Shown here in pieces: positions 1-64,000 of a DNA stretch of 64,000 nucleotides; positions within the stretch are counted from its first letter, which is position 1, and each line of letters opens with the position of its first letter. Under the pieces are notes generated by a model. It saw only the letters and a program-made list of their open reading frames with translations. It was not told the DNA's origin and ran no database searches. Source of the stretch: Rahnella variigena (GTDB taxonomy: Bacteria > Pseudomonadota > Gammaproteobacteria > Enterobacterales > Enterobacteriaceae); contig NZ_NSDJ01000001.1 of the NCBI RefSeq assembly GCF_003610915.1, positions 806,001-870,000 on the forward strand. The letters run 5' to 3'. The position numbers and the translations under genes are program-made.

Positions 1-270
1 TTGTGTGGTGCCGCAGCCTTTTATGTGCCGGGAATCGGCCTGGGCCTGTGGTTATTACTGATGGCCCGTTATCAGGGAAGTCAGGGGATTTTAGCCGCGA
101 GCGGCTGTTTTGTGGCGCTGTATATCATTGACTGGTATTACTTCCTCGGCGTCAGCTTATTGCATAAATCTCTTCTGATGTTTGTCACAGGCGTGGTGTT
201 GCTGGCGCTGGCATTTGCAGCCAAAAAGCTGATCCCCGCGTGTAAGGAGCAAACTTATGCGAACCGGTAA
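1..270 (+). CDS. C-terminal end of a multi-pass membrane protein (DUF4401/DUF2157-like), partial
   Basis: The reading frame is open from the first base, so the true start lies upstream of the window. The 89 visible residues contain about three hydrophobic segments (roughly residues 8-22, 31-50 and 56-75), so this is an integral inner-membrane protein. The stop overlaps the start of the next gene by 14 bases, which implies translational coupling. Membrane proteins of the DUF4401 and DUF2157 type are commonly encoded just before a GDYXXLXY-domain gene, and that pairing is the basis for the name. Function is unknown. Confidence 0.6.
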   Translation: MCGAAAFYVPGIGLGLWLLLMARYQGSQGILAASGCFVALYIIDWYYFLGVSLLHKSLLMFVTGVVLLALAFAAKKLIPACKEQTYANR

Positions 271-793
271 TCTGAGAAAATGGCTGGCAGGATTAGTGAT
301 ACTGCTGGCGCTAATCGCAGTGAATGCGGGTATCTGGCAAAAAGAGCAGGTACTTAAACAGGGCGCGGTGATGATATTGCAGCTTGCGCCGGTTGATCCG
401 CGCTCTCTGATGCAGGGGGATTACATGGTTCTCAACTATGCCATTACGCGTTCTTTGCAGCAGGAGTTATACCAGCAACGTCAGGTTTGTGATTCTGTTC
501 CACAGACGCCTTGTCTTCCTGTCAGTGGCAAAATTATTGTGGCCGTTAATGAGCACCGGCAGGTCACTCAGGCGCGGTTTGATAGCGGTGACCCGCTGAA
601 GCCCGATGAGTTGCGGGTTAACTATCATATGAATGCCGGAACGCTGACGGTGGGTACTGATGCTTACTTTTTCCAGGAAGGCCACGGTGAGCGTTTCGCC
701 AGCGCACGTTATGGTGCATTTCGGGTAGGAGAAGACGGGTCGGCTTTACTGACCGCTATGCTGGATGAAAATGGAAAAATGATTCAGCCGTAG
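257..793 (+). CDS. GDYXXLXY domain-containing protein
   Basis: A 178-residue protein with one N-terminal membrane segment (about residues 10-27) and the family signature GDYMVLNY at residues 54-61. The rest is predicted to lie in the periplasm because only this one helix is seen. Two cysteines about eight residues apart (near 78 and 86) could form a disulfide; that is inference. It overlaps the preceding membrane-protein gene by 14 bases, so the two are probably made together and may form a complex. No biochemical role is established that I know of. Confidence 0.8.
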   Translation: MRTGNLRKWLAGLVILLALIAVNAGIWQKEQVLKQGAVMILQLAPVDPRSLMQGDYMVLNYAITRSLQQELYQQRQVCDSVPQTPCLPVSGKIIVAVNEHRQVTQARFDSGDPLKPDELRVNYHMNAGTLTVGTDAYFFQEGHGERFASARYGAFRVGEDGSALLTAMLDENGKMIQP

Positions 794-802
794 CGGGAAA
801 AA

Positions 803-827
803 CAAAAGGGCCTTTCGGCCCTTTTTG
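803..827. terminator. Rho-independent terminator, bidirectional
   Basis: A GGGCC/GGCCC stem with a TTTC loop, flanked by A and T runs on both sides. It lies between the convergent GDYXXLXY gene and slmA and can serve both. Confidence 0.8.
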
Positions 828-857
828 ATATCTGATGTTTGTCGCTGCGTCGTGTTT

Positions 858-1454
858 TTATTGCAACTGAGCGGAGATAAGCGGCCAGCGGGTATCGAAG
901 TCTTGTGTCGGCTTGTACTTGAATTCAGAGCGTACAAAACGCGACAGCATTCCTTCGCAGAATGCCAGTAACTGGCTGGCGAGCAGGGTTTCATCACTGA
1001 TAAACCCGCTGCCTTCACGCATTTTCTTTTCCCGCAAAACCTGACGCAATTGCGCTTCGATTCGCTCGAACAGCTGGTTGATGCGACCTTGCAGGCGGTC
1101 CTGTTCAAACATCAGGGCATGACCGGTCATGATGCGGGTTAATCCCGGATTACGTTCGGCAAATCCTAAAATCAGCAGCAAAATCAGACGGATTCTGTTT
1201 AGCGTATCTTTTTCATCCTGCAGGATGAGATTGATACGAGTGATCAGACTGTCTTCGATAAACTCGATTAAACTGTCAAACATCCGCGTTTTACTGGGGA
1301 AATGACGGTAAAGAGCTGCTTCTGAAACACCTACACTGGCGGCAAGCTTTGCCGTTGTGATCCGCTGGCTGCCATCGCTGGACTGAAGCATTTGCGCTAA
1401 CGCCTGCAAAATCTCTTCGCGCCTGTTCCTTTTTGTCGTTTCTTTCTCTGCCAT
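858..1454 (-). CDS. slmA: Nucleoid occlusion factor SlmA (TetR family)
   Basis: SlmA binds palindromic sites spread over the chromosome and, when DNA-bound, breaks up FtsZ polymers, so the septum does not close over the nucleoid. The 198-residue product starts [16 protein letters not shown], has the TetR helix-turn-helix at about residues 30-55 ([19 protein letters not shown]), and has the usual C-terminal dimerisation and ligand-type domain ending WPLISAQLQ. An upstream in-frame ATG at 1505 would add 17 residues unlike the family; the start at 1454 gives the usual 198 residues. It lies downstream of dut and coaBC in the same direction, as in other enterobacteria. Confidence 0.95.
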
Positions 1455-1625
1455 GTCTGAATAGACCCTTGCTAAAAAACGGCTAAAACCATGGAGAAAC
1501 CGCACAACTGCCGCATGAATCGCTGTGATCCTGCGGCTTATTTCGTTCCCTTCGCGTTGTTACGGTCTGATAGTGATAAGGATCTGTTCAATATCGCGTC
1601 AAAATCTGCGGTGCTGAACAGGTTC

Positions 1626-2084
1626 TTATTGGCGACCTGAGTGGCCAAAGCCCCCTTCGCCGCGTTCACTGGCGTTAAAATCTTCCACCAGATTGAATTC
1701 TGCCTGAACCACAGGGACAAATACCATCTGAGCAATGCGCTCGCCCGGTTCAATAATAAATGTGGTCTGACCGCGGTTCCATACAGACACCATCAGCTGG
1801 CCCTGATAATCAGAGTCGATAAGACCGACCAGATTGCCCAGCACGACGCCGTGTTTATGGCCCAGGCCGGAGCGCGGCAAAATCACCGCCGCCAGATTAG
1901 CATCACCAATATGGATAGCCAGACCAGTTGGCAGCAGCGTAGTTTCACCCGGTTTCAGTTCTACAGACGCGTCCAGACAGGCGCGTAAATCCAGACCCGC
2001 AGACCCTGGTGTCGCGTAAGCCGGTAAAGGGAAAGTCGAACCGATGCGCGGGTCGAGAATTTTAATGTCGATTTTTTTCATCAT
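1626..2084 (-). CDS. dut: Deoxyuridine 5'-triphosphate nucleotidohydrolase (dUTPase)
   Basis: Dut hydrolyses dUTP to dUMP and pyrophosphate. This keeps uracil out of DNA and supplies dUMP for dTMP synthesis. The 152-residue product carries the trimeric dUTPase motifs: AGLDLRA near residue 30, the substrate-binding stretch [11 protein letters not shown] near 87-97, and the C-terminal glycine-rich arm [10 protein letters not shown]. The start at 2084 ([11 protein letters not shown]) matches the family length; an upstream ATG would add four residues. Its start lies inside the end of coaBC (23-base overlap), so the two are translationally coupled. Confidence 0.95.
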
Positions 2085-3276
2085 AACGGCTGACAATCTC
2101 TTCTAATAAACGTTGACCAAGCAGGGACTTATCGCTGAGCGGTAAAATTTTATCCCCGTCCTGCCAAAAAAGATGCAGGGCATTGGAATCACTGTTGAAA
2201 CCCTGCCCGGCAAGTGAAACATCGTTAGCGCAGATCAGATCCAGATTCTTGCGGATCCTTTTTTGCCGCGCGTATTCTTCCACATTCTGGGTTTCAGCGG
2301 CAAACCCCACAACGTATGGCCGGTTCTCTGTCATGGCGGCAACGCCCGCGACAATGTCGGGGTTTTTCACCATTTTCACAGTGATTTCATCGCCTTGCTT
2401 TTTGATTTTCTCATCAGCAATAATTTCTGCGCGGTAATCAGCCACGGCAGCGCAGGAAATAAAAATATGCTGAGAACCCGCAGAAAGCTGCACCGCTTTT
2501 TGCATTTCCAGCGCACTTTCCACATCAATCCGGCGGACGTTAGGCGGTGTCGGCTGGGTGACCGGTCCGGCGATTAGCGTAACCTGCGCACCGCGTTCAG
2601 CGGCGGCTTTGGCAATCGAAAAACCCATTTTGCCGGAACTGTGATTACTGATGAAGCGGACAGGATCCAGCGGCTCACGGGTCGGACCTGCGGTCACCAT
2701 AATGTTCAGATGGGCCAGATCTTTGCGTGAAGAGAAATGCGCGTTTGCCATATCAACAATCACCAGCGGATCGAGCATGCGTCCCGGACCTACGTCGCCA
2801 CAAGCCTGACTGCCGCTGTCAGGGCCCCACAACAACGTGCCCCGCGCCGCCAGGCTTTGCAGATTTTCCTGCGTGACGGCAGCGCGATACATTTGCTGAT
2901 TCATCGCAGGGAGCACCGCGACCGGCGCGGCTGTCGCCAGACAAACCGTCGTCAGCAGATCATTCGCCATACCGGCATTCATGCGGGCCAGCAAATCCGC
3001 CGTGGCGGGGGCGATAATCACTAAATCAGCCCATTTGCCTAACTCAATATGACCCATTGCCGCTTCAGCTGCGGGATCAAGCAGGTCGTCGGAAACCGGA
3101 TAGCCAGAAACAGCCTGCAGGCTCAGCGGAGTCACAAAGGATTTCGCCGCTTCTGTCATAACGACGCGGACTTCAGCGCCCCTTTCACGTAAGCGACGTA
3201 CCAGTTCTGGTGCTTTATAGGCAGCGATACCACCGCTGATACCGAGCACAATATGTTTGCCGGAAAGTCCCGTCAT
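2062..3276 (-). CDS. coaBC: Bifunctional phosphopantothenoylcysteine decarboxylase / phosphopantothenate-cysteine ligase
   Basis: CoaBC performs two successive steps of coenzyme A synthesis: ligation of cysteine to 4'-phosphopantothenate, then FMN-dependent decarboxylation to 4'-phosphopantetheine. The N-terminal CoaC half shows the flavin-binding [10 protein letters not shown], the [12 protein letters not shown] segment with the catalytic histidine, the PAMNQQMY motif, and the cysteine in [13 protein letters not shown]. The CoaB half starts near residue 188 with [13 protein letters not shown] and includes KMVKNPDIV. Three consecutive ATG codons lie at 3282-3274; the third (3276) has the best distance from the weak GGA upstream and gives 404 residues, close to the usual 406. 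Confidence 0.94.
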
Positions 3277-3353
3277 CATCATTGTCCGATTGGTTGAAAG
3301 CTGGAAGAAGCGACATTTTAGCATAACGCGCAATGATGACAGCTATTGGCGAT

Positions 3354-3369
3354 GCTCCGTTACCGGAGC
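3354..3369. repeat. Short perfect hairpin upstream of coaBC
   Basis: GCTCCG-TTAC-CGGAGC, located between the divergent coaBC and radC genes. It lacks a T run after the stem on either strand, so it is not a standard terminator. Function unknown. Confidence 0.4.
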
Positions 3370-3464
3370 AATAAAAATTCTGCGTAATGTCTCGCAAGCT
3401 GACCCGGTGGAAATCACGACGGCTATGGCGTTGTGCCACAATCCTGGTCAATTAAGGAGTCAGG

Positions 3465-4145
3465 ATGACGAAACGACAAGAGCCCTGGCCGGGCGTGATG
3501 CCGCCGCGGGAGAAATTATTGCAACTTGGTGCAAAAGAGCTGACGGATCAGGAGCTGCTGGCGATTTATCTGCGCACCGGATGCCGGGGATTGCATGTGA
3601 TGGAACTGGCAAAGAACCTGCTGGAGGAATTCGGTTCATTGCATCAGTTACTGATGGCCGATTTTGACGCGATGGCCCGCACGAAAGGGATGGGCGTCGC
3701 CAAGTTTTCCCAGCTGGTCGCGGTCTCCGAATTATCACGTCGCGCCTATTTGCGTCATTTGAGTGCTGAAAATGCGATGCTCAGCCCGGAGGTTATCAGA
3801 GAATATTTGCAGAATTTGCTCGTTTTCCGGGAAAGAGAGGTGTTTCTGGTACTTTTTCTCGACAACCAGCATCGCGTTATTCGCCATGAGGAGATGTTTG
3901 CTGGTACTATTGGGCACGTAGAAGTGTATCCCCGCGAAATTGTTCGTGGTGCGATGAAGGTTAATGCGGCAGCCCTAATTCTGGCGCATAATCACCCATC
4001 CGGTCGGGCTGAGCCCAGCCTGATGGACAGAAAAGTGACTGAACAGATTATTCGAGCGTGCCAGCTGCTTGAGATTCGTGTCCTCGACCATTTGGTTGTA
4101 GGTCACGGAGAAACGGTATCTTTTGCCGAGCGTGGTTGGATTTAG
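3465..4145 (+). CDS. radC: RadC family protein (JAB/MPN domain, UPF0758)
   Basis: A 226-residue member of the RadC/YicR family. The N-terminal third is a helix-hairpin-helix-like region. The C-terminal JAB domain has the metal-binding HNHPSG motif at residues 175-180 with a downstream aspartate at 188, as expected for a zinc metalloprotease-like fold. The old link to DNA repair in E. coli was later questioned, so the function is best left open. The ATG at 3465 is preceded by a good ribosome site (taaggag). The gene is divergent from coaBC and precedes rpmB. Confidence 0.93.
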
Positions 4146-4157
4146 CCTTGTTTTTTG

Positions 4158-4178
4158 AAGATCCTTTGGGATCTTTAG
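4158..4178 (+). terminator. Possible radC terminator
   Basis: Stem AAGATCC/GGATCTT with a TTTG loop just after the radC stop. The T run is short, so it may be a weak terminator. Confidence 0.45.
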
Positions 4179-4189
4179 CTGTTCGGGAC

Positions 4190-4218
4190 TTGAGCACTTA
4201 CGCTACAGAGCGTATACT
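4190..4218 (+). promoter_or_regulatory. Sigma-70 promoter for rpmB-rpmG
   Basis: TTGAGC at 4190-4195 and TATACT at 4213-4218, separated by exactly 17 bases. It lies between radC and the structured leader of rpmB, so the transcript would carry a leader of about 185 bases. Confidence 0.7.
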
Positions 4219-4252
4219 ACGCCACCTTTGAGAATCTTGGGTTTGGCGATAA

Positions 4253-4343
4253 GAGCCTATCTCAGCAGGTTTCTAACCTGATGAATTGGTTTTTACCCGA
4301 CGACAGTGAGTCGGTTCTCAGTGGAGTTTGCTGAGATGGGCTC
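4253..4343 (+). promoter_or_regulatory. Structured 5' leader RNA of rpmB-rpmG
   Basis: A long-range helix pairs 4253-4266 (GAGCCTATCTCAGC) with 4330-4343 (GCTGAGATGGGCTC): 14 pairs with a single wobble. It encloses two hairpins, CAGGTT/AACCTG at 4266-4280 and CCGAC/GTCGG at 4297-4314, giving a multibranch fold. A competing hairpin, CTCAG (4317-4321) with CTGAG (4331-4335), would break the long helix. Ribosomal-protein operons are often autoregulated by such leaders; that L28 or L33 binds here is inference. Confidence 0.6.
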
Positions 4344-4389
4344 TAAAAGCCTGACGAGGCGGCCATACCCTATACGAAGCTCGAGCTGA

Positions 4390-4826
<437 letters not shown>

Positions 4827-4842
4827 TTTTAGTGGATTGCTA

Positions 4843-4868
4843 AAAACCCGGCTCCGGCCGGGTTTTTT
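4843..4868 (+). terminator. Rho-independent terminator of rpmB-rpmG
   Basis: Stem AACCCGGC/GCCGGGTT followed by a run of six T. Confidence 0.88.
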
Positions 4869-4968
4869 ATTGCCTGAATTTTGGGATTTCCATTCACAGC
4901 GACTTTTATTTGCCTGATGTCGGTGTCTGCGACACACTCTGAACACGATTCTGCTAAGGGAGAAATTA

Positions 4969-5778
4969 ATGCCGGAATTACCTGAGGTTGAAACCAGCCG
5001 CAGAGGGATTGAACCCTATCTGAAAGGTCACACGATACTCCATGCTGTCGTACGCAATCCGCGTTTGCGCTGGCCTGTCTCGGCGGAGATCTTAGCGTTG
5101 AGCGATCAGCCTGTTCTGAGTGTTCAGCGTCGCGCTAAATATCTGCTGGTCGAGCTGAAAACCGGATGGATCATCATTCATCTGGGCATGTCTGGCAGTT
5201 TGCGCGTGTTGCCGGAAGAGACTGAGCCGGGCAAACATGACCACGTTGATCTGGTGATGGATACCGGCCACGTGTTGCGTTATACCGATCCGCGGCGTTT
5301 TGGCGCCTGGTTATGGTCTTCTGATCTGGCGGCCAGCAATGTCCTGGCGCATCTCGGTCCTGAACCGCTGAGCGAAAATTTCACGGCAGATTATCTGTTT
5401 GAGAAATGCCGTACGAAAAAATCACCGATCAAACCCTGGCTGATGGACAACAAACTGGTGGTCGGCGTGGGGAATATCTACGCCAGCGAATCCTTGTTTG
5501 TTGCCGGTATTTCACCTGACAGACCCGCGCACTCGCTCAAACGTGATGAAGCGGAGTTGCTGGTCAGAACCATCAAAGCAGTACTGTTGCGTTCGATTGA
5601 ACAGGGCGGGACGACGCTGAAGGACTTTTTACAGTCAGATGGAAAGCCGGGATATTTTGCGCAGGAATTACAGGTGTACGGAAGAGCTGGCGAGCTTTGC
5701 CGGGCATGTGGTACGCCGATTGAGAGTAAGAAACACGCTCAGCGCACCACGTTTTTCTGCCCGAACTGCCAGCGCTGA
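4969..5778 (+). CDS. mutM: Formamidopyrimidine-DNA glycosylase (Fpg/MutM)
   Basis: MutM removes 8-oxoguanine and formamidopyrimidines from DNA and cuts the strand by beta,delta-elimination. The 269-residue protein starts [14 protein letters not shown]; after Met removal Pro-2 is the Schiff-base nucleophile and Glu-3 the acid. The C-terminus has the zinc finger C-x2-C...C-x2-C (CRACG and CPNCQ), and the helix-two-turn-helix signature [16 protein letters not shown] is present near 160-175. The stop lies eight bases from the end of convergent coaD, with no terminator hairpin in between. Confidence 0.97.
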
Positions 5779-5786
5779 TAAGCGAT

Positions 5787-6275
<489 letters not shown>

Positions 6276-7043
6276 TCACTTTTGCAGTTGATGGCTGAGT
6301 GCCCACAGGGCGGCATACTTATTGAAGGTATATTGTGCATTGACGCCTGCCAGTATCAACCCCTGCTTACCATCCAGAAAGCCAGCGCGAAGGATCCAGG
6401 TTTTCATGAATGCCCCCAGCGTATGCGAAATAACCGAGAAGAAACTGCACTTACGCCCTTGCTGATGACGTTGTTCTGCCCACGCCTGCGCATAACTGAG
6501 CTGTTTACGCTGGAAAGCGAAAAGGTCACGACAGGTGAGATGCTGGAGATCGCCTTGCAATGGCACGACCGCAGCACTCCCGGTGTTCAGTGATTCATGA
6601 ACCAGATCGTCGTTATAACTGAATGTGGAAGGATACAACCGGTTCACGCGATCCGGATACCATCCGCTGTGGCGCATGAATCTTCCGAGAAAAAGATTAC
6701 TGCGCCCGAGGCTATAAACGGTGTTTTCCTGCGGAGTTTTCAGGACATTTTCAATCGACTGGCGCAATTCCGGCGTTACACGCTCGTCGGCATCGATCAT
6801 CAAAATATAGTCACCGCTGGCATAGCTTTGCGCCAGCTGACGTTGTTTGCCGAACCCCGGCCAGTCGGTATTTTGAAATACTTTTGCGCCAAAACTGCGG
6901 GCGACATCCTGAGTTGCATCTTTGCTGCCGGAGTCGAGCAGAATAATTTCATCCGCCCATGCAACTGATTCAAGGCATTCCGGCAACAAACCGGCTTCAT
7001 CACGCGCAATCAGTACAACAGATAAACGTTTTTTATCAGCCAT
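6276..7043 (-). CDS. waaE: LPS core beta-1,4-glucosyltransferase WaaE (KdtX)
   Basis: A 255-residue family 2 glycosyltransferase: the N-terminal nucleotide-sugar fold starts [18 protein letters not shown], and DADER near 86-90 is the metal-binding DxD. In Klebsiella and Serratia, WaaE adds a beta-1,4-glucose to the first inner-core heptose; assignment here rests on similarity and on the position between waaA and coaD. Its ATG overlaps the waaA stop by one base (TAATG), showing translational coupling. Confidence 0.88.
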
Positions 7044-8317
7044 TAATGACTCCGGACAGGCAGATAAGGCTCCAGTAAATGCAGCAGGCGTTGTAATGCC
7101 CCCTGATTTTGATGCAGAACTTCAACGGCGTGACGCCCGTAATACAAACGATAGTCTTCGTCAGTCAGCAGGGTCGAAATTTCTTTCACCAGCGATGCCG
7201 TATCCATCACCGTAATCAGACCGTCGTCCTGAGCTAACTTGGCGCAAATGTCTTTGAAATTAACGGTGTGCGGCCCCATCAGTACCGGGATGGCGTGTGC
7301 GGCGGCTTCAAGCGGGTTATGACCACCGCGATCGACCAGACTGCCGCCGACAAATGCCAGGTCAGCAATGCCGTACAGCAGCATTAATTCGCCCATGGTA
7401 TCGCCGATCACCACCTGAGTGGTCGAGGATGGCACTTCACCGGAGCTGCGCTGAATGAAGGAGAGTCCTGCTTTACGCGTCAGTTCACAGGCCACCGGGA
7501 AACGTTCCGGATGGCGGGGAACCAGAATCAGCAGCAAGTTAGGATGCGCTTTCAGCAGTTCTTTGTGTGCTTCCAGCAGCAGAGTTTCTTCACCCTCATG
7601 CGTGCTGGTAGCTATCCAGACCTGACGGCGTGATGCCCATTGACTGCGCAGCGCAATGGCTTTTGCCGCCAGTTCAGGTGTCACGGAGATATCGAATTTC
7701 AGGCTACCGGTGACAGCGAGCTGATTTCGTTTCAGGCCTAAGGAGAGGAAACGTTCACCGTCTTCCTGGTTTTGCGCGGCAATCAGCGTGATACGTTGCA
7801 AAATGGTACGAATGAATTTGCCCAGCTTCTGATATCCCTTTGCCGAACGGGCTGAAAGGCGCGCATTGGCGATGACCAGCGGGATCTGGCGACGGTGCAG
7901 GGCACTGATCAGATTCGGCCACAACTCGGTTTCCATGATGATCACCAGCTTAGGGTTTACTTCATCAAGAAAACGATTTACCGATCCTGCCAGATCATAA
8001 GGCAGATAGACGTGATGCACACCTTTGCCAAAGGCCGACTGAACACGCTCCGAGCCGGTCGGGGTCATTGTCGTGACGGTAATTGGCAAGGAAGGATAGC
8101 GATGACGTAAAGCGCGGACTAAAGGAATGGCTGCCAGTGTTTCGCCCACGGAAACGGAATGCAGCATAATGCCACCGGACACAACCTTCCCTTTGCAGAA
8201 GCCATAACGTTCAGCCCAGCGTTTACGGTATGCAGGAGACTTCCGGCTGCGCAACAGTAAACGGATCCAAATCAATGGCTGAATTAAATATATGATTATA
8301 TTATAAAAAATATTCAT
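7043..8317 (-). CDS. waaA: 3-deoxy-D-manno-octulosonic acid transferase (Kdo transferase)
   Basis: WaaA adds Kdo residues from CMP-Kdo to the lipid A precursor, the first step of LPS core assembly, at the inner face of the cytoplasmic membrane. The 424-residue product has an N-terminal membrane anchor ([18 protein letters not shown]), the family stretch [16 protein letters not shown], and a C-terminal GT-B half with [18 protein letters not shown]. Length matches the family. The start region is unusually AT-rich. waaE and coaD follow directly. Confidence 0.96.
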
Positions 8318-8437
8318 CTTTTATCAGGCGTTGCATAAGGGAAAGTCAATTTCATATAGCGAAAATAGTCCCGGCGGATAGATGGGCACATGTTACCAGA
8401 TAAGTGTGATCGACTCATCATGTCAGCGCGAATGGCA

Positions 8438-9586
8438 TCAGGCCAGCAACGAGTAATAAAGTGCAACTAATTGTTGTGAAAGGTTTTTTGGGCTATAGGG
8501 GAGAATACGCTCTCTGGCCGCATTTCCCATCTCAGCATTTTCCCTTCGGGAAGGAATTTTCTTCACGAATTCAGTGAGTTTTGCCACATCCAGCGCATCA
8601 CAAACAAACCCTTCATGTCCTTCCCTGATGAATTCAGCACCGCCACATGTCTGGCTGGTGATCACCGGAAGGCCGCAGGCCATCGCTTCAAGAATGACGT
8701 TAGGAAACGGGTCATACAACGTCGGTAAAATCATTCCATCAGCTGCGTGATAGAACGGGATAACATTGTTTTGTACGCCGGCGAAACGGACTCTTTCCAG
8801 ACATCCTGCCTGCTTCGCCAGAGATTCATACTTCTTCTGGTCTTTATCCTGTCCGACAACGATGAGATAGCGGTCACTGGCGGCAATGGCTTCTATCGCG
8901 GGTTTAAGCCCCTTACGCTCGAAGCCTGAACCCACATAAATCAGGGCAACAGCGCCGGCAGGGATAGAAAGTGTTTCGCGCGAGGCATTGCGTTGCTCGT
9001 CAGTTGCAGGAATAAACTTTTGCGAGTCGATAGCATTATAAATAACCTCGAACCGGCTCTCATCGACCCCGTAACAACGCATGATGTCGCGTTTTACCAT
9101 CTCAGAATTACAGATGATTTTTTTCAATTCCGGCGAATGGAACATCGCTTCTTCGGCTTGCAGAACATAGCGGTGGTAGGGACTGATTTGCGTAAGGAAA
9201 CGCTGAAAAGGGGAAATGACGCGTGCCCTTTGTTCCAGCCAGACGCGATGTGCGCCGTCTCCTGCACGGAAAATATCGCAACCCGGGATGCGCTCATGAC
9301 TTTGGACTATATCGAAATGTTCCTGCTTCCAGCATTGCTGCGCGGCTGCGGCAAAGCCTTTTTCCCTTGAAACGCGACCGTATTTTGCCGGGTTACAAAT
9401 ATGAATTTTCCATTTCGGATTAGGCTTGCCTTCCCACTGACGGGTGATGATGTTCAGGTCGATATTCTGATCGTTCAGGGCTTCCAGCGCTCGGGATATA
9501 AAACGCTCTGCACCGCCATCCGGGCGATACTTTTGTCTGACGATCGCTAAACGAATATTTTTTGTCTGATCAGCAGAATCACTCAT
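8438..9586 (-). CDS. wabG: Family 4 glycosyltransferase of the LPS core, WabG-like
   Basis: A 382-residue GT-B enzyme with the N-terminal RQKYRPDGGAERF segment and the donor-site EAMACGLPV region near the C-terminus. The N-terminal pattern resembles WabG, which in Klebsiella adds galacturonic acid to the heptose II region of the inner core; WaaG-type glucosyltransferase is the alternative. The start at 9586 has an AGGAG site at good distance and overlaps the waaQ stop by eight bases; the longer frame from 9634 would add 16 residues without family resemblance. Confidence 0.72.
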   Translation of the reverse strand: MSDSADQTKNIRLAIVRQKYRPDGGAERFISRALEALNDQNIDLNIITRQWEGKPNPKWKIHICNPAKYGRVSREKGFAAAAQQCWKQEHFDIVQSHERIPGCDIFRAGDGAHRVWLEQRARVISPFQRFLTQISPYHRYVLQAEEAMFHSPELKKIICNSEMVKRDIMRCYGVDESRFEVIYNAIDSQKFIPATDEQRNASRETLSIPAGAVALIYVGSGFERKGLKPAIEAIAASDRYLIVVGQDKDQKKYESLAKQAGCLERVRFAGVQNNVIPFYHAADGMILPTLYDPFPNVILEAMACGLPVITSQTCGGAEFIREGHEGFVCDALDVAKLTEFVKKIPSRRENAEMGNAARERILPYSPKNLSQQLVALYYSLLA

Positions 9587-10661
9587 GCAGATAACTCCTG
9601 GCGGCATCAATAACATCGCTGACCGGAATAGCATGCAAATAACGCTGTTGGGTTTTTGTGTCGATAGAATCCGGCGCGGGCAGCGGAGCGTAATCTCCGG
9701 CCCAGAGAGTTGTATTGTTATTGCCCCAGGGGCGCCAGTGCTGCATTTTTGTCGGGCCGAACAAAGCCACGCAGGGAGTATTCAGGGCCGCTGCCATGTG
9801 CATCGGCGCGGAATCAACACCGATAAAAAGTTTTGCACCGTCAATCATGGCGGCCAGTTGCGTCAGCGACAACTGCCCGGCAACAGAAATAACCTGAGGA
9901 TTGTGAGTGAGATCCTGGATTTTACGCACCATGTCCCGTTCTTTTTTATCAGGACCCGCGGTCATGACAATCGTCAGCCCTGTATCTGCGAGGCCATCAA
10001 TGACGCTGGCAAATTTATCATCATCCCAGCATTTGAACGTCCAGCGTGAGGTCGGCTGAATCACGATGTATCCGCCGGTGACATGATGTTTGAGAAGCAA
10101 CTGCTGGCAAAAAGCCTTGTCACTTTCTGAATAATGCATCGAGGTTTGGGCATTCTCCACCGGGATCCCAAGCGGAGATAAAATCGACATATTTTGTTCA
10201 ACGGTATGCAAAATACTGTGATTTTCAGTCGTCACTAACTCTGTATGGCCAGCCCGCCAGACCGGAGAACGGCGTTTTTTATAGTCAAAACCCAGCCGGA
10301 CTTTTGCTCCGGAAAACAACGAAAGTAGCGCACTGCGCCACTGATCAGCCAGGTTGATCACCAGATCATAATGGCGTGCGCGAACGGCTTTCAGCAGCTG
10401 ATATTCTTGCTGTAACTGATAGCGGATGCCTTGCTTTTTCCAAGTTCTGTCAATGACATGAATATGGGAAAGCGACGGATGTTCGCTCAGAATAGGGCGG
10501 GTTTCTTTATAGAGAAGCACATCAATTTCAGCATCAGGATAATGCTGGCGCAGTCTGTTTATCACTGGTGTTGTGAGCACCATATCTCCGTGATGACGGA
10601 GTTTCACCAGCAAAATTCGTCTGGGGATAAAGGCTGCGTACTTGGCTTCTGAGTTAGGCAT
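9579..10661 (-). CDS. waaQ: LPS core heptosyltransferase III WaaQ
   Basis: A 360-residue family 9 glycosyltransferase. It has the N-terminal RILLVKLRHHGDMVLTTPV motif and the C-terminal ADP-heptose site (IGVDSAPMHMAAALNTP, LFGPT). WaaQ adds the side-branch heptose III to heptose II of the inner core. The HHGDMVLTTPVI variant is typical of WaaQ rather than WaaC or WaaF. It begins a short two-gene unit with the wabG-like gene, separated from the upstream operon by a 160-base AT-rich gap. Confidence 0.9.
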   Translation of the reverse strand: MPNSEAKYAAFIPRRILLVKLRHHGDMVLTTPVINRLRQHYPDAEIDVLLYKETRPILSEHPSLSHIHVIDRTWKKQGIRYQLQQEYQLLKAVRARHYDLVINLADQWRSALLSLFSGAKVRLGFDYKKRRSPVWRAGHTELVTTENHSILHTVEQNMSILSPLGIPVENAQTSMHYSESDKAFCQQLLLKHHVTGGYIVIQPTSRWTFKCWDDDKFASVIDGLADTGLTIVMTAGPDKKERDMVRKIQDLTHNPQVISVAGQLSLTQLAAMIDGAKLFIGVDSAPMHMAAALNTPCVALFGPTKMQHWRPWGNNNTTLWAGDYAPLPAPDSIDTKTQQRYLHAIPVSDVIDAARSYLHE

Positions 10662-10719
10662 TCTATTATCTGATATTAGAATATAGTGAATAGATTTTAG
10701 GTGAAGAATCCTATGCTGT

Positions 10720-10760
10720 GAAGTTATTTATCTGCCTGATATAGAAAGGTAAATAACTTC
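10720..10760. repeat. Perfect 11-base inverted repeat upstream of waaQ
   Basis: GAAGTTATTTA at 10720-10730 and TAAATAACTTC at 10750-10760, with a 19-base spacer, in the AT-rich gap between the GT2 gene and waaQ. There is no T run beyond either arm, so it does not look like a normal terminator. A regulator operator or mRNA hairpin in the waaQ leader is possible. Confidence 0.55.
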
Positions 10761-10821
10761 GTTTAGGAAATAGTTATAAAGGAATTATGTGGGTAAGGAA
10801 ATCATCTCTTTCTTAAAGGCC

Positions 10822-11829
10822 TCAGGCGAGTTTTTTGCGTAAGTTATGCAGGCGCTTTAGCCACAATAATAGTTGCCACCATTGCTTCGGGCCGCGGGCA
10901 TTACGGAGCATTATCTTACGTGTGCCGGAGGTATAAATATCTTCAATCATGGCTTTTTGAGCCGCAGGATCAGGCTCACGACGAACTGAGTGGCATACCG
11001 TCAGCGCTTCACGTGTGACCTGCCGTGGAAACTCAGCATAAATTTTTATCCGGTCTTTATATTGCTCATTCAGCTCATCAAGCATTTTGGCAATTTTCAG
11101 ATAATGTCTTTGATATTCAACGTTCTTCATCCCAGTGCGTTTTTGATTACTGATTGACTGACCGTGAATGTAGTAGCGGTATAGGATCGTTTGGGTGTAT
11201 CTCACGCGGCGGGCATTGAACATGAATTCGGTCGTCCAGGGAATATCCTGATGGTGTAAACCAGGTTCAAAATACAGTCCCTGTTTTCTAATCAATTCGA
11301 GACGATAGACGCCAAGCCAGACAACATGCAAATACCGGTTAGTCGCCAGCGCCGTTTTCAACCACAACGGCCCATCCAGTACACCCGTTGAGGTTAAACG
11401 GTCCTCAGGAATGAGCGTTTTTACTTTTTCTGAGCCGACAAAATAGCGTTCACCATTGCACTGAGCGGCATCCAGATCATCCTGCTCACACATCTCTATC
11501 AACGTTTTGTACATATCCGGAGAGATGATGTCATCGGCATCCGGAAAGGTTACATACTTGCCCCGGGCAATATCCAGACCGGCATTACGCGCCCGAGAAA
11601 CCCCGCCGTTTTCCTGGGTAATAACCTGAATATGGGGATATTTTGCGGCGTACTCTTGTGCTGTCTGCTCTGACCCGTCCGTAGAGCCGTCGTTAACAAT
11701 GATAATCTCGAGGCTATCCAGCGTTTGCGCGACGAGTGAATCCATAAAATTTCGGAACATCGCCCCTGCGTTGTACATAGGGATGATCGCGCTGAGCTTA
11801 ATGGTTTCGGATGGTGTTGTTAGGGTCAT
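10822..11829 (-). CDS. Family 2 glycosyltransferase, LPS core/O-antigen region
   Basis: A 335-residue GT-A enzyme: LSAIIPMYNAG near residues 12-22, NDGSTDGS at 46-53, and the metal-binding DADD at 97-100. The C-terminal part is basic and has no obvious membrane helix. The acceptor and sugar cannot be told from sequence. The ATG at 11829 is preferred; the frame continues to a GTG at 11889, but those 20 residues do not resemble the fold. It is the last gene of the leftward hldD-to-GT2 operon, after the O-antigen ligase gene. Confidence 0.85.
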   Translation of the reverse strand: MTLTTPSETIKLSAIIPMYNAGAMFRNFMDSLVAQTLDSLEIIIVNDGSTDGSEQTAQEYAAKYPHIQVITQENGGVSRARNAGLDIARGKYVTFPDADDIISPDMYKTLIEMCEQDDLDAAQCNGERYFVGSEKVKTLIPEDRLTSTGVLDGPLWLKTALATNRYLHVVWLGVYRLELIRKQGLYFEPGLHHQDIPWTTEFMFNARRVRYTQTILYRYYIHGQSISNQKRTGMKNVEYQRHYLKIAKMLDELNEQYKDRIKIYAEFPRQVTREALTVCHSVRREPDPAAQKAMIEDIYTSGTRKIMLRNARGPKQWWQLLLWLKRLHNLRKKLA

Positions 11830-11898
11830 GACACATAATTTCCACGAATAAGGAGTGCTGGCAACCGCGCCGGGCGCAGTGCCCGGCACGTAAAATCA

Positions 11899-13182
11899 TT
11901 ATTTTTCAGAGACTGAAGGGGTCTTCATCCGCAACATCAGCAGATACCCCACTATCAGAACGACAAAATACGGCGTCTCGCGATTATAGAACTGAGAATC
12001 GCCCTGACTGAAATAAATGACCGGTACTGAAAGCAGCAGGAATTCGTAGCCTTTAGGGACGAGTTTAAAGGGATATAACAATAATACGGCGAAGAACAAC
12101 ACCATAATAATCCCGCCAAAAATGCCCTGTAATGACAAGGTGTCAATGATGTCATTGTGCAAATGGAATGGCAGATTACGTAAGGCTTCCGGATTTCCCC
12201 CTTCATGTTGATTAATGAAGGCTGTCGCAAGCGCATTCCGGCTGTCTGCTGACTGTCCGAACGGATGATGTTCAAAAGCATCGATACCCGCGCGCCACAT
12301 TGAGAAACGGGCGCCTACGGAAGTATTACGGTCTCCGGCATCGTAAGAGGCGACTTCATTCTGCAGATTATCGATCCGGGTGACGATTTTGTTGTAATAC
12401 GGATGGCCGGATAAAAGAGCAGAAATGATTAGCCCTGCAATGGCGAAGCCATAAATCATTTTTGATGTATGTGAACTCTTCGCGAAATCATAGAGCACAC
12501 TACAGACGCTAATAAAGGTAAACAGGATTGCCGCTGATCGGGTTTCTGTTGCTGCCAGAACGCCAAATGTCATGGTCATGATCACCAGACAAAAAAGCCT
12601 GTAATGTTTTAGTCCATGAAATTTCAGGCTGTACATCACCAGTAACGAGAAAATAGTAAACGTATAAGCACCGGAAGTCGGTGCATCAGAGTTAATTCGG
12701 ATACGCTCGCCCGTTTTCAGGTAAACCGCGATATGCATGACGGAGATAATCATAAATAACAATGTCATGATCGCAATTCCCGTGCGGACAGTCACTGTCG
12801 ATATCTTCCATCTGTGCAAATTATGCTCTATAGCATAAAGAATAAAGGCCGCCAGGATAAGTCGCTTGCCGCTTATCTGATAATGGTGAGCAATCAGCGG
12901 ATACTGTTCATTGGTCGTCAATGCGACCCACAATACTTTGCTAACACCGAGCAGTAATACAATCCATGAAAAAACGTAAAAATGGACTTTTTTATCTTTT
13001 TTAAACGTGATGTATACGAAATAGATAACTGCGATATATGTCGTGATATAGAAAAAGTTTCGGGTGACTTCTCCGGACAGCATAAAAAAAGAAATCGAGA
13101 TGGTGGTGAATAAGAAAAACAGTGCAGCAAGCTTATCGTCAAATGACGATTTTTTGATTGCTGATAACCAAGGGTTAATCAT
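11899..13182 (-). CDS. waaL: O-antigen ligase (WaaL family, Wzy_C domain)
   Basis: A 427-residue protein with about ten to twelve hydrophobic segments. Toward the C-terminus it has a large loop with HPFGQSADSRN and PFHLHNDIIDTLSLQG, which fits the periplasmic loop of WaaL with its conserved arginine and histidine. WaaL joins undecaprenyl-linked O-antigen to the finished lipid A-core in the periplasm. The gene is strongly AT-rich (only 15 G/C in the 60 bases at 12961-13020). Its start overlaps the preceding GT8 stop by eight bases. O-antigen polymerase Wzy has a similar build, but a site inside the core operon favours the ligase. Confidence 0.82.
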   Translation of the reverse strand: MINPWLSAIKKSSFDDKLAALFFLFTTISISFFMLSGEVTRNFFYITTYIAVIYFVYITFKKDKKVHFYVFSWIVLLLGVSKVLWVALTTNEQYPLIAHHYQISGKRLILAAFILYAIEHNLHRWKISTVTVRTGIAIMTLLFMIISVMHIAVYLKTGERIRINSDAPTSGAYTFTIFSLLVMYSLKFHGLKHYRLFCLVIMTMTFGVLAATETRSAAILFTFISVCSVLYDFAKSSHTSKMIYGFAIAGLIISALLSGHPYYNKIVTRIDNLQNEVASYDAGDRNTSVGARFSMWRAGIDAFEHHPFGQSADSRNALATAFINQHEGGNPEALRNLPFHLHNDIIDTLSLQGIFGGIIMVLFFAVLLLYPFKLVPKGYEFLLLSVPVIYFSQGDSQFYNRETPYFVVLIVGYLLMLRMKTPSVSEK

Positions 13183-14176
13183 GTGTTCTTTTCCTGAATA
13201 CTTTTGTGTTCATATACTTAGCCATCCATTTCACGCTACTTAAGTAGTCTCCTTTAAACCACAGGACACGAGCATAGCGTTTCATTTCTTTATAACTTAC
13301 TGGCATGTCGAGCGAAATGCCTCTCCATGGGGAGCGCTCATAATAGGAGTAATAGAGATCAGCCACTTTGCTTCCACCCCACGAATGCCAGGGTTTACAT
13401 TTTCCGGTGTAATGAATCAGGATCACACCGGCAGGAAGGGCTTTCTCATGGCCTACGCGTTTGTAAATGATATCGACGATATAATTATATTCTTTAGGCA
13501 GTAGCAGGATTTCGTTTTCCAGCACGACATTCAGGGCTTCCTGATCAGGGAATTTAAATTTATCCCCGTTTTCGCGAAGCTCATTAATCACCCGGTTGGT
13601 GGTGTCTCTGGCAACCCATTTTTCGATATTGATATAAAGAAATCCGGAGTTGAAATAATTACCAGAAGTCAGCTTTAGCACCGGGCAAAGTTTAGCTCGC
13701 GCCCTTTTTTCATCATTTACTGCACATAACGTGTGTTGACTGATATCCAGTTTGATCAGGTCATTGTACTGACCGACACATAGCGTATCAGCATCCAGAT
13801 AAATCACTTTATCTGTGATATCAGCGAGGATGAGCGGGATAAATAACCGGTAATAGATGGCGTGTGTGTAGCGGCCAACCATCGGCAATCCCTGAAAAGC
13901 CTCATCTTTGAAGGTATAGGTGGTGACGGCAAGGGGAAACATCTTCGCTAACTCAATAATTCGGCTGATGCTCTCATTGCTGAGCGTTGTACCGAATAAA
14001 TGAACATGAAAGCGCAGATCAGGGTTGTTTTCCAGAACTGAGAACACAGCAATGCCCATTCCGCGAGCATAACTGTCATTGATACCGAAAGAGAGATGCA
14101 CCACATCTTTTTCAGTTCCCAGAGAGTTAACAATCTCTTCCCTATTCTTAATTGATGGATGCAAGGTATTAGCCAT
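13175..14176 (-). CDS. Family 8 glycosyltransferase of the LPS outer core (WaaI/WaaO/WaaJ-like)
   Basis: A 333-residue retaining glycosyltransferase: HLSFGINDSYARGM near the start, the metal-binding DADT near residue 128 (VIYLDADTLC), GNYFNSGFLYIN, DQEALN, and the C-terminal HYTGKCKPW. These are the standard GT8 motifs of enterobacterial outer-core alpha-glucosyl or alpha-galactosyl transferases that use UDP-sugars. The exact acceptor cannot be assigned. It overlaps both neighbours by eight bases and is AT-rich like waaL. Confidence 0.87.
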   Translation of the reverse strand: MANTLHPSIKNREEIVNSLGTEKDVVHLSFGINDSYARGMGIAVFSVLENNPDLRFHVHLFGTTLSNESISRIIELAKMFPLAVTTYTFKDEAFQGLPMVGRYTHAIYYRLFIPLILADITDKVIYLDADTLCVGQYNDLIKLDISQHTLCAVNDEKRARAKLCPVLKLTSGNYFNSGFLYINIEKWVARDTTNRVINELRENGDKFKFPDQEALNVVLENEILLLPKEYNYIVDIIYKRVGHEKALPAGVILIHYTGKCKPWHSWGGSKVADLYYSYYERSPWRGISLDMPVSYKEMKRYARVLWFKGDYLSSVKWMAKYMNTKVFRKRTHD

Positions 14177-15266
14177 AAGGGCGCTCCTGACCTCTGCTGT
14201 CAGTAATGAACTCGTGAATCGCTTTTAATTTATGTTCGTTCAGCGCAAACAATTGTTCCGGCGTCAGGCTAAAACGGGTTCTGGTTTCAAAAACAAACGA
14301 AGCAGGTTCAAAGTTTTCAGGTTCAATAAACAGCACCTTACCTAACGGACGCTGTTCTTCCTTACAACATGGGCCGGTAAAGCAGATGATAGGCGTTTTT
14401 TGTGAATCTGCTATATAGGCATTTCCTGAATCTGAGGCGATATAAGCATCAAGTTGACCTAGCGCAAAAGGCACATCTTCTAACGGCATCTGACCGATTA
14501 GGCTCACGACGCGTGATTTTTCCTCTTCACTTAATATTTCAAGTAAAGCATCCAGATAAGGCTGTTCATTAGCCGGACCGAACACGATGAACTGACAGTC
14601 AAGATTCGACAGATTTTGTATGATCTGCTGCCAGACTTCCCGTGGGATGGTTTTTGCACGATTCCCCGCAGAAATACTGATCCCAATTTTGATTTCACCG
14701 GTTTTATCCAGCACAGGATAGTGAGTTTTCGGGATCCATAACGGCAGCGTGGCATGCGAGTGGTAACTGTCAGCCGTCAGCGCGGGATCAGCCAGTTTCA
14801 GGTAGTTTTCTAAAGCGAGGTCATACTTACCGTGCTGACAAACCACGTTAGCTGTGGCAAAGAAAATCCGGTGATACCACTTACGCACGTAGGTTTCTAA
14901 AAAGGCTTTGTGCTTCGCATTACAAAATGCAGCGTAGAAAGCATTAATGCTGTTAGGTTGCAGCAGATAGACATTGTCATAGCGGTTGAGGAGCCTGAAC
15001 GCCAGACGGATTTTACTGAAGAGAGACTTCTTGTGTTCTTCAATCAGGAAGATCGACTCAATCGTTGTATCGCGCCCGGCCAGTGGCAGCACCGTTTTAC
15101 TGATTAACACGTCCGATTTTTTCAGATGTTTGAGTAACGGCGTGATGTTAACAAAATCGCCAATTTTGGCGGTCTGGATGACGAGATTGCGTCCTTTGCC
15201 CTGATGAAAAGGTTTCATCAGCATTTTGAATGGCCACAGCAAAATGAAAATAATTACATAGCTCAT
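14169..15266 (-). CDS. Family 9 (heptosyltransferase-like) glycosyltransferase
   Basis: A 365-residue GT9-type protein. An N-terminal hydrophobic segment is followed by RNLVIQTAKIGDFVNITPLLKHL, the family start, and near the C-terminus YIASDSGNAYIADSQKTPIICFTGP matches the heptose-donor site (usual form D-S/T-G-x-x-H) but with asparagine-alanine-tyrosine in place of the common MH or SH. It lies two bases after waaC and overlaps the GT8 gene. It may add another heptose or a different sugar to the core. It is more divergent than waaC, waaF or waaQ of this window. Confidence 0.78.
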   Translation of the reverse strand: MSYVIIFILLWPFKMLMKPFHQGKGRNLVIQTAKIGDFVNITPLLKHLKKSDVLISKTVLPLAGRDTTIESIFLIEEHKKSLFSKIRLAFRLLNRYDNVYLLQPNSINAFYAAFCNAKHKAFLETYVRKWYHRIFFATANVVCQHGKYDLALENYLKLADPALTADSYHSHATLPLWIPKTHYPVLDKTGEIKIGISISAGNRAKTIPREVWQQIIQNLSNLDCQFIVFGPANEQPYLDALLEILSEEEKSRVVSLIGQMPLEDVPFALGQLDAYIASDSGNAYIADSQKTPIICFTGPCCKEEQRPLGKVLFIEPENFEPASFVFETRTRFSLTPEQLFALNEHKLKAIHEFITDSRGQERPYG

Positions 15267-15268
15267 GG

Positions 15269-16252
15269 TCAGTTCATTTCCTTACTGGCAGAAATAACAT
15301 CGTTGAGTTGCTCAAAAACGCGTTCCGCCGGCAGAGCCTCCAGCGAGTTGTTTTCTGCTTTCAGGACACACTGATTCTTCCCGTATCCGCCAATCAAACC
15401 CGGATCGGTCGGACCGTAGAGGGTGATATTCGGGCGATCCAGCGCCGCAGTCAGATGGCTGAGTCCGGTATCCACTGAAATCACGGCTTGCGCACCGGCT
15501 AACACCTCAGCCACTTTCTCGAGACTCAATTTAGGCAAGACTTCAACGTAAGGAAACCCTTCAGCCAGGCGCAACGCACGCTGATATTCATGCTCAGCGC
15601 CCCACGGCAGTTTGATGCGAAGATTGGCAGTACTCAACATCCCGATCAGTTCACGCCACTTTTCTTCCGGCCAGTGTTTTTCTGCACGGGTGGTCGCATG
15701 GAGAAAGACCAGATACTGACCGGCATCGTCAGGCAAATGTGAAAGGAAGCGCGCCGCAATGGCGTAGTCGCCCTGGGTCGCAGGTTTTACATAGCCGAGA
15801 CTTTTAGCAAACAGTTCTCTGGTGCGCTCCACTGCATGCTGTTTTTTATCAATTTCGTGGCGCTGATTGTAGAACCAGCTGGCGAAAGGTTCACGGGCAC
15901 TTTTGCAGTCTTGCCCGTGTTTTTCACCTTTGGCAACACGGGTGATTAGCGCTGCACTTTTGATTAATCCCTGAGCGTCAATGATGGCGTCATAGAGGGT
16001 GGATTGCACTTCGCGTTTGAAATCACAGCGTTGCTGCCGGGTTTCAGAGCCAAACCAGTTTTTGCGCCAGCGGCGAATCGCCACCGGAATAACGCGATCG
16101 ACGGCCGGATGCCAGCCGGGGATCTGAGTGAAACCTTCTTCCACAACCCAGTCAAAGCGGATCCCGGGAATAGCCTGCATGGCATCCGTTAATGCAGGAA
16201 GCGTATGCAGAACGTCGCCCATGGACGAGGTTTTGACAATGAGAACCCGCAT
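15269..16252 (-). CDS. waaC: ADP-heptose:Kdo heptosyltransferase I
   Basis: WaaC adds the first L-glycero-D-manno-heptose to Kdo of the inner core. The 327-residue GT9 protein starts MRVLIVKTSSMGDVLHTLPALTDA and carries the donor-site AVISVDTGLSHLTAALDRPNITLYGPT. Length is as usual. Its ATG overlaps the waaF stop by one base (TAATG), giving tight coupling in the hldD-waaF-waaC operon. Confidence 0.96.
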   Translation of the reverse strand: MRVLIVKTSSMGDVLHTLPALTDAMQAIPGIRFDWVVEEGFTQIPGWHPAVDRVIPVAIRRWRKNWFGSETRQQRCDFKREVQSTLYDAIIDAQGLIKSAALITRVAKGEKHGQDCKSAREPFASWFYNQRHEIDKKQHAVERTRELFAKSLGYVKPATQGDYAIAARFLSHLPDDAGQYLVFLHATTRAEKHWPEEKWRELIGMLSTANLRIKLPWGAEHEYQRALRLAEGFPYVEVLPKLSLEKVAEVLAGAQAVISVDTGLSHLTAALDRPNITLYGPTDPGLIGGYGKNQCVLKAENNSLEALPAERVFEQLNDVISASKEMN

Positions 16253-17301
16253 TAAATCTCCTTCCTTGCGCTCAGTAACTGGTTTAATTCCTGATAAACC
16301 TGCTCAGGTTGAATATCAATCAGACTCTGGTGATAGCCTTCTTCGGCATCGCCTTTGCGGACTTTATGGTAGCCGGTGATCAGGCGGATAACTTTCGCCT
16401 GATGGCTGAGTGGCGGGGTGAAGTCCGGGCTGCTCGGCCCGTAGAGTGCCACCAGCGGTTTATCCAGTGCAGCAGCGACATGCATCAGACCAGAATCATT
16501 GCTGACCACAGCCTGGCAGGCCGCGATCATCACCACAGCCTGATCCAGAGAAGTTTTACCCGCAAGATTCAGGCAGAAAGCTTGAGCACTTTCATTCAGT
16601 GCCAGACGGATTTGCTCTCCGGCGGCATTGTCTTTTGCCGAACCAAACAGCACGACCTGATAGCCTTCGCTGATCAGTTTTTCAGCCAGTACGGCGTAGT
16701 GATAATGCGGCCAGCGTTTGGCCGGGCCGAATTCAGCACCCGGACAAAAGCCAATCAACGGACGTGAATTATCGACAGCAAAGGCGATTTTGACGGCCGC
16801 GATTTCGGCTCCAGTGACCTGCAGTTTTGGCCACAGAATGGGTTGTGGAAGGTCGGCCGCAGTTTTGATTTTTCCGGCTTCGTAGCCGAGCGCCGCGTAG
16901 CGCTGAACCATCAGCGGAAATGCGGCTTTATCGAGGACCCGTAAATCATTGAGCAAGCCATAGCGCATTTCGCCACGCCAGCCAGTGCGCTGAGGAATGC
17001 GCGCAAAGAACGGAACCAGCGCTGATTTAAAAGAGTTAGGCAAGACATAAGCGCGGTCATAATGCGTATCGCGCAATGAAACGCCCAGACGACGACGCTC
17101 GCCAAGTTCCAGTGCGCCATGACCCAATGGCATCGCCAGCGCCTGATTCACTTCCGGCATCCGGTCGAGCAAGGGACGGCACCATGCAGGTGCCATCACG
17201 TCAATTTGTGCTTGCGGGTGCGCAGCTTTCAGGGTGCGGTAGAGACTTTGAGACATCATCATGTCACCGACCCATGACGGCCCAATTACCAGTATTTTCA
17301 T
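16252..17301 (-). CDS. waaF: ADP-heptose:LPS heptosyltransferase II
   Basis: WaaF adds the second heptose to heptose I. The 349-residue GT9 protein starts MKILVIGPSWVGDMMMSQSLYRTL and has AVVSNDSGLMHVAAALDKPLVALYGPSSP near residue 265, both diagnostic. It follows hldD after 30 bases and overlaps waaC by one base. Confidence 0.96.
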   Translation of the reverse strand: MKILVIGPSWVGDMMMSQSLYRTLKAAHPQAQIDVMAPAWCRPLLDRMPEVNQALAMPLGHGALELGERRRLGVSLRDTHYDRAYVLPNSFKSALVPFFARIPQRTGWRGEMRYGLLNDLRVLDKAAFPLMVQRYAALGYEAGKIKTAADLPQPILWPKLQVTGAEIAAVKIAFAVDNSRPLIGFCPGAEFGPAKRWPHYHYAVLAEKLISEGYQVVLFGSAKDNAAGEQIRLALNESAQAFCLNLAGKTSLDQAVVMIAACQAVVSNDSGLMHVAAALDKPLVALYGPSSPDFTPPLSHQAKVIRLITGYHKVRKGDAEEGYHQSLIDIQPEQVYQELNQLLSARKEI

Positions 17302-17331
17302 ACCGTTAATCCATTCCTCAATGTGCAGGGC

Positions 17332-18264
17332 TTAAACTGTGCGGTTAAGCCAGCTCATGTATTCCGTCACGCCTTCAGCAACCGTTTTGAAGGGTTTGTC
17401 ATAACCGGCATTACGCAGCGCGGTCATATCGGCCTGAGTGAAGGACTGATAACGGCCTTTCAATTTTTCCGGGAAAGGAATGTATTCGATATCGCCAGAT
17501 TTGTGGTACGCCACGACCGCGTCTGCCACCGCCTGGAAGGATTCTGAACGACCGGTACCGCAGTTGAAAATACCGGAAACGCCGTTCTGCCAGAACCACA
17601 GGTTCACCGCAGCCACATCGCCCACGTAGATGAAATCGCGTTTGAAGCCTTCGCTGCCGGAGAACAATTTCGGGTTCTCGCCGGCGTTGATCTGGTTGTT
17701 CAGGTGGAACGCGACGCTGGCCATGCTGCCTTTATGGCCTTCGCGTGGTCCGTAAACGTTGAAGTAACGAAAACCACAAATCTGAGATTCTGCGTGTGGC
17801 AGAATTTCGCGAACATACTGGTCAAAAAGGAATTTAGAATAGCCATAGACGTTCAGTGGCTGCTCATATTTACGATCTTCAACAAAGCTGGTGCTCTGGC
17901 TGCCGTAAGTCGCCGCGGAAGAGGCGTAAAGGAAAGGAATACTGCGATCCAGACAATAATGCAGGATATCTTTAGAGTACTGATAGTTGTTGTCCATCAT
18001 GTACTTTCCGTCCCACTCGGTGGTGGACGAACAGGCGCCTTCGTGGAAAATGGCGTCAATATCACCTAAATCATCGCCTGCAACGATACTGGCGATGAAA
18101 TCTTCTTTATCACAATAATCCGCAATATCCAGATCAACCAGATTGACGAATTTGGTGCCGTCTTTCAGGTTATCGACCACCAGAATATCGCGGTATCCCA
18201 TATCATTGAGCGATTTAATAATATTGCTGCCGATAAAACCAGCGCCGCCAGTGACGATTATCAT
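17332..18264 (-). CDS. hldD: ADP-L-glycero-D-manno-heptose 6-epimerase
   Basis: HldD converts ADP-D-glycero- to ADP-L-glycero-manno-heptose, the donor used by WaaC, WaaF and WaaQ. The 310-residue short-chain dehydrogenase-type protein has [14 protein letters not shown] at its start (NADP binding) and the YGYSK catalytic tyrosine-lysine near residue 140. The start at 18264 gives exactly the family length; the longer frame adds three residues. It is the first gene of the LPS operon and is divergent from kbl. Confidence 0.97.
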
Positions 18265-18505
18265 GGGATCCACCTTTAATCATTTTAAGAACCGCGCACC
18301 ATGCGCCGCCTGTAATTGGGTAATATCATAACACTTCATTATGAAGCTCACATTGGGAAGGTGTCCGATAACACGCATTCTTGTGTTTCAGACCGTAAGG
18401 CGTGAACTATGCTGCAAAACAAAGATATTGTGAGCGGTTCCATCGTTATTTCGTATTCAGATTAGTAATGTATTCCGTGAATGAGTCATTTCAGGAGAAT
18501 ACTGT

Positions 18506-19702
18506 ATGTCTGTTTCGTTTTATCGGCAGTTGGAAGACCAGCTCGATCAGGCGCGGGTTGAAGGACTGTTTAAAGAAGAACGTATACTCACCACGCCTCA
18601 GCAGGCTGAAGTCTCTGTCGCGGGTGGCAAGCCGGTCATCAATTTCTGCGCGAACAACTATCTCGGATTAGCTAACCATCCGGAGCTCATCAGGGCCGCT
18701 AAAGAAGGGCTCGACAGCCACGGTTTTGGCATGGCGTCGGTGCGTTTTATCTGCGGTACACAAGATGCCCATAAAGAACTCGAACACCGCCTGGCCGATT
18801 TTCTCGGTATGGACGACGCGATCCTTTATTCCTCCTGTTTTGATGCCAACGGCGGATTATTCGAAACGCTGCTGGGCGAAGAAGACGCCATCATTTCGGA
18901 TGCGCTGAATCACGCATCAATCATCGACGGCGTCCGGTTGTGCAAAGCGAAACGCTACCGCTATGCCAACAATAATATGGACGAACTTGAAGCCCGTTTG
19001 CAGCAGGCGAAAGACGACGGTGCCCGGCATATTCTGGTCGCTACCGACGGTGTATTTTCCATGGATGGTGTGATTGCTAACCTGAAAGGTGTCTGCGATC
19101 TGGCAGAACGATTTGACGCGCTGGTGATGGTCGATGATTCCCATGCTGTCGGTTTTGTCGGTGCCGAAGGGCGCGGTACTCATGAATATTGTGACGTGAT
19201 GGGGCGGGTAGACATCATCACCGGAACGCTCGGTAAAGCGCTGGGCGGAGCTTCCGGTGGTTATACCGCAGCCCGTCAGGAAGTCATCGACTGGTTACGT
19301 CAGCGTTCACGTCCTTATCTTTTCTCCAATTCACTGGCACCGTCGATTGTCTCTGCCTCGCTGAAAGTGCTCTCCATGCTGGAAGAAGGCAGCGAACTGC
19401 GTGAGCGCCTGCTCAGCAATTCAAAAATGTTCCGTGAAAAAATGACAGCAGCCGGTTTCACGTTGGCAGGGGCCGATCACGCCATCATTCCTGTGATGCT
19501 GGGCGAAGCCCGTTTAGCGCAAGAATTTGCCGCGCTTTTGCAACGGGAAGGTATTTATGTCACCGGTTTCTTTTATCCGGTCGTGCCGCAAGGCCAGGCG
19601 CGTATCCGTACCCAGATGTCTGCGGCGCACAGCATTGAACAAATCGAAAAGGCGGTTGAAGCCTTTACCCGTATTGGCAAAAAGCTTGGCGTGATCGCCT
19701 GA
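18506..19702 (+). CDS. kbl: 2-amino-3-ketobutyrate coenzyme A ligase (glycine C-acetyltransferase)
   Basis: Kbl splits 2-amino-3-ketobutyrate with CoA into glycine and acetyl-CoA, the second step of threonine degradation. The 398-residue PLP enzyme has [15 protein letters not shown], the [11 protein letters not shown] region, the DDSHAVGF aspartate-histidine pair, and the PLP lysine in [12 protein letters not shown] near residue 244. A CAGGAG ribosome site precedes the ATG. tdh follows after nine bases, so they are one operon. Confidence 0.97.
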
Positions 19703-19711
19703 GGAGTTTCC

Positions 19712-20734
19712 ATGAAAGCCTTAGCAAAACTCAAACGTGAGGAAGGCATCTGGATGACGGATGCGCCGGTGCCTGAAATGGGCCATAACGATTTGCTGAT
19801 CAAAATCCGCAAAACAGCCATCTGTGGCACCGATGTGCATATTTATAACTGGGATGCATGGTCGCAAAAAACCATTCCGGTGCCGATGGTGGTCGGCCAT
19901 GAATACGTCGGCGAAGTCGTCGGGATCGGGCAGGAAGTTAAAGGCTTCAGCATCGGCGACCGTGTTTCCGGCGAAGGTCATATCACCTGCGGGCATTGCC
20001 GCAACTGCCGCGGCGGGCGCACGCACTTATGCCGCAATGCGCAGGGCGTCGGGGTAAATCGTCCCGGTGCCTTTGCGGAATATCTTGTTTTACCGGCGTT
20101 CAATGCGTTCAAAATCCCGGACAATATTTCTGACGATCTGGCGGCCATTTTCGACCCATTGGGCAACGCAGTTCATACCGCGCTGTCTTTTGATTTAGTC
20201 GGGGAAGATGTCCTGATAAGCGGCGCGGGTCCGATTGGTATCATGGCTGCCGCTATCTGCAAACACGTTGGCGCGCGTCATGTTGTGATCACTGACATGA
20301 ACGAATACCGGCTCGAACTTGCGCGCAAAATGGGTGTAACGCGGGCGGTCAATGTCAGTCAGCAAAGCCTGCCGGACGTCATGGAAGAACTGGGGATGAC
20401 GGAAGGGTTTGATGTCGGGCTGGAAATGTCCGGCGCACCGGCAGCATTTCGCAGCATGCTCAGTGCGATGAATCACGGCGGGCGGATTGCCATGCTCGGC
20501 ATTCCTTCTGCAGAAATGGCCATTGACTGGAATCAGGTGATTTTCAAGGGGCTGTTTATCAAGGGGATCTATGGCCGGGAAATGTTTGAAACCTGGTACA
20601 AAATGGCGGCGCTCATTCAGTCCGGGCTGGATCTCACTCCGTTAATCACTCACCATTTCCCGATTGATGAATTCCAGAAAGGGTTTGATGCGATGCGCTC
20701 CGGTCATTCCGGAAAGGTCATTCTTAACTGGTGA
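19712..20734 (+). CDS. tdh: L-threonine 3-dehydrogenase
   Basis: Tdh oxidises threonine to 2-amino-3-ketobutyrate with NAD, supplying Kbl. The 340-residue zinc alcohol dehydrogenase family protein has the catalytic zinc cysteine in ICGTDVHIY, the [10 protein letters not shown] histidine-glutamate pair, the four structural zinc cysteines in [15 protein letters not shown], and the NAD-binding [12 protein letters not shown]. It is complete; only the terminator after it has been split by the insertion sequence. Confidence 0.97.
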
Positions 20735-20754
20735 TCTGATTTTTCGCAGAGATG

Positions 20755-20766
20755 AAAAAGCCCGCT
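20755..20766. terminator. Left half of the split tdh terminator
   Basis: AAAAAGCCCGCT forms the left arm of a rho-independent hairpin. Its partner AGCGGGCTTTTTT lies at 22222-22234, and the two arms are now held apart by the insertion sequence plus duplicated CAAC. Without the insertion the site would read stem AAAAGCCCGCT, loop CAAC, stem AGCGGGCTTTT and act on both strands. Confidence 0.88.
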
Positions 20767-20802
20767 CAACTGGACTGACCCCATAAAGTTGGACAGTTCA
20801 TG

Positions 20803-21588
20803 TTAAGCGGCTTTCAGGGCCTGGGTTCGGTATTCTACCGGACTCAACCCTTTTAATTTCAGGCTTATTCTTTCGTTGTTGTAGTAATGGATATATCCCT
20901 CTATCGCCTCCCTCAGTTCCCTGAGACTCCCGAACTGGCTCAGGTAAAAACACTCCGATTTCAGCGTACCGAAGAAGTTCTCCATTACAGCATTATCCAG
21001 GCAGTTTCCTTTACGCGACATACTTTGCGTTATGCCCTCTGCCTTTAATTTTGCCTGATAGGCTGCCATTCGATACTGCCAACCCTGATCCGAGTGCAAC
21101 AACGGGGCATCTTCTGGACTGAGCTTTGCGAACGCATCACGCAGCATGGTATTCACCATTTCCATCACCGGTCTTTCCGACAGGCTGTATGAGATGATTT
21201 CCCGGTTAAAAAGATCGAGAACCGGTGACAGGTACAACTTTTTACCCTGTATCGAGAACTCTGTAACATCCGTAACCCACTTTTCGTTGGCTTTTGATGC
21301 ACTGAAGTCCCGACTCAGGATGTTGGAGGCTGCCTTGCCCGCTTCCCCTTTCCAGGCGCGATATTTCTTCACCCTGATAAGCGACCGGAGCGACACCTCT
21401 GCCATCAGCCGCTGTACTGTTTTATGGTTCACCAGCAGCCCCTGCTTTCTCAGTGAGAGCGTGATCCTGCGGTAACCATAACGCCCTTTATGATGGTGGT
21501 ATATCTCTCTGATTTTGTCTTTCAGTCCGGCATGCCTGTCCACTCGCTTCAGCGCGTTCACATTGTGATACCACGTACTGCGGGACAT
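20803..21588 (-). CDS. IS3-family transposase OrfB (DDE catalytic domain)
   Basis: A 261-residue catalytic part. An HTH_21-like segment (KDKIREIYHHHKGRYGYRRI) precedes the integrase core with the DDE triad: aspartate in WVTDVTEF, aspartate in LLHSDQGWQY, and glutamate in AVMENFFGTLKSE, followed by the conserved lysine. The frame extends upstream of the ATG at 21588 without a stop and can be joined to OrfA by a -1 shift near 21651-21656, giving residues ISELRRNYALSDLLRAAG before the ATG. The functional enzyme is most likely the OrfAB fusion. Confidence 0.93.
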   Translation of the reverse strand: MSRSTWYHNVNALKRVDRHAGLKDKIREIYHHHKGRYGYRRITLSLRKQGLLVNHKTVQRLMAEVSLRSLIRVKKYRAWKGEAGKAASNILSRDFSASKANEKWVTDVTEFSIQGKKLYLSPVLDLFNREIISYSLSERPVMEMVNTMLRDAFAKLSPEDAPLLHSDQGWQYRMAAYQAKLKAEGITQSMSRKGNCLDNAVMENFFGTLKSECFYLSQFGSLRELREAIEGYIHYYNNERISLKLKGLSPVEYRTQALKAA

Positions 21589-21641
21589 CCCCGCTGCACG
21601 CAGAAGGTCACTAAGCGCATAATTACGCCTTAGTTCACTGA

Positions 21642-22166
21642 TTATTGCGGCTTTTTGCCGTTTTTCTCGCTTTGAACTAAGGCCTTTAGCTTTTTTAGGT
21701 AGGCATTCTCTGCACGCAGGTAACGGAGCTCAGCCCGCAGCTCTTCGGGAGATAACTTTTCCAGCGCCTCATCGGTAAGTGGGGATGCTTTTTTGGGTTT
21801 TGTCATGCCTTTGCTCCGGCCGGGTTTTATGCTCAGAAGTCCATTCTCACCAGCGTCTTTGTAGACATTAACCCAGTGCCGGACGACGGTCTCGTTTGAG
21901 ATATTAAACCGTGCGGCAGCTTCGCGCATTGAAAGTTCTTCACCGAGAACAGTCCGGACAACAGCAATCCGGAATGCCGGAGAATGGCGGTCATTTTTCC
22001 AGGTAATGCCATCAATACCGTGTAATTGCCAGGCTCTGACCCAGCGACGAACGGATGTTCTTTCGACACCAAAACGTTCTGCGGTCCGTTGTGTCCCGTC
22101 ATTGCCGTAGAGGTAATGGCTGACCACAGCCATTCTGGTTTCGAGGGTATATTTTGGCTTCGCCAT
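21642..22166 (-). CDS. IS3-family transposase OrfA (helix-turn-helix protein)
   Basis: A 174-residue protein starting MAKPKYTLETRMAVVSHYL. It has two helix-turn-helix segments (TAERFGVERTSVRRWV and AAARFNISNETVVRHWV) and a C-terminal leucine-zipper-like stretch (LEKLSPEELRAELRYLRAENAYLKKL). It binds the inverted repeats. The frame is open to 22220, but the ATG at 22166 fits the family. The last codons GGC AAA AAG CCG CAA TAA include an A-rich slippery site for -1 frameshifting into OrfB. Confidence 0.9.
   Translation of the reverse strand: MAKPKYTLETRMAVVSHYLYGNDGTQRTAERFGVERTSVRRWVRAWQLHGIDGITWKNDRHSPAFRIAVVRTVLGEELSMREAAARFNISNETVVRHWVNVYKDAGENGLLSIKPGRSKGMTKPKKASPLTDEALEKLSPEELRAELRYLRAENAYLKKLKALVQSEKNGKKPQ
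21651..21657 (-). other. Probable programmed -1 frameshift site of the IS
   Basis: On the coding strand AAAAAG lies just before the OrfA stop. Slipping back one base on AAA AAG continues as GCC GCA ATA ATC AGT GAA and stays open into OrfB. It is a shortened form of the A-AAA-AAG heptamer used by IS150. Confidence 0.6.
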
Positions 22167-22221
22167 AAAAAACTGCACCTTACTCAGTTGGGTGTCCAAC
22201 TTTTGGGGTGCAGTCCACAAC

Positions 22222-22234
22222 AGCGGGCTTTTTT
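22222..22234. terminator. Right half of the split tdh terminator
   Basis: AGCGGGCTTTTTT, the right arm complementary to 20755-20766. Read on the minus strand it would originally have ended the transferase operon that begins at 24407. The insertion leaves that operon without an intact hairpin before the IS. Confidence 0.85.
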
Positions 22235-22251
22235 CTGGCTAACGGGAGTGT

Positions 22252-23181
22252 TCAGGCTTCCGGTTCTGCCTTTTGTTTCTCTGCATCCGTCAGATATCGC
22301 ACTTTGCGGGTGTAATCCTGCCCTTTAAACAGCAGTTCATTGTCTGGCGAGGCCAGATACTTTTGCCATTCTGTCAGCGGGAAACCGCCGTGCGCGCCAA
22401 TGACCTCTTTCGGAATCACCGACGGCGTGCCGCCAATTTTCTTCGAGACCGGCCAGTTCATCCAGTCGCCGAGATTCACGCTTTTAATGTCCAGAGTGTC
22501 GAGCATCGCCGCCAGGGGCAGCTGATCGGTCGGTGGCTGATTATCTGGCAGGATATTCCAGGTATCTCTGAAAAACATAATCCACAACGGGCACAAACGT
22601 TCCCAGGTTTTACGCGTCGCCGCTAAAAATGCGCCGTTGACGTGGTCAACGATATAAGGCCGCACGCTGTCTTTGTAATACGCTGGAATAATTTCAGGGT
22701 CACAATCCCCGAGTTTGGCAATCATTTTGCCCTGACGGAAACTCGAATAAATATGATTTTCATGCAGCTGAATTTCAGGCATTTTCAGCAGATTCAGATC
22801 AGAGTCGATCATCAAAATGCCGTCAGTTTTAGCCTGCAAAGGCGCCAGCAGTTTGATCAGACGGCTGAGATAAATTTGTTTATAGCGATAATCGCCGGAT
22901 TTAGTTTCGGGATTCAGTGTCACGATGCGGACTTTTTCAGGCAGAGGCCGGAACAGGCTGGCATCCTGATCGGTCACAATGACAATTTCCTGCAATTGTG
23001 TCGCGAATTTGTCGGCAAATTCCGCGCATAAACAGGCTTCTTCAATGTAGTCAGCACCCGCGGAAGGAACGACGACAGAGGTGATATTATTCTTTGGCGC
23101 GCCTGCCTTGACGGTATCGGCATAAGGCAGATTGTGGCGTGAAAGAATATGACGATATTTAGAGTTTAGAAATTTGAACAT
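22252..23181 (-). CDS. Putative glycosyltransferase of unassigned family
   Basis: A 309-residue soluble protein with a Rossmann-like N-terminal half (ITSVVVPSAGADYIEEACLCAEF, EIVIVTDQDASLF) and a DSD motif at residues 126-128 (GILMIDSDLNLLK), as in metal-dependent GT-A enzymes. VNGAFLAATRKTWERL and IGAHGGFPLTEW later in the chain could form the acceptor side. I do not recognise a named family. It follows the GT4 gene by two bases, so the two form an operon, presumably for LPS or another surface glycan. The downstream terminator is split by the IS. Confidence 0.65.
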   Translation of the reverse strand: MFKFLNSKYRHILSRHNLPYADTVKAGAPKNNITSVVVPSAGADYIEEACLCAEFADKFATQLQEIVIVTDQDASLFRPLPEKVRIVTLNPETKSGDYRYKQIYLSRLIKLLAPLQAKTDGILMIDSDLNLLKMPEIQLHENHIYSSFRQGKMIAKLGDCDPEIIPAYYKDSVRPYIVDHVNGAFLAATRKTWERLCPLWIMFFRDTWNILPDNQPPTDQLPLAAMLDTLDIKSVNLGDWMNWPVSKKIGGTPSVIPKEVIGAHGGFPLTEWQKYLASPDNELLFKGQDYTRKVRYLTDAEKQKAEPEA

Positions 23182-23183
23182 GT

Positions 23184-24407
23184 TCAGCCTTGTTTCTTTT
23201 TAACGCTGCTCAAAACGGTTTCCACGCCAGAGACATATTTTTCAATCGCAAATTTTTCGCGGACAGTGAGATTTGCCTGCGTAGCGATTTCACTGCGCAA
23301 ATGGGCGTTGAGATACAGCGTTTTCATATGGTTGAAGAGCATCTCAATATCGCCATACTCGAAAAGCATTCCGGTTTCTGCATTTTTAATCAGTTCGGCA
23401 GTCCCCGTGACATTGGATCCAATCACCGGCGTTTTCAGTAACATGGATTCCAGAACCACCCGCGGTAAACCTTCACTTTTTGAGCCTAATATAAAGGCAT
23501 CAAAAGCCGCCAGATATTCCAGAGGATTGCTTTGAAAACCGGTGAAGATGACTTTATCCATCATATTCAGTGCGGCAGCCTGCTGGATCAGGCGGCGTAA
23601 ATTCGGGCCTTCACCGACAAAGACCATTTTCCATTTTGCTTCCGGGAAAGCACGGTTAAATTTATCGAGTGCCAGCAGGGTGAAGTGGTGGGCTTTACGA
23701 TTAATCAGAGAACCGATACTGCCAAAGATGAAAGTATCTTCTGTTGCGCCGAGTTCTGCGCGGATCCTGATGCCATCAGGTAACGGCTGGTTAATATCAA
23801 TGCCGTTGAAGACGGTAAAACACAGCTCTTTGCGCACGCCACGTTTGAGCAACTGTTCCTGAACCCCCTGAGAAACAGAAATGATGCTGTGGCAAAAACG
23901 GTTAACAATGCCCACGACGTCTTTGTTCAGAACCGGTTCGATGCGGCAATGCTGCACGATTTCTGTCGGTAAGCCTTCGGTCGAATAATAGCCTTCCACG
24001 TTAGAACTTGGCTGATTATTCATATATAAAATATCAAACTGACCGAGCTCAAGCAGGGAATGGATTTTGCGGATATTGGGGTTTATACGCCAGATTTTAT
24101 CAACAGAATAAATCGCTTTCTGGCGTAAATTTCCGCTAAAGAAAAACAGCGTTCGCAGGACTTCTTTGCTGATTTTTGCCCAGGTGGGTTGTCTGACCTG
24201 AGGAATGAAAAATACCGGCACATTGAGCGAGTTCAATATCTGGCTAATGGTTTCCCCGTTATCCCGGGCGTAGTCATTGTAAAAGCAGCAACTGATTTCA
24301 AACTTTTCACGATCGATTCTTTTCAGCAACTCCAACATGCTGTTGGTGCCACCTCCCCATTCTTTGCCGCTGTCGAGCAGCAGAATTTTAGATCGATCTA
24401 GTCCCAT
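23184..24407 (-). CDS. Family 4 glycosyltransferase
   Basis: A 407-residue GT-B enzyme. The N-terminus KILLLDSGKEWGGGTNSMLELLKRI has the glycine-rich acceptor-side motif, and the C-terminal half shows VFNGIDIN, GSIGSLINRKAHHF, FVGEGP, FTGFQ and SEGLPRVVLESM with the glutamates that bind the donor sugar nucleotide. It is the first gene of the two-gene unit; its sugar and acceptor are unknown. In E. coli the matching place between tdh and yibQ holds yibD/waaH, a different core transferase, so this spot seems to be a variable LPS-modification site. Confidence 0.8.
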   Translation of the reverse strand: MGLDRSKILLLDSGKEWGGGTNSMLELLKRIDREKFEISCCFYNDYARDNGETISQILNSLNVPVFFIPQVRQPTWAKISKEVLRTLFFFSGNLRQKAIYSVDKIWRINPNIRKIHSLLELGQFDILYMNNQPSSNVEGYYSTEGLPTEIVQHCRIEPVLNKDVVGIVNRFCHSIISVSQGVQEQLLKRGVRKELCFTVFNGIDINQPLPDGIRIRAELGATEDTFIFGSIGSLINRKAHHFTLLALDKFNRAFPEAKWKMVFVGEGPNLRRLIQQAAALNMMDKVIFTGFQSNPLEYLAAFDAFILGSKSEGLPRVVLESMLLKTPVIGSNVTGTAELIKNAETGMLFEYGDIEMLFNHMKTLYLNAHLRSEIATQANLTVREKFAIEKYVSGVETVLSSVKKKQG

Positions 24408-24587
24408 CGGATAGCGCCCTTGCTCAGCCCGGTTAAAAAAATATGCTACCCATTATAAGAGGCAAATTCTATAAGCTCTACATATTTGATTCTGATACTA
24501 AAATCACTCATATCAATATGTTGTATGAATATTTCAAATCCATTTTTTCGAAAATGGGAACCTGCCGCCAGTCAATGTCCCTGAATC

Positions 24588-25520
24588 CTATTTTTTAGGA
24601 AATGTGGTCCATGCTAGATATTGGCGTTCAACAAACTGTATTGCCGGCAATGCAGACAGGCTTTCGCCCAGCACTCTAAACATGCTGTCGGCATACACTT
24701 GCGGAACCGGTTGTTTCACGCGGCAGATGCTGATGCCTTTGCGTGATGGTTTGGACGCCGTGATACCGGTCGCTTTCCCCGCCGGGGCGTTGCGCTGGGG
24801 TTCGTTGAGCAGATCGCTTGGCCGCACCAGAACGATATCGGAAGGCAAATTCGGCAGCATTTGTTGCAGCACTTTCACCGTGGTCGGATGGGGATGGCCG
24901 ATGGCGATGGCATAACCGTTCTTGCGGGCGAGCTGAATAGCCCGTTCAAACTGATGGCGGATTTCCGCTTCGTTCTGCACATCATCTAAAAAGACGTTGC
25001 GCTTAATCACTTTCACCCGGGTTCCCTGAGCGGCCTGAACCGATTTGGTATTGCCGATGGTCATACTGTCGAGGAAGAATAAGTTGTGAGCATTCATGGC
25101 CTGCATGACGTTTTCCATGCCGGTCAAGCTGGAGGTCATGGCGCTGCCCATATGATTGTTGATACCAATCGCATACGGGATATTGCTGATGGCCTGATCG
25201 ACAATACGCTTCACTTCTGCGGCACTCATCGAAGGTGTCAGCGTATCTTTTTCCAGCGGTTGTTTGCTGAGCGGCGCCATCGGCAGGTGGATCAATATTT
25301 CACGGCCCTGCTGATGTGCCTTGTTCATCATCATCTGCGAATCTGGCGCATTAGGGAAAATCGCAACGGATACCGCTTTTGGCATCTGAAGTACCTGGTT
25401 TTCCTCATGCTGGCGATAACCAAAGTCATCAATCAGGATGGATAATTTCGCTGCCTGAACCTGACAAACGAAAAACGCAGTACCACAAAGGGCAGCTAAA
25501 ACGGACTTTTTATATCGCAA
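24588..25520 (-). CDS. yibQ: Divergent polysaccharide deacetylase family protein YibQ
   Basis: A periplasmic protein with an N-terminal signal peptide (RYKKSVLAALCGTAFFVCQVQA, then AKLSILIDDFG). LSILIDDFGYR, ILIHLPMAPLSKQPLE and AIGHPHPTTV mark the divergent polysaccharide deacetylase fold. I chose the TTG at 25520, which has GGGAAG at a good distance and gives a clean signal peptide; a GTG at 25538 in the same frame has no ribosome site. The gene lies directly after envC, as in other enterobacteria. Its substrate is not known. Confidence 0.85.
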   Translation of the reverse strand: MRYKKSVLAALCGTAFFVCQVQAAKLSILIDDFGYRQHEENQVLQMPKAVSVAIFPNAPDSQMMMNKAHQQGREILIHLPMAPLSKQPLEKDTLTPSMSAAEVKRIVDQAISNIPYAIGINNHMGSAMTSSLTGMENVMQAMNAHNLFFLDSMTIGNTKSVQAAQGTRVKVIKRNVFLDDVQNEAEIRHQFERAIQLARKNGYAIAIGHPHPTTVKVLQQMLPNLPSDIVLVRPSDLLNEPQRNAPAGKATGITASKPSRKGISICRVKQPVPQVYADSMFRVLGESLSALPAIQFVERQYLAWTTFPKK

Positions 25521-25522
25521 TG

Positions 25523-26788
25523 CTATCTTCCCAACCACGGCTGTGGATTTACTGCCTGGCCCTGACGACGAATTTCAAAATACAGCGATGGCTGGCCCTG
25601 TCCGCCGCTGTTCCCAACTTTAGCAATGGCCTGACCGGTTCTCACCTGATCGCCAACGCTGACCAGCGCATCCTGGTTGTAACCGTAAAGACTCATATCG
25701 CCTTTACCGTGGTCGATAACCACAACCAGCCCGTAGCCCTGTAACCAGTCCGCCAGAATGACGCGTCCGTCGGCAATAGCCCGTACATCACTGCCCTCAC
25801 GTGCTGAAATGACAATGCCTTTCCAGCGTAGTTCACCCTGTAGCTGTTCGCCGAAACGATGTATCAACGAACCGTTAACCGGCCACATATTTTGACCAGA
25901 CGGGCGTCCCAGACCGCCGGTTCGGGCCATCAGTGACTGTTCGCTTTGGGTCGGTTTATAGGTTGAACCTTTTTTCTTCGCTTGCTGTTCTTTCGCTCGC
26001 ACGGCGGCGGCTTCCCGCGCTTCTTTTTCCGCACGGGCTTTGGCGGCACGTTCAGCGGCGGCAATTTTGTTTTGCAGGCTGGATTCGTTGGCGCGCAGCT
26101 CCGTCAGGCTCTGCTCATCTTTTTGCAATGAGGATTCCAGCGCCGTGAGCGTTTGCTTACGGGCGGCACGCGCCTGTTCGAGTTTTTGTTGCTGTGATTG
26201 TTGTTCACTCAGCAGGCTTTTTTGTTGTGTTTGCTTTGATTGCAAAGAAACACGCTGTTCAGCCAGCGTGGTGCGGGTTTGTTTCAGCTCTTCGATGGTT
26301 TTCTGTCGTTCGGTATTCAGATAGCCGAAATACGCCAGGATCCGCTCATTACGTTCGCTCTCTTCGCCGCTGAGCAGCAGTTGCAAGCCTTTATGCTGAC
26401 CGATACGGAAGGCAGCATCGAGCTGTTTTGCCAGGATCTCTTCCTGCGTCTTTTGCTGTTTTTGCAACTTATCGATAGAGGCGTTAAGCCCGGCAATGTC
26501 TTTACTGAGTGTGGCGAGGGTTGACTGAGTTCCGCGTAGCTGGCTGCTGGCGGAGGCAATGGTTTTTTCCTGCGCCTGCAATTGCTGCAATAAAGTGCCG
26601 CGCTGTTGTTTCTGCTGCTTAACGCTTTTTTCTTTTTCCGCGATATTTTGCTGAATGGTTTTTAGCTGATCTTTATTGTCGTCAGCATGCACACTCACGG
26701 AAAGAGAGAGTAAAGAAGCACAAAGTAATAAGGCTGAAGATGGGAAGGCAGATACGGCCTTGTCCTGAGCGGAAAGGCGGGTTCTCAT
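25523..26788 (-). CDS. envC: Murein hydrolase activator EnvC
   Basis: EnvC is a periplasmic septal protein that activates the amidases AmiA and AmiB under FtsEX control. The 421-residue product starts MRTRLSAQDKAVSAFPSSAL with a signal peptide cut after VSVHA. A long coiled coil (about residues 35-270) with many K, Q and E residues precedes the LytM/M23 domain (GELRWKGIVISAREGSDVRAIADGRV to the end NPQPWLGR). In that domain the zinc ligands are degenerate (VVIDHGKGDMSLYGYNQ), as expected for an activator rather than an enzyme. The frame is open to 26920, but the ATG at 26788 fits the family. Confidence 0.95.
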   Translation of the reverse strand: MRTRLSAQDKAVSAFPSSALLLCASLLSLSVSVHADDNKDQLKTIQQNIAEKEKSVKQQKQQRGTLLQQLQAQEKTIASASSQLRGTQSTLATLSKDIAGLNASIDKLQKQQKTQEEILAKQLDAAFRIGQHKGLQLLLSGEESERNERILAYFGYLNTERQKTIEELKQTRTTLAEQRVSLQSKQTQQKSLLSEQQSQQQKLEQARAARKQTLTALESSLQKDEQSLTELRANESSLQNKIAAAERAAKARAEKEAREAAAVRAKEQQAKKKGSTYKPTQSEQSLMARTGGLGRPSGQNMWPVNGSLIHRFGEQLQGELRWKGIVISAREGSDVRAIADGRVILADWLQGYGLVVVIDHGKGDMSLYGYNQDALVSVGDQVRTGQAIAKVGNSGGQGQPSLYFEIRRQGQAVNPQPWLGR

Positions 26789-26904
26789 CAGGCTGAAATG
26801 AATGAATTTGCTCAAACTTTTTTCCGCTTGTCGACCGTGGATGATAGACAATATGGCTGTCCCTTCTCGTATCGTAACACTAATCAACCGGCTGATGCAC
26901 AAAC

Positions 26905-26939
26905 AAAAAAGGCGTACCAACGGGTGTCAGTACGCCTTT
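26905..26939 (-). terminator. Rho-independent terminator of gpmI
   Basis: Stem AAAGGCGTAC/GTACGCCTTT with a 12-base loop, followed on the minus strand by a T run. It separates gpmI from envC. Confidence 0.85.
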
Positions 26940-26960
26940 GTAACAGAGCTTTAAGAGAAA

Positions 26961-28505
26961 TTAGCGTGCGATAAACAGCGGTTTGCCGCTCATTTCTGCC
27001 GGAATTTCCATGCCCATCAGTGAAAGCATTGTTGGTGCGATATCAGACAATTTACCGCCTTCAACCGCTTCTGCGTTTCCGCCAATGTAGATTAATGGCA
27101 CCGGCAGACTGGTGTGCGCGGTGTGTGCCTGACCGGTCGCCGGGTCGCGCATTTGTTCTGCGTTACCGTGGTCGGCGGTGATCAGCAACTGGCCACCGGC
27201 TGCTTTCACGGCATCCACAACCTGAGCAACACAATTATCCAGTGCTTCAACGGCGCTCACCGCGGCGTCGTAAACGCCGGTATGACCGACCATATCGCCA
27301 TTCGGGTAGTTACAAATGATGGTGTCATATTTGCCGCTGGCAATTGCGCCAAGCAGTTTTTCCGTCAGTTCAGCCGAACTCATTTCCGGTTGCAGGTCAT
27401 AAGTCGCCACGTTCGGGGATTTCACCAGAATGCGGTCTTCGCCTTCAAACGAGTCTTCCATGCCGCCGTTAAAGAAGAAGGTAACGTGTGCATATTTCTC
27501 AGTTTCGGAAATACGCAGCTGCGTTTTGCCATGTGCCATCAGCCACTCGCCAAGGGTATTTTTCAGTGATGCTGGCGGATAGGCGCAGGCGGCGTTGATG
27601 TCCGCGGCATATTCGGTCAGCATGATGAAATCGCCGAAGTTGATGACTTTTTCGCGGGCAAAACCATCGAAGTCCGGACTGATAAAGGCGCGGGTGATTT
27701 CGCGGGCCCGGTCTGCGCGGAAGTTCATGAAGATCAGTGCATCGCCGTCATTGATGGCCGCGGATTCTTCGCCTGCTGCCTGCAATACGGTTGGCTTCAC
27801 GAATTCATCATTTTCATCACGGGCATAAGCGGCCTGCAGGCCAGTCAGTGCATTATCGGCAGTGAACGCGCCTTTTGCCTGTGACATCAAATCGTAAGCC
27901 AGTTGTACGCGATCCCAGCGGTTATCGCGGTCCATCGCGTAATAGCGGCCTACGATAGATGCGATACGGCCAGTACCGATTTGTGCGAATTTCTCAGAGA
28001 AGCGTTTCAGTGCAGCTTCAGCGCTGCGCGGCGGTGTATCACGGCCATCGAGGAAGGCGTGCAGATAAATGGCTTTCGCGCCACGACGGTGCGCCAGTTC
28101 CACCATCGCCATAATGTGGTCTTCGTGACTGTGAACGCCGCCCGCAGACAACAGACCCATAATGTGAACCGCTTTGCCTGCGGCAATGGCACGATCAACC
28201 GCACCGGTCAGTACGCTATTATTAAAGAAGTCGCCTTCTTTGATTTCTTTGTCCAGACGGGTGAGATCCTGATACACGATGCGGCCCGCACCTAAATTGA
28301 CATGGCCGACTTCGGAGTTGCCCATCTGACCGTCGGGCAGACCGACGTCCAGTCCGGAGGCTGCGATAAGTGTGTGAGGATGAGTGGCCCACAGATTATC
28401 CATCACCGGCGTTTTGGCGTTCAGAATCGCGTTATCTTGTTGCTCTTCGCGATGTCCATAGCCGTCCAGAATCACCAGAACCATCGGTTTTTTGTTGCTC
28501 GACAT
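26961..28505 (-). CDS. gpmI: 2,3-bisphosphoglycerate-independent phosphoglycerate mutase
   Basis: GpmI (also called GpmM) interconverts 3- and 2-phosphoglycerate in glycolysis using manganese and a phosphoserine intermediate. The 514-residue alkaline-phosphatase-fold protein begins [20 protein letters not shown], has the catalytic serine in QMGNSEVGH, and has metal ligands in [12 protein letters not shown] and [11 protein letters not shown]. The start at 28505 gives the exact family length; an ATG at 28541 would add 12 residues. It is divergent from yibN. Confidence 0.96.
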
Positions 28506-28809
28506 GTCAATTGACCTCAGTTTAAAAGATGAAATGCTCAATAGGCTCGCCCGCTGAAACGGGATAAACAGGCGCGACTAAAGGCATTTAAGCCGGCTGA
28601 TTTTACCCCAGTGCAGGAAGTGAATAGCCGGAGGAGATCAAAGATGAGGTGAGGTGAGGGTTAACTTTCAGCATAAAGGCGTGTTAATTTTCCGAGACGT
28701 GCCGCAGATTGTGGCATTCGCCCGCGCTTACTGGCTGTATTTGCTCCGGCGCGCAGGTATACTCTGAAGCCTTGAATTTTCCCCCAACTGACGGGAGTTG
28801 TTACACCCC
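28506..28809. other. Intergenic region between gpmI and yibN
   Basis: 304 bases with no gene. A short tandem repeat of GAGGT occurs around 28650-28665. A TATACT at 28758-28763 is a likely -10 box for yibN, though no convincing -35 is seen. Otherwise nothing recognisable. Confidence 0.5.
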
Positions 28810-29241
28810 ATGCAAGATATTATGCCGTTCATCAGTGCGCATCCGGTTCTCAGCCTGGCGTGGGTTGCGTTACTGATTGCAGTAATTGTGACCACCTTTA
28901 AAACACGTTTCTCTAAAGTGAAAGAGATCACCCGTGGCGAAGCAACACGCCTGATTAATAAAGAAGATGCCATCGTTGTCGATGTTCGCGCGCGTGAAGA
29001 ATTCCGCAAAGGCCACATCGCTGAATCACAGAATGTGTTGTCTGCTGACATCAAAAACAACAATCTGGGTGAACTGACCAAACACAAAGCACAGCCAGTA
29101 ATCGTGGTATGTGCCACCGGACAAACTTCCCGTACTGCGGCTGAAGGCCTGATTGCTGCTGGTTTTGAGCGTGTGTTCACACTCAAAGAAGGCATCAGCG
29201 GCTGGAGCGGTGAAAACCTGCCTTTAGTTCGCGGTAAATGA
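28810..29241 (+). CDS. yibN: Rhodanese-like membrane-anchored protein YibN
   Basis: A 143-residue protein with one N-terminal membrane helix ([17 protein letters not shown], about residues 12-30) and a rhodanese domain ([26 protein letters not shown]). The active-site loop reads [10 protein letters not shown], so the catalytic cysteine is present, near residue 98; in E. coli YibN the loop is different. The ATG at 28810 fits the family, although a TTG at 28798 lies closer to the GGGAG site. It leads the yibN-grxC-secB-gpsA-cysE series. Confidence 0.9.
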
Positions 29242-29308
29242 TTCGCGGTAAATAAGACGTTCAGATAACCGCTACGGCATTAAATTCTACGACTCTGAGG
29301 TGGAACCC

Positions 29309-29560
29309 ATGGCTAAAATTGAAATCTATACCAAGGCAACCTGCCCTTACTGCCATCGTGCGAAAGCCCTGCTCAATAGCAAAGGCGCTTCATTCGATGA
29401 AATCGCTATCGATGGTGATGCAGATAAGCGTGAAAAAATGATCGCCCGCAGCGGTCGTTCAACGGTTCCTCAGATCTTTATCGACGGACAGCACGTTGGC
29501 GGTTGTGATGATTTACATGCACTTGATGCACGCGGTGGCCTTGACCCAATGCTGGGTTAA
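29309..29560 (+). CDS. grxC: Glutaredoxin 3
   Basis: An 83-residue thiol-disulfide carrier with the CPYC active site near residues 11-14, TVPQIFID (cis-proline) and GGCDDL for glutathione binding. It reduces ribonucleotide reductase and mixed disulfides using glutathione. The ATG at 29309 gives the family length; an upstream ATG at 29300 adds three residues. Confidence 0.96.
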   Translation: MAKIEIYTKATCPYCHRAKALLNSKGASFDEIAIDGDADKREKMIARSGRSTVPQIFIDGQHVGGCDDLHALDARGGLDPMLG

Positions 29561-29624
29561 TCAGGGCGGCGGTGGTTTCGCATTACGTGTTTAAAAGGAC
29601 TATTAACTTAAGGGTACTACTCAC

Positions 29625-30095
29625 ATGTCAGAACAAAATAACACCGAGATGGCTTTCCAGATCCAACGTATTTATACCAAAGACATCTCTTTTGAAGCGC
29701 CAAATGCGCCTCAGGTTTTCCAGCAAGACTGGCAGCCAGAAGTTAAACTGGATCTTGATACCGCTTCCAGCCAGCTGGCCGAAGGTGTATACGAAGTTGT
29801 CTTGCGTGTGACCGTAACGTCTTCTCTGGGCGACGAAACTGCGTTCCTGTGTGAAGTTCAGCAAGGTGGTATCTTCACCATCTCCGGTATCGATGGTAAC
29901 CAGATGGCGCATTGCCTGGGTGCATATTGCCCGAACATTCTGTTCCCGTATGCCCGTGAGTGCATCACCAGCCTGGTCTCCCGCGGTACTTTCCCGCAAC
30001 TGAATCTGGCACCTGTTAACTTTGACGCTCTGTTCATGAACTATCTGCAACAGCAAGCTGAAGGCGAAGGTGCAGAACCGCATCAGGATGCCTGA
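29625..30095 (+). CDS. secB: Protein-export chaperone SecB
   Basis: SecB binds unfolded secretory precursors and hands them to SecA. The 156-residue product starts [29 protein letters not shown] and includes the conserved [25 protein letters not shown] region. Its stop overlaps the gpsA start by one base (TGATG), so the pair is translationally coupled. Confidence 0.97.
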
Positions 30096-31114
30096 TGAAA
30101 ACCGTCAATGCGTCAATGACAGTGATCGGTGCCGGCTCGTACGGCACCGCTTTAGCGATTACTCTCGCCAGAAATGGCCATCCCGTTGTGCTGTGGGGAC
30201 ATAATCCCGACCACATCAACGCCTTACAACGTGCCCGCTGTAATCAGGAATTCCTTCCTGATGTTCCGTTCCCCGATAATCTGTTGCTCGAAACTAATCT
30301 GTCTGTCGCGTTAGCCGCCAGCCGTAATGTGCTGGTTGTGGTACCCAGCCATGTATTTGGTGACGTATTGCGCCAGCTGAAACCTCACTTGCGTCCTGAT
30401 GCGCGTGTGGTGTGGGCGACGAAGGGGCTGGAGGCGGAAACCGGCCGTCTGTTGCAGGATGTCGCACGCGAAGAACTCGGCGATGCCATTCCGTTAGCCG
30501 TGGTTTCCGGGCCGACATTCGCCAAAGAACTCGCGGCAGGTATGCCGACGGCAATCTCTCTGGCCGCAACCGATGCGACGTTTGCCGACGATTTGCAGCA
30601 GTTACTGCACTGTGGCAAAAGTTTTCGTGTCTACAGCAACCCGGATTTTATCGGCGTTCAGCTGGGTGGTGCGATTAAAAACGTTATCGCCATTGGTGCC
30701 GGAATGTCAGATGGTATTGGCTTTGGCGCTAATGCCCGAACCGCGCTGATTACCCGCGGGCTGGCTGAAATGACACGTCTGGGTGCCGCTTTGGGCGCTG
30801 ACCCTGCGACATTTATGGGCATGGCAGGGCTGGGTGATTTGGTGTTAACCTGCACAGACAACCAGTCCCGCAACCGTCGTTTCGGCATTATGCTGGGACA
30901 AGGCAAGGATGTTCAGACCGCTCAGGACACCATCGGACAGGTTGTAGAAGGCTATCGCAATACGAAAGAAGTACGGGCTCTGGCGCAGCGTAACAACGTT
31001 GAAATGCCAATCACAGAACAGATTTACCAGGTGTTGTACTGCGGTAAAGATGCGCGTGAAGCAGCGATCAGTTTACTTGCCCGTGCGAGCAAGGACGAAA
31101 AACACAGCCACTGA
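30095..31114 (+). CDS. gpsA: Glycerol-3-phosphate dehydrogenase [NAD(P)+]
   Basis: GpsA reduces dihydroxyacetone phosphate to sn-glycerol 3-phosphate for phospholipid synthesis. The 339-residue product has the nucleotide-binding [12 protein letters not shown] near residue 9-20, the catalytic lysine region [14 protein letters not shown], and [20 protein letters not shown]. cysE follows 87 bases later. Confidence 0.97.
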
Positions 31115-31201
31115 AAGGCGTATAAAGTATAGCCACCTTGTTGGTGTTCCCGACAGGGCGGCTTTTTATTACCCGAACTTGCAAAGTCGTAAGGAAAAGT
31201 G

Positions 31202-32023
31202 ATGTCGCTAGAAGAATTAGAGCTGGTCTGGAATAACATTAAATCAGAAGCGAGAGCACTGGCTGAGTGTGAACCGATGCTGGCGAGTTTTTTCCATGCG
31301 ACGTTACTTAAACATGAAACGCTGGGCGGCGCACTGAGCTACATTCTGGCCAATAAGCTGGGCAATCCGATTATGCCCGCGATGGCTATCCGTGAAGTGG
31401 TTGAAGAAGCCTATCGCAACGACGAACAAATGATCTTGTCCGCTGCCCGCGACATTCTGGCTGTGCATCAGCGCGATGCGGCGGTCGATAAATATTCGAC
31501 TCCGCTGCTCTATCTGAAAGGTTTCCACGCACTTCAGGCATACCGTATCGGTAACTGGCTGTGGAAGCAGGATCGTAAAGCGCTGGCGATTTATTTCCAG
31601 AATCAGATTTCAGTGTCCTTTGGCGTAGATATTCATCCGGCAGCACGCATTGGTTGCGGCATCATGTTTGACCATGCGACCGGAATTGTCATCGGTGAAA
31701 CGGCTGTTGTTGAGAACGACGTGTCGATTTTGCAATCCGTTACCCTTGGCGGTACCGGTAAAACTTGCGGCGACCGTCACCCTAAAATTCGTGAAGGCGT
31801 CATGATTGGTGCTGGTGCGAAAATACTCGGTAATATCGAAGTGGGTGCGGGTGCGAAAATCGGGGCGGGCTCAGTCGTGTTGCAATCCGTTCCTCCGCAT
31901 ACCACCGCTGCAGGCGTACCGGCGCGTATTGTCGGGCGTCCGGAAAGCGAGCGTCCTTCCATGGATATGGATCAGCATTTCAACGGTATTGCGCAGGGTT
32001 TTGAATTCGGCGACGGTATCTGA
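31202..32023 (+). CDS. cysE: Serine O-acetyltransferase
   Basis: CysE acetylates serine to O-acetylserine, the committed step of cysteine synthesis; the enzyme is normally inhibited by cysteine. The 273-residue product has the N-terminal alpha-helical domain and then the left-handed beta-helix of hexapeptide repeats with DHATGIVIGETAV and GDRHPKIREGVMIGAGAKILG, ending in the DGI tail that docks with cysteine synthase. The ATG at 31202 has AAGGAAAAG before it and gives the family length. Confidence 0.97.
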   Translation: MSLEELELVWNNIKSEARALAECEPMLASFFHATLLKHETLGGALSYILANKLGNPIMPAMAIREVVEEAYRNDEQMILSAARDILAVHQRDAAVDKYSTPLLYLKGFHALQAYRIGNWLWKQDRKALAIYFQNQISVSFGVDIHPAARIGCGIMFDHATGIVIGETAVVENDVSILQSVTLGGTGKTCGDRHPKIREGVMIGAGAKILGNIEVGAGAKIGAGSVVLQSVPPHTTAAGVPARIVGRPESERPSMDMDQHFNGIAQGFEFGDGI

Positions 32024-32033
32024 CAGGCATTTC

Positions 32034-32070
32034 CGATGGCATCATTCTGCATGCCATCGTCTTCATTTCC
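32034..32070 (+). terminator. Probable cysE terminator
   Basis: Stem CGATGGCAT/ATGCCATCG with an eight-base loop followed by a T-rich but interrupted run (TCTTCATTT). It lies between convergent cysE and trmL. Confidence 0.6.
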
Positions 32071-32076
32071 ACAACG

Positions 32077-32550
32077 CTATTCTTTCAGCAGTGCGCCCGG
32101 ATATCCCAGCTGGCGCCAGGCTTCATATACCACCACCGAAACAGCATTCGACAAGTTCATGCTGCGGCTTTCTGCGAGCATCGGAATACGGATTTTGTGC
32201 TGTGCGGGCAGATTATCCAGAATGGATGCCGGCAGACCACGTGTTTCAGGGCCGAACAGCAGGAAATCATTATCCTGATAGCTGACGGCACTGTGCGCGG
32301 GCGTACCTTTGGTCGTCAGTGCAAAAAGACGTTGTGGATTTTCGCTGCTGAGGAACGCGTCATAATTGGCATGATGCTTAATATGGGCGAATTCATGGTA
32401 ATCGAGCCCGGCGCGGCGCAGACGTTTATCGTCCCAGCCGAAACCTAAAGGTTCGATGAGGTGAAGCTGACATCCGGTGTTGGCACACAGGCGGATAATA
32501 TTGCCGGTATTTGGCGGGATTTCTGGTTCAAATAAAACGATGTTAAGCAT
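32077..32550 (-). CDS. trmL: tRNA (cytidine/uridine-2'-O-)-methyltransferase TrmL
   Basis: TrmL 2'-O-methylates the wobble base 34 of leucine tRNAs. The 157-residue SPOUT protein has [24 protein letters not shown] near the start, [14 protein letters not shown], and the knot sequence [18 protein letters not shown] at the C-terminus, which bind S-adenosylmethionine. Length is as usual. Confidence 0.95.
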
Positions 32551-32587
32551 GCGTCCCCCTGATAGAGGAACGCAGAATAGCAGAAAC

Positions 32588-33958
32588 TTAGCGCTGGTGC
32601 AGCGGCAGCCAGATAATCAAACGAAGGCCGCCCAGCGGGCTGTCCTCGGCTCTGACTTTGCCTCTGTGCTGCTGAACCGCAGTATCCACGATAGCCAGCC
32701 CAAGGCCGGTACCGCCGGATTCACGGTCACGCGCTTCATCAGTCCGGTAGAACGGACGGAAAATCTGCTCACGATCTTCTTCACTCACGCCCGGACCGTC
32801 GTCATCAACGGTGATGGTGATCCCTTCACTGTCGTGGGCGAAGTTCAGCGCAATGTGATGATGTGAATAACGCAGGGCATTACGCACAATATTTTCCAGT
32901 GCGCTGTCGAGTGCCGCGGCATTCCCGATCAGTTTCCACGGACCAGGCGGCGACGTGACCTCCAGCGTTTTGCCCATCTGCTCGGCTTCAAACTGCGCAT
33001 CGTCAATCACGCCTTCCCACAGTTCATTGGCTTTCAGGGTCTCGCGCGACAGCTCATTTTTATGCTGACTGCGTGATAACACCAGTAAGTCATTGATCAT
33101 ACCATCAAGACGTTGCGCTTCATTTTCAATGCGTTGCAGCTCTTTACCTTCGCCATGACGACGACGCATCAGCGCAGTAGCCAGTTGCAGACGCGTCAGC
33201 GGGGTACGAAGTTCATGTGAGATATCAGATATCAGCCGTTGTTGCGCCGTCACCATTCGTTCGAGAGCGCTGACCATCTGGTTGAAACTGGCACCGGTCG
33301 CAAGGAATTCCTGCGGGCCGGCTTCGAGTTCCGGATGCTGCTTGAGATTGCCGCGTGCAACGTCATCTGCGGCGTTTTTCAACTTACGCGCAGGTTTCGC
33401 CAGACTCCACGCCAGCCAGAGCAACAGCGGGGCGCTGATGAGCATAGTGACGATAAGCAGAAGCAGAGGGCGGTCGAACATCAGGTTGATAAAATCAGAC
33501 TGAGAACTGCTGGCAGGGCGCATCAGGTAAAGCTGGTAATTGTCTTCACCATCACGAACCGAGAAGGGCCCGACCATTTCCACACGGCCATATTTTTTCT
33601 TTTTCGGACGATCTGAGTTATCAGACTGACCGATAAAGTTACGTACAATCTGCATTTCATTGCGCTGAGCGCCAATCACGCGCCCTTCGCTGGTGACCAG
33701 CAACAAACGCTGACCCGGCGGAGCCCATTTGTCGATAGCGCGGAACAGTCTGCGCCACCACATCAGATCATTGGCAGGATCGGTCGCCAGCTCAGCTTCG
33801 ACGTGCTGTTCAATCATCAGGCCCTGCCGTTGTTCGTTATCGAGCAACGGCGTAATCTGGCGTGAATCGAGTTTCGGCACCATCAATACCAGCATTAGCA
33901 CCAGGGCTAACGTAAACCAGAAAATGGCAAAAATACGTGCCGTAAGGCTGTTTATCAT
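32588..33958 (-). CDS. cpxA: Envelope-stress sensor histidine kinase CpxA
   Basis: CpxA senses misfolded envelope proteins and phosphorylates CpxR. The 456-residue protein has a membrane helix at about residues 9-28, a periplasmic domain to about 165, a second helix near 168-186, a HAMP linker, the phosphorylated histidine in [17 protein letters not shown], and an ATPase domain with [17 protein letters not shown] and [10 protein letters not shown]. It overlaps the cpxR stop by four bases. Confidence 0.97.
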
Positions 33959-34656
33959 GAAGCAGAAACCATCAGATAACCGCGTCCGCGCAGGGTTTTA
34001 AACCACGGATGTCCGTCCTGACGATCGGGCAATTTACGGCGTAAATTAGAGATGTGCATATCAATCGCACGGTCAAACGGTGTCAGGCGTTTACCCAATA
34101 CTTCCTGGCTCAGATGTTCGCGGGAAACGACCTGTCCGAGATGTTTTGCCAGTAAATACAGCAGGGTAAATTCGGTACCGGTCAGATCCAGCGCTTCGCC
34201 ATTAAAGCTGGCTTCCTGACGGCCCGGATTCAGCTGCAAGCCATCGACTTCCAGCGTCGGTGAACCGTTGTTCTCATTGGTTTGCTGCTGCTCGCTCCAG
34301 TTGGAACGGCGCAACATCGCCCGGATCCGGGCAACCAGTTCGCGGTCATTAAACGGTTTTGGCAGATAGTCATCGGCACCCAGTTCGAGGCCAAGAACAC
34401 GGTCTAATTCACTGCCGCGAGCGGTTAACATAATCACTGGCGTCTGGTGGCGCTGGCGTAATTCTTTAAGGGTTTCAATGCCGTTTTTCTTCGGCATCAT
34501 CACGTCAAGTAACAGAAGATCGATGGTATTATCGATTTTCTCTAATGCCTGCTCACCGTCGTAAGCCACCACAACATTAAAGCCTTCCATTTCGAGCAAT
34601 TCTTTCAAAAGTGAAGTCAGTTCACGGTCGTCATCAACCAACAAAATTTTATTCAT
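33955..34656 (-). CDS. cpxR: Envelope-stress response regulator CpxR
   Basis: A 233-residue OmpR-family regulator. The receiver domain has the acidic pair DDD near residue 8-10, the phosphorylated aspartate near 51 (LLLLDVMMPKKNG), and lysine near 101 (LPKPF). The winged-helix domain ends DMHISNLRRKLPDR...GRGYLM. The ATG at 34656 matches the family; an in-frame ATG at 34677 would add seven residues. It is divergent from cpxP, with a shared CpxR site between. Confidence 0.97.
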   Translation of the reverse strand: MNKILLVDDDRELTSLLKELLEMEGFNVVVAYDGEQALEKIDNTIDLLLLDVMMPKKNGIETLKELRQRHQTPVIMLTARGSELDRVLGLELGADDYLPKPFNDRELVARIRAMLRRSNWSEQQQTNENNGSPTLEVDGLQLNPGRQEASFNGEALDLTGTEFTLLYLLAKHLGQVVSREHLSQEVLGKRLTPFDRAIDMHISNLRRKLPDRQDGHPWFKTLRGRGYLMVSAS

Positions 34657-34708
34657 TGTATTTACCTCTAGACGCAAAATACGTCATCAATTGCCGCTAT
34701 TCCATGAC

Positions 34709-34723
34709 TTTACGTACTTTTAC
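34709..34723 (-). promoter_or_regulatory. CpxR binding box between cpxR and cpxP
   Basis: On the minus strand GTAAA-AGTAC-GTAAA, a perfect match to the GTAAA-N5-GTAAA CpxR consensus. It lies in the 152-base gap between divergent cpxR and cpxP and so can control both. Confidence 0.88.
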
Positions 34724-34808
34724 AAGCACTGACGCTTGTTTGCAGCAGCAGGTTTAGACTGCTTTTCAATGATTCGCGATGAAGCGATAAAGACTTTAGG
34801 AGTATGTG

Positions 34809-35318
34809 ATGTTTAAGGCAGCTTCATTCGGTTTGGCCACGCTTCTGACGCTGAGTTCAGGTGTCGTTTTAGCAGATGGCGCAAAACCAGTGTCGGCGAT
34901 GCCAGCAGAACATGATAGCACGATGTTGGATAAGCCTCAGGAACGCAACACCATGTTTGATGGTGTAAATCTCACTGAGCAGCAGCGCCAGCAAATGCGT
35001 GACCTGATGCACCAGGCTCGTAAAGATCTGCCTCATGTAAATGTAGAACAGATAGAAACGATGCACAGGTTGGTTACCGCCGAAAAGTTTGATCAGGCCG
35101 CAGTCCGGGCACAAGCCGAATTAATGGCTCAGGAACAGGTGGATCGTCAGGTCGAAATGGCCCGCATCCGCAACCAGATGTTTAATCTGCTGACGCCTGA
35201 GCAAAAAGATGTATTGAACCAGAAACATGAGCAGCGCATGCAACAGATGCGTAAGCAGTTATCTGGATTACAGCCCTCTTCTGCCCAGAAGACGAGTAGT
35301 ACCAGCACGACCGAGTAA
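34809..35318 (+). CDS. cpxP: Periplasmic CpxA inhibitor and chaperone CpxP
   Basis: CpxP binds the CpxA sensor domain and damps signalling; it also helps deliver misfolded proteins to DegP. The 169-residue product has a signal peptide ([21 protein letters not shown]) and two LTxxQ motifs, [13 protein letters not shown] and LTPEQKDVL. The ATG at 34809 follows TAGGAG; an overlapping GTG at 34806 is less likely. Divergent from cpxR. Confidence 0.94.
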
Positions 35319-35359
35319 GATCCCTGTTTTTCCTTGCCATAGACACCATCCCTGTCTTC

Positions 35360-35385
35360 CCCCGCCGAAAGGTGGGGTTTTTTTT
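35360..35385 (+). terminator. Rho-independent terminator of cpxP
   Basis: CCCCGCC-GAAA-GGTGGGG stem with a GAAA tetraloop and a run of eight T. Confidence 0.88.
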
Positions 35386-35551
35386 GCCTGCAATTCGGGA
35401 TGGGTTCACAAAAGCGGAAATTAACAAGGTGGAAATCTGCGCGTAACGAACGGGAAATATCTTGTAAAAGCCGTATGAATCAGTAAATTGCGAAGTACAG
35501 AGCAGTGTATGCGTATTCTTGCTGACTTGAATCAATTCAGCACCGGTGTTT

Positions 35552-35560
35552 TGTTATACT
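35552..35560 (+). promoter_or_regulatory. Extended -10 promoter of pfkA
   Basis: TGTTATACT at 35552-35560 is an extended -10 box (TGn plus TATACT). No good -35 at 17 bases. The leader to the pfkA ATG would be about 100 bases. Confidence 0.5.
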
Positions 35561-35665
35561 ATAGGCTCAAACGCTAGTAAGCCCTTTTGGCTGCACAAGA
35601 AAAATTCGCCCAACAGGCTGGCTCAAGATTCTTAAGAAATTGCATCTACAAGTTCAGAGGTAGTC

Positions 35666-36652
35666 ATGATCAAAAAAATTGGTGTACTGACAAGTGGTGG
35701 CGATGCCCCAGGCATGAATGCTGCGATCCGTGGCGTTGTCCGCTCCGCTTTATCTGCAGATTTAGAAGTCTACGGTATTGAAGATGGCTACCTCGGCATG
35801 TACGAAAACCGCATGCGCAAACTGGATCGCTACAGCGTTTCAGACATGATTAACCGCGGCGGTACTTTCCTGGGTTCAGCTCGTTTCCCGGAATTCCGTG
35901 ACCCGGAAATGCGTAAAGTAGCGCTGCAGAATATGAAAGACCGCGGTATTGATGGCCTGGTGGTTATCGGTGGTGACGGTTCTTATGCAGGTGCAGACTT
36001 GCTGACCAAAGAAGGCGGCATCCGTTGTATCGGCCTGCCAGGCACTATCGATAACGATGTTGCCGGTACTGACTACACCATCGGTTTCTTCACGGCGCTG
36101 GGCACTGTGGTAGAAGCGATTGACCGTCTGCGTGATACCTCCTCTTCACACCAGCGTATCTCCATCGTTGAAGTGATGGGCCGTTATTGCGGCGACCTGA
36201 CTCTGGCGGCTGCGATTGCCGGTGGTTGCGAATTTATTGCTATCCCGGAAGTTGAATTCAAACGTGATGATCTGGTTGCTGAAATCAAAGCAGGCATCGC
36301 GAAAGGTAAAAAACACGCGATCGTCGCCATCACTGAGAAGTTAGATAACATCGAAGAGCTGGCCAAATACATTGAGAAAGAAACCTGCCGCGAAACGCGT
36401 GGCACGGTATTAGGTCACATTCAGCGTGGTGGTGCGCCAGTCGCTTACGACCGCATCTTAGCTTCCCGCATGGGCGCTTATGCTGTTGACCTGCTGCTGG
36501 AAGAAGGCCGCGACTATTCTCAGGGCGGTTTCTGTGTCGGCGTAGAAAACGAGAAAATGGTTCACGAGCTGATCTCGGTTTGTATCGCACCAGAGAATAA
36601 GAAAAGCAAATTCAAAGAAGACTGGTACGACACTGCGAAAAAACTGTTCTGA
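35666..36652 (+). CDS. pfkA: 6-phosphofructokinase isozyme I
   Basis: PfkA phosphorylates fructose 6-phosphate to fructose 1,6-bisphosphate, the committed step of glycolysis. The 328-residue product has [22 protein letters not shown] (ATP site), the catalytic [14 protein letters not shown] and MGRYCGDL. It is eight residues longer than the E. coli enzyme, with extra sequence in the C-terminal part ([13 protein letters not shown] and [11 protein letters not shown]). Confidence 0.97.
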
Positions 36653-36676
36653 TACAGTTGATTACGCAATGGAAAG

Positions 36677-36704
36677 AACCTCCTTTACGGGAGGTTTTTT
36701 TTCG
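36677..36704 (+). terminator. Rho-independent terminator of pfkA
   Basis: Stem AACCTCC/GGAGGTT with a TTTACG loop and a run of T. Confidence 0.87.
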
Positions 36705-36835
36705 CCCGTCTTTTGTTTATTCCAGAAAGTAATAGAAAAAAACCTTTTATTCTTTATACGTTTCATTTTTATCTGGCACGCTCTCCTTAACGAACAAATA
36801 AATGAAATCCATAGAAACTATCTCGGGAGAGTACG

Positions 36836-37825
36836 ATGCGTAAATGGGCTGTAGGTTTGGGATTACTGTTGGTGGCAACCGGAGCAATTGCCAAAGATAT
36901 TCAGATTCTGAACGTGTCATACGATCCAACGCGTGAGTTCTATGAACAATACAACAAGGCGTTCAGCAAATACTGGCAGGCTAAAACGGGCGATACCGTG
37001 ACCGTGCGTCAGTCACATGGCGGTTCAGGAAAACAGGCCACGTCTGTTATTAACGGCATTGAAGCGGATGTGGTAACACTGGCGCTGGCTTATGACGTTG
37101 ATGCTATTGCCGAGCGCGGCCGTATCGATAAAAACTGGATCACCCGTCTGCCGGACAACTCTGCACCTTATACGTCCACCATTGTTTTCCTGGTGCGCAA
37201 AGGCAATCCGAAACAAATTCACGACTGGAATGATTTGATCAAGCCGGGTGTGTCGGTTATCACGCCGAACCCTAAAACGTCAGGCGGTGCCCGCTGGAAC
37301 TATCTCGCAGCATGGGGTTATGCCCTGCATCACAACAACAATGATAAAGCGAAGGCTCAGGATTTCGTGAAAGCATTGTATAAAAACGTCGAAGTGCTGG
37401 ATTCCGGCGCGCGTGGCGCAACCAATACTTTCGTTGAGCGCGGTATCGGTGATGTGCTGATTGCGTGGGAAAACGAAGCGTTGCTGGCGACCAAAGAAGT
37501 CGGCAAAGATAAGTTTGAAATCGTGACGCCAAGCGAATCGATTCTGGCTGAGCCAACGGTTTCTGTGGTCGATAAAGTGGTGGATAAACGTGATACCCGC
37601 ACTGTGGCGGATGCTTATCTGAAGTATCTGTATTCACCGGAAGGCCAGACTATCGCGGCAGAAAACTATTACCGCCCTCGTGATCCGCAAGTCGAAAAGA
37701 AATTCGCTTCTGAATTCCCGAAACTGAAACTGTTCACCATTGATCAGGTTGCAGGTACCTGGGCACAGGCGCAGAAAGACCATTTCGCGACAGACGGTAT
37801 TTTTGATCAGATCTCTAAGCGTTAA
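36836..37825 (+). CDS. sbp: Periplasmic sulfate-binding protein
   Basis: Sbp captures sulfate or thiosulfate for the CysTWA transporter. The 329-residue product has a signal peptide ([18 protein letters not shown], mature end [17 protein letters not shown]) and the SHGGSGKQ ligand-binding loop near residue 60-68. It is alone between pfkA and tpiA, with its own terminator; the transporter genes are not in this window. Confidence 0.95.
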
Positions 37826-37880
37826 TGACGTTTTACAGACAGGTCTTTCGCAAATAACTCTCTTTGCATACAAAAAAGAA

Positions 37881-37906
37881 AACCCCGGCATGCCGGGGTT
37901 TTTTTT
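37881..37906. terminator. Rho-independent terminator, bidirectional
   Basis: A perfect 20-base palindrome at 37881-37900 (AACCCCGGCA and its complement) with T runs on both strands, between convergent sbp and tpiA. Confidence 0.88.
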
Positions 37907-37928
37907 GCGCAGAAGAAAAGAAACAGGC

Positions 37929-38729
<801 letters not shown>

Positions 38730-38823
38730 TTAAAATTTCTGCCAAATAAGCAGATTACCTGTGCAACAGTATAGAGATCATTGGACGTAAAGGCTTTGCT
38801 TTTTGTCATTAAAAGCCGTCATC

Positions 38824-39432
38824 TCACGGCTCAGCCAGCGCAAGCTTGACCGGCTCCACGGCGAATGTCAGACCTTTTTCGCCATTGTCTGAAATCACAA
38901 AACGCACCGCGCCTACTTCCTGCTTATAAAACTGCTGACCTTTACCTTTCTCAATCATGGACGTCACTTTCGCCACGCTTTGTGGCGCAGAAAGTGTGGC
39001 GTCAAACTGACGCATCAGGTTTGCCATGTAGCTGATCGCCAGCGTGCGCGCGGCTTTCTCTTCGGCACCCTGAATCGGCAAATAGGTAATTTGCAGCGTT
39101 TTGATTTTGCCGGTGCCTTTTTCCAGCGCCGTCGAGGCGTAAAGATTTTCGTTAATCTTGCTGGCGGCCCGGGTCAGGGAACTGTTCGGCGATTTATCGC
39201 TGATAGAACGAAACTCGCCGATCTGCTGGGTCGGATTGGCTTCATTGTATTTGGCGCGGAAGTTGATCAGCGTCGTTTCAAACGTCGGTGCGCCAGCCAG
39301 CAGGTAAGGAGCTTTGGGCATTTCTTCCGCGCCTGAGTGGTCGGCCGGCGGGTCGGCAAGCGCGGTGTTTTGGCTCGCCAGCATCAGCAGCGCGGGCAGC
39401 GCCAGACGTAATAAAGATTGAGCAACAGTCAT
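38824..39432 (-). CDS. yiiQ: YiiQ family protein (DUF1454)
   Basis: A 202-residue secreted protein with a signal peptide (TVAQSLLRLALPALLMLASQNTALA) and the DUF1454 core APYLLAGAPTFETTL, TRAASKINENLYASTALE and DNGEKGLTFAVEPVKLAL. Function unknown. The ATG at 39432 is preferred; the longer frame would need a TTG at 39456. It lies between tpiA and the DUF805 gene, as in E. coli. Confidence 0.9.
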   Translation of the reverse strand: MTVAQSLLRLALPALLMLASQNTALADPPADHSGAEEMPKAPYLLAGAPTFETTLINFRAKYNEANPTQQIGEFRSISDKSPNSSLTRAASKINENLYASTALEKGTGKIKTLQITYLPIQGAEEKAARTLAISYMANLMRQFDATLSAPQSVAKVTSMIEKGKGQQFYKQEVGAVRFVISDNGEKGLTFAVEPVKLALAEP

Positions 39433-39590
39433 AGGGCATTTCTTATTTTGTTTCAACAGACCGATTAAAGCGGGGAACGGGGGGTAATGTCAAAAGGAGA
39501 GCGTAAAGATTCTCGCGGCCGCTGCCTGTAGGTTACACTCCGCCTGATTTAACAATTTACTCCCATTGGACTTTACGGAACGGACTGTCA

Positions 39591-40013
39591 ATGACGTTAC
39601 AGCATGCACTGTTTTCTTTTAACGGCCGCCTTGGCCGCCGCGATTTCTGGATCTGGATGGTCAGCTGGCTGATTCTGATGGTGGCTGATTTCTTTTTTGC
39701 CGCACAGGAATGGATTACCTATCAGACCGCCGGTTTTGCGCTGGTCGTATTACTGTGGCCGACCGCGGCGGTGCTGGTGAAAAGATTGCATGATCGCAAT
39801 AAATCCGCCTGGTGGGCATTGCTGTTTGTGCTGGCGTGGATGCTGGTGGCCGGAAACTGGGCAGCGGCGATGCCGCAAACCTGGAGCTGGGTGTTAGGCC
39901 GTCTGGCGCCATCCGTGATTTTCATCATGCTGATTATCGACTGCGGCGCGTTTGTCGGTACGCCGGGCACAAATCGTTTTGGCCCGGAACCGGATGACGT
40001 TAAATTCCGCTAG
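39591..40013 (+). CDS. yiiR: DUF805 domain-containing membrane protein (YiiR)
   Basis: A 140-residue protein with about four membrane helices, starting TLQHALFSFNGRLGRRDFW, the usual DUF805 entry motif. Another family feature, VKRLHDRNKSAWW, lies between helices two and three, and the C-terminal GTPGTNRFGPEPD is also typical. Function unknown. It ends 16 bases from convergent fpr with no terminator hairpin between. Confidence 0.88.
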   Translation: MTLQHALFSFNGRLGRRDFWIWMVSWLILMVADFFFAAQEWITYQTAGFALVVLLWPTAAVLVKRLHDRNKSAWWALLFVLAWMLVAGNWAAAMPQTWSWVLGRLAPSVIFIMLIIDCGAFVGTPGTNRFGPEPDDVKFR

Positions 40014-40029
40014 TTTTGCAGGAACAGGC

Positions 40030-40776
40030 TTACCAGTAATGCTCGCTGGTCATATGGCCCGGCTTGCGTTTGAGATGCTTGCGCATACCCCGCGTGTCTT
40101 TCAGGACTTGCTGGGTATCGCGCACCATTTGCGGGTTTCCGCACAGCATCACATGGCTGTCTTCTGCCAGCATCTTCAGGCCGACAGCGCTTTCCAGCGT
40201 GCCGTTTTCAATCAGCGCCGGTACGCGACCGCTCAGCGAACCGGCAATCTCTTCGCGGCTGACCACGGTCTGAATATGTAATTTGCCCTCATAGCGACGC
40301 TGAAGCTGTTGCATCAGTGGCAGATAACTCAGGTCAGCCGCGAAGCGTGCAGCGTGAACCAGAACAATATTTTTGAACCGCTCCAGCCCGAGCCCTTCCT
40401 GCAAAATCGACAGATACGGCCCGATTGCCGTGCCGGTTGCCAGCATCCACAACGTGTCGCATTCCGGCACTTCTTCGATGACGAAAAAACCTGCGGCTTC
40501 TTTGGTGATATTAATTTCGTCACCCGGCTGCATCACGTGCAGGCGCGGGCTGAGCTTTCCTTCCGGCACATTGACCAGATAGAACTCCAGTTCGTTGCTG
40601 GAGGGCGGATTCACATACGAATAGGCACGCTGAACGCGTTCGCCATCGATATCCAGAGAGAGTTTGGCGAACTGACCTGCGGTAAAAGGATCGACCGGTG
40701 CATTGACCGTGATGCTGAACAAATTGTCTGTCCAGTGCTCAACTTTTTTGACTTTTCCCGTTACCCAATCAGCCAT
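40030..40776 (-). CDS. fpr: Ferredoxin/flavodoxin-NADP+ reductase
   Basis: Fpr passes electrons between NADPH and flavodoxin or ferredoxin, feeding for example radical-SAM enzymes. The 248-residue product has the FAD-binding QRAYSYVNPP, the NADP site LATGTAIGPYLSILQ and LCGNPQMVRD, and the C-terminal EHYW that stacks on the flavin. The ATG at 40776 gives the family length; the frame is open ten residues further upstream. Confidence 0.96.
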   Translation of the reverse strand: MADWVTGKVKKVEHWTDNLFSITVNAPVDPFTAGQFAKLSLDIDGERVQRAYSYVNPPSSNELEFYLVNVPEGKLSPRLHVMQPGDEINITKEAAGFFVIEEVPECDTLWMLATGTAIGPYLSILQEGLGLERFKNIVLVHAARFAADLSYLPLMQQLQRRYEGKLHIQTVVSREEIAGSLSGRVPALIENGTLESAVGLKMLAEDSHVMLCGNPQMVRDTQQVLKDTRGMRKHLKRKPGHMTSEHYW

Positions 40777-41085
40777 AAAAACTCCCGTTGTTCCTGATTT
40801 ATTCATGAATACCGAAATTGAGGCCTGATTTTATTTCAAATTTTTCGGATCCCTTATCGGTTAAATGTTATCAGCCTGATCAGCTCTGGTTAGCCAGTAT
40901 CGATTTTCGTACACCCAGCGTTACACCGCTGGCTTATCCTGCTGCCAGTCGGCAGACGGGATAGTTCACTGCGATACTCGCTTATTCATCTTAATTTGTT
41001 AACTTATGCGCCGCCGCCCGTGCGGCCGGTTTTACTGGTTATTTGTTCTGCACTTTTCCATCACTGTCTGATAATGAACTGAAAA
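40777..41085. other. Intergenic region between fpr and emrD
   Basis: 309 bases with no gene, holding the divergent promoters of fpr and emrD. Two tandem hairpins are seen: CCAGCG-TTACAC-CGCTGG at 40915-40932 and CTGCC-AGTC-GGCAG at 40942-40955. The emrD ATG lacks a clear ribosome site. Confidence 0.5.
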
Positions 41086-42279
41086 ATGAAAAAACTGGAA
41101 AACATTCACCTGCTTGTAATGCTGATTTTGCTGGTCGCTGTTGGCCAGATGGCGCAAACCATTTATGTGCCGAATATCGCGGATATGGCAACCAGTCTGG
41201 CGGTGAAACCCGGTGCCGTGCAGCGTGTGATGGCGGCCTATCTGCTGACGTACGGCGGCTCACAGCTGATTTACGGACCGCTCTCCGATAACATCGGGCG
41301 CAGACCGGTGATCCTGACCGGTCTGATGATTTTCCTGATTGGCGCGGCGGGCGCAATGATGTCGACCAGTCTGAATATGCTGATCCTGGCCAGTGCGGTT
41401 CAGGGGCTGGGTACCGGCGTGGCGGGCGTGATGGCGCGCACCATGCCGCGTGATTTGTACAGCGGCGGCGCACTGCGTCATGCCAACAGCCTGCTGAACA
41501 TGGGAATTCTGGTGAGTCCGCTGCTGGCGCCGGTCATCGGCGGGGCTTTGTCTGCGTGGCTGGGCTGGCGTGCAAGCTTTGGTTTTCTGCTGATCCTGTG
41601 CGCGGGCGTGGCGTTTTCTATGTACCGCTGGCTGCCTGAAACCCGTCCGGGATTCACGGCTGATAATCCGCCGCGTAAAATGCTCGCCAGCCTGCGTTTA
41701 CTCCTGGCCGACGCCAATTTCAGCCGCTATCTGGTAATGCTGGTGGGTGCGCTGGCCGGTGTGGCAGTTTTCGAAGCCAGTTGTGGCGTGCTGATGGGCG
41801 GTGTTCTCGGACTGAGCGGCGTGATGGTCAGCATCCTGTTTATCCTGCCGATCCCCGCGGCATTCTTTGGTGCCTGGTATGCCGGGCGTACCGAAAAAAG
41901 TTTCCAGCAGCTGATGTGGCATTCGGTCATCAGTTGTCTGCTGGCCGGGCTGGCGATGTGGATCCCGGGCTGGCTGGGCATCATGAATATCTGGACGCTG
42001 ATCGTTCCCGCTTCTCTGTTCTTCTTCGGCGCTGGGATGTTGTTCCCACTGGCAACTACCGGTGCAATGGAGCCTTTTCCGTATCTGGCGGGTGCGGCGG
42101 GTGCGCTGGTGGGTGGCCTGCAAAATATGGGCTCAGGGCTGGTGGCGTGGATGTCCGCGATGTTGCCGCAAACCGGTCAGTTCAGTCTGGGCTTGCTGAT
42201 GTTTGCGATGGCGGTGCTGATCTTGCTGTGCTGGTGGCCAATGTCCAACCGGCAGCAGGAGCAGGGCCACACGGTCTGA
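41086..42279 (+). CDS. emrD: Multidrug efflux MFS transporter EmrD
   Basis: A 397-residue transporter with 12 predicted membrane helices. The start LLVMLILLVAVGQMAQTIYVPNIADMA and the motif YGPLSDNIGRRPVIL (MFS motif A) match EmrD, as do MEPFPYLAGAAGALVGGLQN and the TMPRDLY segment. EmrD exports uncouplers and amphipathic compounds by proton antiport in E. coli. Here it lies between fpr and glpX, unlike in E. coli. Confidence 0.92.
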   Translation: MKKLENIHLLVMLILLVAVGQMAQTIYVPNIADMATSLAVKPGAVQRVMAAYLLTYGGSQLIYGPLSDNIGRRPVILTGLMIFLIGAAGAMMSTSLNMLILASAVQGLGTGVAGVMARTMPRDLYSGGALRHANSLLNMGILVSPLLAPVIGGALSAWLGWRASFGFLLILCAGVAFSMYRWLPETRPGFTADNPPRKMLASLRLLLADANFSRYLVMLVGALAGVAVFEASCGVLMGGVLGLSGVMVSILFILPIPAAFFGAWYAGRTEKSFQQLMWHSVISCLLAGLAMWIPGWLGIMNIWTLIVPASLFFFGAGMLFPLATTGAMEPFPYLAGAAGALVGGLQNMGSGLVAWMSAMLPQTGQFSLGLLMFAMAVLILLCWWPMSNRQQEQGHTV

Positions 42280-42296
42280 TACTGTTTCCGGCGCAT

Positions 42297-42326
42297 AAAA
42301 AAAGCAGAGCCTGAGCTCTGCTTTTT
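42297..42326. terminator. Rho-independent terminator, bidirectional
   Basis: AAAGCAGAGC-CTGA-GCTCTGCTTT with A and T runs on both sides, between convergent emrD and glpX. Confidence 0.88.
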
Positions 42327-42343
42327 GTCTTTAAGGCATCCGG

Positions 42344-43354
42344 TCAGATAATAAATTCGTGCAACGCGGCGTCTTTACGGTCGAGATAATGCGTCGAGCG
42401 TATACGACGGATGGTGCGGGATTTACCGCGGATCAGCAGCGTTTCGGTGGTCGCCATATTCCCCGTGCGGCTGATGCCTTCCAGCAAATCGCCTTTGGTA
42501 ATGCCGGTCGCGGAGAAAATCACGTTATCGTTGCGCGCCATATCATCAAGCAGCAGCACTTTACCGGCTTCAATCCCCATCGCCTGGCAACGCGCCAGCT
42601 CATCTTCGCCCATGCGGCGGTTTTCCGGTGTATCGCCTTTCACGTGATGACGTGCCAGTAAACGGCCTTGCATATCACCATCCAGCGCGCGGATCACTGC
42701 AGCGGAAATCACCCCTTCAGGTGCGCCGCCGATGCCGTACAACACGTCCACTTCGCTTTCCGGCATACAGGTCAGAATAGTTGCCGCCACGTCACCGTCC
42801 GGGAATGCGAACACACGCACGCCGGAGGCCAGCATTTCACGGATAGCGTCGTCATGGCGTGGTTTCGCCAAAACAGCCACAGTCAGTTCTGTCAGGGGTT
42901 TATCCAGCGCTCTGGCTACATTTGCCAGATTCTCAGCCAGCGTCAGGTTCAGATCGATAGCGCCTTTGGCACCCGGCCCGACGGCGATTTTTTCCATGTA
43001 CATGTCCGGCGCATTGAGGAAAGACCCTTTGTCGCCGACGGCCAGAACGGCCAGTGCGTTGGATTGTCCCATTGCAGTCATGCGCGTACCCTCAATCGGA
43101 TCGACCGCGATATCCACCGCATCGCCATTCCCGGTACCGACCTTTTCACCGATATACAGCATCGGCGCTTCATCAATTTCCCCTTCGCCAATGACGATAG
43201 TGCCGTCGATATCGACTTTGTTGAGCATGATGCGCATGGACTGAACGGCAGCGTTGTCGGCGAGGTTTTTATCACCCCGGCCCAGCCATTTATAACCGGC
43301 GAGCGCGGCAGCTTCGGTCACGCGGGAGAACTCGATTGCTAATTCACGTTTCAT
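42344..43354 (-). CDS. glpX: Fructose-1,6-bisphosphatase class II
   Basis: GlpX dephosphorylates fructose 1,6-bisphosphate in gluconeogenesis, so it complements glycerol use. The 336-residue product starts MKRELAIEFSRVTEAAALAGY and has IDGTIVIGEGEIDEAPML and AVDPIEGTRMTAMGQ metal-binding motifs. The ATG at 43354 gives the exact family length; the frame is open 54 codons further upstream but without similarity. A terminator separates it from glpK, although the gene order glpF-glpK-glpX is kept. Confidence 0.96.
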   Translation of the reverse strand: MKRELAIEFSRVTEAAALAGYKWLGRGDKNLADNAAVQSMRIMLNKVDIDGTIVIGEGEIDEAPMLYIGEKVGTGNGDAVDIAVDPIEGTRMTAMGQSNALAVLAVGDKGSFLNAPDMYMEKIAVGPGAKGAIDLNLTLAENLANVARALDKPLTELTVAVLAKPRHDDAIREMLASGVRVFAFPDGDVAATILTCMPESEVDVLYGIGGAPEGVISAAVIRALDGDMQGRLLARHHVKGDTPENRRMGEDELARCQAMGIEAGKVLLLDDMARNDNVIFSATGITKGDLLEGISRTGNMATTETLLIRGKSRTIRRIRSTHYLDRKDAALHEFII

Positions 43355-43437
43355 TGGAAAGCCTGTAGAAAGAAAAAAAGAGGTCGGTGAGGCAGGGCTC
43401 ATCTGTGGAGCGATTTTAGCACAACGGGGAATCGGCA

Positions 43438-43464
43438 TAAAAAAACTCCCCGTGCGGGGAGTTT
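43438..43464 (-). terminator. Rho-independent terminator of glpFK
   Basis: AAACTCCCC/GGGGAGTTT stem with a four-base loop, followed on the minus strand by a run of T. It lies between glpK and glpX. Confidence 0.87.
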
Positions 43465-43494
43465 CAGAAAGGTGTTGGCGATAATATCCGGCGA

Positions 43495-45063
<1,569 letters not shown>

Positions 45064-45912
45064 TCAGGCCTTACGCTGTTTGGTTGGCTGCGGTGCTTTA
45101 TCTTCAACCGGCACATTAATCTGATGTGGCAGATTGCGACTAATCAACGCTTTATAACCGGCGGCACCCAGGGCAGCACCCACCAGCGGACCGAAAATTG
45201 GCACCAGGAAATAAGGGATATCGCGGGCACCGGTAAAGGCGACTTTGCCCCAGCCAGCGAAGTAGGCGAAAAGTTTAGGACCGAAGTCACGCGCAGGGTT
45301 CAGGGCGAATCCGGTCAGTGGCCCCATTGATGCGCCGATAACTGCAATCAGAATACCGATCAGCAGCGGTGCCAGCGGGCCACGCGGCAGGCCGTTACCG
45401 TCGTCAGTCAGGCCGAGGATCAGCGCCATCAGAACTGCAGTAATCACGGTTTCAACGAAGAATGCCTGTAATACGCTGATGTGCGGGTTTGGATAGGTCG
45501 AGAAGATACCGGCCAGATCCAGACTTTCGACACTGCCGCGCACCATGTTGTGGCTTTGCTCGAAATCGAAGAACAGATTGTAATAAAGGCCGTAGACCAG
45601 TGCGGCGGCACAGAAGGCGCCTGCAACCTGTGCGATGATGTAAGGCAGAACTTTGCGTCCTTCAAAGTTCGCGAACAAACATAATGCGACGGTTACAGCC
45701 GGGTTCAGGTGTGCGCCTGAAATCGCGGCAGTCAGGTAGATGGCCATTGCCACACCAAATCCCCAGACGATACTGATTTCCCACTGGCCAAAGGATGCTC
45801 CGGCAAGTTTCAGCGCAGCAACACAGCCCGCACCGAAGAAAATGATAAGCCCGGTACCCAGAAACTCAGCGATGCACTGACCTTTTAATGTGGAACTCAT
45901 GGTTTGGCTCAT
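45064..45912 (-). CDS. glpF: Glycerol uptake facilitator
   Basis: GlpF is an aquaglyceroporin of the inner membrane. The 282-residue protein has six membrane helices and the two NPA half-helices, HLNPAVTVAL and LNPARDFGP, that line the pore. It begins the glpFK operon; the upstream gap contains GlpR-like and CRP-like sites. Confidence 0.96.
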   Translation of the reverse strand: MSQTMSSTLKGQCIAEFLGTGLIIFFGAGCVAALKLAGASFGQWEISIVWGFGVAMAIYLTAAISGAHLNPAVTVALCLFANFEGRKVLPYIIAQVAGAFCAAALVYGLYYNLFFDFEQSHNMVRGSVESLDLAGIFSTYPNPHISVLQAFFVETVITAVLMALILGLTDDGNGLPRGPLAPLLIGILIAVIGASMGPLTGFALNPARDFGPKLFAYFAGWGKVAFTGARDIPYFLVPIFGPLVGAALGAAGYKALISRNLPHQINVPVEDKAPQPTKQRKA

Positions 45913-46027
45913 AGTTTGATCCTGCTAAGGATGATGTTAATGGTTAGTTATAGTTTTTCTGTCGTGCGTACGTGAACGTAATCGGATTTTGACGTTCATC
46001 ATTAAATGAGAACGTAATGTGAATTTA

Positions 46028-46037
46028 TCGTTAACGA
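46028..46037. promoter_or_regulatory. GlpR-like operator core
   Basis: The palindrome TCGTTAACGA, the centre of the GlpR half-site pair (WATKTTCG and its complement), about 120 bases upstream of glpF. A further ACGAG occurs at 46044-46048. Assignment by motif and position. Confidence 0.5.
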
Positions 46038-46067
46038 GCATAAACGAGAAATAGCGAAATCAAATTT

Positions 46068-46083
46068 TGTGTGTCGTGTCATA
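46068..46083. promoter_or_regulatory. CRP-like site upstream of glpF
   Basis: TGTGT-N6-TCATA resembles the CRP consensus TGTGA-N6-TCACA (eight of ten). The glpFK operon of E. coli is CRP-activated. Confidence 0.5.
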
Positions 46084-46488
46084 AAAATGAGCGATTTCGC
46101 GTATTGGCTTAACTTGATGTAGAGCAAAAAGCACAGGGTTTAACATTTTATACGGGCGTTTGAGCCAAACGAACACCCCGCCGCATAGCACTACGGCGGC
46201 TAAGGTTATTCGGTATTAAGGACGATTTCTGGTAAGCGGTACCGCTTTTTAAGCATTTCCTGATACCCGGCACTGTTAAATTGCAACAGACTGCGTGGAT
46301 AAAGGGGTTCTGGGTAGACAGGGCAAAGCTGGCTACATACAATCACCCGTTAAGACACCCGACGTTTATACGAAATTTTGAATTGAATTCGTTATGAAAA
46401 TCGACGGAGTGCAGGAATTTTTGAGCCGTGTCCGGACGATGCGGCAGAACATAAGATGTGCGCCTTGCGAACATAAGGGGACCGAAAA

Positions 46489-46728
46489 ATGTCATTTGAA
46501 GTATTTGAGAAATTAGAAGCTAAAGTTCAGCAAGCGATTGATACCATCACTCTGTTGCAGATGGAAATCGAAGAACTGAAAGAGCAGAACAACACCTTGT
46601 CTCAGGAAGTTCAGCAGGCCAGCGGCAATCACGAGTCTCTGGTGCGTGAAAACGCGCAGCTGAAAGAAGAACAACACGTCTGGCAGGATCGTCTGCGTGC
46701 ACTGTTGGGAAAAATGGAAGAAGTCTGA
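46489..46728 (+). CDS. zapB: Cell division protein ZapB
   Basis: ZapB is a short coiled-coil protein that joins the Z-ring through ZapA and links it to MatP. The 79-residue product is almost entirely coiled coil ([29 protein letters not shown]), of family length. An AAGGGGA ribosome site precedes the ATG. Confidence 0.96.
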
Positions 46729-46746
46729 GTACTTCCGCCATTCAAT

Positions 46747-46775
46747 GAAAAAGGACGCCTCGGCGTCCTTTTTTG
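46747..46775. terminator. Rho-independent terminator, bidirectional
   Basis: AAGGACGC-CTCG-GCGTCCTT with A and T runs, between convergent zapB and rraA. Confidence 0.88.
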
Positions 46776-46792
46776 TGGCTGAAAACAGCGGT

Positions 46793-47284
<492 letters not shown>

Positions 47285-47398
47285 TCATCTGGTTGCTGCA
47301 TGAGTGTTCAGTATATCCCTTTCCGGCAGATGTTGGCAAAATCATCAATTGTTAAATGTGAAAAGCAGCCCGATAAACGCACATCAGGCCAACTTTAC

Positions 47399-48325
47399 TC
47401 AGTTGAGCAACAGACCCATCGCAAACAAGATGTTAGTCAGTAACGCCGCTTTTACCATATGTTCCAGAAGGGGACGTACTTCGGTGGATGTTTTAGCGCG
47501 CATCACACGCAGGACGTGTTTTGCCAGCATCGGAATCGCCAGAATAAACAACCAGCCAGTCCAGTGATGCAGATGCACGGCGGAGAATATCGCCAGACAC
47601 ACGACAGCGGCCGTCAAAATGGTTGCATGATAGCGGCGGGCATTGACCGGGCCGAGACGTACAGCCAGCGTGTTCTTGCCATTCGCACTGTCGGTTTCGA
47701 TATCGCGCAAATTATTGATATTGAGCACCGCGGTCGAGAGCAAACCGGTCGCCGTCGCCGGTAACATCACGATCCAGTCGAAATAACCCGCCTGCAAATA
47801 GAATGTGCCCGCGACGCTTATCCAGCCGAAGAAAATCAGCACGGAAATATCACCCAGTCCCATGTAACCGTAAGGGCGCGTGCCGACGGTATAGGTGATG
47901 GCGGCGCCAATCGAGAGCAGACCGAGGATCAGAAAACCTACCACGTCGCTCGGTTTGTGGCAGGCAACGGCAATCAGTGCAATCCCGCAAACGATGGTCA
48001 GCGCAATAGTCAGCATGATGGCGCGCTTCATTTGTGCGGCCGTAATCAGGCCTTTTTGCATACCGCGCAATGGCCCGACGCGATCGGGGGTATCGCTGCC
48101 TTTTTCGGCGTCGCCATAGTCATTTGCCAGATTCGACAAAATTTGCAGACATCCGGCAGTCAGAAGTGCCAGAAGCGCGATAAGCGGATGGAAAACGCCT
48201 TGCAGGCTGGCAATGGCAGACCCCATGACGATAGAGGCAAAAGCCAGGGGCAACGTTTTTGGACGCAGGCTTTCCAGCCACGCGCGGGCAGGCGTTGTCG
48301 GGGTGCAGGGAGTCATTGTGCTCAT
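47399..48325 (-). CDS. menA: 1,4-dihydroxy-2-naphthoate octaprenyltransferase
   Basis: MenA attaches the octaprenyl chain to 1,4-dihydroxy-2-naphthoate in menaquinone synthesis. The 308-residue UbiA-family membrane protein has about eight helices and the two aspartate-rich motifs, NLANDYGDAEKGSDTPDR and NINNLRDIETDSANGK. Length fits. Confidence 0.95.
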   Translation of the reverse strand: MSTMTPCTPTTPARAWLESLRPKTLPLAFASIVMGSAIASLQGVFHPLIALLALLTAGCLQILSNLANDYGDAEKGSDTPDRVGPLRGMQKGLITAAQMKRAIMLTIALTIVCGIALIAVACHKPSDVVGFLILGLLSIGAAITYTVGTRPYGYMGLGDISVLIFFGWISVAGTFYLQAGYFDWIVMLPATATGLLSTAVLNINNLRDIETDSANGKNTLAVRLGPVNARRYHATILTAAVVCLAIFSAVHLHHWTGWLFILAIPMLAKHVLRVMRAKTSTEVRPLLEHMVKAALLTNILFAMGLLLN

Positions 48326-48363
48326 AGGTGATTTCGCTCAGGTGAAGAATCAGTCCGAAATCT

Positions 48364-48394
48364 AAAAAAAATCAGGGAGGCAAACGCCTCCCTG
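48364..48394 (-). terminator. Rho-independent terminator of hslVU
   Basis: CAGGGAGGC/GCCTCCCTG stem with a four-base loop followed on the minus strand by a run of eight T. Confidence 0.88.
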
Positions 48395-48422
48395 AAGATC
48401 ACTTTCGGAACGTATGAGCAAA

Positions 48423-49757
48423 TTATAAGATAAAACGGCTCAGATCTTCATCAGCTACCAGCTGGTCAAGGTGGCTTCTAACATAATCTGCATCAATGTT
48501 TATAGAGATTCCGTTACTTTCACTCGCGTCATAGGAGATATCCTCCATCAAACGCTCCAGAACGGTATGCAGACGACGTGCACCAATGTTCTCGGTGGTT
48601 TCGTTCACCTGCCATGCTGCTTCGGCAATACGACGGATACCGTCAGCCGTGAAATCAATGGTCACGCCTTCGGTCGCCATCAATGCTTTGTACTGATGAG
48701 TCAGCGAAGCACTCGGCTCGGTCAGGATGCGCTCGAAGTCTTCAGTCGACAGCGCCTGCAGTTCCACACGGATTGGCAGACGGCCCTGCAATTCAGGGAT
48801 CAGGTCTGACGGGCTGGCAGTCTGGAAAGCACCGGAGGCGATAAACAGGATGTGATCCGTTTTCACCATGCCGTGCTTGGTCGAAACCGTGCAGCCTTCT
48901 ACCAGTGGCAGCAGGTCGCGCTGAACACCTTCACGGGAAACGTCAGGACCGGAGCTTTGGCCGCCGCGTTTACAGATTTTATCGATCTCATCAATAAACA
49001 CGATACCGTGCTGTTCAACGGCTTCAATCGCCTGTTCTTTCAGCTCTTCCGGGTTCACCAGTTTTGCCGCTTCTTCCTCAATCAGCAGCTTATACGCTTC
49101 TTTGATTTTCAGTTTGCGCGGTTTCTGTTTCTGAGCCCCCATGCTCTGGAACATCGACTGGAGCTGATTAGTCATTTCTTCCATGCCCGGAGGGGACATG
49201 ATTTCAACGCCCATCGGACCGGATGCCAGACTGATTTCGATTTCTTTATCGTCGAGCTGGCCTTCACGCAGTTTCTTGCGGAAGTTCTGGCGTGCAGCAG
49301 AAGGTTCCTGCGCTTCGTCGGCCTGTCCCCAGTTATTTTTCGCTGGCGGGATCAGCACGTCGAGAATGCGCTCTTCAGCCATTTCTTCGGCACGGTAACG
49401 GTTTTTCTCAATCGATTGCAGGCGCACCATTTTCACGGCGGAATCGGTCAGATCGCGGATAATAGAGTCTACTTCTTTACCGACATAACCCACTTCGGTG
49501 AATTTGGTCGCTTCAACTTTGATGAACGGCGCATTAGCCAGTTTGGCCAGGCGACGCGCGATTTCGGTTTTACCGACACCGGTCGGGCCGATCATCAGAA
49601 TATTTTTCGGGGTGACTTCGTGGCGCAGCGCTTCATCAAGCTGCATACGGCGCCAGCGGTTACGCAAAGCAATGGCCACGGCGCGTTTCGCTTTATCCTG
49701 GCCAATGATGTAGCTGTCTAACTCGCTGACAATCTCGCGCGGGGTCATCTCAGACAT
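48423..49757 (-). CDS. hslU: ATP-dependent protease ATPase subunit HslU
   Basis: HslU is the AAA+ unfoldase ring that feeds substrates into HslV. The 444-residue product has Walker [15 protein letters not shown] near residue 57-70, the I-domain insertion (about 110-240), Walker B IVFIDEID, sensor-type IASGAFQ, and the C-terminal LSRFIL tail that docks into HslV. It follows hslV by 12 bases. Confidence 0.97.
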
Positions 49758-49769
49758 AATTTTCGATCC

Positions 49770-50300
49770 TTACGCTTTAGAAGACAATTCTTCGATAGTG
49801 TGGAATTGGTTGGTGTAGATGCAGATGTCACCGGCGATGCTCAGCGATTTTTCGACGATGTCGCGTGCTTCAAGCTCTGAGTTTTCCAGCAATGCACGGG
49901 CTGCCGCTTGCGCGTACGGGCCACCGGAACCAATCGCGATCAGATCGTTTTCAGGCTGTATAACGTCACCGTTACCGCTGATGATAAGGGATGCGTTTTC
50001 ATCGGCCACGGCCAGAAGGGCTTCCAGACGACGTAACATACGGTCAGTACGCCAGTCTTTTGCCAGTTCAACGGCGGCTTTCACCAGATGACCCTGGTGC
50101 ATTTCCAGTTTGCGTTCGAACAGCTCAAACAGCGTGAAGGCATCAGCAGTACCGCCAGCAAAACCGGCGATCACTTTGTCGTTATACAGGCGACGTACTT
50201 TTTTGACGTTGCCCTTCATGACGGTATTTCCCAATGTGGCCTGGCCATCACCACCAATAACGACCTTGCCGTTGCGGCGTACACTTACAATTGTTGTCAC
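49770..50300 (-). CDS. hslV: ATP-dependent protease subunit HslV
   Basis: HslV is the proteasome-like peptidase; after Met removal its N-terminal threonine (TTIVSVRR) is the nucleophile. The 176-residue product has the expected [15 protein letters not shown] and [11 protein letters not shown]. The frame runs open to 50351, but processing needs the threonine at position 2: the GTG at 50300 has GAGGAA six bases upstream and is the start. The start codon GTG is unusual for this gene. A stem-loop lies at 50332-50347 in its leader. Confidence 0.96.
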
Positions 50301-50331
50301 GAGCGGTTCCTCGTTGCAGACGGAAAAGATC

Positions 50332-50347
50332 CCCGCAGGTTTGCGGG
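50332..50347 (-). promoter_or_regulatory. Stem-loop in the hslVU mRNA leader
   Basis: On the mRNA strand CCCGCA-AACC-TGCGGG, about 30 bases before the hslV start. E. coli hslVU mRNA carries a comparable G/C-clamped stem-loop near its 5' end that affects mRNA stability; that this one acts alike is inference. Confidence 0.5.
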
Positions 50348-50415
50348 ACACTGAGCGTGTCTCACAAACTTACGGGGCATATTGAAAGTATAGATTGGGG
50401 AAGGATTACGGGTTT

Positions 50416-51369
50416 TCAACCCCCGGTTGCGACGGGAATGCAACCGGAGATGCCAGCGCCTTTGAGGCGCGATAGTGTGCTGTCAGCACCAGAACGGCTG
50501 TTGTACGGGCCGATGACGACGCGACTCCAGCCACCGCCGGTGGTGATCCGGCCTTCAAAACCTTCGAATGCCAGCTTGGCGCGCTGGGATTCCGCCTGCT
50601 CAGACCCTTTGAACGAACCGCACTGAACCACAAAGTGCTGGGTTTTTTCCTGCGCTTTCGGTTTTTCTGGTGCGACCTGCGTGATTGCCGCCGGTTGTTG
50701 CGGTTTCGCCACTTCTTTCGGCACCTCTTTCACCGGTTCTTTGACCTGTGGTTTCGGTTTTGGCTGAACGGCCTGTGTTTGCACCTGAGCCTGCGGCGCA
50801 CGTACTGGCTGCGTTTGCGGCGTATACGTTGGCTGCACCTGACGCGGCTGAGTCTGTACCGGTTGCTGCTGCGCGTACGTCGGCTGTTGTTGCTGAACCT
50901 GGCGCTGTGCTGGCGCTGTACGCGTTTGTGTCGCCTGATTCGGGTCGTTATACGGCACTTCCGACAATTGTGTCGGCGTCTGGCGCATATCGGCCTGCAT
51001 CTGCTCGAGCAACTGACGTTGTTCCGGTGTCAGCTGCGTCTTGGATTCTACCTGACCCCCGGCAGTCGGCTCGGTTGGCGTGGTCACGCCCATCTGGCGG
51101 TTTTCCAGCTCTTTGATGTAGCGCCAGCGTTCTTCTGGCTTAGGTGGCAATCCATTACCCGGACGGACAGGATGCGTCGGCAATACCACCGCTTCTTCAT
51201 GTTTATTGTGCGCAATAAAATAGAGGCCACCGACAAACACCACCAGCACCGCAACGGCTAACACCACCATGGTTTTGGAGATCGTTGGGGAACTGCGTTT
51301 TTTACTCCGGCTGGTACTTTTCCGCCGCGCTCCTGAGCGCCCACGGCTTACATAGTCTCTTTGTGCCAC
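50416..51369 (-). CDS. ftsN: Essential cell division protein FtsN
   Basis: FtsN triggers septal peptidoglycan synthesis through FtsA and FtsQLB/FtsWI. The 317-residue bitopic protein has a basic cytoplasmic N-terminus (MAQRDYVSRGRSGARRKS), a membrane helix at about residues 34-53, a long low-complexity linker rich in Q, P, T and V (about 120-235), and a C-terminal SPOR domain that binds denuded glycan (HFVQCGSFKGSEQAESQRAKL onward). It lies between cytR and hslV. Confidence 0.95.
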   Translation of the reverse strand: MAQRDYVSRGRSGARRKSTSRSKKRSSPTISKTMVVLAVAVLVVFVGGLYFIAHNKHEEAVVLPTHPVRPGNGLPPKPEERWRYIKELENRQMGVTTPTEPTAGGQVESKTQLTPEQRQLLEQMQADMRQTPTQLSEVPYNDPNQATQTRTAPAQRQVQQQQPTYAQQQPVQTQPRQVQPTYTPQTQPVRAPQAQVQTQAVQPKPKPQVKEPVKEVPKEVAKPQQPAAITQVAPEKPKAQEKTQHFVVQCGSFKGSEQAESQRAKLAFEGFEGRITTGGGWSRVVIGPYNSRSGADSTLSRLKGAGISGCIPVATGG

Positions 51370-51469
51370 TATCGTTTCGCTGTGTCGTGATGAATGAAGA
51401 AGTGCGTCATGTTACTCAACCCTGAACATTTACTGAAATTAAAATCACTGAACAGCCATCAAAACTGAC

Positions 51470-52498
51470 TCACGCTTTGGGAGCGGCGGTGCTTTCACGC
51501 ACAACCAGTTCGCTGTCGAGCAGCAATGAACCGCTTTGTACCTGATTTCCCTGTAACTGCTCAAGTAATAATAACATGGCCTGACGACCAAGCTGGAATC
51601 TTGGCTGCGCGACGGTGGTCAGCGGAGGATCGGTATACTGGCTGGCCTTAATGTCATCGAAGCCGACAACCGAGAGATCCTCCGGGACGCGCAGACCCAT
51701 TTTTTTCGCCTGGAACATCGCGCCAATCGCCATAATATCGTTATGACAAAAAATTGCCGTTGGCGGCTCCGGCAGCGACATCAGTTCGGTAACAGCCTGT
51801 GCGCCGGATTCATAACTAAAATCACCGTCAACCGTCAGCTGCTTTTCGACGCTTAGCCCGTTACGGCGCAGTGCCTGCACATAGCCTTGTGAACGGTACT
51901 GGCACAGCGGCATATGTTTCGGCCCGGCGATGCAGGCAATGCGCTGATGTCCCAGTTTGAGAAGATAATGTACGGCTTCAAACGCGGCGGTCAGGTTGTC
52001 GATGTGTACCGTTGGCAGTTCCAGTTCCGGCGCAAATTCGTTAGCCATCACCATCGGTGGCAGATTGCGCTGTTCTTCCTTGCTGGCGTCGAAAGGTAAA
52101 TCGGAGCCGAGCAGCAACATGCCGTCAATTTGCTTGGTAATGATCAGATTGATAAAGGTTTTTTCTTGCTGATTCTGTTGGGCGCAATCGCCGATGAGCA
52201 CCAGATAACCGCTTTCAGCCGCTGTGCGTTCGATCCCCTGGATCAGGTCTGAAAAAAACGGATCGCAGATGTCCGGGACGATCACCAAAATCGTACGCGA
52301 TTCGTTACGTTTCAGGTTGCGGGACAGGGCGTGAGGAGAATAACCCACAGCCATGACGGCCTGATCAACCTTTTGACGGGTAGAGGCGGAGACTTTCTCC
52401 GGATTCATTAACGCGCGGGATACCGTTGCTGTTGAAACGCCTGCTTGTTCAGCCACATCTTTCATTGTCGCGGCGGGTAATTCTTTCTTGTGCTCCAA
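51470..52498 (-). CDS. cytR: Transcriptional repressor CytR (LacI family)
   Basis: CytR represses nucleoside uptake and catabolism genes together with CRP, and cytidine relieves it. The 342-residue product has the LacI helix-turn-helix TMKDVAEQAGVSTATVSRALMNP near the N-terminus and the periplasmic-binding-protein-like sensor domain. No ATG fits the family length; the TTG at 52498 has AGGAG seven bases upstream and gives an N-terminus aligning residue for residue with E. coli CytR (16 residues to MKDVA). The ATG at 52546 would add 16 unlike residues. Confidence 0.93.
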   Translation of the reverse strand: MEHKKELPAATMKDVAEQAGVSTATVSRALMNPEKVSASTRQKVDQAVMAVGYSPHALSRNLKRNESRTILVIVPDICDPFFSDLIQGIERTAAESGYLVLIGDCAQQNQQEKTFINLIITKQIDGMLLLGSDLPFDASKEEQRNLPPMVMANEFAPELELPTVHIDNLTAAFEAVHYLLKLGHQRIACIAGPKHMPLCQYRSQGYVQALRRNGLSVEKQLTVDGDFSYESGAQAVTELMSLPEPPTAIFCHNDIMAIGAMFQAKKMGLRVPEDLSVVGFDDIKASQYTDPPLTTVAQPRFQLGRQAMLLLLEQLQGNQVQSGSLLLDSELVVRESTAAPKA

Positions 52499-52567
52499 CG
52501 TCTCTCTCCTTGCAACAGCATCAAACTGACACAACAACATCAACATTCCTCACCTGGCTACCGATGA

Positions 52568-52583
52568 TGTGTAGCACATCACA
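52568..52583. promoter_or_regulatory. CRP-like site upstream of cytR
   Basis: TGTGT-AGCACA-TCACA matches the CRP half-sites in nine of ten positions. It lies 70 bases upstream of the cytR start and is followed by an inverted repeat CACATTC/GAATGTG (52580-52599). CRP is known to act on E. coli cytR. Confidence 0.6.
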
Positions 52584-52701
52584 TTCTAAACAGAATGTGA
52601 GTAGGATTTGTTACCTAATTTGCATTAAAAGTGTGATGCAGATGCTTTTTTCGATCCATCACGCAGAAATCCTGACTAATTATGCGGATTCCCTTCAGGG
52701 A

Positions 52702-54909
<2,208 letters not shown>

Positions 54910-54947
54910 CTATAAAAAAATGACGAGATAGTGTACACTGTGTCCTT

Positions 54948-55016
54948 CGAAATGCATGAACATCATTGCGCGGTTCTCAGAGATTCTGTATGATTCGCCG
55001 CCTTTGGTGCATTTCG
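54948..55016 (+). promoter_or_regulatory. Structured 5' leader of rpmE
   Basis: A nine-base long-range helix pairs 54948-54956 (CGAAATGCA) with 55008-55016 (TGCATTTCG). Downstream a second hairpin includes CCAC/GTGG (55034-55046). Leaders of this type with autogenous control by L31 are known in enterobacteria; similarity here is by position and structure only. Confidence 0.5.
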
Positions 55017-55098
55017 TACTCAAAGCCTATCATCCACTACGCGTGGTGTCTGACAGAACAGGGTTGGATAGCGACGCGGCCTTAAGAAGAGGTTTTCC

Positions 55099-55311
55099 AT
55101 GAAAAAAGGTATTCACCCTAAATACGTAGAAGTTACTGCAAACTGCTCATGCGGTAACGTTATCAAAACTCACTCAACTGTGGGTCACGATCTGAACCTG
55201 GACGTTTGTGGCGAATGTCACCCGTTCTACACTGGTAAGCAACGTGAAGTGGCTACCGGTGGCCGCGTTGACCGCTTCAACAAGCGTTTCAGCGTTCCAA
55301 GCAGCAAATAA
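55099..55311 (+). CDS. rpmE: 50S ribosomal protein L31 (bL31, zinc-binding form)
   Basis: A 70-residue protein starting [21 protein letters not shown]. The CSC pair at residues 16 and 18 with cysteines in DVCGECHPF (37 and 40) form the zinc-binding C+ type of L31. GAGG ribosome site before the ATG. It is in its usual place next to priA and metJ. Confidence 0.97.
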
Positions 55312-55326
55312 GCTACGCTTGAGAGC

Positions 55327-55355
55327 AAAAAAAGGCGCCTTAGGCGCCTTTTTTG
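55327..55355. terminator. Rho-independent terminator, bidirectional
   Basis: AAAGGCGCC-TTA-GGCGCCTTT with A and T runs, between rpmE and convergent metJ. Confidence 0.87.
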
Positions 55356-55464
55356 TTGCCTGTCGTTTCACTTCCCGCCAGACAAACCTTCTTTTCTCAC
55401 AAAGACACTGAAAAAACGCGCGACGGGTCGCACGGTCTTTCAGCATATCTCTGTGCAGCTGCGA

Positions 55465-55782
55465 TCAGTATTCCCAGGTATCAGGATCCACACCCAGTTC
55501 ACGCATCAGGATCTTCGCCGCTTCCGGGATTTCGTCACTGCGTTCTTTACGCAGGTCTTCGTCATTCGGCAAAGGCTGACCGGTGAAGGCATGAAGGAAA
55601 GCTTCACACAATAATTCACTGTTGGTCGCATGACGCAGGTTGTTCACCTGGCGACGGGTACGCTCATCAGTCAGAATTTTGAGGACTTTCAGCGGAATGG
55701 ATACCGTAATTTTCTTAACTTGTTCGCTTTTCTTACCGTGTTCAGCGTAAGGGCTGACATATTCGCCGTTCCACTCAGCCAT
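55465..55782 (-). CDS. metJ: Methionine repressor MetJ
   Basis: MetJ with S-adenosylmethionine represses methionine synthesis genes by binding tandem met boxes. The 105-residue ribbon-helix-helix protein starts [24 protein letters not shown]; the DNA-reading strand is KKITVSIPL and the helices follow ([21 protein letters not shown]). The ATG at 55782 gives the exact family length. Divergent from metB. Confidence 0.97.
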
Positions 55783-56112
55783 GGGACACCTTAAATTTAT
55801 CAAAAAATAAAATTCTGAAAACCGCGTGATTATGCCCGATTTTCACTGTTCTCACTAAATAAATGTCGGAATTTGACAGGGATATCTCACGATTTCTCCT
55901 GCGGCATTATTCGTTTTGTCACCTTGCGCTCAATAACCTCAGCGCGACAGATCTGCCTGACATCTTCATTAACGCCATAATTTTAGCGGGTATTGCTCTG
56001 TTGCTCAATCTATACGCAAAGAAGTTTAGATGTCCAGATGTATTGACGTCTATAACTCCGGGCGTTACTCTTGACACCCTCATCCTCCGCATTTCGTCAG
56101 GAAGAAATGATT
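55783..56112. other. Intergenic region between divergent metJ and metB
   Basis: 330 bases. It holds the met box array at 56020-56051 and the promoters of metJ and metB. The only frame, 55863-56162, crosses the boxes and the metB start and is not supported as a gene. Confidence 0.6.
56020..56051. promoter_or_regulatory. Tandem met boxes (MetJ operator) of metB-metL
   Basis: Four eight-base units in register: AGAAGTTT, AGATGTCC, AGATGTAT, TGACGTCT, against the consensus AGACGTCT. They match in about six, six, five and seven positions. Located 62 bases before the metB start. Confidence 0.85.
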
Positions 56113-57273
56113 ATGACGCACAAGCAAGCCACCATTGCCGTAGGCAGTGGCCTGAACAATGATCAGCAATATGGTTGTGTTGTTCCGCCAATCTACCTTT
56201 CCAGTACCTACAACTTTGAAGATTTCAATCAGCCAAGAGCCCATGACTATTCGCGTCGCGGTAATCCGTCACGTGATGTTGTCCAGAAAGCGCTGGCGGA
56301 TCTGGAAGGCGGTGCCGGCGCGGTACTGACCAGCAGCGGTATGTCTGCTATTCATCTGGTGTGTACAGTCTTTCTGAAACCTGGCGATTTACTGCTGGCA
56401 CCGCACGATTGCTACGGCGGCAGCTATCGTCTGTTCGACAGCCTGAGCAAACGCGGCGCGTATCGCGTGCTGTTTGTCGATCAGGGCGACCCGCAGGCGC
56501 TGGCCGAAGCACTGAAAGAACAACCGAAGCTGGTGCTGATAGAAACCCCGAGCAACCCGTTGCTGCGCGTGGTGGATATTCAGGCGATTTGTGACGCATC
56601 CCGCGCCGCCGGTGCGCTGACCGTGGTGGATAACACCTTCCTCAGCCCGGCGTTGCAAAATCCGCTACAACTTGGCGCGGATTTAGTCGTTCATTCGTGT
56701 ACGAAATATCTTAACGGGCATTCTGATGTGGTCGCCGGTACGGTAATATCTAAGACCGCCGAACACGCGACAGAACTGGCGTGGTGGGCGAACAACATTG
56801 GTGTGACCGCTGCAGCTTTTGACAGCTATCTGTTATTGCGTGGTCTGCGCACGCTGACGGTTCGCGTGAAACAGCAGCAGGAAAATGCACTGGCAATTGT
56901 TGCTTATTTACAGAAACAATCGCAGGTCAAAAAGCTGTATCATCCGTCGCTGCCGGAAAACCAGGGGCACGACATTGCCCGCCGTCAGCAACGTGGCTTC
57001 GGTGCCATGATCAGTTTTGAATTTAACGGAGATGAAGCTCAGCTGCGTCATTTCCTGAAAGAATTGAAGTTATTTACCCTCGCAGAATCACTGGGGGGCG
57101 TCGAAAGCCTGATTTCTCATACCGCGACCATGACGCACGCTGGCATGGCGCCGGAAGCGCGTAAAGCCGCCGGGATTTCTGACAGCTTGCTCCGTATTTC
57201 TGTAGGTCTTGAAGACAGCGAAGATTTGATTGCTGATCTGGAACATGCATTCCAGTCAGTGGCAACGAGGTAA
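56113..57273 (+). CDS. metB: Cystathionine gamma-synthase
   Basis: MetB joins O-succinylhomoserine and cysteine into cystathionine. The 386-residue PLP enzyme has QYGCVVPPIYLSSTYNF, SRRGNPSRDVVQ, the cofactor lysine in HSCTKYLNGHSDVVAG, and SLGGVESLISHTATMTH. The ATG at 56113 follows AGGAAG at eight bases and gives the family length; frames from 56071 or 56107 are longer. metL follows after two bases. Confidence 0.97.
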   Translation: MTHKQATIAVGSGLNNDQQYGCVVPPIYLSSTYNFEDFNQPRAHDYSRRGNPSRDVVQKALADLEGGAGAVLTSSGMSAIHLVCTVFLKPGDLLLAPHDCYGGSYRLFDSLSKRGAYRVLFVDQGDPQALAEALKEQPKLVLIETPSNPLLRVVDIQAICDASRAAGALTVVDNTFLSPALQNPLQLGADLVVHSCTKYLNGHSDVVAGTVISKTAEHATELAWWANNIGVTAAAFDSYLLLRGLRTLTVRVKQQQENALAIVAYLQKQSQVKKLYHPSLPENQGHDIARRQQRGFGAMISFEFNGDEAQLRHFLKELKLFTLAESLGGVESLISHTATMTHAGMAPEARKAAGISDSLLRISVGLEDSEDLIADLEHAFQSVATR

Positions 57274-57275
57274 GT

Positions 57276-59711
57276 ATGAATGCAATAGCGGTTGCAGCGC
57301 CGGCGGGAAGCCGTCAGTTGCACAAATTTGGTGGTAGCAGTCTGGCCGACGTGAAATGTTATCTGCGCGTCGCCGGGATCATGGCCGAGTATGCCAAACC
57401 GGGCGACATGATGGTGGTGTCGGCGGCGGGCAGTACAACCAACCAGCTGATCAGCTGGCTGAAACTCAGCCAGACAGACAGAATTGCCGCGCATCAGGTT
57501 CAGCAGGCTTTGCGCCGTTATCAGAGTGATTTGATAACCGGCCTGTTGCCGCCGGAAATGGCCGAACCGCTTATTGCTTCGTTTATTCATGATCTCGAAC
57601 GTCTGGCTGTTTTGCTTGATGGCAAAATGACTGATGCGATTTACGCCGAAGTCGTCGGGCACGGTGAAGTCTGGTCTGCGCGCCTGATGTCTGCGGTGCT
57701 GTGCAAACTGGAATTACCGGCCGCCTGGCTGGATGCGCGTGAATTCCTGCGTGCCGAACGTGCCGCTCAACCTCAGGTCGATGAAGGCCGTTCGTATCCG
57801 CTGCTGCAACAACTGCTGGCGCAACATCCTCAGCAATATCTGGTCGTCACCGGCTTTATCGCCCGCAGCGATGCGGGTGAAACCGTACTGTTGGGACGTA
57901 ACGGCAGTGACTATTCCGCCACCCAGATTGGCGCACTGGCTGATGCCAGCCGCGTGACCATCTGGAGTGACGTGGCCGGTGTTTACAGCGCTGACCCGCG
58001 TAAAGTGAAAGATGCCTGCCTGCTGCCGTTGCTGCGTCTCGATGAAGCCAGTGAACTGGCGCGTCTGGCGGCTCCGGTGCTGCACACCCGTACGCTTCAG
58101 CCGGTTTCCGGCAGCGATATCGATTTACAGCTGCGTTGCAGCTATCAGCCGGAGCAGGGCTCAACGCGTATTGAACGCGTGCTGGCTTCCGGTACCGGTG
58201 CAAAAATTGTCACCAGTCACGATGATATTTGTCTGATCGAGATGGTCATTCCATCCGGCCACGATTTTGGCCTGGCGCAAAAAGATGTCGAGCTGCTGCT
58301 CAAACGCGCGCAGATCAAACCGCTGTGTACCGGCATTCACCCGGACCGTAATTTGCTGCAACTGTGCTACACCTCCGAAGTGGCGGGAAGCGCCTTGCAA
58401 GTTATTGAAGAAGCGGCACTTCCGGCGCGTCTGACGCTGCGTGAAGGGCTGGCGCTGGTAGCGCTGGTCGGTGCGGGCGTGTGCAAGAACCCGCTTCACA
58501 GCCACCGTTTCTATCAGGAAATGAAGGATCAGCCGGTAGAGTTTATCTGGCAGGCGGAAGACGGTATCAGTCTGGTCGCCGTGCTGCGTATCGGCCCGAC
58601 CGCGCACCTGATTCAGGGGCTGCACAAAACGCTGTTCCGTGCTGAAAAGCAAATCGGTCTGATGCTGTTTGGTAAAGGCAATATCGGTTCCCGCTGGCTG
58701 GAACTGTTTGCCCGCGAGCAAAAGAACATTTCTGCCCGCAGCGGTTTTGAGTTTGTGCTGGCCGGTGTGGTCGACAGCAAGCGCAGTTTGCTCAATTACG
58801 AGGGACTGGATGCCAGCCGTGCTCTGGCCTTCTTTGATGATGAATCGCAGGCGCACGACGAAGAATCGCTGTTCCTGTGGATGCGTGCGCATCCCTATGA
58901 CGATTTAGTGGTGCTGGACGTCACCGCCAGCGCCGAACTGGCCGATCAGTATCTGGATTTCGCCAGCTATGGTTTCCACGTCATCAGCGCCAACAAACTG
59001 GCGGGCGCGTCGGATACCCATAAATACCGTCAGATCCGCGACGCGTTTTCCAAAACCGACAGCCACTGGCTATATAACGCCACGGTCGGTGCCGGTTTAC
59101 CGGTTAACCATACGGTGCGTGATTTACGCGAAAGCGGCGACAGTATTCTGGCCATCAGCGGGATTTTTTCCGGCACATTGTCCTGGCTGTTCCTGCAATT
59201 TGACGGCACGCTGCCGTTCACCGAACTGGTGGATTTGGCGTGGCAACAGGGGCTGACTGAACCGGATCCGCGTGATGATTTATCCGGTCAGGATGTGATG
59301 CGTAAGCTGGTGATCCTGGCGCGTGAAGCCGGTTATGACATCGAGCCGACGCAGGTTCGAGTGGAATCACTGGTGCCGGAAAGCTGTGCGCACGGTTCTG
59401 TCGATCAGTTCTTTGAAGACGGCGAGGCGCTGAACCAGCAAATGCTACAGCGTCTGGAAGCTGCCCGCGAAATGGGTCTGGTGCTGCGCTACGTAGCGCG
59501 TTTCGATGCGAACGGCAAAGCACGCGTTGGAGTTGAAGCTGTGCGTGAAGATCATCCTCTGGCTTCCCTGTTGCCATGCGATAACGTGTTTGCCATCGAA
59601 AGTCGCTGGTATCGCGATAACCCGCTGGTGATCCGCGGGCCGGGGGCAGGACGTGATGTCACCGCCGGTGCATTGCAGTCTGACCTTAACCGCCTGACGC
59701 AACTTCTGTAA
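57276..59711 (+). CDS. metL: Bifunctional aspartokinase II / homoserine dehydrogenase II
   Basis: MetL phosphorylates aspartate and reduces aspartate semialdehyde to homoserine. The 811-residue fusion has the aspartokinase domain (LHKFGGSSLADVKCYLRV near residue 15; GRNGSDYSATQIGALADA), a degenerate central regulatory part, and the homoserine dehydrogenase half (GLMLFGKGNIGSRWLELF near 465; NATVGAGLPVNHTVRDL; TEPDPRDDLSGQDVMRKL). It forms an operon with metB. Confidence 0.97.
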   Translation: MNAIAVAAPAGSRQLHKFGGSSLADVKCYLRVAGIMAEYAKPGDMMVVSAAGSTTNQLISWLKLSQTDRIAAHQVQQALRRYQSDLITGLLPPEMAEPLIASFIHDLERLAVLLDGKMTDAIYAEVVGHGEVWSARLMSAVLCKLELPAAWLDAREFLRAERAAQPQVDEGRSYPLLQQLLAQHPQQYLVVTGFIARSDAGETVLLGRNGSDYSATQIGALADASRVTIWSDVAGVYSADPRKVKDACLLPLLRLDEASELARLAAPVLHTRTLQPVSGSDIDLQLRCSYQPEQGSTRIERVLASGTGAKIVTSHDDICLIEMVIPSGHDFGLAQKDVELLLKRAQIKPLCTGIHPDRNLLQLCYTSEVAGSALQVIEEAALPARLTLREGLALVALVGAGVCKNPLHSHRFYQEMKDQPVEFIWQAEDGISLVAVLRIGPTAHLIQGLHKTLFRAEKQIGLMLFGKGNIGSRWLELFAREQKNISARSGFEFVLAGVVDSKRSLLNYEGLDASRALAFFDDESQAHDEESLFLWMRAHPYDDLVVLDVTASAELADQYLDFASYGFHVISANKLAGASDTHKYRQIRDAFSKTDSHWLYNATVGAGLPVNHTVRDLRESGDSILAISGIFSGTLSWLFLQFDGTLPFTELVDLAWQQGLTEPDPRDDLSGQDVMRKLVILAREAGYDIEPTQVRVESLVPESCAHGSVDQFFEDGEALNQQMLQRLEAAREMGLVLRYVARFDANGKARVGVEAVREDHPLASLLPCDNVFAIESRWYRDNPLVIRGPGAGRDVTAGALQSDLNRLTQLL

Positions 59712-59718
59712 TTTATCT

Positions 59719-59755
59719 CAGCCCTTCCGGTACTTACCGTAAGGGCTGTTCTTCA
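59719..59755 (+). terminator. Rho-independent terminator of metBL
   Basis: CAGCCCTT/AAGGGCTG stem with an inner CGGT/ACCG extension, followed by a T-rich stretch (TTCTT). Confidence 0.7.
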
Positions 59756-59882
59756 CTTTTCCGCACCTTCCCCGCAGCAAAACCTTCCCAAAGTGAAATT
59801 CTTTCAGATTGCGTGAAGATTAATCATCCCTTGCCCTCATTTTAACGTTGACACTTTGTCCGCTTTACGTCATTTTCTATCT

Positions 59883-59906
59883 ATACGTTTAGACGTCCAA
59901 ACGTCC
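59883..59906. promoter_or_regulatory. Tandem met boxes (MetJ operator) of metF
   Basis: Three eight-base units in register: ATACGTTT, AGACGTCC, AAACGTCC. The middle one matches AGACGTCT in seven of eight positions. Located 47 bases before the metF start. Confidence 0.85.
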
Positions 59907-59926
59907 ATCATAACGAATCATAATAA

Positions 59927-60862
<936 letters not shown>

Positions 60863-60887
60863 TCTTTCCTGCTTAAATCCTGAAAAC

Positions 60888-60915
60888 AAAAAACCCGCGA
60901 ATTCGCGGGTTTTTC
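60888..60915. terminator. Rho-independent terminator, bidirectional
   Basis: The palindrome AAACCCGCGAATTCGCGGG continuing TTT, with A and T runs on both strands, between convergent metF and ppc. Confidence 0.88.
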
Positions 60916-60937
60916 TTTGGCTGCTTTTCTGCGGAAA

Positions 60938-63583
60938 CTAGCCGGTATTGCGCATACCTGCTGCCACGCCGGCGATCGTCACCATCAGCGCCTGCTCTAC
61001 GTTGGCATCCTGTTTACCGTCTTTTTCCAGCTCGCGGGAACGGTGCAGCAATTCAGCCTGCAACACGTTAAGCGGGTCGGTATAGACATTACGCAGTGCG
61101 ATGGATTCTGCAATCCACGGCAAATCTTCCATCAGGTGATCGTCGTTAGAAATCGCCAGAATCACTTTGATGTCGCTCGCCAGCTGGTCGCGCAGCTGCT
61201 GGCCGAGCGGCCACAGCTCTTCACCCACCAGACGGTGATCGTAGTATTCCGCCAGCCACAGGTCCGCTTTCGCAAACACCATTTCCAGCATGCCGATACG
61301 GGTGGAGAAGAATGGCCAGTCACGGCACATGGTTTCCAGTTCGTCGCGTTTACCGCCATCCACCACAGACTGCAAACCGGCACCTGCGCCCAGCCAGGCT
61401 GGCAGCATCAGACGGTTTTGCGTCCAGGCGAAAATCCACGGAATAGCACGCAGGCTTTCAACGCCGCCGCTGGCTTTACGTTTCGCCGGGCGTGAACCCA
61501 GTGGCAGTTTTGCCAGTTCCTGTTCAGGCGTTGCGGCGCGGAAGTAAGGCACGAAGTCTTTGTTCTCACGCACGTACCCGCGGTACATCTTGCACGACAC
61601 ATCAGACAGCTGTTCCATGATGTCCACCCAGGCTTGTTTCGGCTCAGGCGGTGGCAACAAGTTGGCTTCCAGAATCGCAGAAGTGTAAAGCGCCAGGCTG
61701 CTGATGGTGACTTCCGGCAAACCGAATTTGAAGCGGATCATCTCGCCCTGTTCGGTAACGCGCAGACCGCCTTTCAGGCTGCCCGGAGGCTGAGACAACA
61801 ACGCTGCCTGAGCCGGTGCGCCGCCGCGGCCGATAGAACCGCCGCGTCCGTGGAACAGTGTCAGGGCAATACCGGCTTTCTCGCAGGTTTTGATCAGTGC
61901 ATCCTGCGCGCGATATTGCGCCCACGATGCCGCCATCACGCCCGCGTCTTTCGCGGAGTCGGAATAGCCAATCATCACCATCTGTTTGCCCTGAATAAAA
62001 CCGCGATACCAGTCGATGCTCAGCAATTGCTTCATGACATCGTCGGCATTGTTCAGGTCGTCCAGCGTTTCGAACAGCGGCGCGACAGGCATCGGGAACG
62101 GGCAACCGGCTTCTTTAAGCAGCAGATGCACGGCCAGCACGTCAGACGGCGTACGCGCCATCGAAATCACGTATGCGGCAATTGAGCCTTCCGGCGCTTC
62201 GGCGATAACCTGACAGGTATCGAGCACTTCTTTGGTGTCAGCGCTCGGTTCCCAGTGACGCGGCACCAGCGGACGCTGTGAGTTCAGTTCGCGGATCAGG
62301 AAAGCCTGTTTGTCGGATTCTGACCAGCTTTCGTAATCGCCTAACCCCAGATAGCGGGTGATTTCAGCAATCGCGTCGGTATGACGGGTGCTTTCCTGAC
62401 GCACGTCGATACGCACCAGCGGCACGCCGAAGCAGCGCACACGACGCAGGGTATCCAGCAACTGACCGTTGGCGATAATGCCCATATTGCAGGCTTGCAG
62501 CGACTGGTAACAGGCGTAAAGCGGTGCCCACAGCTGGTCATTTTTCACCAACAAATCGTGAGGACGCGCAACGCGCTCGCCTTTCAGACGGGCTTCCAGA
62601 TACACCTGGGTATTGGTCAGCTGCGAACGCAGCTGTTTCATGATTTCGCGGTAAGGTTCGAGGATGTCCGCACCGCCGGCCAGCTCGCGCAACTCCGGTG
62701 TACATTCGGTCATCGACAGCTCTGATACCAGCACTGCGATATCGCGCAGGAACAGGTCAGTGGCTTTCCAGCGGCTCAGCAACAGCACGTGACGGGTGAT
62801 ATCGGCGGTCACGTTCGGGTTACCGTCGCGGTCGCCACCCATCCAGGAGGTGAAGCGCACCGGCACGGCTTCCACTGGCATTTTATAATCCAGTGAGGTT
62901 TCCAGCTGTTCGTTCAGTTCACGCAGGAAAGCAGGCACGCCTTCCCACAGGCTGTTCTCAACAACGGCAAAGCCCCATTTGGCTTCATCCACCGGAGAAG
63001 GGCGGTTTTTGCGGATTTCATCGGTATGCCATGACTGCGCGATCAGCTGACGCAGACGGCGCATGATTTGTTTGCGCTCGTAATCGGCCAGATCGTTATG
63101 GTCGAGTTGTTTGAGGCAGTTATTCACTTCCACCAGTTTGTGGATCAGCGTACGGCGGGCAATTTCTGTCGGGTGCGCGGTAAGCACCAGTTCGATAGAA
63201 AGCTGGTCAACGGCATCACGTAATTGCTGTTCAGAGAGATTTTTGGATTTCAGACGATCGAACAATTGCGCCAGCGCTTCAGGATTGCTGGCCGCTTCGC
63301 CGTGCGGCGAAATGCTGTGATATTGTTCCGCCACGTTGGCTAAATTCAGGAACTGGCTAAAGGCACGGGCAACAGGCAGCAACTCATCATTGGAGAGATT
63401 TTGCAGCGTTGACAGTAATTCCTGTCGATCCGCGTCGTTTCCGGCACGGGAGGATTTCGACAGCTTACGGATTTTCTCAACACGATCCAGGATATGCTCT
63501 CCCAACGTATCTTTGATCGTGTCGCCTAGCAATTTACCTAAGGTACTGACATTACTTCGCATTGCGGAATATTGTTCGTTCAT
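60938..63583 (-). CDS. ppc: Phosphoenolpyruvate carboxylase
   Basis: Ppc carboxylates phosphoenolpyruvate to oxaloacetate to refill the TCA cycle. The 881-residue product has the catalytic histidine in [16 protein letters not shown], the arginine/glycine loop [28 protein letters not shown], and the conserved C-terminal AGMRNTG. Length is two residues below the E. coli enzyme. It is next to argE, divergent in E. coli's argECBH layout but here read in the same direction as the argE fragment. Confidence 0.97.
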
Positions 63584-63823
63584 ATTACCTCTGACCCGTT
63601 CTCTCGTTTAATTTTTATATTCTGTAAATAACTTTCACCCGTCAGGCATTCTTGCCCCGTTCACCCTGCCAACCTGGCCACACTTTTTAAAAGCCACCCC
63701 TGTTTTAACCCAAAAACCCCCGATCACTCACGTGAAAAATGGTCTTTTTGGCGATGTCGCTGAAATTTAATTACAACAGCGACGATATCAGTTTGGCTAA
63801 TCAACGTTTTGTACAGTATCAAA

Positions 63824-63841
63824 GGGCGCCTGTGAGCGCCC
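63824..63841 (-). terminator. Probable argE terminator
   Basis: GGGCGC/GCGCCC stem with a six-base loop, followed on the minus strand by TTTGATACT. The T run is short. Confidence 0.55.
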
Positions 63842-63873
63842 TGATTGTTTCTTCATCAATCCGTCATTCAGTA

Positions 63874-64000
63874 TCAGTGATAACAGAAATGATGAACAAC
63901 CTGAGAAATCAGCTCGCGAGTCGGTCTAATGAACGCAGTATCAATATATTCATCTGGCTGGTGCGCCTGATCGATAGAACCCGGTCCGAGAACCAGCGTC
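63874..64000 (-). CDS. argE: C-terminal end of acetylornithine deacetylase, partial
   Basis: Translated directly from the last 127 bases on the minus strand: 41 codons ending [15 protein letters not shown] and a TGA at 63876-63874. The stretch [20 protein letters not shown] matches the C-terminus of ArgE, the zinc enzyme that removes acetate from N-acetylornithine in arginine synthesis. The rest of the gene lies beyond the window. Confidence 0.9.

Follow-up and report, generated by a model that had tools for sequence, protein, structure and literature searches.

Within the 64,000-nucleotide stretch of Rahnella variigena DNA analysed here (the window), an insertion sequence lies between two convergent ORFs and splits the terminator predicted between them; 'terminator' denotes a prediction from sequence throughout. 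The locus is made up of:

19712..20734, plus strand: ORF, tdh (named in an earlier, sequence-only reading of this DNA), whose transcript reaches the left half of the split terminator
20755..20770: left half of the split predicted terminator, with an A-tract, the arm GCCCGCT and the target copy CAAC
20771..22217, minus strand: IS150-group element (IS3 family), 1447 bp
20771..20818, plus strand: left end of the element, with an inner GGCTTT at 20809-20814
20803..21588, minus strand: orfB, DDE transposase with D107, D167 and E203 (D-59-D-35-E)
21642..22163, minus strand: orfA, two helix-turn-helix (HTH) domains at about residues 9-52 and 64-117
21690..21696, minus strand: A6G slip motif, expected to give OrfAB by frameshift
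22164..22217, minus strand: right end of the element, with the terminal repeat and a leader hairpin CTGCACC...GGTGCAG, then T6, directly before the orfA ATG
22218..22234: right half of the split predicted terminator, with the target copy CAAC, the arm AGCGGGC and a T-tract
22252..23181, minus strand: convergent ORF of 309 aa, whose transcript reaches the right half of the split terminator

The two ends of the element, TGGACTGACCCC and TGGACTGCACCCC, and the CAAC on both flanks (20767-20770 and 22218-22221) were read directly from the sequence, which bears out the boundaries and flanking repeats given by the sequence-only reading. By its ends, minus-strand orfA and orfB, DDE triad and A6G motif, the element is placed in the IS150 group of the IS3 family, on the criteria in the accessible part of PMC5771124. 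Its OrfB has D-59-D-35-E where the group has D(57-60)D(35)E, and matches profile NF033516 at 326.9 bits (cut-off 160); an HTH in OrfA and terminal inverted repeats are both present, as are two ORFs with an A6G window of the AnG type from which OrfAB would be expected. Removal of the element and one CAAC leaves GATGAAAAAGCCCGCT-CAAC-AGCGGGCTTTTTTC at the tdh site, which folds with exactly CAAC as a four-base loop, as had been claimed.

The further claim that the two convergent operons have lost their terminator is doubtful on one side, because the right end of the element forms a hairpin of its own (-22.8 kcal/mol), with a T6 run between it and the orfA start. A similar leader hairpin and T run occur in related elements, the T run being shorter in ISKpn1, and the right-end hairpin is possibly the element's own terminator or a shield against read-through. 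At the left end, GGCTTT can pair with the flanking AAAGCC arm to form a chimeric hairpin. Repair of the terminator by the left end was considered and rejected: some folds of the 11 left junctions lack the pairing although most have it, it brings no U-tract, and it also coincides with codons at the end of orfB.

The genome (5,499,108 bases in two contigs) contains 11 full copies of the element, 99.4-100% identical, and one 43-bp left-end piece. By eye, all 11 copies and the remnant interrupt a GCCC...GGGC palindrome that is bordered on one or both sides by an A- or T-tract; tabulating every genomic copy, as the sequence-only reading had proposed, thus gives 11/11 in terminator-like hairpins by eye and 10/11 by score, and supports its view that the element is placed outside genes. 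The score was taken around the insertion point, with a hairpin threshold of 8.5 that, like the other cut-offs, was chosen within the analysis. The eleventh copy (L004) scores 7.8, since its hairpin is long. A hairpin together with an A4 or T4 tract was found by script at 8/11 insertion points. At displaced positions around the same loci, which overlap and are not independent, a hairpin was scored in 1.29% and a hairpin with an A4/T4 tract in 0.18%. The target site duplication (TSD) is 3 nt in eight copies and 4 nt in two; one copy (L003, TGA opposite CGA) has none. By crude ORF calls, 6/11 copies lie between convergent ORFs. The 11 targets are, by eye, 11 different palindromes and not a dispersed REP, repetition having been searched for at the tdh site.

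The remnant (L012; G000:C1:4093677-4093716) is a 43-bp left end inside a terminator-like hairpin that folds around it at -25.0 kcal/mol; a deletion that ran from the inner AAGCGG of the left end to the GCGGG arm could explain it.

The element has a preference among arm sequences. As background we used a simple terminator finder on 462,530 bases (twenty 20-kb stretches plus the window minus the element), which returned 86 sites; since it took loops of 3-10 only, long-loop sites such as L001 and L004 are undercounted among them. Arms of the form AGCCC...GGGCT are present in 10/11 copies and in 7/86 background terminators, a contrast that tells against 'hairpin loops in general', the target suggested by the sequence-only reading; for GCCC...GGGC the figures are 11/11 and 10/86. 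Genome-wide, 114 intact AGCCC-N3-20-GGGCT sites are left, against 37 of the reversed pattern, and AAAGCCC-N3-20-GGGCT gives 49 forward and 55 reverse strand-hits (104), against 4 and 3 for a control pattern. AAAGCCC alone is common (83 in the sample, about 987 genome-wide on both strands by extrapolation) but only these 104 strand-hits lie in an intact palindrome, which argues that the dyad matters; so arm sequence and dyad both count.

Empty sites in congeners, a comparison also proposed in the sequence-only reading, were examined at three of the 11 sites (tdh, L001 and L005), and hairpins were found in 13/13 congeners at each. Downstream of tdh an unbroken stem-loop is present in each of the 13 other genomes of the genus, although in G010 (L170) it is diverged and has no adjoining T run; at L001 and L005 the hairpin exceeds the threshold within the middle 120 bases. 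At these three sites the hairpins are therefore older than the element. A 338-base query over the tdh site found the orthologous site in 14 genomes and five weak extra matches confined to the hairpin.

In one congener, a 54-bp right end identical to that of the window element adjoins a GGGGCTT arm (L025; G002:C630:8884-8937), and a search of that genome found no further part of the element. Partial within-genus relatives with one end only (L024, L033, L038, L042, L043 and others) were left unclassed, and so were L047 and L049, each seen at one end.

The targets of relatives at 79-92% nucleotide identity in Rahnella sikkimica, Kosakonia, Shimwellia, Citrobacter, Pantoea and E. coli are AGCC-type palindromes or ones like them, and in most an A- or T-tract is present. 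The arms are not necessarily GCCC: they are AAAAAAAGCCTCAG...CTGAGGCTTTT at L127, AAAAAAGGCCGCA...TGCGGCCTTTTTT at L130 and AAAAAAACCGGGA...TCCCGGTTTTTTT at L022, whose element shows 70% identity along part of its sequence. Of nine E. coli records listed, four (L134-L137) were fetched; all contain the same degraded copy, which has no hairpin and no TSD. At hisIE-ugd in E. coli (L132/L133), an 84%-identical element adjoins IS200-like DNA that recurs many times in the species; the left part of a his-ugd query recurred many times, one fetched example adjoining an IS200 gene. When the unoccupied site at the his-ugd end was sought in E. coli, no record contained 80% of the query, and a related hairpin was found in one strain only.

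Further afield, eight multicopy genomes of the same order (OrfB 52-55% identical) gave a hairpin at 31/36 sites, the other five falling below the threshold, a terminator-like site (A4/T4) at 25/36 and a TSD at 30/36. A ninth, G370 (OrfB 51%), gave hairpins at 4/4 sites, with no T-tract. This sample comprised 40 copies from the nine genomes, with others set aside (for example six listed in G181 and several at contig ends), and the copy numbers are 'at least' values, the best six candidates per genome having been scored. The four G370 copies fetched (L276-L279) all lie in a repeated palindrome of the GGAGCCGGGATTGT... type, a REP-like target in another genus. Among 14 further single-copy loci, five had end repeats of at least 20 matches, two of which lay in hairpins with a TSD; L195, L200 and L201, whose ends were convincing, had neither hairpin nor TSD.

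A more distant set (OrfB 54-61%) comprised 71 loci, of which 39, mostly from Bacillota, had ends with a TSD and were kept, the 32 others being dropped. A hairpin was scored at 32/39 of these resolved sites (7/39 were below the threshold) and a terminator-like site at 27/39, by a tract test that reaches slightly wider than the one used for the same-order set; in three of the five hairpins that had no scored tract (L055, L066 and L075) the tract is, by eye, inside the stem. The control, copies of the IS3-InsF group, gave a hairpin at 2/20 and a terminator-like site at 0/20. It comprised 20 of 29 copies listed in four multicopy genomes, with ends set by aligning copies; a TSD was found in 11/20, and as 9/20 had none, some control ends are possibly a few bases off. 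It replaced a first IS3-InsF control in which ends were resolved in 3/27 loci (30 fetched, L301, L290 and L303 excluded), none of the three being in the local top 5% for hairpins. That many distant relatives share the terminator habit suggests that terminators are a target where genes suffer little harm.

The position of the cut was measured by how far the TSD lies from the A-tract/GC junction of each arm, a ruler framed within the analysis after some of the sites had been seen. In the clade of the window element (22 sites, 19 definable) 17 sites have the nearer arm base at 6-8 nt, one at 9 and one at 11; five of its six long or asymmetric hairpins are cut 6-7 nt from one arm and one is cut mid-hairpin. 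Among the same-order relatives (36 sites, 28 definable), 9/11 long or asymmetric sites are cut 5-8 nt from one arm and two near the middle, which brings the pooled count for the two groups to 14/17 at 5-8 nt and three near the middle. The ruler fails in the distant set (39 sites, 30 definable), where 4/19 long or asymmetric sites are cut 5-8 nt from an arm and 10/19 near the middle. At L001, L005 and L021 most of the duplicated bases fall within the stem when the empty site is folded, the cut being 7 nt from the base of one arm, which again does not suit loops in general as the target. Loop targeting as a general rule was rejected, the ruler being the better fit in the window clade. For that clade and its same-order kin the target can be read as a duplex half-site plus a ruler, whereas the distant elements may recognise the loop.

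Taken as a whole, we think it highly probable that the transposase of this IS150-group element selects intrinsic-terminator palindromes, by a half-site and a ruler that lead it to low-cost sites. The transposase would recognise one arm as a duplex half-site, binding close to its A-tract/GC junction, and the element would be joined 6-8 nt further in; an inverted second half-site, or the hairpin formed by it, would be required or at least strongly favoured. The stems of ordinary terminators are short, so the ruler usually lands in the loop, and loop position would then usually be its by-product. Terminators are plentiful and outside genes, and copies could pile up there at low cost; the right-end hairpin with its T6 might also shield the transposase gene from transcripts crossing the broken terminator. 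That the transposase, and not selection alone, chooses the target is suggested by the contrast with the control group together with the preferred arms.

The same data could instead reflect recognition of structure, the transposase attacking the loop of an extruded hairpin of any sequence, whether a cruciform or single-stranded DNA in replication or transcription. This would suit the wide variation of arm sequences among relatives that keep the hairpin, and the ten mid-hairpin cuts in the distant set, but sits badly with the 14 off-centre cuts pooled from the window clade and same-order kin, the stem cuts at L001, L005 and L021, and the excess of AGCCC arms over background terminators; on balance we regard it as unlikely. 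A transposase attracted by RNA polymerase as it pauses or terminates at the hairpin would account for the T-tracts scored by script at 25 same-order and 27 distant sites. As ISKpn1 and the G370 element are found in palindromes without T-tracts, and arm sequence matters, such coupling to transcription seems distinctly improbable.

Kinship was read from an OrfB tree of 43 rows. There the sister of the window clade is IS150 of K-12 (99/94), ISKpn1 falls within the clade next to a Kosakonia pair (94/75), the terminator-targeting L130 branches outside ISKpn1 (95/93), and the Bacillota and other same-order elements lie outside the clade. ISKpn1, to which the sequence-only reading had correctly pointed as kin, is the closest named element in a plasmid search and shares with the window element its ends, its organisation and its location in palindromes; at 79% nucleotide identity, however, the two are not near-identical, and the four ISKpn1 copies fetched lie in GC-rich palindromes or mismatched half-palindromes without a T-tract. 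Insertion of ISKpn1 into REPs (Klebsiella palindromic units) and REP/PU targeting by ISKpn1 and IS1397 are established in the accessible part of PMC1525189, where the target choice of IS1397 is credited to its transposase. IS1397 differs by description from the window element in having the REP/PU of E. coli as its targets.

Ordinary REP/PU targeting of this kind, with the terminator as a degenerate REP, might thus be proposed for the window element, given the position of ISKpn1 inside a terminator-targeting clade and the GCCC in the targets of both elements; but the 11 targets are different hairpins, and the tdh-site query returned only its orthologues and five weak hairpin matches, which makes this reading very improbable. 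Random insertion with selection sparing only copies in harmless terminators is barely credible: terminators are intergenic and six of the element's own copies lie between convergent ORFs, but displaced positions are seldom terminator-like, the control copies never, and neither an arm preference nor a fixed distance is expected from selection.

Two ISKpn1 copies in Klebsiella pneumoniae ATCC 13883 (L053/L054) have mismatched flanks that would make matching palindromes if swapped, as if the chromosome had been rearranged by recombination between them.

The second HTH of OrfA is a candidate target reader, although a weak one. It is the part most divergent from ISKpn1 (53% identical, compared with 71% for the first HTH and 83% for the OrfB core), which is why it is proposed; it is also the part that changes fastest in two relatives that target terminators, with identities of 61% for the second and 75% for the first HTH in L129, and 64% and 84% in L130, and this weakens the case.

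IS150 itself (OrfB 63% identical to that of the window element) was sampled as nine E. coli copies (L332-L340) picked from 40 listed among 3429 matching records. Six of the nine lie beside hokA, hokB or hokE, some being the same site in different strains; the other three are between cysH and cas3, in rbsR and in unannotated DNA. A TGAGGC-type half-site mostly adjoins the TSD, its complement doing so in rbsR, where the half-site has no hairpin around it. At several of the sites, folding of the strand antisense to hok gives a hairpin with a T-tract, putatively the Sok terminator. The hairpin score was reached in only 1/9 of the fetched copies; the K-12 copy scores 2.4. The hok-adjacent cluster in E. 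coli is possibly a target hotspot. According to the accessible part of PMC5419217, evolved lines repeatedly acquired IS150 insertions at hok, mokB, ldr, cycA and nadR; two of the insertion positions given there, looked up on REL606, fell in other genes. As a warning, such repeated insertions in evolution experiments may mark target hotspots and not selection.

A wider proposal, advanced tentatively and as one that may well need revision, is that the IS150 group ancestrally targeted intrinsic terminators, across phyla; its transposase would read an A-tract/GCC half-site, perhaps via the second HTH of OrfA, and cut a fixed 6-8 nt inward, the REP/PU targeting of ISKpn1 and IS1397 would be a derived re-tuning, and the IS150 hotspots at hok/sok in E. 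coli would be set by terminator-like half-sites rather than by adaptation alone. The half-site code offered here is testable.

REP/PU targeting by ISKpn1 and IS1397 is known; for terminators as the target of a DDE insertion sequence, we found no report in the open-licence PMC literature, a limited negative in that subscription journals lie mostly outside it. Two other systems come close. Rho-independent terminators serve as targets for group IIC (bacterial class C) introns, which insert downstream of the stem-loop, according to the accessible part of PMC3522654. They resemble the window element in having intrinsic terminators as targets, but they are retroelements found downstream of the stem-loop, whereas the window element has a DDE transposase and lies between the arms. 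Tn7, like the window element, inserts at the end of a gene near its terminator; it does so at attTn7, a single site chosen by reading glmS. Terminator targeting would help to explain the pile-up of elements of this kind between genes. Because terminators are numerous and outside genes, a DDE transposase that finds them gains a safe haven, as the group IIC introns have done by another route.
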